Assembly (NCBI GenBank): GCA_009469665.1
Contig: SSTB01000146.1
Coordinates: 1-30,161 of the forward strand
Direction: 5' to 3'
Length of the DNA stretch: 30,161 nt
From: Azonexaceae bacterium
GTDB taxonomy: Bacteria > Pseudomonadota > Gammaproteobacteria > Burkholderiales > Rhodocyclaceae
In this document: positions 1 through 30,161 of the stretch, piece by piece
Numbering within the stretch: position 1 is the first letter of the stretch
Layout: every line of letters begins with the position of its first letter
Made by a program: the position numbers and the translations under genes
Notes under the pieces: model-generated
What the model saw: the letters and a program-made list of their open reading frames with translations, nothing else
Database searches by the model: none
Told to the model about the DNA's origin: nothing

Positions 1-60
1 AACACCATGCAAAGCGAATACATTCTTGGCAAGATCGATGCCGAGCGTGACAATAGCCAT
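1..60 (-). CDS. IS110-family transposase, N-terminal fragment cut by window edge
   Basis: Read on the minus strand, the first 20 codons from the ATG at 60-58 give a protein beginning MAIVTLGIDLAKNVFALHG. The GIDLAKNVF segment is the hallmark start of IS110-family DEDD (RuvC-like) transposases and carries the first catalytic Asp. A purine-rich ribosome site (AGGGGAAG) lies just upstream of the ATG. The rest of the gene lies outside the window, so intactness cannot be judged. IS110 enzymes recombine circular intermediates using a structured bridge RNA encoded in a non-coding end of the element; that is family knowledge and not shown here. Confidence 0.85.
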   Translation of the reverse strand, partial: MAIVTLGIDLAKNVFALHGV

Positions 61-158
61 GGACTTCCCCTTTCGTGAAATGACTGACGTGTGGAAACTC
101 AATCATGGCAGCTCTCGCTGCCCGCGGCTTCCGCCGCAACCTCGGGACGGGGAAGTCC
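61..158 (-). ncRNA. Structured leader of the IS110 transposase (candidate bridge RNA or RBS-sequestering element)
   Basis: A perfect 10-bp inverted repeat, GGACTTCCCC at 61-70 and GGGGAAGTCC at 149-158, encloses two further perfect hairpins. These are 107-122 (6-bp stem) and 124-137 (5-bp stem). Read on the minus strand, the transposase direction, their loops are GAGA and GGAA, both GNRA tetraloops. This suggests that the minus-strand RNA is the functional form. The start-proximal arm of the outer stem contains the transposase Shine-Dalgarno sequence and ends at the start codon, so folding should hide the ribosome site. Two readings are possible: protection against translation from outside transcripts, or part of an IS110 bridge RNA. 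The hairpins are seen; the function is inferred. Confidence 0.5.
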
Positions 159-179
159 CTTTCATTCGTTAGCGCCTCA

Positions 180-641
180 ATGCATCGCTCACTGGCCCGC
201 CTAATTCCTTTTGCACTGCCACTTGCGGCTTGTGCGCCTTTTCCCCATTCAATTACTTTGTCACCGCAGATTGAAGGCACAGTTGCCGCTTCAGGCGTAG
301 CACTCGAAGGTGCCCGCGTGTATGTGTCTACGACGCCTGAAACGCCGTGCAGTGAAGAATCTGAGTTCCTTCGCACTACAGATCGCCAAGGCAAGTTCCA
401 TCTAGAACCAACTCGTCAGCTGCGCTGGATTTATGCCCCAATGGTGGCACCAATAAGCGTCTCGTTTTACACCCTTTGTCTTGCTCATGGTCGCTCGCCA
501 ACCGTTGCTTACCGCGGATTGGTGGCTCCATATCGAGAAAATCTCCCCATAGTGCTGTCTTGTGACCTTGAGCGGCCACGCCAACTGACTCTCCCCGATA
601 TGTCCAAGATTGAGGCCGTATGCGCACCGGGCGGTTCATGA
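180..641 (+). CDS. Putative lipoprotein with transthyretin/carboxypeptidase-regulatory-like fold
   Basis: The preferred start is the ATG at 180 because the product then begins [20 protein letters not shown], a short signal peptide ending in a lipobox (LAAC, Cys18). The 153-aa product would be lipid-anchored, probably to the outer membrane. After the signal comes an IEGTV...[12 protein letters not shown]...[11 protein letters not shown] pattern, typical of Ig-like beta-sandwich modules such as CarboxypepD_reg. The function is unknown. The start codon lies only about 20 bases beyond the structured end of the adjacent IS110 element. A longer in-frame start at 105 would read through that structure and is less likely. 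Codon use is more AT-rich than in all neighbours, which suggests acquisition by transfer. Confidence 0.7.
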
Positions 642-676
642 CCAGGCCAGTTCGTCCGCCGTTTGCTGCAATGCGA

Positions 677-682
677 TAAAAT
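677..682 (+). promoter_or_regulatory. pyrD -10 box, probable near-leaderless start
   Basis: TAAAAT lies 8 bases before the pyrD ATG at 691, so transcription would begin at or just before the start codon. No Shine-Dalgarno sequence is present, and the intervening bases are C-rich. The -35 is weak, with no good TTGACA match at 17-18 bases. A leaderless or almost leaderless mRNA is inferred. Confidence 0.45.
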
Positions 683-690
683 CCGCCCCC

Positions 691-1734
691 ATGCTCTATT
701 CCACCATTCGCAAATTCTTCTTCGCCCTCGATGCCGAAACTGCCCACGGCATCGGCATGAGCGGCGTTTCCTTCCTGGACGCCACCGGCCTTGCCGGCCT
801 GCTGGCCAGACCGGTGACGCCCTACCCGGTGAAGGTCATGGGCCTCACCTTCCCCAACCCGGTAGGGCTGGCCGCCGGCCTGGACAAGAACGGCGACCAT
901 ATCGACGGCCTGGCCCGCCTGGGCTTCGGCTTCCTCGAGATCGGCACCATCACGCCGCGTCCCCAGGCCGGCAATCCCCGGCCACGCCTGTTCCGCCTTC
1001 CGGAGGCCCAGGGCATCATCAACCGCATGGGCTTCAACAACGAGGGCGTCGACCGTTTGCTGGAAAACGTGCGGGCGGCACATTTCCCGAAGAAGGGCGG
1101 CATCCTGGGCATCAATATCGGCAAGAACGCTACGACGCCGATCGAGAATGCCGCCGACGATTACCTCCTCTGCCTGGACAAGGTTTACGACGCCGCCAGC
1201 TATGTGACGGTCAATATTTCGTCGCCCAACACCAAGAACCTGCGGGAATTGCAGAAGGACGAGGCCCTGGACGATCTCCTCGCCCGCCTGAAGGTCCGCC
1301 AGGAGCAACTGGCCCAGAAGCACGGCAAGTACGTGCCCATGACCTTGAAGATCGCCCCCGACCTCGACGACGAGCAGATCACCGCCATCGCCGACGCCCT
1401 GCGTCGCCACCGTATCGATGGCGTCATCGCCACCAACACCACCCTCTCCCGCGAGGGGGTCGAAGGATTGCCCAACGCCGCCGAAAGCGGCGGCCTTTCC
1501 GGCGCACCGGTGTTCCGCAAATCCACCGATGTCTTGCAGAAGCTGTCTGCCGCCTTGCAGGGCGAACTGCCCGTCATCGGCGTGGGCGGCATTCTGAGCG
1601 GGGCCGACGCGGCCGAGAAGATCCGCGCCGGTGCGAGCCTGGTGCAGTTCTACAGCGGCTTCATCTATCGTGGCCCGGAGCTGGTGGGAGAAGTGGCGGA
1701 AACCCTGGCGCAGGTGCTGAGGAAAAGAGCCTAA
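691..1734 (+). CDS. pyrD: Dihydroorotate dehydrogenase (quinone), class 2
   Basis: The 347-aa enzyme oxidises dihydroorotate to orotate in pyrimidine synthesis, passing electrons through FMN to membrane quinone. The start at 691 gives [20 protein letters not shown], the amphipathic N-terminal helix of class 2 enzymes that docks to the inner membrane. Diagnostic segments follow: [36 protein letters not shown], the [10 protein letters not shown] loop, [15 protein letters not shown] with the class 2 catalytic Ser region, [19 protein letters not shown], and the FMN-phosphate-binding [33 protein letters not shown]. The length fits the family. It is a single-gene unit ahead of the rsx operon; the two are not functionally linked. 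Confidence 0.98.
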
Positions 1735-1753
1735 ACCCTTATCCTGCGCGCGG

Positions 1754-1782
1754 TTGTTTGGCCGCTGCCAAAGCCCGATAAT
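1754..1782 (+). promoter_or_regulatory. Sigma-70-type promoter of the rsx operon
   Basis: TTGTTT (1754-1759), a 17-base spacer and GATAAT (1777-1782) make a good housekeeping promoter with a leader of about 20 bases before the rsxA ATG. The -10 sits in the loop of a small inverted repeat (AAGCCCG at 1771-1777 against CGGGCCTT at 1784-1791), which might also weakly terminate pyrD. The leader is pyrimidine-rich and has no Shine-Dalgarno sequence. Confidence 0.55.
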
Positions 1783-1808
1783 ACGGGCCTTCCCCCTTTT
1801 CCCCATTC

Positions 1809-2393
1809 ATGAGCCATTACCTTTTCATCCTCGTCGGCGCGGTGCTGGTCAACAACGTCGTGCTGGTGAAGATTCTCGGCCTGTGCCCCTTCATGGGCGT
1901 TTCCAAAAAGCTGGAAACCGCCTACGGCATGGGGGCCGCGACCACCTTCGTGCTCACCATGGCCACGGGGGCCAGCTACATCATCGACCACACCCTGCTC
2001 ATTCCCTTCGGGCTGGAGTACCTGCGCACCCTGTCCTTCATCGTCACCATCGCCGCCATCGTGCAGCTCACGGAGATGGTGATCGCCAAGACCTCCCCCG
2101 CCCTGCAGCAGACCCTGGGCATCTACCTGCCCCTCATCACTACCAATTGCGCCGTGCTGGGCGTGCCGCTGCTCAACGTCGCCAACAAGTACAACTTCGT
2201 CGAGTCGCTGCTCTTCGGAGCCGGCAGCGCCGTCGGCTTCTCGCTGGTGCTGGTGCTCTTCGCCGGCATCCGCGAGCGCATCGAGGGCGCCGACGTCCCC
2301 AAGTATTTCCGCGGCGTTGCCATCGCCATGGTCACCGCCGGCCTCATGTCCCTGGCCTTCATGGGCTTCGCCGGCCTGGACAAGTACCAATGA
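1809..2393 (+). CDS. rsxA: Electron transport complex subunit RsxA/RnfA
   Basis: The 194-aa integral membrane protein has about six transmembrane helices and is one of the two homologous core subunits (A and E) of the Rnf/Rsx complex. Family signatures are [21 protein letters not shown] in the first helix, [12 protein letters not shown] in the middle, and the C-terminal [10 protein letters not shown]...[23 protein letters not shown]. In the known complex, RnfA and RnfE together hold an intramembrane iron-sulfur cluster through conserved cysteines in the LGLCP and TTNC segments; both are present here. It is the first gene of a six-gene operon. Its TGA overlaps the rsxB ATG (ATGA), which implies coupled translation. 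Confidence 0.97.
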
Positions 2394-2956
2394 CGGAGCT
2401 CCTCCTCGCCATCGCCGTCATGGCCCTGGGCGCCCTCGTCCTTGGCGCCGCCTTGGGCTTCGCCTCGATCCGCTTCAAGGTGGAAGGCGACCCCCTGATC
2501 GAAAAGATCGAATCCGTCCTGCCCCAGACCCAGTGCGGCCAGTGCGGCTACCCCGGCTGCCGCCCTTACGCCGAGGCCATCGGCAAGGGCGAGGCGGAAA
2601 TCAACCTGTGCCCCCCCGGTGGCCTGGAGGGCGTACAAAAGCTGGCCGACCTCCTGGGCCGCGAGGTGAAGCCCCTGGAAGTCGAGGCCCGGCCGCCCCA
2701 GGTCGCCGTCATCGACGAAAACACCTGCATCGGCTGCACCCTGTGCATCCAGGCCTGCCCGGTGGATGCCATCGTCGGCGCCGCCAAGCAGATGCATACC
2801 ATCGTCGCCCCCCTGTGCACCGGCTGTGAGCTGTGCCTGCCGCCCTGCCCGGTGGAGTGCATCGCCATGGTGCCCATCGGCGAGACCCTGGACAACTGGA
2901 AGTGGAAGTACCCGGTCATTGCCATCCAGCCGGCCGCGCCACGGAAGGCGGCCTGA
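2390..2956 (+). CDS. rsxB: Electron transport complex subunit RsxB/RnfB (iron-sulfur protein)
   Basis: The 188-aa protein starts at the ATG overlapping the rsxA stop, giving an N-terminal membrane helix (residues 2-24). Next is the 4Fe-4S domain [19 protein letters not shown], with its fourth Cys in NLCPPGG. Two ferredoxin-type clusters follow: [16 protein letters not shown] and [16 protein letters not shown]. All cluster cysteines are intact. RnfB is the cytoplasmic entry or exit point that exchanges electrons with ferredoxin. In E. coli the Rsx form keeps the SoxR sensor reduced; in diazotrophs Rnf feeds nitrogenase. Which role applies here cannot be told from the window. The stop TGA overlaps the rsxC start (TGATG). 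Confidence 0.97.
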
Positions 2957-4716
2957 TGCTCAATCTCTTCAAGTTCAAGGGCGGCGTCAAACCGCCCAGC
3001 AACAAGACGCAGTCGGTGGGCAAGCCCATTGCCGCGGCGCCGCTGCCTTCGCGGCTCATCGTTCCGCTGCACCAGAGCATCGGCGGTACGCCGCGGCCCC
3101 TGGTCCAGGCAAGCGACCACGTCCTCAAGGGCCAGATGATCGGCGAGGCCGACGGCTGGATCTCGTCCGCCGTCCATGCTCCCACTTCCGGCACCGTGGC
3201 TGCCGTGGAAATGCATCCCCAGCCCCATCCATCCGGCCTGGACGCCCTGTGCGTGGTCATCGAACCCGACGGCAAGGACGCCTGGGTCGAGCGCCAGCCC
3301 GTGGATTACCGTTCCCTGAGCCCGGAGGCGGTGCGCGAACGGCTGCAGCAGGCCGGCGTCGTCGGCTTGGGCGGCGCCGTCTTCCCCACCCACGGCAAGC
3401 TCAGCGCCTCCAAGACCGTGCCCATGGAGGAACTGATCATCAACGGCGCCGAGTGCGAGCCCTACATCACCTGCGACGACCTGTTGATGCGCGAGCGAGC
3501 CGAGGAGGTGGTGCGCGGCATCGGCCTCTTCCGCGATCTCCTGCAGCCGAAGAAGGTGCTCATCGGCATCGAGGACAACAAGCCGGAAGCCGTGGCCGCC
3601 ATGACGACGGCGGTTAGGGCCGTCGGCGAGCACTTCGAGGTCATCGCAGTGCCCACCCGCTACCCGGCTGGCGGCGCCAAGCAGTTGATCCGCGTGCTCA
3701 CCGGCAAGGAAGTCCCGGCCGCCAAGCGCTCCACCGATCTGGGCGTGCAATGCTTCAACGTGGCCACCGCCTACACCGCCTGGCGCGCCATCGCCCATGA
3801 CGAGCCGGTCGTTTCCCGCCTGGTGACGGTCACCGGCAACGTGCATGAGCCCCGCAATTACGAGGTGCTGATCGGCACCCCCATGGACGAGCTGCTTGCC
3901 CTCGCCCATCCCCACCCCGATACCGAAGGCATCATCATGGGCGGCCCCATGATGGGCTTCCTCGTTCCCGACCGGCAAGCCCCGGTGGTCAAGGCCACCA
4001 ATTGCCTGATCGCCCGCTCGCCCCGCCTCTTCCCGCCGCCACCGCCGGAAATGCCGTGCATCCGTTGCGGCGAGTGTGCCCGGGCCTGCCCCCACGAATT
4101 ACAGCCCTTCGAGATGTACTGGTTCTCCCGCGCCAAGAACTTCGGCAAGACTCAGGAATACAACATTTTCGACTGCATCGAGTGCGGCTGCTGCTCCTAT
4201 GTCTGCCCCTCGCGCATCCCGCTGGTGCAGTACTTCCGCTTCGCCAAGAGCGAAATCTGGGCGCGGGAGCGGGACAAGAACGCCGCCGACGGCGCCAAGG
4301 AACGCTTCGAATTCAAGCAGCTCCGCGAGGAACGGGAAAAGGCGGAGAAGGCCGAGAAGCTGGCCAAGGCTGCCGCCGCCCAGGCAGCCAAGAAGGCGGC
4401 CGAAGCCGCGGCAGCGCAAACGGCCGCCGCCAGCGCGGACGCCGGCGCCTCGGCGGCTGACGGCGCTCCGGCCAGCGCAGCTCCCGCGGCCAGCACAGCC
4501 TCCCCGCCGGCGGCCCCTGCCCCGGTCGACGCCGAGGCGGCCAAGCGCGCCACCATCGAAGCCGCCATGGAACGAGCCCGGGCCCAACGGGCGGCCGCCC
4601 AAGCCCGCAACACAGAAGCCCTGACCCCGGCCCAGCAGGCGGAAATTTCCGCCATCGAGGCCCGCCGCGAGGCGGCCACAGGCCCATCCGCCCCTCCCGA
4701 CGAGAACGCGCCCTGA
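2956..4716 (+). CDS. rsxC: Electron transport complex subunit RsxC/RnfC
   Basis: The 586-aa peripheral subunit oxidises NADH or passes electrons to the membrane domain. The N-terminal region FKGGVKPPSNK is typical. The middle holds a Complex I 51-kDa-like NADH/FMN domain (GVVGLGGAVFPTHGK, IINGAECEPYITCDD, YPAGGAKQLI), an SLBB region, and two 4Fe-4S motifs: CIRCGECARACPHELQP and CIECGCCSYVCPSRIPLVQYFRFAK. From about residue 440 the tail becomes a long Lys/Glu/Ala-rich coiled-coil segment followed by an Ala/Pro-rich low-complexity stretch. Such tails vary greatly between species; this one is shorter than in E. coli RsxC (about 740 aa). The stop overlaps the rsxD ATG. Confidence 0.97.
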   Translation: MLNLFKFKGGVKPPSNKTQSVGKPIAAAPLPSRLIVPLHQSIGGTPRPLVQASDHVLKGQMIGEADGWISSAVHAPTSGTVAAVEMHPQPHPSGLDALCVVIEPDGKDAWVERQPVDYRSLSPEAVRERLQQAGVVGLGGAVFPTHGKLSASKTVPMEELIINGAECEPYITCDDLLMRERAEEVVRGIGLFRDLLQPKKVLIGIEDNKPEAVAAMTTAVRAVGEHFEVIAVPTRYPAGGAKQLIRVLTGKEVPAAKRSTDLGVQCFNVATAYTAWRAIAHDEPVVSRLVTVTGNVHEPRNYEVLIGTPMDELLALAHPHPDTEGIIMGGPMMGFLVPDRQAPVVKATNCLIARSPRLFPPPPPEMPCIRCGECARACPHELQPFEMYWFSRAKNFGKTQEYNIFDCIECGCCSYVCPSRIPLVQYFRFAKSEIWARERDKNAADGAKERFEFKQLREEREKAEKAEKLAKAAAAQAAKKAAEAAAAQTAAASADAGASAADGAPASAAPAASTASPPAAPAPVDAEAAKRATIEAAMERARAQRAAAQARNTEALTPAQQAEISAIEARREAATGPSAPPDENAP

Positions 4717-5735
4717 TGTTCAGCACGCCTCCCTACCTCCTCAAGGACGCCAGTGTCAGCCGGGTCATGACCCAGGTCTGTCTGGCCCTGGTGCCCGGCA
4801 TCGCTGCCTATGCCTGGCTGGTGGGTCCGGCCATCCTCATTCAACTGGCCGTGGCCAGCCTGGCTGCCCTGCTTGCAGAAGCGGCCATGCTGAAAGTGCG
4901 CGGCAAGCCCCTGGCGCCCTTCCTCTCCGACGGTTCGGCGGTCGTCACCGCCTGGCTCATCGCCCTCACCTTCCCGCCGCTCGCCCCCTGGTGGCTGGTC
5001 GTGACCGGCGTCTTCTTTGCCATCGTCGTCGCCAAGCACCTTTATGGCGGCCTGGGACAAAACCCCTTCAACCCGGCCATGGTGGCCTTCGCCGTCTGCA
5101 TCGTGTCCTTCCCGGCCCTCATGTCCCAGTGGCCGAGCCAGGGCCTGCAACTAACCCTGGTGCAGCAGGCGGACATCATCTTCGGTTTCGCGCCCCGGGT
5201 GGATGCCCTCACCGGCGCCACGCCCCTGGACGCCCTCAAAACGGCGCTCAAGCTCGGTGCGGAGAACAGCGTCGACGTGCCTTCCCTCCTCGCCAATCAG
5301 GACATCTACGGTAATTTCGCCGGCCGCGGTTGGGAATGGGTCGCTGTAGCCTATCTCTTCGGAGGCCTGTGGCTGTGGTTGAACGGCGTCATCACCTGGC
5401 AGGTGCCGCTGGCCTTCGTCGCCTCGCTGACCGCCATCTCCGGTGCCCTCTGGCTTTATGCGCCCCAGTCCTTCGCCAACCCGTTCTTCCACCTCTTCTC
5501 CGGCGGCGCCATGCTGGGGGCTTTCTTCATCGCCACCGACCCGGTTTCCGGCGCCACCACCCCCCGCGGGAAGCTCGTTTTCGGCGCCGGGGCGGGCCTC
5601 CTCGCCTACATCATCCGCGTCTTCGGCGGCTACCCGGACGGCGTGGCCTTCGCGGTGCTCATCATGAATATCTGCGTGCCGGTCATCGACCTGTTCACCC
5701 AACCGCGCATCTTCGGCATGAAGGACAAGTCGTGA
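4716..5735 (+). CDS. rsxD: Electron transport complex subunit RsxD/RnfD (flavoprotein)
   Basis: The 339-aa membrane protein has about nine or ten hydrophobic helices. The motif DPVSGATTPRGK contains the threonine (Thr281) to which FMN is covalently linked by a phosphodiester bond in RnfD/NqrB proteins. Upstream signatures include GGLGQNPFNPAMVAFA and LTGATPLDALK. The C-terminal FGGYPDGVAFAVLIMNICVPVIDLFTQPRIFG is diagnostic. It forms the transmembrane electron path with RsxG, A and E. Its TGA overlaps a GTG start for rsxG, continuing the translationally coupled series. Confidence 0.97.
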   Translation: MFSTPPYLLKDASVSRVMTQVCLALVPGIAAYAWLVGPAILIQLAVASLAALLAEAAMLKVRGKPLAPFLSDGSAVVTAWLIALTFPPLAPWWLVVTGVFFAIVVAKHLYGGLGQNPFNPAMVAFAVCIVSFPALMSQWPSQGLQLTLVQQADIIFGFAPRVDALTGATPLDALKTALKLGAENSVDVPSLLANQDIYGNFAGRGWEWVAVAYLFGGLWLWLNGVITWQVPLAFVASLTAISGALWLYAPQSFANPFFHLFSGGAMLGAFFIATDPVSGATTPRGKLVFGAGAGLLAYIIRVFGGYPDGVAFAVLIMNICVPVIDLFTQPRIFGMKDKS

Positions 5736-6400
5736 CCCAGGCCCGGGCATATTCCGCCAGCGGCATGGCCCTGCGCACGGCGGTCATTCTGTTCCTCTTC
5801 GTCGTCCTGTTCACCGGCCTGCTGTCGGGTGCCTACCTATGGACCAAGCCGGCCCTGGAGGCTTCCGCCATCGAGGAGAAGATGAGGCTGATCGACGAAG
5901 TCCTGCCCCGGACCGAATACGACAATCGCCTGCTGGAGGATGCCCTCCCCCTACCGCCGACACTGGCCCTGGGCACCGACGAAGCCGGCACCGTCTATCG
6001 CGCCCGGCGCGGGGGCCAGCCCGTCGCCCTGGTGTATGAGGCCGTGGCCCCCGACGGCTATTCCGGCAAGATTCGCCTCCTCGTCGCCCTGCGCGCCGAC
6101 GGCACCGTGGCCGGCGTGCGGGTCACCCAGCATCGCGAAACACCGGGCCTCGGCGATTACATCGAGCCTAAGAAGGACAAGAACAAAGCCCGCCCCTGGA
6201 TCACGCAGTTCAACGGACTGTCCGTCGCCACCACCGAGGCCCGGGAATGGAAGGTCAAGAAGGACGGCGGCCACTTCGACTCCGTGGCCGGCGCCACGGT
6301 GACCCCCCGTGCCGTGGTGCGCGCCGTGGCCAAGGCCGTCCGATTCGGGACGGAGAACCGCGAACGCCTGTTCGCTCAGGACGATGGAGGCAAGCCATGA
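5732..6400 (+). CDS. rsxG: Electron transport complex subunit RsxG/RnfG (flavoprotein)
   Basis: The 222-aa protein has one N-terminal transmembrane helix (about residues 13-33) and an extracytoplasmic FMN-binding domain. The covalent FMN site is SVAGATVTPRAVV with Thr189; the usual Ser-Gly-Ala-Thr is Ala-Gly-Ala-Thr here, a tolerated change because the Thr is the linkage residue. The upstream GLGDYIEPKKDKNKARPWITQF segment is typical of the family. I chose the GTG at 5732 because it overlaps the rsxD stop (GTGA), as in the other junctions of this operon; an ATG at 5765 would be the alternative. Confidence 0.95.
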   Translation: MTQARAYSASGMALRTAVILFLFVVLFTGLLSGAYLWTKPALEASAIEEKMRLIDEVLPRTEYDNRLLEDALPLPPTLALGTDEAGTVYRARRGGQPVALVYEAVAPDGYSGKIRLLVALRADGTVAGVRVTQHRETPGLGDYIEPKKDKNKARPWITQFNGLSVATTEAREWKVKKDGGHFDSVAGATVTPRAVVRAVAKAVRFGTENRERLFAQDDGGKP

Positions 6401-7080
6401 TGACCCGCGACGAGTTCCGCCACATCGCCCGCAATGGCGTCTGGAAGCAGAACACCAGCATTGTCCAGATCCTCGGCCTGTGCCCTCTGCTCGCCGTCAC
6501 CACCAATGCGGTGAATGGCATCATGCTGTCCCTGGCCACCATCCTGGTCATGGCGCTGGCCAACGTGGCGGTGGCGTCCCTGCGCAATTTCATCCCTCAC
6601 GAAATCCGCATTCCGGTCTTCATTCTCATCGTCGCCGCCCTGGTGACGGTGGTCGATCTGGTGTTCAACGCCAAGCTGCACGAGCTTTACTTGGTACTGG
6701 GCATCTTCATCCCGCTCATCGTCACCAATTGCATCGTACTGGCCCGGGTCGAGGCTTTCGCCGCCAAGAACCCGCCGCTACATTCGACCTTCGATGGCAT
6801 CTTCATGGGGGTCGGCATGCTTTGGACCCTGGCCGTTCTGGGCGGGATGAGGGAATTGATCGGCAGTGGCACCCTGCTGGGCGGCATCGACCTGGTTTTC
6901 CCGGCACTACACCCCATCCAGGTGCTGCCTGCGGACTACCCGGGGCTGCTGTTCACCTTGCTGCCGCCCGGGGCCTTCATCCTGCTGGGCTGCATGATCG
7001 CCTGGAAAAACTGGGTGGAAGATCGGGCCTCCCGCCGCGCCGCCCGCAACGCATCGGAGCTGGCCTCCACCACCGCCTGA
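6397..7080 (+). CDS. rsxE: Electron transport complex subunit RsxE/RnfE
   Basis: The 227-aa membrane protein is homologous to RsxA and forms the symmetric core of the complex with it. Signatures are NGVWKQNTSIVQILGLCPLLAVTTNAVNG and GIFIPLIVTNCIVLARVEAFA, with the paired LGLCP and TNC cysteines that hold the intramembrane iron-sulfur cluster. About six transmembrane helices are visible. Two adjacent ATGs (6397 and 6400) are possible; the first overlaps the rsxG stop. It is the last gene of the operon and converges with the diguanylate cyclase gene, whose stop is only about 20 bases away. Confidence 0.96.
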   Translation: MMTRDEFRHIARNGVWKQNTSIVQILGLCPLLAVTTNAVNGIMLSLATILVMALANVAVASLRNFIPHEIRIPVFILIVAALVTVVDLVFNAKLHELYLVLGIFIPLIVTNCIVLARVEAFAAKNPPLHSTFDGIFMGVGMLWTLAVLGGMRELIGSGTLLGGIDLVFPALHPIQVLPADYPGLLFTLLPPGAFILLGCMIAWKNWVEDRASRRAARNASELASTTA

Positions 7081-7101
7081 CCCCTCAAGGGCAATGGTCG
7101 A

Positions 7102-8523
7102 TCAGCTGGGAATGGCCACGGTGACGACGCAATTCTTGCCCCGACGCTTGGCCTGGTAGGCGCCATCGTCGGCGCGGCGGATAAAACTCTCGACACTCTC
7201 CCCCGCCACCAATTGGGTCACCCCGACGCTGACACTGCAGCGGATCGTCCCGCCCACCGCCGGACGTATGGGCGTTTCGGAGAAGCTGCGCCGCAGGCGC
7301 TCGGCCACCAAGGCGGCCGCCTCCAGCGTCGCCTCCGGCATGATGGCGGCGAACTCCTCACCGCCATAACGATAGGCGCTGTCGGTCCGCCGTAGGCAAT
7401 GGCCGATCACGCCGGCCAGCACTTGAAGAACCTGGTCTCCCTGGAGGTGGCCGTAGGTGTCGTTCACCTGTTTGAAATTATCGGCATCGAGAACGATGAG
7501 CGACAGGGGCCGACCATAACGCTGGGCGCGCTCCACTTCTTCGTGCAGCCGCTCGTAAAAATGGCGGGAATTGTAAAGCCCCGTCAGCGCGTCGGTGATG
7601 CTCAGGATGCGGTAACGTTCTTCGCTTTCCCGAAGGGCGATTTCGGTACGGCGCCGCTCGGTGAAATCCTGCAGAGTTTCGATGGCGCCGACCAGTTCGC
7701 CCCGGCTGTTGCGCAGGGGCGCGGCGGTGAAGTAGAGCCAGCGGCCCCCCTCGCCGAAATTGGGGAAAAAGTCTTCCGCCTCGTAAGCACCCTCAATCAG
7801 GGACGAAGGACGATATTTGCCGCGGTAGAACTCCTGCACCGTCCCCTCGCCCGCCCGCTCCAGGACCAAATCCGCCATGAGCGGCCGCTGGGCGGGATAG
7901 AAAGGCCGCCAGTGGTCCCGCGTCCCGACCACCTCACGGGCAGATACCCCGGTAATCGCCTCGCAGGCGCGATTCCAGTGGGAAACCCGATGCTCCCGGT
8001 CGATCACGAAGGTGGCCACCGAACTGCCCAGCACGATCTGGGCGAGAACCCCCTCGCTCTCCCGCACCGCTGACTCGGCCTCGTGGCGGTCGCTGACGTC
8101 CTGCAGGGTCTCGATGGCACCGACGATGCGCCCGTCAGCATCGCGCAGGGGGGCGGCGGTGAAGTACAGCCACTTGCCCGACTCACCCATGGAGGGGAAA
8201 AAATCCTCCGCCTCGAAAGCGCCTTCGATCAAGGGCGCCCGGCGAAATTTCCCGTGGTAGTAATGATCGACCGAATCCTCCAGGGCGCCGCTCACGATGA
8301 AGTCCGCGAGAATGGGGCGCGCACTGGCGTAGAAGGCCCGCCACTGACCGTCGGTCCCCACCATGTCGGCGGCCTTGAGGCCGGTCAGGACTTCGATGGC
8401 CCGGTTCCAGTGGGTCACCCGGTGGGCGGCATCGATGACGATGGTCGCCACGGGGTTGCCTTCGACGATCTGGGTCAGACTGCCGAGGCCAAGGGAGGGA
8501 GGAATATCCTGGGGAGACGACAC
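7102..8523 (-). CDS. Diguanylate cyclase with two tandem PAS domains
   Basis: The 473-aa soluble protein uses a GTG start and has no membrane segment. Two PAS sensor domains (about residues 15-150 and 155-290) are near-copies of each other: both have VTHWNRA/VSHWNRA, EAEDFFP, KWLYFTAAPLR/RWLYFTAAPLR and VGAIETLQD. They therefore arose by internal duplication. A GGDEF domain follows (about 310-473), with SITDALTGLYNSRHF, the active-site GGEEF at 387-391 and the product-inhibition site RRTD at 378-381. It should make cyclic-di-GMP and be feedback-inhibited. No ligand for the PAS domains can be named. It lies on the opposite strand between rsxE and nth, which are adjacent in E. coli. Confidence 0.95.
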   Translation of the reverse strand: MSSPQDIPPSLGLGSLTQIVEGNPVATIVIDAAHRVTHWNRAIEVLTGLKAADMVGTDGQWRAFYASARPILADFIVSGALEDSVDHYYHGKFRRAPLIEGAFEAEDFFPSMGESGKWLYFTAAPLRDADGRIVGAIETLQDVSDRHEAESAVRESEGVLAQIVLGSSVATFVIDREHRVSHWNRACEAITGVSAREVVGTRDHWRPFYPAQRPLMADLVLERAGEGTVQEFYRGKYRPSSLIEGAYEAEDFFPNFGEGGRWLYFTAAPLRNSRGELVGAIETLQDFTERRRTEIALRESEERYRILSITDALTGLYNSRHFYERLHEEVERAQRYGRPLSLIVLDADNFKQVNDTYGHLQGDQVLQVLAGVIGHCLRRTDSAYRYGGEEFAAIMPEATLEAAALVAERLRRSFSETPIRPAVGGTIRCSVSVGVTQLVAGESVESFIRRADDGAYQAKRRGKNCVVTVAIPS

Positions 8524-8604
8524 CGCGCTACGCTAAAGGTGATAATGACGGCCAATATGACGCAAAAGCCCTTCGCCTGACAAGCCCGGCCAACGAACTA
8601 AGCC

Positions 8605-9252
8605 ATGCAGCCCCGCCTCGTCCGCCAACTCTATACCCGTCTGCGGGACGCCAACCCCGCCCCGCGCACCGAACTGCACTACGACGGCCCCTTTCAACTC
8701 CTGGTCGCCGTCATGCTTTCGGCCCAGGCCACCGACGTGAGTGTCAACAAGGCGACCGCGCGCCTCTTTCCCCGGGCCCCGACGCCCGCCGCCCTGCTGG
8801 CCCTGGGCGAGGAAGGTCTGGCCGAAGCCATCCGCACCATCGGTCTTTACCGCAGCAAGGCGCGCCATGTCATCGCGACCTGCCGCATTTTGCTCGAACG
8901 CCATGGCGGCGCCGTCCCCACCCGGCGCGAAGACCTGGAGGCCCTGCCCGGCGTGGGTCGCAAGACGGCCAATGTGGTGCTCAACACGGCCTTCGGTCAG
9001 CCGACCATCGCCGTCGACACCCACATCTTCCGCGTCGCCAACCGCACCGGCCTCGCGCCGGGCGCGACCCCCCTGGAAGTCGAGAAGCGCCTTCTGCGAG
9101 CGACACCAGCGGAATTCCGCCACGATGCCCACCACTGGCTGATCCTGCACGGCCGCTACGTCTGCAAGGCTCGCAAGCCGGAATGCGAACGCTGCCTCCT
9201 GGCCGACCTGTGCCCCGTGCCGGGCGGGAAACGGAATTCCCCCGCCCGATGA
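8605..9252 (+). CDS. nth: Endonuclease III
   Basis: The 215-aa DNA glycosylase/AP lyase removes oxidised pyrimidines in base-excision repair. The helix-hairpin-helix LEALPGVGRKTANVV carries catalytic Lys120, and VDTH carries Asp138. The C-terminal 4Fe-4S loop has Cys187, 194, 197 and 203 (C-x6-C-x2-C-x5-C). All these positions match E. coli Nth. In E. coli nth ends the rsx operon; here a divergent diguanylate cyclase separates the two, so nth must use its own promoter in 8524-8604. Its TGA overlaps the ATG of the next gene. Confidence 0.98.
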   Translation: MQPRLVRQLYTRLRDANPAPRTELHYDGPFQLLVAVMLSAQATDVSVNKATARLFPRAPTPAALLALGEEGLAEAIRTIGLYRSKARHVIATCRILLERHGGAVPTRREDLEALPGVGRKTANVVLNTAFGQPTIAVDTHIFRVANRTGLAPGATPLEVEKRLLRATPAEFRHDAHHWLILHGRYVCKARKPECERCLLADLCPVPGGKRNSPAR

Positions 9253-10274
9253 AAGCCGGCTCCGGACTGGCCAGTGCTCCCCAGGCGTCACCAGCCCTGG
9301 CTGCCGACGCCGTGCGGCGTGCCATCACCGCCGCCGCGGGAGAGCGGCCAAGCCGCGTATTTCTCTTCCTCTCCGCCCATTTCGCCCGCTTGGCGCCTCG
9401 CGCCATCCAGGCCGCCGCAGGCGCCGCCGGGGTTCTCCAGGTATCCGGCATGCTGGCCGAAGGCGTTTTCACCGAGGCGGGCTGGCGCCTGGATCAACCC
9501 GCGGTGGCGGCCCTCGTTCTGGGTCCTGCCGCTACGGGCTCCCACCCGGCCCTTGCCCAGCCACGACTCGCTTTCTGCGGCGGCCCTGCGCTGCCCCCGA
9601 CCGGCGACGCCACTCCGCCTCGCTGGGGTCTCAGCTGCCGTGACGCCGTGGTCTGGCACGACGCCCGCCCCTGCACACCGCCCTACGCCGAATTCCAGAT
9701 CCCTGGGCACACCCTGTACGGCGCCCTATCCACCGGACTGCACGCCCTGGGCGAGGCCCAGGAGGTCACCGCGGTGCGCGGCCACGATGTGCTGAGCCTG
9801 GCTTCGGCCAGCGCCACTGACAGCCTGCGCCGCGCCCTTCCCCCCGGACTGCGGGACCGCAGCCCCCTGCCCGTCCATCTGGTGGCTGCCTGTGAAGACG
9901 GACTGCCCCCCATCCCCATCCTGACCGCCAACGGTGACGGTTCCCTCTGCCTCGCCCGGCCGCCGCGGATAGGGGCGAGGCTGCAGTGGGCACTGCGCCA
10001 GCCGCTTGCGGCGGCCGCCGACATGGTGGCCAGCCTTGAGGGCCTGGCCGCCCGGTGTCAGAATCCAGCCTGCGCCCTGGTCTTTTCCTGCATCGGTCGC
10101 GGCCCCCTCTTCTACGATGGAGAAGACCACGATCTGGCGGCTCTGCGCCGCCGCTTCCCGGGCCTTCCCCTGGCCGGAGCCTATGGCACCGGCCAGATCG
10201 TTCCCTGGAACGGTGGCGTCGCACATATCCAGAATAGCGTCGCCACCGTCCTCTTCGAGCCCAGCCATGTTTAA
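9249..10274 (+). CDS. FIST domain-containing protein
   Basis: The 341-aa protein has no signal peptide and starts at an ATG overlapping the nth stop. The C-terminal part, ALVFSCIGRGPLFYDGEDHDLAALRRRFPGLPLAGAYGTGQIVPWNGG, is a clear FIST_C signature (pattern FSCxGRG...E...F...PxxGxYxxGEI). The N-terminal half fits the FIST_N domain, with SAHFARLAPRAI and a VSGMLAEGVF segment. FIST domains are sensory modules thought to bind small ligands such as amino acids, and often occur in signalling proteins. This one stands alone without an output domain. It sits between nth and the DUF1841 gene and is probably co-transcribed with both. Confidence 0.85.
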   Translation: MKAGSGLASAPQASPALAADAVRRAITAAAGERPSRVFLFLSAHFARLAPRAIQAAAGAAGVLQVSGMLAEGVFTEAGWRLDQPAVAALVLGPAATGSHPALAQPRLAFCGGPALPPTGDATPPRWGLSCRDAVVWHDARPCTPPYAEFQIPGHTLYGALSTGLHALGEAQEVTAVRGHDVLSLASASATDSLRRALPPGLRDRSPLPVHLVAACEDGLPPIPILTANGDGSLCLARPPRIGARLQWALRQPLAAAADMVASLEGLAARCQNPACALVFSCIGRGPLFYDGEDHDLAALRRRFPGLPLAGAYGTGQIVPWNGGVAHIQNSVATVLFEPSHV

Positions 10275-10695
10275 TCCTTCCCGCGACCAGGTGCGCCAGT
10301 TTTTCTGTGAAGTCTGGCGCAAGCATCGCGACCGCCTGCCCCTGGCCGGAGCGGAAATCGCGGCCGCCGACATCGTCGGCCGCCACCCCGAATACCACGG
10401 CCTGCTCTCTGACACCGAGGGTGCCCTGAACGCCGAGTGGACGCCGGAAGCCGGCGCCATGAACCCCTTCCTGCACCTTTCCCTGCATCTCGCCATTTTC
10501 GAACAGGTGAGCATCGACCAGCCCCCGGGCATTCGGGCCGCTTTCGAGGCCCTGTGCCTGCGCCTCGACCCCCACGCCGCCGAGCACGTCGTCCTCGAAG
10601 CCCTGGGCGAGACGGTATGGCGCGCCCAGCGGGAAGGCGGCCCCCTCGATGCGGAAGCCTATGTCGACACCCTGCGCCGGGCAGCCAGCGCATGA
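10267..10695 (+). CDS. DUF1841 family protein
   Basis: The 142-aa cytoplasmic protein begins MFNPSRDQVRQFFCEVWRKH and contains NPFLHLSLHLAIFEQVSIDQPPGIR, the most conserved block of DUF1841. The family is found mainly in beta- and gammaproteobacteria and has no known function. The start overlaps the end of the FIST gene by eight bases. The gene continues the nth-FIST cluster, and this adjacency is the only functional hint available. Confidence 0.88.
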   Translation: MFNPSRDQVRQFFCEVWRKHRDRLPLAGAEIAAADIVGRHPEYHGLLSDTEGALNAEWTPEAGAMNPFLHLSLHLAIFEQVSIDQPPGIRAAFEALCLRLDPHAAEHVVLEALGETVWRAQREGGPLDAEAYVDTLRRAASA

Positions 10696-10729
10696 GACTC
10701 AGGCCATCTTTCCCACTACACTGCTCCCC

Positions 10730-11368
10730 ATGAAAAGACGCGATCTCATCAAGGCCCTGGGTGCCGCCCCCCTCACCGGGGTCGTTTCCGCCGCAGCCAA
10801 CGGTGCCAAGCCTGGTGGTCAGGGCCTCTACCGCGTATCCGGCAGCGTCCTGGTCAATGGCAAGCCTGCCAAAGAGGGCAGCCCTGTACGCGCCGGCGAC
10901 ACCGTGGTCACCGGTCCGGGCAGCGAAGCGGTCTTCGTCGTCGGACAGGACGCCTACCGCATGCGCGGAGATTCCCGCGTTTCGCTGATCGGCGACACCC
11001 TGAAGAGCGGCTTGCGGGTGCTGAGCGGCGGCCTGCTCTCGGTTTTCGGCCGCGGCGAGAAGCAGATATTCACCCCTTCAGCCACCATCGGCATCCGCGG
11101 CACGGGCTGCTACATCGAGGCGTCCCCCGAGCGGGTCTATTTCTGCCTGTGCTATGGCACCGCCCAAGTAGTGCCCAGTGCAGCGCCAGAGCAGGCCGAA
11201 ACCATCACCACGACCCACCACGACCACCCGCTCTACATCCTGCCCGACGGTCGCCGCAGCATGGTCCCGGCCGGCGTCGCCAACCACGGCGATGCCGAAC
11301 TGGTGGAGTTGGAATCCCTGGTGGGGCGTACGCCGCCCTTCCAAGGACTGGTGCCCTCGGCCTACTGA
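10730..11368 (+). CDS. Exported FecR-domain protein with Tat-like signal
   Basis: The 212-aa protein starts MKRRDLIKALGAAPLTGVVSAA, a twin-arginine-like export signal (Arg3-Arg4, then DLIKAL). The body is a FecR domain: GSPVRAGDTVVTGPGSEAVF, then RVLSGGLLSVFG, then the conserved IRGTGCYIE turn. After it come YFCLCYG and a His-rich THHDHPLYI segment. The cluster of Cys and His could bind metal, but that is inference. No fecI sigma factor or FecA receptor is near, so it is not a typical iron-signalling anti-sigma factor. A TACACT -10-like box lies seven bases before the ATG. Confidence 0.82.
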   Translation: MKRRDLIKALGAAPLTGVVSAAANGAKPGGQGLYRVSGSVLVNGKPAKEGSPVRAGDTVVTGPGSEAVFVVGQDAYRMRGDSRVSLIGDTLKSGLRVLSGGLLSVFGRGEKQIFTPSATIGIRGTGCYIEASPERVYFCLCYGTAQVVPSAAPEQAETITTTHHDHPLYILPDGRRSMVPAGVANHGDAELVELESLVGRTPPFQGLVPSAY

Positions 11369-11420
11369 CCTCTCCCCGGCCTCCCGAGGGGATCGCAGGC
11401 CCAAGCGCAGCCTCGTCGCG

Positions 11421-12194
11421 TCAGGCAGGCAGGGTGTAGTTGTTCTGCCCCATGAGATCCACGCCGCACTCCAGCCGTTCCACCCAGTCGATGAGTTGGG
11501 CGCACATCGCCTTGCCTACGAACCGGCAGCCGTGCTGTGGGACGATTTGCTCGATGTCGAGCTGGCGCACCATGGCGGCCCAGTAGCGACAGATCTTGCC
11601 CGCCACGATGTAGCGCCGATGGAAACCCTCCATGTGGCGGACGTGTGCGGCGAAATCCTTGACCGGCTCCGCCGCGGCACGGTGATCCACCAGGGAGGTG
11701 CCGAGGTCTCCGGAAAAGAGGATACGCGCCACCGGATCGTAAAACTGGAAATTGCCTTCGGCGTGCAGAAAGTGAGCCGGGAGGGCCAGCAGCTTGCACT
11801 GCCCCAGAGGGATGGCCATCCCCGGATCAGGAATGCCGACGATGCGGGCCGACACGTCACGCCCGGTGGTGAAATGGGGAACGAAGCGGGTCCACAGACT
11901 GGAAATCAACACCTTGCACTGGGAAGCCACAAACCATTTGTTTACCGAGGCGATGATGTCGGGGTCGGGATGCGAAGCCAGGATGTAGTCGAGATCCTTG
12001 GACGAAAAATATTTCTGCATGTCCATGAGAAGCCCGGTGTAGGTCATGTTGCCCCCCGGATCGATGAGGGCGCCGTGGCCGTGATCGACCACCAGGAACT
12101 GATTGCACTGCACCACCGGCCCGGCGGTGTCATCGACGAGGTCGTAAAAGGCGTGGACGATGTGGGAACCGTCATTGTAGAGCTCCACGGCCAT
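11421..12194 (-). CDS. Flavodiiron-type metallo-beta-lactamase fold protein without flavodoxin domain
   Basis: The 257-aa protein resembles the diiron half of flavodiiron (NO/O2 reductase) proteins and the stand-alone oxygen-binding diiron proteins. Likely metal ligands are His75, Asp77 and Asp79 in SHPDPDI, His141 or His144 in AHFLHAEGNF, Asp163 in LFSGDLG and His221 in PQHGCRF. The canonical HxExDH is altered: Glu is Asp, and the final His is Ile80. There is no flavodoxin or rubredoxin domain, so catalysis would need a separate partner, or the protein is a sensor. A strong GGAGAAG ribosome site precedes the ATG. It lies 55 bases downstream of the GspE-like gene on the same strand. Confidence 0.8.
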   Translation of the reverse strand: MAVELYNDGSHIVHAFYDLVDDTAGPVVQCNQFLVVDHGHGALIDPGGNMTYTGLLMDMQKYFSSKDLDYILASHPDPDIIASVNKWFVASQCKVLISSLWTRFVPHFTTGRDVSARIVGIPDPGMAIPLGQCKLLALPAHFLHAEGNFQFYDPVARILFSGDLGTSLVDHRAAAEPVKDFAAHVRHMEGFHRRYIVAGKICRYWAAMVRQLDIEQIVPQHGCRFVGKAMCAQLIDWVERLECGVDLMGQNNYTLPA

Positions 12195-12210
12195 GGCACT
12201 TCTCCAGAAG

Positions 12211-12234
12211 GACTAATCCCGGGAGACTAGTCCC
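12211..12234 (-). promoter_or_regulatory. Tandem 10-base direct repeat, candidate operator
   Basis: On the minus strand GGGACTAGTC (12234-12225) and GGGATTAGTC (12220-12211) repeat with a 14-base period just upstream of the ribosome site of the metallo-beta-lactamase gene. The same stretch also reads as an inverted repeat, GGACTA...TAGTCC (12210-12233). It could bind a regulator. I recognise no known consensus, and the site is outside any gene. Confidence 0.3.
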
Positions 12235-12249
12235 AGCCCTTGTCGAGCG

Positions 12250-14070
12250 TCAAGCTTCGTCGGCGGGCGGTGCGACCTTGACGATTTCGTCCAGGGAGGT
12301 GAGTCCCGCGGCGACCTTCATGGCACCCGATATGCGCAGGGGCCGCATGCCCTCGCGGTAAGCCACGTCGCGCAGTTTGGCAAGCTCGGTCTGGGGCTTG
12401 ATGAGCTTGCGGATTTCCGGCGACATCAGAAGGATTTCGTACAGGCCGACACGCCCCATATAGCCGGTCATGCGGCACTCCAGGCAGCCGACCGGCTGGT
12501 GCACGGTGGCCGGATGATTCGACTTCCAGGGAGCCACCAGGGAATTCCAGGTGTCCCGCTGCTCGTCCCTAATCGGATAGGGCTTCTTGCAGGCCGGGCA
12601 GAGGGTGCGCACCAGACGCTGGGCCATGACCCCAAGAACGGTGGAGTTGATGAGGTAGGCCGGAACACCCAGGTCAAGCAGCCGGGTGATCGCCGCGGCG
12701 GCATCGTTGGTGTGCAGGGTCGATAAGACCAGATGCCCGGTCAGGGCCGCCTGGATGGCCATTTCCGCCGTCTGGAGATCACGGATTTCGCCGATCATGA
12801 TGATGTCGGGATCCTGGCGCATGAGGGAGCGCACCCCGTCGGCAAAACCCAGATCGATGGCCTGCTGGACCTGCATCTGATTGAAGGCCGGCTCCACCAT
12901 CTCGATCGGATCCTCGATGGTGCAGACATTCACTTCCGAGGTCGCCAACTGCTTGAGGGTGGTGTACAGCGTGGTCGTCTTGCCCGAACCGGTCGGTCCC
13001 GTGACCAGGATGATGCCGTTGGGGGCCCGGGTCATCTGATTCCAGCGCCCCAGATCCTCGGCGGAGAAGCCCAGCTCGCGAAAATCCCGCACCAGGACAT
13101 CCGGGTCGAAGATGCGCATCACCAGCTTTTCGCCGAAGGCCGTAGGCAGGGTAGACAGGCGCAGTTCGACTTCCTGGCCGTCCGGCGTGCGGGTCTTGAT
13201 GCGTCCGTCCTGGGGACGACGCTTCTCGATGACGTCCATGCGGCCCAGAAGTTTGATACGGCTGGTCATGGCGTTCATGACCGCCATGGGAATCTGATAC
13301 ACCTGATGCAGGATGCCATCGATGCGGAAACGCACCAGGCCCACCTCGCGCCGGGGTTCGACGTGAATGTCCGAAGCCCGCTGATCGAAGGCGTACTGCC
13401 ACAGCCAATCGACGATATTGACGATGTGCTGGTCGTTGGCGTCGTAGGTGCGATTGCCCTTGCCCAGTTCGACCAGTTGCTCGAAGCTGGAAAGCCCTGA
13501 ATTGCCGTCGCCCTTCTGGTTGGCTTTCTTGACCGAACGCGCCAGGCTGAAGAACTCGATCTGGTAGCGGGCGATGTCCAGGGGATTGGCAAGAACCCGG
13601 CGGATATCCTTACGCAGGATGGGCTTAAGTTCCGCCTCCCATTCCCGTAGGAAGGGTTCCGCCGTCGCCACCACCACTTCGCGAGTCGTGACCTGAACCG
13701 GCAGGATGGTGAAACGGGTCGCATAGGCGGCCGACATCACTTCGGCCACGCCGGTGAAATCGATCTTCAGGGGATCGATGTGGTAATACTCTAGTTCCAG
13801 GCGCCCCGCCAGCCATTCGGTCAGGGTTTCAAGGGTGAGCGTACGGATCGGCTGGGTCGCCGTCCGCCACTTCTGGTCGGCCACCACCACGAGAGGATGG
13901 GCCTTGCCGCCCTGCAGGCGGCGCTCAGCGCGCAGGGCTTCGGCGTCGCCCTTGGCCACCAGCCCGTCCTCCACCAGATATTCCAGAATTTCGGCGAGCG
14001 TCAGGCGGTGCTCATGGGCTTTGGGCGGGGGACCGGGGGCCGCAGTCCCTGGAGTGGCGGGCGCGTTCAT
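12250..14070 (-). CDS. GspE/PilB-family secretion or pilus assembly ATPase
   Basis: The 606-aa ATPase has a variable Ala/Pro-rich start, an N-terminal T2SSE-type domain (about 60-180) and the C-terminal motor. Motor motifs are Walker A GPTGSGKTT (358-366), the Asp box EDPIE, Walker B MRQDPDIIMIGEIRD and the His box GHLVLSTLHTNDAA. The metal-binding CPACKKP...CLECR tetracysteine is complete. Such proteins power type II secretion or type IV pilus extension. No pilin, secretin, gspF or pilC gene is in the window, so this orphan copy cannot be assigned to one machine. An A/T-rich -10-like TATATT (14082-14077) lies too near the ATG to settle the start, which could be further in. Confidence 0.9.
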   Translation of the reverse strand: MNAPATPGTAAPGPPPKAHEHRLTLAEILEYLVEDGLVAKGDAEALRAERRLQGGKAHPLVVVADQKWRTATQPIRTLTLETLTEWLAGRLELEYYHIDPLKIDFTGVAEVMSAAYATRFTILPVQVTTREVVVATAEPFLREWEAELKPILRKDIRRVLANPLDIARYQIEFFSLARSVKKANQKGDGNSGLSSFEQLVELGKGNRTYDANDQHIVNIVDWLWQYAFDQRASDIHVEPRREVGLVRFRIDGILHQVYQIPMAVMNAMTSRIKLLGRMDVIEKRRPQDGRIKTRTPDGQEVELRLSTLPTAFGEKLVMRIFDPDVLVRDFRELGFSAEDLGRWNQMTRAPNGIILVTGPTGSGKTTTLYTTLKQLATSEVNVCTIEDPIEMVEPAFNQMQVQQAIDLGFADGVRSLMRQDPDIIMIGEIRDLQTAEMAIQAALTGHLVLSTLHTNDAAAAITRLLDLGVPAYLINSTVLGVMAQRLVRTLCPACKKPYPIRDEQRDTWNSLVAPWKSNHPATVHQPVGCLECRMTGYMGRVGLYEILLMSPEIRKLIKPQTELAKLRDVAYREGMRPLRISGAMKVAAGLTSLDEIVKVAPPADEA

Positions 14071-14157
14071 CGGCGGAATATACCATGGCGCCGCAGCGAT
14101 ACAGACAATCCCTCCGGCATGGCATAATGCCCGCCGGCCTCAACCCATGAGTGATCC

Positions 14158-14364
14158 ATGCGCAAAGCTCCACCTTCCTCAAGCGCCCAAGCGCCAGTCC
14201 CCAAGCGCGGCGCCGACCGCCGCAGTGGCGAGAACGTCTCCGCACCCCCATATTCCACCCGGGAGGGGCTGGTGATGGAAGACCGCCGCTCACACATCGA
14301 GCGCCGCTCCTGCTGGGTCCGTTCCTTCGGTATCGACATTGGCGACTCCCGCGCGGAAGACTGA
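14158..14364 (+). CDS. Small DRR/ERR-rich hypothetical protein
   Basis: The 68-aa frame from the ATG at 14158 ends MEDRRSHIERRSCWVRSFGIDIGDSRAED. The charged DRRS/ERRS pattern followed by WVRSFGIDIGD resembles small uncharacterised betaproteobacterial proteins. A second ATG at 14275, preceded by a good GGGAGG site about eight bases away, would give only a 30-aa peptide that keeps this most protein-like part. A CATAAT -10-like box lies upstream at about 14120. Coding status is uncertain, and no function can be given. Confidence 0.4.
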   Translation: MRKAPPSSSAQAPVPKRGADRRSGENVSAPPYSTREGLVMEDRRSHIERRSCWVRSFGIDIGDSRAED

Positions 14365-14463
14365 TCCCTAGCCGGAAAACCCCGCTTACAACTCCCGGCG
14401 GCGCCGGGAAAAACCGCTTCCTAAAATGGGTGTGAATCTTCAACCCGCTCAAAGGGAGCCATC

Positions 14464-14865
14464 ATGAAAACCACTAGCAAACTCTGCTGCACCGCCCTCC
14501 TGAGCAGTCTTTTGCTCGGTTCCGCCCTGGCCCAGCCCGGCCCCGGAATGGGGGGAATGCAGGGGCCGGGAGCCTCCGGCCCACCGGCCGCTTCCAAAAC
14601 TGGCCCCCGCGACTGCAGCCGCGCTCCGGTCCCGGAACGCTGCAAAGCCCGTCAGGAAGCCCGCGGCCCGGCCCTGGAGGCCTGCAAGGACAAGGCCGGT
14701 CCCGAACGCCGCGAATGCATGCGCGATCACATGCCGCCACCGGATTGCGCCAAGGCGCGCAATCCCCAGCGTTGCGAAACCATGCAGAAGGCCCACGATG
14801 CCTGCAAAGGCAAGGTCGGACCTGAACGCAGGCAGTGCGTAAACGAGGCGATGAAGGTGAAATGA
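14464..14865 (+). CDS. Secreted protein with two four-cysteine repeats
   Basis: The 133-aa protein has an AAGGGAG ribosome site and a Sec signal peptide (MKTTSKLCCTALLSSLLLG, cleavage after SALA, about residue 23). A Gly/Pro/Met-rich linker follows, then two homologous units. Unit 1 is C-x8-C-x13-C-x10-C and unit 2 is C-x8-C-x9-C-x10-C; both end CK(D/G)K(A/V)GPERR(E/Q)C. Eight cysteines in a periplasmic protein suggest disulfides or metal binding. I do not recognise the family. A bidirectional hairpin terminator follows. Confidence 0.75.
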   Translation: MKTTSKLCCTALLSSLLLGSALAQPGPGMGGMQGPGASGPPAASKTGPRDCSRAPVPERCKARQEARGPALEACKDKAGPERRECMRDHMPPPDCAKARNPQRCETMQKAHDACKGKVGPERRQCVNEAMKVK

Positions 14866-14927
14866 CGGGCGGCCGCCACCCGCCACCTCCGTTCCGGCTG
14901 TGCCTGTCTAAGCCAACGGCGCGCCGC

Positions 14928-14961
14928 CCTTCGACGGGCCTTTCCTGGGCACGGTCGAAGG
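14928..14961. repeat. Intergenic inverted repeat of a widespread proteobacterial type
   Basis: CCTTCGAC (14928-14935) and GTCGAAGG (14954-14961) form an 8-bp inverted repeat with an 18-base spacer, followed by CCTCAGGGCGAACGG. The sequence closely resembles the short TTCGAC...CTCAGGGCGAAC palindromic repeats often seen between genes in proteobacterial genomes. That resemblance is from memory, not from a search. Confidence 0.45.
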
Positions 14962-15003
14962 CCTCAGGGCGAACGGATCGGAGCTTGCCGGATGAACAAT
15001 AAG

Positions 15004-15033
15004 AAACGCCGCCGGTTTCACCCGGCGGCGTTT
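15004..15033. terminator. Bidirectional hairpin terminator between the secreted protein and htpG
   Basis: A perfect 12-bp stem, AAACGCCGCCGG (15004-15015) and CCGGCGGCGTTT (15022-15033), surrounds a six-base loop. The A and T runs at the ends of the arms let it work in both directions. It lies between two convergent genes, 20 bases past the htpG stop. Confidence 0.8.
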
Positions 15034-15052
15034 CCATTCGTAACCCAGCGGC

Positions 15053-16969
15053 TTACTTCCCGGCGATGGACAAGGCCAGCATCAAATCGTTGATGCGCCT
15101 GACGAAGCCCGCCGGGTCGTCGAGTTGACCGCCTTCGGCCAGGGTCGCCTGTTCCAGCAGCAGCTCGGCCCAGTCGGCAAAGCGGGATTCCTCGTACTTC
15201 AAGCGCTGCACCGCAGGATGATTGGGATTGATCTCCAGGATGGGCTTCACGTCCGGCGCCTTCTGGCCGGCAGCTTTGAGGAGCCGGGCCAGATTGCCGG
15301 AAGGGTCGTGCTCGTCGGAAACGATGCAGGACGGCGAATCGGTCAGGCGGTGGGTGACGCGCACGTCCTTCACCTTGTCGCCCAGGGCCCCCTTCACCTT
15401 GTCGATGAGTTCCTTATACTCGTCGGCGGCCTTTTCGGCTTCCTGCTTCTCCGCCTCGTCCTCCAGCTTGCCCAGGTCCAGGCCGCCCTTGGCCACGGAT
15501 TGCAAGGGCTTGCCCTCGAACTCGGTGAGGTGGCCGACCACCCATTCGTCCACGCGGTCGGAGAGGAGCAGGACCTCGATACCCTTCTTCCTAAAGATTT
15601 CCAGGTGCGGGCTGTTCTTGGCGGCGTTGAAGCTGTCGGCGGTGACGTAGTAGATCTTCTCCTGGCCTTCCTTCATGCGGCCGATGTAATCCTTGAGGGA
15701 GACGATCTGGGCGGGGGTGTCGCCATTCGTGGACGCGAAGCGCAGCAGGCCGGCGATCTTTTCCTTGTTGGAGAAGTCCTCGCCTACGCCTTCCTTGAGC
15801 ACGGCGCCAAAGGCTTCCCAGAATTTGGCGTATTTTTCCGCGTCGTTTTCGGCCAGGTCTTCCAACATGGACAGCACCTTGCGCGTACAGCCATTGCGGA
15901 TGCCGTCGATGTCCTTGCTCTCTTGCAAGATCTCGCGGGAGACGTTGAGGGGCAAGTCGGCGGAATCGACCACCCCGCGCACGAAGCGCAAGTAGAGGGG
16001 CATCAATTGCTCTGCATCGTCCATGATGAAGACGCGGCGTACATAGAGCTTGATGCCATGGCGGGCGTTGCGGTCCCACAGGTCGAAGGGAGCGCGGGCC
16101 GGAACGTACAGGAGCTGGGTGTATTCCTGCTTGCCCTCGACCCGGGCGTGGGTCCAGGTGAGCGGGTCTTCGAAATCATGGGCGACGTGCTTGTAAAACT
16201 CCTTGTACTGCTCTTCGGTGATGTCGCTCTTGGCTCTTGCCCAGAGCGCATTGGCCTGGTTGACCGTCTCGTCCTCGTCGGTCGGCAGCTGCTCACCGTC
16301 CTTCCACTCCTCCTTCTTCATGACGATGGGCAGGGTGATGTGGTCGGAATACTTGCGCACGATGGATTTCAGCTTCCAGCCCCCCAGGAAGTCATCCTCT
16401 CCGTCGCGCAGATGCAGGACGACGTCGGTGCCGCGGCCGGCCTTCTCCACCAATTCCACCGAGTAATCGCCCTCCCCGCCGGATTCCCACTTCACCGCCT
16501 GGTTGGCCGGCAGGCCGGCGCGGCGGGAAACGACCGTCACCTTGTCGGCAACGATGAAGGAGGAGTAGAAGCCGACGCCGAACTGGCCGATCAGGTGAGC
16601 ATCCTTGGCCTGGTCACCGGTAAGCGCCGAGAAAAACTCCCGGGTGCCCGACTTGGCAATGGTGCCCAGGTGGGCGATGGCCTCCTCGCGGGAGAGGCCG
16701 ATGCCGTTGTCGGAAATGGTGACGGTGCGGGCTGCCTTGTCGAAGGCGATGCGGATTTTCAACTCCGAATCGTCACCATAGAGGGCACTGTTGTTCAGCG
16801 CCTCGAAGCGCAGCTTGTCGCAGGCGTCGGAGGCGTTGGAAACGAGCTCGCGCAGGAAGATTTCCTTGTTGCTGTACAAGGAATGAATCATCAGATGCAG
16901 CAGTTGCTTGACCTCGGCCTGGAAGCCGAGGGTTTCGCGATTCTGGGTCGCGGTGGCGGTTTCGGTCAT
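15053..16969 (-). CDS. htpG: Molecular chaperone HtpG (Hsp90)
   Basis: The 638-aa chaperone has the N-terminal GHKL ATPase domain with [39 protein letters not shown] and the lid [16 protein letters not shown]. The middle domain includes [28 protein letters not shown] and [11 protein letters not shown]. The C-terminal dimerisation domain has the usual [11 protein letters not shown]. The length and all nucleotide-binding motifs are normal. It helps refold or remodel client proteins with DnaK. The upstream region holds a consensus heat-shock promoter (17006-17033), so expression should rise with sigma-32. A GGGAGA ribosome site lies ten bases before the ATG. Confidence 0.98.
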
Positions 16970-17005
16970 GCTGGAGTCTCCCGTGGAAAGCTAAGGTGGA
17001 ACGGG

Positions 17006-17033
17006 AGATGGGGGCGTCTCCGCCGATTTCAAG
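17006..17033 (-). promoter_or_regulatory. Sigma-32 heat-shock promoter of htpG
   Basis: Read on the minus strand: CTTGAAA (17033-17027), a 13-base spacer, then CCCCATCT (17013-17006). This matches the sigma-32 consensus CTTGAAA-N11-15-CCCCATNT at every defined base. The expected start leaves a leader of about 30 bases before the htpG ATG. Confidence 0.92.
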
Positions 17034-17052
17034 GGCTCCGCCCGGGGCATCC

Positions 17053-17209
17053 GAGCCTGTGAATTTTTCGGGCGCCCGAGCGGCATGCCCAGTTGTGCAC
17101 GATCAAGGCGCAAAGCACGGCCATAGCTCGGGCTATGGCGAGCATTGGCAACGCAGAGCGGGCGCAACTGGGCACGACGAGCGGGGGTAACTGAAATTTT
17201 TCCAGGCTC
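17053..17209 (-). repeat. 157-bp dispersed fold-back repeat with terminal inverted repeats, copy 1
   Basis: The ends GAGCCTGTGAATTTTTC (17053-17069) and GAAATTTTTCCAGGCTC (17193-17209) are imperfect inverted repeats. Inside, GCCCAGTTGTGC pairs with GCGCAACTGGGC, and the centre is a perfect CCATAGC-TCGG-GCTATGG hairpin, so the whole unit folds back on itself. A second copy lies at 30025-30161. In the greB reading direction the element begins on the base after the greB stop codon and ends upstream of the htpG heat-shock promoter. It has no convincing gene. It looks like a small non-autonomous (MITE/REP-like) element. Confidence 0.8.
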
Positions 17210-17764
17210 TTAGTCCAAAGCCTCGTTGCGCACTTCGACGATGTCGATTTCCTTGACCCCCACCGGACTCTGAAAACGAATCAGGTCGCCTTCCCGGGCC
17301 TTCAGGATCGCCCGCGCCAGAGGCGAAATCCAGCTGATGCGCCCCCGGGAGGCATCGGCCTCGTCGATCCCGACGATGGCGTAGGTGTTCTCTTCCCCCT
17401 CGCCGTCGCACAGGGTCACCGTGGCACCGAAGAAAACCTGGTCCGTGGCGCTACGCGCCAAAGGATCGACCACTTCCGCGACTTCGAGCCGCTTGGTCAG
17501 AAAGCGGATGCGGCGGTCGATTTCCCGCAGGCGCCGCTTGCCGTAGATGTAGTCGCCGTTTTCCGAGCGGTCACCGTTGGACGCCGCCCAGGCCACCACT
17601 TCGACCACATGGGGTCGCTCACGCTTGACCAGGTGTTCCAGTTCGGTCTTCAGACGGGCATGGCCGGCCGGCGTGATGTAGTTGCGGGTACCGGCCGGAA
17701 GCGGCGGCAGTTGGGGTGCTTCGTCGTCCCCGTCGGTGTCCTCGCGGACGAAAGCCTTGTTCAA
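17210..17764 (-). CDS. greB: Transcription elongation factor GreB
   Basis: The 184-aa factor rescues backtracked RNA polymerase by stimulating transcript cleavage. The coiled-coil N-domain has YITPAGHARLKTELEHL and the acidic tip region SNGDRSENGDYIYGKRRLREIDRRIRFLTKRLE. The C-domain carries VFFGATVTL and a typical SPLARAILKAREGD end. I chose the TTG at 17764 because GreB proteins normally begin MNKAF and this start gives MNKAFVRED, four bases after the upstream gene's stop. An ATG at 17794 would add ten residues but overlap that gene. The stop codon touches the end of the fold-back repeat. Confidence 0.93.
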   Translation of the reverse strand: MNKAFVREDTDGDDEAPQLPPLPAGTRNYITPAGHARLKTELEHLVKRERPHVVEVVAWAASNGDRSENGDYIYGKRRLREIDRRIRFLTKRLEVAEVVDPLARSATDQVFFGATVTLCDGEGEENTYAIVGIDEADASRGRISWISPLARAILKAREGDLIRFQSPVGVKEIDIVEVRNEALD

Positions 17765-17768
17765 GAAT

Positions 17769-18089
17769 TCAGTATCCGATGGTATAGGCCGCAACGTCGA
17801 CGCGGATCAACTCTCGCCCCAGAACCAGCGCCACCTGGCGAGCGAACTGCCCGGCCCAGGCGCCGTCTTCGTGGAAGCGCTCCGCGCCGGAATAGCGGGC
17901 AATGCTGAGAATTCGGTCGATCACGAGCACCTTGCCGGTCGGCGTAGTCACCTCGCATTCGAGCGCCGCGAACTCCCGATCCAGCCACTTGCGCGCCTCC
18001 TCGGCGCTGCGGCCAGCCAGTTCCTGACGGCCGATGCGGTAGTCGAACTCGACGCCCTTGCCAAAATTGACGATGACCTGGGTCTGCAT
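17769..18089 (-). CDS. Conserved-looking hypothetical protein upstream of greB
   Basis: The 106-aa soluble protein begins MQTQVIVNFGKGVEFDYRIG. A strong AGGAGGGG ribosome site lies just before the ATG, and a TAGAAT -10-like box lies about 30 bases upstream. I recognise no family. It is predicted to be mixed alpha/beta with no cysteine cluster or membrane segment. It is followed after four bases by the greB TTG start, so the two genes probably share a transcript. Confidence 0.7.
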   Translation of the reverse strand: MQTQVIVNFGKGVEFDYRIGRQELAGRSAEEARKWLDREFAALECEVTTPTGKVLVIDRILSIARYSGAERFHEDGAWAGQFARQVALVLGRELIRVDVAAYTIGY

Positions 18090-18181
18090 GTCCCCTCCTG
18101 AATTTCCACTTGTCGGGTTATTCTAGGGCCTGTTTTCAATCCGGTCACGGCCATGGGCCGTCCACGGTAACGGTGAGTGCG

Positions 18182-18403
18182 ATGGCCATCCTCCCTCCTT
18201 GTGCAGAAGAAGTCGCCGACATCCGGGCGAGGCTCCACGAATTGCAGATGGAACACCGTGATCTCGACCAGGTGATCGCCCACCTTGAATCGGACCCGCC
18301 GGCGGACGAACTCCTCATTCGCCGCATGAAGAAGCGCAAGTTGCTACTCAAGGACCGCATCCTCCAGCTCGAAGCGCTGCTGGTGCCGGACATTCCGGCC
18401 TGA
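18182..18403 (+). CDS. YdcH/DUF465-type small protein
   Basis: The 73-aa helical protein carries LQMEHRDLDQVIAHL and LIRRMKKRKLLLKDRILQLEALL, the signature of the DUF465 (YdcH) family: an L..EH..LD..I motif, then KK.KL.LKD.I. These proteins form short coiled coils and have no firmly established function. The start at 18182 removes an unlikely N-terminal extension. The gene faces the small membrane protein and PiT gene on the other strand, with about 24 bases between stops. Confidence 0.85.
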   Translation: MAILPPCAEEVADIRARLHELQMEHRDLDQVIAHLESDPPADELLIRRMKKRKLLLKDRILQLEALLVPDIPA

Positions 18404-18427
18404 CGGCCCTCGTCTCCCGGTCCGCGC

Positions 18428-18580
18428 TCAGACCGGGGCATCGCCTCCCGGCGGCTGGCGGAAGAAGAACCAGTAGGCCCCGCCGATGGCTCCAGCGATT
18501 GCCAGTTCCCACAGGATGGGGAAATTCACCACCATCACCCCCAGGGCCGCCAGGAGCGCAAGGTAAGCGAGAACCTTCAG
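18428..18580 (-). CDS. Possible small membrane protein coupled to the phosphate transporter
   Basis: A 50-codon frame directly after the PiT gene reads KVLAYLALLAALGVMVVNF, then ILWELAIAGAIGGAYWFFF and a short PPGGDAPV tail. Two hydrophobic helices in a protein-like composition suggest a real product. The difficulty is the start: there is no ATG, and the best candidate is a CTG at 18580 overlapping the PiT stop (CTGA). A frameshifted C-terminal extension of PiT is an alternative reading. Evidence is composition and context only. Confidence 0.4.
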   Translation of the reverse strand: MKVLAYLALLAALGVMVVNFPILWELAIAGAIGGAYWFFFRQPPGGDAPV

Positions 18581-19584
18581 AGCGCCAGCGTCCCGACGTA
18601 CCAGCCTACCGCCGCAATGGCGGCGCTGCACGGGATGGTCAGCAGCCAGGCCCAGACGATGCCCCCCGCCACTCCCCAGCGCACCCGCTTGGCCCCGCGG
18701 GTGGAGCCCACGCCGGCGATGGCGCCGGTAATGGTATGGGTCGTCGACACGGGAATTCCCAGGCCGGTGGCGAGGAAGAGCGTGATCGCCCCACCCGAGT
18801 TGGCGCAGAAACCGCGCGCCTGATTGAGTTTGGTGATGCGGTTGCCCATGGTCTTGACGATGCGCCAGCCGCCGAACAAGGTGCCGAAACCCATGGCGGC
18901 GTAGCAGGAAAAAACCACCCAATTGGGCACCGACTCACCGGTCTTGGTGATGCCCGCAGCGATGAGCAGCATCCAGATGATGCCCACCGTCTTCTGGGCG
19001 TCGTTGCCGCCGTGGCCCAGGCTGTAGGCCGCTGCCGAGAGCAACTGGAAGCGGCGGAAGGTCTTGTCTACCTTGCGCGGCGCCGTTTTGCGGCATATCC
19101 AAGACACGATGACCATGAGCAGGCCGCCGATGACGAAGCCCAGGAACGGTGCGACGAAGATGAAGGCGACGATCTTCCAGATGCCGCTCATGATGAGAGC
19201 CTCCGGCCCCACCTTGGCCAGGGCCGCGCCCACCAGGCCGCCGATGAGGGCGTGGGAAGAGGAGGAAGGAATGCCGTAATACCAGGTGATGATGTTCCAG
19301 GCGATGGCGCCGATGAGAGCCCCGAAGATGATGTAGTGATCGACGACGGCCGGGTCTATGGTGCCCTTGCCGATGGTGGAAGCGACCTTGAGCTGAAAGA
19401 GAAAGAAGGCGATGAAATTGAAGGCCGCCGCCCACAACACCGCCTGGTGCGGCTTCAGGACGCGGGTGGAGACGATGGTGGCGATGGAATTGGCCGCATC
19501 GTGGAAGCCATTCATGAAATCGAAGACAAGAGCCGTGGCGACGAGCACCACGACGATGCCGAGGCTGATCTGAAGATGATCCAT
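18577..19584 (-). CDS. pit: Inorganic phosphate transporter, PiT family
   Basis: The 335-aa low-affinity phosphate (metal-phosphate/H+) symporter has about ten transmembrane helices. Both inverted PiT repeats show their signatures: DFMNGFHDAANSIATIVSTR near the N-terminus and GHGGNDAQKTVGII in the second half. Further family blocks are YYGIPSSSSHALIGGLVGAA and GIPVSTTHTITGAIAG. It follows the DUF47 gene by 16 bases on the same strand, the standard pairing in which the PhoU-like DUF47 protein controls Pit. No Pho box was identified. Confidence 0.95.
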   Translation of the reverse strand: MDHLQISLGIVVVLVATALVFDFMNGFHDAANSIATIVSTRVLKPHQAVLWAAAFNFIAFFLFQLKVASTIGKGTIDPAVVDHYIIFGALIGAIAWNIITWYYGIPSSSSHALIGGLVGAALAKVGPEALIMSGIWKIVAFIFVAPFLGFVIGGLLMVIVSWICRKTAPRKVDKTFRRFQLLSAAAYSLGHGGNDAQKTVGIIWMLLIAAGITKTGESVPNWVVFSCYAAMGFGTLFGGWRIVKTMGNRITKLNQARGFCANSGGAITLFLATGLGIPVSTTHTITGAIAGVGSTRGAKRVRWGVAGGIVWAWLLTIPCSAAIAAVGWYVGTLAL

Positions 19585-19600
19585 ACCGCGCCTGACCGGG

Positions 19601-20239
19601 TCAGGAATTTTCGAGGACGATGCCCTCGATGGTATTGGCGACGTCCTCGCAGCGGTCCGTCACCGTCTCCAGCAGTTCGTAGATGGCTTTCAGCTTGATG
19701 ATCTGGAGCACGTCGCTCTCTTCCCGGAAGAGCTTGGACATGGCCTCCCGCATGATGCGATCGGCGTCGGACTCCAGGCGGTCGATCTCGTGGCAAATCT
19801 TGAGGATGGCAGCCGCGTTGTCCATGGAATGGAGCAGGCCCACGGCCCCCTTCACCCGCTGGCAGCATTCGAGGGAAATCTCCGCCAGCTGCCGCGCTTC
19901 CGGGGTGACCCGCTTGATGTCGTAGAGATTCATGGACTCCGCCACGTCCTGGGTCAGGTCCAGGATATCGTCCATACCACTGATGAGCTGGTGGATTTCG
20001 TCCCGGTCGAAGGGCGTGATGAAGGAGGTATGCAGCGCCGCCATGGTTTCATGGGTGATGCGGTCGGCGGCGGTTTCATGGGTATCGATGGCTTCGGCGA
20101 ATTTGACCGCCTTCTCCGGCGAATCCACCAGGGCTCCGATCAGGCCCACCAGGGCTTCTCCCCCCAGGACGATCTGCGTTGCATGGGCGTTGAAAAAATC
20201 GAAGTACTTGACCTCTTTCGGCATCAATCGTCCAAACAT
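19601..20239 (-). CDS. DUF47 (PhoU-like) partner of the PiT transporter
   Basis: The 212-aa all-helical protein begins MFGRLMPKEVKYFDFFNAHA. I chose this start at 20239 over one 17 codons upstream because it matches DUF47 starts. Internal blocks include ETAADRITHETMAALHTSFITPFDR, DREEIHQLI-like DEIHQLISGMDDILDLTQDVAESM and EIDRLESDADRIMREAM, which carry the acidic metal-binding pattern of PhoU-like bundles. It is presumed to regulate the adjacent PiT transporter. A TAGAAT -10 box at 20277-20272 overlaps a possible divergent -10 (TAGCAT, 20276-20281) for the next gene. Confidence 0.92.
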   Translation of the reverse strand: MFGRLMPKEVKYFDFFNAHATQIVLGGEALVGLIGALVDSPEKAVKFAEAIDTHETAADRITHETMAALHTSFITPFDRDEIHQLISGMDDILDLTQDVAESMNLYDIKRVTPEARQLAEISLECCQRVKGAVGLLHSMDNAAAILKICHEIDRLESDADRIMREAMSKLFREESDVLQIIKLKAIYELLETVTDRCEDVANTIEGIVLENS

Positions 20240-20314
20240 GACAGTCCTGTTTCGATTTTGTGACGGCGCGCATTCTAGCATGGGGGGCACGCCGTCCCGT
20301 GCTTAAATGCAGGC

Positions 20315-20827
20315 ATGAAACCTCCCCTGTTCATCGACGATTGCGCCGTCTCTGCGGCCCTCGATGCAGCCGCCGACCAGGCCCTGCAGGAGCTCCTGCC
20401 GCTCGTCGCCGAACTCGGCGGTCCGCGCGGAGAAAAGGCCCGTCAGGCCGTTCGCGCCGCCCTGCTCTACAGCTTGAGGGGCCAGGGCGGCGACCCCCCG
20501 CTGATCCATGGCGAGGACGCCTTCGGCCACCCCTTTCGCCTGGAAGACCTCCCCCTGCCCCGCGCCGGCGTCGGCTACGGAGTGCAGCGCCTGGACACCG
20601 ACCTCCTGCTTGACCGCCGCAGCGGCGACTTCCTGCCGGTGCGGGATCCGCGGCTCGACGCACGCTTCGCCAGCTTCGCCGAGGCCCATGGTGCGGCCCG
20701 GGATTGGACCGTGCGCCAGGGTGCGCTGCCGGAGGACCGGCCCCTGGCCATCGTCCCGGTCGGCTACGACGAAGCCTTGCAGCGCCACATCCTCATCTAT
20801 GGCGTGCTCCCTGCCTCACCGGATTGA
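20315..20827 (+). CDS. Hypothetical protein, function unknown
   Basis: The 170-aa protein has an acidic, Leu/Ala-rich sequence without a signal peptide or membrane segment. Recognisable stretches such as LLDRRSGDFLPVRDPRLDARFASFAEAHG do not match a family I know. Codon use fits the neighbours, and a TTAAAT box lies six bases before the ATG, so it looks like a real native gene. Its stop is about 11 bases from that of the convergent histidine kinase. Confidence 0.65.
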   Translation: MKPPLFIDDCAVSAALDAAADQALQELLPLVAELGGPRGEKARQAVRAALLYSLRGQGGDPPLIHGEDAFGHPFRLEDLPLPRAGVGYGVQRLDTDLLLDRRSGDFLPVRDPRLDARFASFAEAHGAARDWTVRQGALPEDRPLAIVPVGYDEALQRHILIYGVLPASPD

Positions 20828-20838
20828 ACCCGAAAACC

Positions 20839-22605
20839 TCAGTTGGCCGCTTGAATGCCTTCTCGAAACGCCCCCAACCGGGCGCCTGCCAGAACAAAAT
20901 CGCAGGCCAGCACGGCCTCGGCCACGGCATCGGCGCTGGGGCCCAGGCTGAGCCGCAGCGCCGCCTCGTGGGTGCGCCAGTAGCGCACGGCGCCGGGATC
21001 GTCCTCCGCCAGAAGAGCCTCCAGACCGAGCAGAAACTCATCTGAGGCTTCGGCCGCTCCCCGCTCCGCGGCGGCCCGCCCCTCCACCAGGGGCACCCGT
21101 AGCCAGAAACGGCTTCCCTCGCCGGGTTCGCTCTCCACGCCCACTTCGCCCCCGAGCAGATGGGCCAGCCGGCGGCACAGTCCCAGGCCGACGCCGGTCC
21201 CGCCGAAACGCCGCGTACTCTGGCCCTCGACCTGATGGAAGGGCTGGAAAAGCCCCGGCAGATCTTCCGCGGCGATGCCGATCCCCCGATCCTCCACCGC
21301 GAAGCGCAGCGCAGCGGCCCCCGCCTCTCCAAGCACCCCCAGTCGCAACACCACGTCGCCCCGGCTGGAAAATTTCACCGCATTGCTGCCGAAATGGCGC
21401 AGGATTTCGCCCAGGCGGCGGGGGTCGCCCAGGGCTTCGTCGGGGACGCCCTCCCCAAGCTCGACGATACAGGCGTCCGCACGGCCGGCGGCGGACAGTT
21501 CCGAGCGCACCCGCGCCGCCTCGTTCTCCACCAGTTGCCGCGGCGAGAACGGCACATTCTCCGGAACCAGGCTGCCCGCCTCCAGGGCGGCAAGATCCAG
21601 GATGCGGTCCAGCAAGTCGAGAAGATTCCCCGCCGCCCCGGTGATGTGCCGCACCATCTCCTGTTGTCGTTCGTCGGCCAGTTCCCGCTTGAGGAGGTAG
21701 GCGAAGCCGGTGATGGCGTTCATGGGCGTACGCAACTCGTGCCCCATGTTGGCGAGAAAGGTCGTCTTGGCCCGGCTGGCCGCCTCAGCCCCGTCGCGGG
21801 CCACGGCCAGGGAACGATTGGCGTCGAGCAATTCGCCGCGGGCGGTCTCAAGAGCGTCGATGCTGTGGTCGAGATGGAGCCAGCGGCGGCGCAGGACTTC
21901 AAGCAGGCCAAAACCCGCCGCCGCCACCAGGAGAAAGATGAGGCCGTGGGTCAGCCAATCCTGCCGCGCCATCTGGGCAGCAGCCGTCTCGATCTTCGCA
22001 TAGGGCTGGGAAACGCTGATGCCACCGCGGATATCCCCTTCGCGGTAACCCTGTTTCTCGTGGCAGGGCAGGCAGGCGGAAGTCACCCGCAGAGGGGCCA
22101 TGTAGCGCAGCAGCCGCGGCTCCCCTGGAGCGCCGACCACCGCCCAGGTTTCCTGCACGCCCGTCTCGAAACGCAGCAGGGCGGCGTCTTCCCAGGGGTC
22201 CGGCCGATTGGCGGGGCGAATGGGCTTGCGGCTGGTGATGTGGAAGACCACGCCCCCCTGCTTCTCGGCCAGCTCGCCCAGTTGGCGGGTCATGAAGGCC
22301 GGGTTCACGAGGGTGAGGGCCTGGCCGTCCGCGGTGCTCACGTCCCGGCGGGGATGCTCCAGGTAGGGATTGGGACGGGTCTCTCCGGTCACCGGCACAT
22401 AGACCCCACCGTGAGCGGCGTTCCAGGAGCGCACCAGGACCACCATGCGGAACATGTTGCGCGCGCTTTCCAGGGCAAGATCCAAGGAATGCTCCCGGGT
22501 ATCGGCCAGGTGCGCCTGCAGGGAGAGACCCACGGTCCCCGCCCACAGGGCCAGAAGGCCCAACCACCAGACCCTGCTGGCGATCCATTGCGGAATCCGC
22601 GTCAC
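20839..22605 (-). CDS. Membrane sensor histidine kinase with haem-c DUF3365 sensor
   Basis: The 588-aa kinase has a transmembrane helix at about 12-30, a periplasmic DUF3365 (Tll0287-like) domain and a second helix at about 218-236. The sensor holds ACLPCHEKQG, a CxxCH haem-c site with Cys178, Cys181 and His182. HisKA follows with the phospho-acceptor His289 in ANMGHELRTPMNAI, then HATPase_c with the N box GSNAVKFS, VEDRGIGIA, FQPFHQVEG and GGTGVGLGL. A C-terminal helical segment of about 70 residues has no clear assignment. It probably senses redox state, O2 or NO through the haem. No response regulator gene is nearby, so the partner is unknown. Confidence 0.9.
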   Translation of the reverse strand: MTRIPQWIASRVWWLGLLALWAGTVGLSLQAHLADTREHSLDLALESARNMFRMVVLVRSWNAAHGGVYVPVTGETRPNPYLEHPRRDVSTADGQALTLVNPAFMTRQLGELAEKQGGVVFHITSRKPIRPANRPDPWEDAALLRFETGVQETWAVVGAPGEPRLLRYMAPLRVTSACLPCHEKQGYREGDIRGGISVSQPYAKIETAAAQMARQDWLTHGLIFLLVAAAGFGLLEVLRRRWLHLDHSIDALETARGELLDANRSLAVARDGAEAASRAKTTFLANMGHELRTPMNAITGFAYLLKRELADERQQEMVRHITGAAGNLLDLLDRILDLAALEAGSLVPENVPFSPRQLVENEAARVRSELSAAGRADACIVELGEGVPDEALGDPRRLGEILRHFGSNAVKFSSRGDVVLRLGVLGEAGAAALRFAVEDRGIGIAAEDLPGLFQPFHQVEGQSTRRFGGTGVGLGLCRRLAHLLGGEVGVESEPGEGSRFWLRVPLVEGRAAAERGAAEASDEFLLGLEALLAEDDPGAVRYWRTHEAALRLSLGPSADAVAEAVLACDFVLAGARLGAFREGIQAAN

Positions 22606-22694
22606 TCGTCCCTCCCAACCTGTGATCCCTCTCTCCGGTCCAGCTTAACAGCCCGCTCGCCCTCCTCCAAACCCTTCGCCGGCCACGCAGGGGG

Positions 22695-25600
22695 TCAATG
22701 AAAATCCCGGCTCGCCGTGGGCAGCCGCCCCAACCAGGGTGTGAGGTCCACCAGCCGCTTGGCCAGCAGGTGCACGACGCCGGATTTCGCTTCCAGTTGG
22801 CCGTAGACCCCCAGCAGGCGGGCGCCAAGGAGTTCGCGGCGCTGTCTTTCCGCCAGTTCTGGGCGCACCACCACATTGGTGTAGCCGGTCTCATCTTCGA
22901 GAGTGACGAAGACGATGCCGCTCGCCGTACCCGGGCGCTGGCGGCCGGTGACGATGCCGGCGGCCCGGGCCAGCAGGCGGTCGGGGCCGGCCTGGAGCTG
23001 GCCGGCGCTGAGGAAGCGGCGCTCGGCCAGATGGGCGCGCAGCAGGGCCAGGGGATGGCGGCGGAGCGTCAGGCCCAGGCTGCGATAGTCGGCTACCAGG
23101 TTCTCGCCTTCGTTGGGCGCCGGCAGGTCCGCCGCCGGCTCGGCCAAGAGCGGCACGCCGTCGAAGAGGTCACCCTGCGCCACGGCAGCGGTGGCCGCCC
23201 AGGCCGCCTGGCGGCGGTGGCCGGCGAGGCTGGAGAGGGCATCGGCGGCGGCCAGGAGATCGAGATCGCGGCGGGAGAGGCCCGCTCGAACGGCGAGGTC
23301 GCCCACGTCGGCAAAGGGGCGCGCCGCCCGGGCGGCGATGATGCGCTCCGCCGCCACCTGGGCGAAACCGACGATCTCGCAGAGCCCCAGGCGCACCCCG
23401 CCGTCGGCCTCCAGGGTGCTATCCCAGCCGCTGGCCGCCACGTCCACCGGCCCCACGGCCACCCGGTGGCGGCGGGCGTCCTGCACCAGTTGCGAGGGGG
23501 AATAAAAGCCCATGGGCTGGCTGTTGAGGAGCCCGCACAGGAAGGCCGCCGGCTCATGGCGCTTGAGCCAGGCCGAGGCATAGACCAGCAGCGCAAAGCT
23601 CGCCGCATGGGATTCGGGAAAGCCGTATTCGCCGAAGCCCTGGATCTGGGCGATGATGCGCCGGGCGAAGCGCTCGGGGAGGCCGTTGGCGGCCATGCCG
23701 GCCAGGAGTTTCTCTTCGAAGGGCTCCAGCCCGCCCTTGCGCTTCCAGGCGGCCATGGCGCGGCGCAGGCGGTCGGCCTCGCCGGGGGTGAAGTTGGCCG
23801 CCACCACGGCCAGTTGCATGACCTGCTCCTGGAAGATTGGCACACCCAGGGTACGCTCCAGCACCGCATCCACCGCCGGCGACACCGCGTCCACCGCTTC
23901 CTCCCCGTTGCGCCGCTTGAGGTAGGGATGCACCATGCCGCCCTGGATGGGGCCGGGCCGCACCAGGGAGACCTCGATCACCAGATCGTAGAAATTGCGT
24001 GGCTTCAGGCGCGGCAGCATGGCCATCTGGGCTCGGGATTCCACCTGGAAGACGCCCATGCTGTCGGCCTTGCCCAGCATGGCATAGACCGCCGGGTCTT
24101 CCGCCGGGATGTCGGCCAGGCCGAAGGGCCGCCCCCGCCGCCCGGCCACCAGGGCCAGGGTGCGGCGCAGGGCGGAGAGCATGCCCAGGGCCAGGATATC
24201 CACCTTCATGAGGCCCAGGGCATCCAGGTCATCCTTGTCCCACTGGATGACGCTGCGCTCCGCCATGGCTGCATTTTCCACCGGCACCAAGCGGGAGAGG
24301 GGCCCGCGGGAAATGACGAAGCCGCCCACGTGCTGGGTCAGGTGGCGAGGAAAGCCGCGCAGGGCCGCAGCGATCTCCAGCCACTTGGCCACCCGGGGCG
24401 ACTGGGGATCCAGGCCCTGCTCGGCGAAGCGCTCCGGCAGTTGCTCCCGCTTGTCCCACCAGGCCAGGGAGGCGGTCAGAGCGTCGATCTGGGCGATGCC
24501 GAAGCCCAGGGCGCGGCCGGCGTCCCGCAGGGCGCCCTTGCTGCGGTAGGTGATGAGCGCCGCCGCCAGGGCCGCCCGCTCCCGGCCGTACTTGCCGTAG
24601 ATGTACTGGATCACCTCCTCCCGCCGCTCGTGCTCGAAATCCACGTCGATATCCGGCGGCTCCCCACGTTCCCGGGAGATGAAACGCTCGAAAAGCAGTT
24701 GCGAGCGGGCCGGGTCCACCTCGGTGACGCCCAGGGCATAGCACACCGCCGAATTGGCCGCCGACCCCCGTCCCTGGCACAGAATGCCCCGGCTACGGGC
24801 AAAGCGGACGATGTCGTACACGGTGAGAAAATAGGCTTCGTAGGCCATCTCGGCGATGAGGGCCAGTTCATGTTCGATCCGCTCGCCCACCGCCGCCGGC
24901 ACCCCGGCCGGGTAACGCCGCGCCAGCCCCCGCTCGGTTTCGGCCCGCAACCAGGAGGCCGGCGTCTCCCCGGCGGGGACGATTTCCTCCGGGTACTCGT
25001 AGCGCAACTCCTCCAGGGAAAAAGCGCAGCGCCCGGCAACGACCAGGGTCTCGGCCAGCAGCTCCGGCGGATAGAGGCGGGAAAGCCGCAGCCGCGTGCG
25101 CAGATGCCGTTCGCCGTTGGGAAAGAGGGCGTAGCCCGCCTCGAACACCGTGGTCTTCAGGCGCAGCGCCGTCAGCACATCCTGCACCGGCCGCCGGGCG
25201 CGATCGTGCATGTGCACGTCCCCTGCCGCCACCAGAGGCAGGCCGGTGGCCTCGCCCAGGGCCTGCAACAAATTCAGCCTCCCCCCATCGTCCGGCCCGG
25301 CGTGGAGTTCGACGGCAATCCAGGCCCGACCGGGAAAGCGCTCCGCCAGCCAGCGCCCCTCCTCCACCGCCGGTGCCGCCGGCGGCACCCAGAGGGCTAG
25401 GCAGTCGGGCACGGCGCCGCTGGGGGCGAGACTTTCCAGGTCGCCCCGAACAAGGTGGTAACTGCCCTTCCCCGCCCGCCGCCGGCCCAGGGTGATGAGG
25501 GCCGAGAGGTTGCCGTAGCCCGCCCGGTTGCAGGCCAGCAGCACCAGCTTCAAGCCGTCGGCGAGGACGAACTCGCTACCGACGATGAATTTCAGCCCCG

Positions 25601-25778
25601 CCGCCTTGGCCGCCAGATGGCCACGCACCACCCCAGCCAGGGAACACTCGTCGCTCAGCACCAGGGCACCGTAGCCCTGCTCCGCCGCCCGCGCCACCAG
25701 CTCCTCCGGATGCGAGGCCCCGCGCAGGAAAGTAAAGTTGGAAAGGCAGTGCAGTTCAGCGTAGGCAGGCAGCGACAT
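22695..25778 (-). CDS. dnaE2: Error-prone DNA polymerase III alpha subunit DnaE2 (ImuC)
   Basis: The 1027-aa translesion polymerase starts at 25778, giving [28 protein letters not shown], the PHP-domain start typical of DnaE2 rather than DnaE1. The catalytic acidic motif is PDIDVDF (Asp376, Asp378, Asp380), preceded by [17 protein letters not shown]. The C-terminal OB-fold ends in [25 protein letters not shown]. Helix-hairpin-helix and C-terminal segments are complete, so the gene looks intact. In many proteobacteria dnaE2 follows imuA and imuB; here neither is adjacent, and the gene has its own promoter and LexA box. It makes DNA-damage-induced mutations. Confidence 0.96.
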   Translation of the reverse strand: [1027 protein letters not shown]

Positions 25779-25811
25779 GGACCCTCGTCCCCGGCGGCCA
25801 GGCGCCGATAA

Positions 25812-25827
25812 CTGTTCATACGTACAG
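25812..25827. promoter_or_regulatory. LexA (SOS) box
   Basis: CTGT-TCATACGT-ACAG is an exact CTGT-N8-ACAG operator, extended symmetrically to AACTGT...ACAGTT with TAT/ATA flanks. It overlaps the dnaE2 -10 box. A LexA dimer bound here would block dnaE2 transcription until DNA damage. Confidence 0.93.
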
Positions 25828-25855
25828 TTATAGCCAGGAAACCTCGCTGCGGCAA
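25827..25855 (-). promoter_or_regulatory. dnaE2 promoter
   Basis: On the minus strand TTGCCG (25855-25850), a 17-base spacer and TATAAC (25832-25827) form a good sigma-70 promoter. The -10 shares its last base with the LexA box. The leader to the dnaE2 ATG is about 40 bases. Confidence 0.75.
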
Positions 25856-25902
25856 GAGAAAACCCTCCCGCGCCCTCTTCCCGTGCCAAGCCACACCCGC
25901 GC

Positions 25903-25908
25903 TACAAT
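25903..25908 (+). promoter_or_regulatory. -10 box of the restriction-modification gene
   Basis: TACAAT lies nine bases before the ATG at 25918, without a Shine-Dalgarno sequence, so the mRNA is probably leaderless or nearly so. No strong -35 is visible. The LexA box lies about 90 bases upstream of the ATG on this side. Confidence 0.45.
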
Positions 25909-25917
25909 CCCGCCATC

Positions 25918-28900
25918 ATGACCCCCGCAGACTTCATCGCTCACTGGCACCGGGCCGACGGCTCCGAACTTGCCAATTACCAGCTTTTCGTCGTCGACCT
26001 CTGCGCCCTGCTGGGTGTCGAAGCCCCTCAGCCGGCCCGCGAGGATACGCGCGACAACGCCTACGTCTTCGAGCGCCGCGTCACCTTCCGCCACGGCGAC
26101 GGCTCCGCCTCCGCCGGGCGCATCGATTGCTACCGGCGCAGCGCCTTTGTCCTGGAGGCCAAGAAACTCAGGGCCGACGCCGCCAGCAAGGGCTTCGACG
26201 ATGCCCTGCTCCGCGCCCGGGGCCAGGCCGAAAGTTACGCCCGGGCGCTGCCCGCCGAAGAAGGCCGACCGCCCTTCCTGCTCGTCGTCGACATTCCCCG
26301 CGTCATCGAGCTCTACGCCGAATTCACCTGCACCGGCGGCAGCTACACCCCCTTCCCCGACCCGCGTAGCCACCGCATCCGGCTCGACGACCTCGCCCGC
26401 CCGGAAATCCGCGCCCGCCTCCAAGCCGTCTGGCAAGACCCGCACAGCCTCGACCCGGCCCGCCGCACCGCCCGCGCCACCCGCGAAATCGCCGTCCGCC
26501 TGGCCCGCGTCGCCCAGTCGCTCGAAGGAAAATACGCCCCCGAACGCGTCGCCGCCTTCCTCTCGCGCTGCCTGTTCTCGATGTTTGCCGAAGACGTCGG
26601 CCTCTTGCCCAAGGTCGACAACGAAGGCGCCTTCACCGGCCTGCTCAAGACCCTGCATAGCGCCCCGCAACAATTCGTCCCCCTCGTCGCCGAATTGTGG
26701 AAAGCCATGGACGAAGGCCAGTTCTCCGTCGCCATCCGCGCCCAGCTGCCGCGCTTCAACGGCAAGCTGTTCAAGCAGCCCGAAGTCCTGCCGCTCGACC
26801 GCGACCAGATCGACCTGCTGCTCGAAGCCGCCAAAGCCGACTGGGCCGAAGTCGAACCCGCCATCTTCGGCACCCTGCTCGAAAGTGCGCTGAACCCGCT
26901 CGAACGCCACGACCTCGGCGCCCACTACACGCCGCGCGCCTACGTCGACCGCCTTGTCCTGCCCACCGTCATCGAGCCGCTGCGCGCCAACTGGCACGAC
27001 ACCCAGGCCGCCGCCCTGCTGCTCGCCAACGAAGGCAAGCTCAAAGACGCCGCCGACCTCGTCCGCGCCTGGCACCACAAGCTGTGCACCACCCGCGTCC
27101 TCGACCCCGCCTGCGGCTCCGGGAACTTTCTCTACGTCACGCTGGAGCACATGAAGCGGCTCGAAGGCGAAGTCCTCGACACCCTCGCCCAGCTTGGCGA
27201 CACCCAGCAACGCCTCGAAGTCGAAGGCCTGACCGTCGACCCGCACCAGTTCCTCGGCCTCGAAATCAACCCGCGCGCCGCCGCCATCGCCGAAATGGTC
27301 CTCTGGATCGGCTACCTGCAATGGCACTTCCGCACCCAGGGCAGCGGCCTGCCGCCCAGCCCTATCCTGCGCGACTTCAAGAACATTGAATGCCGCGACG
27401 CCGTACTCAGCGCCGACGCCATCGCCTTCGTCACCGACGAAGCCGGCAAGCCCCTCACCCGCTGGGACGGCCGCACGACCAAGCCCCACCCCGTCACCGG
27501 CGAACTCGTGCCCGACGAAGCCGCCCAAATCCCGCTGGAGCGCTACACCAACCCACGCCCCGCCACCTGGCCGCAGGCCGACTACATCGTCGGCAACCCC
27601 CCCTTCATCGGCGCCGCCGCCATGCGCCAGGCCCTTGGCGACGGCTACACCGAAGCCCTGCGCGCCGCCTGGCCGGCCGTGCCGGATTCCGCCGACTTCG
27701 TCATGTTCTGGTGGCACCACGCCGCCGACCTGACGCGTCGCGGCCAAGTCCAGCGCTTCGGCTTCATCACCACCAACAGCCTCAAGCAAACCTTCAACCG
27801 CCGCGTCCTCGAACACCACCTCAACGCCCAGCCGCCGCTCGCCCTCGCCTGGGCCATCCCCGACCACCCCTGGGTCGACGCCGCCAGCGGCGCCGCCGTG
27901 CGCATCGCGATGACCGTCGGCCAGCCCGGCGATGCCCCGGGAACGCTGCAAACCGTCGTTGGCGAAGGCGGCGCGGAAGCCGACGCCGTGCACATCGAAC
28001 TCACCGAGAAAACCGGCCGCATCCACGCCGACCTGAGTATCGGCGCCGATGTCGTCGGCGCCAAGGCGCTACAGGCGAATGAAATGCTGTCTTACCCCGG
28101 CATCGAACCTCACGGAGCCGGCTTCGTCGTCACCCCCAACGAAGTCGAGCGCCTGCAACCCTGCGACCGCATCCGCCCCTACCGCAACGGCCGCGACCTG
28201 ACCGACAAGCCGCGCGGCGTTTCGGTCATCGACCTCTACGGCCTGAGCGCCGACGAAGTGCGCAGCTGCTATCCGGCGGCCTACCAATGGCTACTCGAAC
28301 GCGTCAAACCGGAACGCGATCACAACCCGCGTGAATCACGTCGGAAAAATTGGTGGATTTTTGGCGAACCCTGCTCGAAGTTCCGCAACGCGCTCCCACC
28401 TTTGTCCCGCTACATAGCCACCGTCAAAACCGCCAAACATCTGACATTCCAGTTTCTGGATGCTTCAATCTTGCCCGACAGCAAGCTCATCGCAATCACC
28501 CACGACCATCCCTACGTACTGGGCGTGCTCTCCTCGAAGATTCACAACATTTGGTCGCTTGCCACCGGCAGCACCCTCGAAGACCGACCCACCTACGTCA
28601 AAACCACCTGCTTCGAAAAATTCCCCTTCCCCGCCGCCAGCCCCGAGCAGCAAGCCCGCATCGCCGCCCTCGCCGAGCAACTCGACACCCACCGCAAGCG
28701 CCAGCAGGCCGCCCACCCCGACCTGACGCTGACGGGGATGTACAACGTGCTGGCCAAACTGCGCATCGGCGAAACCCTGACCGCCAAGGACAAGACCATC
28801 CACGAGCAAGGTCTCGTCGCCGTGCTGCGCCAGCTCCACGACGAACTCGACACCGCCGTCCTCGAAGCCTATGGCTGGCAAGACCTCGCCCCCACCGCCA

Positions 28901-29316
28901 CCGACGCCCTGCTGGAGCGCCTGGTCGCCCTCAATGCCGAGCGCGCCGCCGAAGAAGCCACCGGCCACATCCGCTGGCTCCGCCCCGACTTCCAGAACCC
29001 GAAGGCAAGCCATCCCGCTCCCACCCTCCCCCTTGAAGGGGGAGGCGTATCTCCCCCTCCCCTTCAAGGGGAGGGCCGGGGTGGGGATGGGTCACTCCCC
29101 CCCGCCGCCAAAGCCGAAAAACGCCCCTGGCCCCCCACCTTGCCGGAACAAGTCCGCGCCGTGGCCGACGCCCTCACGCCCACCCCGCAAGACGAACCCA
29201 CCCTCGCCGCCCGCTTCACCGGCAAGGGCCCGTGGAAAAAACGCCTCCCCGAAATCCTCGCCATGCTCGCCGCCCTCGGCCGCGCCAAGGAGACCGAGGG
29301 CGGCTGGCTGGGTTGA
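25918..29316 (+). CDS. MmeI-like type IIL restriction-modification protein (nuclease and adenine methyltransferase in one chain)
   Basis: The 1132-aa protein carries a PD-(D/E)xK nuclease motif near its start, Asp70-x9-Glu80-Ala-Lys82 (RIDCYRRSAFVLEAKK), the spacing and position reported for MmeI. A helical linker follows, then an N6-adenine methyltransferase with SAM motif DPACGSGNF (from Asp396) and catalytic NPPF (Asn560-Phe563). Target-recognition and C-terminal regions run to about residue 1028, including TGSTLEDRPTYVKTTCFEKFPFP and HIRWLRPDFQNP. MmeI is about 920 aa; the extra tail holds palindrome-encoded low complexity (about 1036-1053) and an end segment RLPEILAMLAALGR. Such enzymes methylate one strand and cut about 20 bases away. 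DISARM or BREX partners are absent. Confidence 0.88.
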   Translation: MTPADFIAHWHRADGSELANYQLFVVDLCALLGVEAPQPAREDTRDNAYVFERRVTFRHGDGSASAGRIDCYRRSAFVLEAKKLRADAASKGFDDALLRARGQAESYARALPAEEGRPPFLLVVDIPRVIELYAEFTCTGGSYTPFPDPRSHRIRLDDLARPEIRARLQAVWQDPHSLDPARRTARATREIAVRLARVAQSLEGKYAPERVAAFLSRCLFSMFAEDVGLLPKVDNEGAFTGLLKTLHSAPQQFVPLVAELWKAMDEGQFSVAIRAQLPRFNGKLFKQPEVLPLDRDQIDLLLEAAKADWAEVEPAIFGTLLESALNPLERHDLGAHYTPRAYVDRLVLPTVIEPLRANWHDTQAAALLLANEGKLKDAADLVRAWHHKLCTTRVLDPACGSGNFLYVTLEHMKRLEGEVLDTLAQLGDTQQRLEVEGLTVDPHQFLGLEINPRAAAIAEMVLWIGYLQWHFRTQGSGLPPSPILRDFKNIECRDAVLSADAIAFVTDEAGKPLTRWDGRTTKPHPVTGELVPDEAAQIPLERYTNPRPATWPQADYIVGNPPFIGAAAMRQALGDGYTEALRAAWPAVPDSADFVMFWWHHAADLTRRGQVQRFGFITTNSLKQTFNRRVLEHHLNAQPPLALAWAIPDHPWVDAASGAAVRIAMTVGQPGDAPGTLQTVVGEGGAEADAVHIELTEKTGRIHADLSIGADVVGAKALQANEMLSYPGIEPHGAGFVVTPNEVERLQPCDRIRPYRNGRDLTDKPRGVSVIDLYGLSADEVRSCYPAAYQWLLERVKPERDHNPRESRRKNWWIFGEPCSKFRNALPPLSRYIATVKTAKHLTFQFLDASILPDSKLIAITHDHPYVLGVLSSKIHNIWSLATGSTLEDRPTYVKTTCFEKFPFPAASPEQQARIAALAEQLDTHRKRQQAAHPDLTLTGMYNVLAKLRIGETLTAKDKTIHEQGLVAVLRQLHDELDTAVLEAYGWQDLAPTATDALLERLVALNAERAAEEATGHIRWLRPDFQNPKASHPAPTLPLEGGGVSPPPLQGEGRGGDGSLPPAAKAEKRPWPPTLPEQVRAVADALTPTPQDEPTLAARFTGKGPWKKRLPEILAMLAALGRAKETEGGWLG
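29025..29075. repeat. Two tandem 21-base palindromes inside the restriction gene
   Basis: CCTCCCCCTT-G-AAGGGGGAGG (29025-29045) and CCCTCCCCTT-C-AAGGGGAGGG (29055-29075) are each 10+1+10 perfect inverted repeats, nine bases apart. They resemble intergenic REP/BIME-type palindromes of proteobacteria. Here they lie in frame within the C-terminal linker of the MmeI-like gene and encode a Pro/Gly-rich stretch without breaking it. Confidence 0.85.
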
Positions 29317-29341
29317 GGGTTTGCCGTGCAAACGCTAGCAT
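29313..29341 (+). promoter_or_regulatory. Promoter of the toxin-antitoxin pair
   Basis: TTGAGG (29313-29318), a 17-base spacer and TAGCAT (29336-29341) form a plausible sigma-70 promoter. The -35 overlaps the stop codon of the restriction gene. The leader is about 20 bases. Confidence 0.5.
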
Positions 29342-29368
29342 GGGGGGCCCTTCCCCGAGGCTGACGCC

Positions 29369-29593
29369 ATGAATACGCTCGATCTGATCCGCGAAGTTGC
29401 TTCCTTGCCGCTGGAGGAGCGTGCCCGCATTGCCGACGCCGTGTTGCAGACCCTCAACCCGGTCGATGAGACCCATGCCTTGGCCTGGCTGGCGACGGCC
29501 CGGCGGCGGTTGGACGAAGTGGAGTCCGGCGCGGTGCAAGGCGTTCCCGGCGAGGCGGTTTTCGAACGGATACGCCAACGCCACGCCCGATGA
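29369..29593 (+). CDS. Addiction-module antitoxin (PF09720-type)
   Basis: The 74-aa protein MNTLDLIREVASLPLEERAR... has the LPLEERARIADAVLQTLNP signature of the small unstable antitoxins paired with ParE/RelE toxins. It would bind and neutralise the toxin and probably repress its own promoter. Its TGA overlaps the toxin ATG (ATGA), the usual order and coupling. With the toxin broken, the antitoxin may now be free of its partner. Confidence 0.88.
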   Translation: MNTLDLIREVASLPLEERARIADAVLQTLNPVDETHALAWLATARRRLDEVESGAVQGVPGEAVFERIRQRHAR

Positions 29594-29880
29594 GTTTTGT
29601 TTTTCACCCCGAAGCCGAGGCGGAATTCGAGGCCGCGGTCACTTGATATGAAGAACGCTCGCCAGGCCTGGGCCTCGATTTCGCGAGCGAAGTGCTGGAA
29701 GCCATTTGCCGCGCCGAGGCCCTGCCCTTGGCGTGGGCGCTCCTGGATGAACGCATCCGGCGGGTCCTGATCAACCGCTTTCCCTATGGCGTGCTCTACG
29801 TTCCGCAGGAATCCGGGATTCTGATCGTTGCCGTCATGCATCTGTCGCGCGAACCGGATTACTGGCGTTCGCGCACTTGA
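29590..29880 (+). pseudogene. ParE/RelE-type toxin with in-frame stop at codon 19
   Basis: Read from the ATG overlapping the antitoxin stop, the frame gives MSFVFHPEAEAEFEAAVT, then TGA (29644-29646), then YEERSPGLGLDF...AICRAEALPLAWALLDERIRRVLINRFPYGVLYV...VMHLSREPDYWRSRT and a second TGA. The family normally has Trp-Tyr-Glu-Glu-Arg at the break, so one TGG to TGA change explains it. All later conserved parts (RRVLINRFPYGVLY, HLSREPDYW) are intact, which points to a recent mutation or a sequencing error. A GTG at 29692 could start only a 62-aa C-terminal piece lacking the N-terminal strand and helix. Confidence 0.85.
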
Positions 29881-29920
29881 AATGGCGAATCGGGGGAAGG
29901 CCGTGTTCACCCATGGCGAT

Positions 29921-30024
29921 TGCGACAAAGGAGACTGGGAAAAAACCTCCCTGACATCCTCGCCATGCTCGCCACCCTCGACGCAAACGATGAATTGATC
30001 GAAATCCTGTCGTTGGAAGCCTGA
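29921..30024 (+). pseudogene. Decayed duplicate of the 3' end of the MmeI-like gene
   Basis: Bases from about 29924 repeat those at about 29220-29279 with substitutions and small indels. In one frame they read GKNLPDILAMLATLDANDELIEILSLEA and stop at 30022-30024, against KKRLPEILAMLAALGR in the intact gene. The run shared by both copies, ATCCTCGCCATGCTCGCC, leaves little doubt about common origin. The frame is broken upstream and no proper start exists, so this is a remnant of a second copy or a related restriction gene. It is followed directly by the fold-back repeat. Confidence 0.7.
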
Positions 30025-30161
30025 GAGCCTGTGAAAATTTCATTCGCCCCCGCTCGTCACGCCCAGCCGCGCCCGCTCGGCGTTGCCAATGCTCGCCATA
30101 GCCCGAGCTATGGCTGTGCTTGGCGCCTTGATCGTGCACACCTGGGCACGCCGCTCGGGCG
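30025..30161 (+). repeat. Dispersed fold-back repeat, copy 2, truncated by the window end
   Basis: Starting GAGCCTGTGAAAATTTCA on the base after a TGA, this copy aligns without gaps to the reverse complement of 17053-17209 over 137 bases, with 14 differences by hand count. The central hairpin CCATAGC-CCGA-GCTATGG is fully conserved. About 20 bases with the far terminal repeat should lie beyond the window. Confidence 0.85.

Follow-up and report, generated by a model that had tools for sequence, protein, structure and literature searches.

Two copies of a short fold-back element raise the question of why a non-coding repeat begins on the very base that follows a stop codon, in the sense of the gene that ends there. 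The window is the whole stretch of DNA that was analysed, 30,161 nucleotides from a contig of an Azonexaceae bacterium (SSTB01000146.1). A sequence-only reading of this DNA has offered two answers, a target-selective small mobile element or a conserved RNA module at the 3' ends of genes, such as a terminator or an mRNA stabiliser. The analysis described here favours the former: the element is probably a non-autonomous, MITE-like element in the style of IS5/IS1031, with target-selective, directional insertion and a strand-specific folded form.

The two copies in the window

The two copies (Table 1) form an inverted pair of 141 nt that is 89% complementary, the CTRA preceding the element included, in agreement with the identity of about 90 percent that had been read from the letters. 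Each copy has the sense of the frame that precedes it and begins directly past a stop, which is the TAA of greB for copy 1 and a TGA for copy 2, as the sequence-only reading had it. The hairpin tip GCCATAGCNCGNGCTATGGC, which it had called invariant, has two occurrences in the window when up to three mismatches are tolerated, compared with 0.03 expected in shuffled sequences. Copy 1 folds with a predicted energy of -72.3 kcal/mol (z -5.8), and copy 2, cut by the window end, with a z of -2.4.

The restriction remnant named before copy 2 is indeed a C-terminal remnant, but its open stretch is only 47 codons long. A 41-bp repeat (29238-29278 and 29940-29980) marks the restriction-modification gene remnants, near a ParE/RelE-like frame that was recognised by eye at 29592-29880 and is broken by an in-frame stop.

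Rfam gives no match in the window at the gathering score, and only weak matches far under the cut-off to copy 1 and one distant copy. Neither a sigma-70-like promoter nor a terminator-like site was found in a search of copy 1. The promoter motif of htpG was called by what we take to be the heat-shock-type consensus.

Table 1 Positions of the two copies and of neighbouring features in the window
Feature	Position	Strand	Remarks
Copy 1 of the element	17053..17209	-	complete copy of 157 nt, same sense as greB
Left terminal inverted repeat of copy 1	17193..17209	-	GAGCCTGGAAAAATTTC, compared with other copies
Right terminal inverted repeat of copy 1	17053..17069	-	GAAAAATTCACAGGCTC
Hairpin tip of copy 1	17120..17139	-	GCCATAGC-CCGA-GCTATGGC, within the conserved asymmetric core
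TAA stop of greB	17210..17212	-	left triplet of the 3-bp direct repeat; most copies have TGA here
GGA to the right of copy 1	17050..17052	-	taken to be the right triplet of the direct repeat, decayed
greB	17210..17794	-	C-terminus matches the closest relatives, all without the element
Heat-shock-type promoter motif of htpG	17006..17033	-	CTTGAAA-N13-CCCCATCT, 19 bases past copy 1
Copy 2 of the element	30025..30161	+	incomplete, the window ends inside it
TGA before copy 2	30022..30024	+	in frame with the 47-codon C-terminal remnant of a restriction-modification gene
Hairpin tip of copy 2	30095..30114	+	

Size and host range of the family

A pattern scan of genome contigs with the tip and part of the right flank has found at least 120 stretches. 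The matches named to genus come nearly all from beta-proteobacteria (Acidovorax, Variovorax, Xenophilus, Massilia, Rhizobacter, Polaromonas, Thiomonas, Dechloromonas and others), and the remaining ones belong to broadly named metagenome genomes. Some genomes carry dozens of copies; these copy numbers are those of relatives, not of the genome to which the window belongs. A covariance model of the element matched ten of ten genomes, all picked for holding such loci, and 13 of 143 genomes sampled from the GTDB class of the Xenophilus genome G004, G004 included. Because the element is a near-palindrome, the model match counts cover both strands, and the 54 matches in G004 amount to 29 places by hand count. 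The phage and E. coli collections that were searched contain no match, and the plasmid collection contains one in two records. A single IMG/VR contig carries the tip, the element itself being absent.

The length of 157 nt given by the sequence-only reading holds for copy 1 but not as the family length, which is exactly 159 nt in 86 of the 107 full copies. Forty-four diverse copies, copy 1 among them, give a nearly gap-free alignment of 159 columns in which many core positions are invariant and bulges in the core are conserved. The outermost pairs of the terminal inverted repeats are kept in all 44, the ends of the alignment reading GANNNTG...CANNNTC; copies begin GAACCTGTGAAC or GAGCCTGTGAAA. 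No coding capacity is seen. Near-identical copies in relatives suggest, at the level of sequence, that the element has moved recently. In the Massilia genome G002, tandem copies have a TGA as their sole separator.

Several derivatives accompany the whole copies. In the Rhizobacter MAG G001 and in L098, arrays of the 8-mer TGAGAGGC, about six units at most, lie at or beside left element ends (in G001, for example, at C134:10694-10762, C141:13190-13250 and C103:2790-2850), together with many solitary TGAGAGGCTGAGAG ends from which the rest of the element is missing. Such arrays and solitary ends are slippage products, deletion remnants or excision footprints. A 21-bp palindrome with one central base at L426:2136-2156 consists of both ends alone with a TGA on each side, and is a minimal deletion derivative of the element. 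Element copies of a Rhizobacter MAG are interrupted at L398:1206-1535 and L425:702-939 by a different small repeat, whose ends resemble GGGTGCGATTCAAACTGATG and which contains CCCTTCGATACCTCAGGGCG.

Target sequence and direct repeat

The flanks were compared in a non-random set of 146 distinct full copies, each with sequence on both sides. The set was drawn from the exact-tip scan (the at least 120 stretches), chosen high-copy genomes and score-chosen regions, and leaves out copies that had lost their ends, scored below 100 or lacked a flank. On the left, the flanking triplet is TGA in 125 copies, TAA in 11, TCA in 3 and another triplet in 7; on the right, it is TGA in 133. The two triplets are equal in 121 copies (TGA 118, TCA 2, TAA 1). 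A C precedes the repeat in 136 of the 146 copies and a G follows it in 97. TGA stops of ORFs of at least 200 aa in the first loci served as controls; among these, a C precedes the TGA in 341 of 917 and a G follows CTGA in 112 of 341, giving Fisher p values of 2e-40 for the C and 1e-11 for the G. The excess of C and G on the two sides of the TGA therefore defines the target as C-TGA-G with a 3-bp repeat. These counts show that the element inserts at C-TGA-G and ends up between two TGA copies, both of which are presumably derived from the target by duplication.

Insertion into native stop codons

The greB–htpG site was compared with 30 greB loci from the family of G006, out of 121 genomes with a match. 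The element profile finds no copy in these loci, its single weak match having an E of 0.16. GreB of close relatives, for example L304, L305 and L307, has the same last residue as that of the window, and in others the end differs by a few residues; therefore, with a C-terminus as in element-free relatives, the greB stop of the window is native. In five of the 30 loci, a CTTGAA...CCCCA motif lies at most 15 bases past greB, ahead of htpG, and the greB–htpG order of the window becomes that of the relatives once the 157-base element and the decayed GGA are removed.

The joined flanks of four copies (A to D) in a 16-kb stretch of G004 were aligned to congeners; the alignments are gapped, mostly at about 70-80% identity, and were counted by hand. 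For copy A, two of five congeners have a stop at the junction, L371 cleanly so; the counts are 10 of 12 for copy B and eight of about 11 for copy C, and no congener alignment spans the junction of copy D. At greB and at the Xenophilus sites, these alignments show element-free relatives holding a stop at what aligns as the same place. Since the stop is present in relatives without the element, the element enters native stops and the gene stays whole. The proposal of a target-selective small mobile element is thereby borne out by the many copies, the TGA repeat, the C-TGA-G target and the stops of element-free relatives.

Stop codons and fixed orientation

The sequence-only reading would have fallen with copies scattered without relation to stops or with a lack of further copies, and neither is seen. 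In the flank set, in which ORF stops were used in place of annotated gene stops, 101 of the 146 copies have as their left triplet the in-frame sense stop of an ORF of at least 100 aa and 16 that of an ORF of 30-99 aa, leaving 29 with none. A single copy of the 146 adjoins the antisense stop of an ORF of at least 100 aa. In G004, an exact sense stop (ORF of at least 80 aa) is found at 21 of the 26 copies examined, 24 of which have intact ends; three further weak places, by hand count, stand outside it. The left triplet of 20 examined copies in Massilia G002 is TGA in 19 and TAA in one, and 10 of the 20 lie at the stop of an ORF of at least 60 aa, two of these being short ORFs in the tandem array. 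On plasmid NZ_LR594692.1, which is independently annotated, a CDS ends at 65029 and the element match starts at 65030.

The orientation of the element relative to its TGA is fixed. Copies at which no ORF of at least 30 aa ends still show 19 TGA versus 3 TCA in the left triplet, and selection for a function at gene 3' ends as the cause of the orientation is weakened because these copies are also oriented, although some of them may adjoin decayed or short genes. The orientation bias and the antisense-stop count both rest on the sense of the TGA and are not independent of each other.

How far the target alone accounts for the stops was estimated from 395 kb of G004, in which the 406 CTGAG sites split into 74 sense stops, 104 other non-coding sites and 228 sites in genes. 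Sense stops thus make up 42% of the CTGAG sites outside genes, an expectation that is probably low because the gene caller used for the split is simple (coding fraction 0.77). With 21 of the 24 intact G004 copies at stops, p is 4e-6 against the expectation of 42% and 0.004 against one of 60%. The CTGAG target together with loss of insertions inside genes can explain much of the coincidence with stop codons, not clearly all of it. The fixed orientation is not a consequence of the target sequence.

Three IS5-type elements of G004 with TNA repeats served as a control (16 readable copies, 11 without readable ends being dropped). Read along the transposase gene, their repeats are TGA or TAA in nine copies and TCA or TTA in seven, and the 16 copies adjoin three sense and four antisense stops. 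Because the control elements lie at stops both ways, landing on a stop is natural for elements with a TNA target, and what sets the small element apart is its one-way orientation.

Strand-specific hairpin

The arms of the hairpin are mismatched in a strongly asymmetric manner. Over pairs 1-54 of the sense strand in 104 distinct 159-nt copies, A-C pairs outnumber G-T pairs by 583 to 35, and pyrimidine-pyrimidine mismatches outnumber purine-purine mismatches by 714 to 39. Of the 47 informative pair positions, 38 have more A-C than G-T (p 2e-5). The base composition (C 35, G 27, T 21 and A 17 percent) was considered as the sole cause and rejected in view of these counts. Sense-strand A-C pairs and pyrimidine mismatches correspond to G-U wobbles and purine mismatches on the antisense strand, which therefore folds better. 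A covariation kept at the DNA level only, as few G-U cells on the sense strand might suggest, was rejected because a sense A-C is a G-U wobble of the other strand.

The antisense strand is predicted to be the more stable one in all 104 copies, with means of -105.5 versus -81.6 kcal/mol by RNA parameters, and DNA parameters again favour it in all 104; the copies are related and are not independent trials. The same advantage holds for all 20 groups defined by the starting 7-mer, for the two window copies and for all 14 copies of a distant version of the element that were folded. RNAalifold on the 44 aligned copies predicts 61 pairs at -106.7 kcal/mol for the antisense strand and 46 pairs at -50.0 kcal/mol for the sense strand. 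The 61 antisense pairs contain 243 G-U versus 16 A-C cells, counts that lean towards the predicted structure since the same rows were used for the prediction. By these folding models, a one-strand structure is preserved across lineages with differing ends and targets. The modelled antisense structure agrees with an RNA or with a life cycle that includes a folded single strand, and does not agree with a sense-strand terminator.

The distant version and other related repeats

Several genomes of the class sample carry the distant version, which is 156-160 nt long, has the same core and ends in GGAACCTCTGAT...ATCAGAGGTTCC. Twenty loci were fetched, of which 14 were folded and 19 tested for flanking repeats. 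Exact 4-bp repeats (TTAA, CTAA, CTAG, CAAG) flank nine of the 19. Repeats that are variable and yet matched point to staggered cutting of both strands, as is the case in the IS5 family, and the 4-bp YTAR-like repeats and GGAACC ends fit the IS5 subgroup. The stop of an ORF of at least 80 aa adjoins five of the 20 loci, with the outer end G counted in; these stops are sense in four cases (L155, L157, L158 and L161) and antisense in two (L149 and L161). Stops can thus be landing sites for the distant version too, and these few cases show no fixed direction.

Other repeats share parts of this design. A further relative at L168:1429-1578, with ends ATGACTCGGAAATATC, has the TAG stops of ORFs of 130 and 463 codons on its two sides, four bases outside the element. 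Genome G067 contains elements of about 262 bp and about 210 bp with the GGAACCTCTGAT ends of the 157-bp distant version (for example, C18:24142-24403 and C7:34516-34777). Hairpins at L014:2879-2938, L090:5397-5456 and L113:550-612 share the core CGTTGCAAAT...GGTTTGCGCCT and have the tip GCGATAC..GTATCGC instead, in different surroundings; the one in L090 sits within an element copy. The core may be a module common to several families of small elements.

Search for an autonomous partner

The sequence-only reading had suggested a search for an autonomous transposase or a RAYT sharing the ends of the element. No such autonomous transposase was found in the genomes searched, among the matches listed. 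The end-pattern search of G004, G006 and G007 gave pairs at the spacing of the element only, and no autonomous element. In G001, G002, G003, G005 and G010, the end pattern without ordinary copies has at least 153 matches; 50 loci from this search hold three inverted pairs at 300-3000 bp, none of which is IS-like in content on inspection. The ends were also catalogued in G067, G141 and four relatives; the 20 regions of G067 and G141 that were examined contain three such pairs, two of them made up of neighbouring whole copies or ends and one enclosing a host gene.

Four candidate transposons were rejected. The 740 bp of L425 196-935 consist of a solitary left end and a decayed, interrupted copy past a small host gene, and the inverted pair of L398 is the element interrupted by another small repeat. 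The inverted end pair of L384 does not have the appearance of bearing a transposase, and L296 5882-7090 has differing flanks and a host gene inside.

Genes of the DDE_Tnp_1 type are present in six of the seven genomes searched, and the IS5-type elements (PF01609) of G004 have ends starting with GA and TNA repeats. The DDE_Tnp_1 loci with readable ends have ends unlike those of the element. Xenophilus G004 has undergone a strong expansion of transposases, with 96 DDE_Tnp_1 matches. Y1 transposase genes occur in nine of ten genomes. However, a link to RAYT is not upheld by the 15 Y1 loci, which contain no element copy within about 1.5 kb on each side, and G007 has element copies and no Y1 match. 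An autonomous partner may have been lost or may reside in other genomes.

Comparison with known systems

The closest likeness is to the IS1031 subgroup of the IS5 family and its MITEs. A published IS of that subgroup has the end GAACCTGTCTAGTATCT, the target TNA and the repeat TGA (PMC12016507). The ends of the element resemble this end over the first eight or so bases only. The element shares with the subgroup and its MITEs ends that begin GA(G/A)..(C/G)TG and a 3-bp TNA repeat (TGA), and no coding capacity is seen in it. It differs in that its target is nearly always C-TGA-G, its orientation is single, its one-strand hairpin is conserved over the full length and no partner was found. It is called MITE-like and of the IS5/IS1031 style, rather than a proven member, because no partner with shared ends was found.

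Like the IS200/IS605 elements, the element inserts in one orientation 3' of a short target. However, these elements transpose without target duplication, and matched 4-mers flank 9 of 19 distant copies, TCA/TCA two copies of the element and TAA/TAA one. Integron attC sites, which recombine through a folded bottom strand, also adjoin stop codons and carry the end boxes RYYYAAC/GTTRRRY. The element likewise follows stop codons and has one folded strand; unlike attC sites, it lacks these boxes, has TGA repeats and is dispersed rather than arranged in cassette arrays. With Correia/NEMIS and ERIC/RU, the element shares small size, lack of coding, a palindromic structure and mobility, but the ends and targets of these and similar MITEs differ from those of the element. 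To our knowledge, none of them has an exact, oriented placement at stop codons. An intrinsic terminator differs from copy 1, which has no site with a hairpin and a U-tract and whose sense strand folds more weakly.

REPs are described as sequences of 20-40 bp with a GTAG or CGTC tag (PMC3733652). The element resembles the REP/RAYT system as an imperfect, bulged palindrome dispersed outside genes, and is unlike it in its 159 bp, its ends GAG...CTC, its flanking repeats and the absence of a linked Y1 gene among the loci searched. Word and sequence searches of the open-access literature gave no description of the element, the nearest being BRE, a beta-proteobacterial repeat of Bordetella, Polaromonas and Delftia that measures 75-91 bp in Bordetella, is sometimes tandem, shows signs of mobility and, in the portion of the report available, has no stated tie to stop codons (PMC3110155). 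The element is likewise a small dispersed beta-proteobacterial repeat with signs of mobility and an overlapping host range; unlike BRE as described there, it is 159 nt long and tied to stops. The comparison is by description only, and the core may be identical to BRE or overlap with it.

Proposed mechanism and alternatives

The element inserts into C-TGA-G in a fixed orientation and has a TGA on both sides. With such a target and repeat, a gene ending in CTGA keeps its own stop, which the element follows immediately. Cutting and joining would be the work of a transposase supplied in trans, probably an enzyme of the DDE type that makes 3-bp TNA repeats and, in the distant relatives, presumably 4-bp YTAR-like ones; the enzyme is inferred only, since no autonomous partner was found. 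Stops would dominate because CTGAG, though a rare pentamer, is common at the stops of G+C-rich genomes, and because insertions into genes would be lost. A folded single strand, ssDNA or RNA, may take part in propagation or in the choice of orientation.

Fixed orientation and folding of one strand are unexpected for a double-strand DDE element with symmetric ends. A tentative and rather doubtful proposal is that the element spreads through a folded antisense ssDNA or RNA, with directional integration at CTGAG by a route other than that of a double-strand MITE and with an enzyme that is only postulated. If true, stop codons would be the natural, harmless landing sites of a stop-codon-seeking element.

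Movement as a folded single strand, an ssDNA hairpin as in IS200/IS605, REP/RAYT or attC, would account for the one-strand structure and for the fixed orientation beside a short target. The greater antisense stability in every copy folded, distant ones included, the conserved core bulges, the oriented CTGA target and the wide occurrence of Y1 genes agree with such movement, which is nevertheless unlikely: the matched variable repeats of the distant copies and the rare TAA/TAA and TCA/TCA pairs (3 of 146) point to staggered double-strand cuts, and the Y1 loci without a copy and G007 without a Y1 match also count against it.

Less likely again is an RNA that folds and acts from the antisense strand, either as a retro-type intermediate copied into CTGAG or as an RNA hairpin with a role at the 3' ends of genes, such as a block to antisense read-through. 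The predicted pairing has RNA-like substitutions, with G-U far above A-C cells over the 61 modelled pairs. However, copy 1 has no promoter-like or terminator-like site of the kinds sought, no Rfam family matches at the gathering score, and the distant version has the same strand bias and yet takes either orientation in its few stop-adjacent cases.

A sense-strand module at gene 3' ends, a terminator or mRNA stabiliser selected at each gene and the second answer of the sequence-only reading, would explain a start on the base after the stop and in gene sense in 101 of 146 copies, but is highly improbable given orthologous sites of relatives that lack the element, the lack of a terminator-like site in copy 1, and a conserved pairing that is weaker on the sense strand than on the antisense strand in all 104 copies.

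Implications

If the MITE-like reading is right, a mobile element has reached dozens of sites per genome with genes left unbroken, as its target overlaps the stop and its repeat restores the stop. A hairpin of about 60 pairs then stands on the first base past many beta-proteobacterial stop codons, where it may affect termination, mRNA ends and downstream promoters. The combination of a one-strand structure and a fixed orientation would make the element a testable case of a small transposon that needs a folded single strand.
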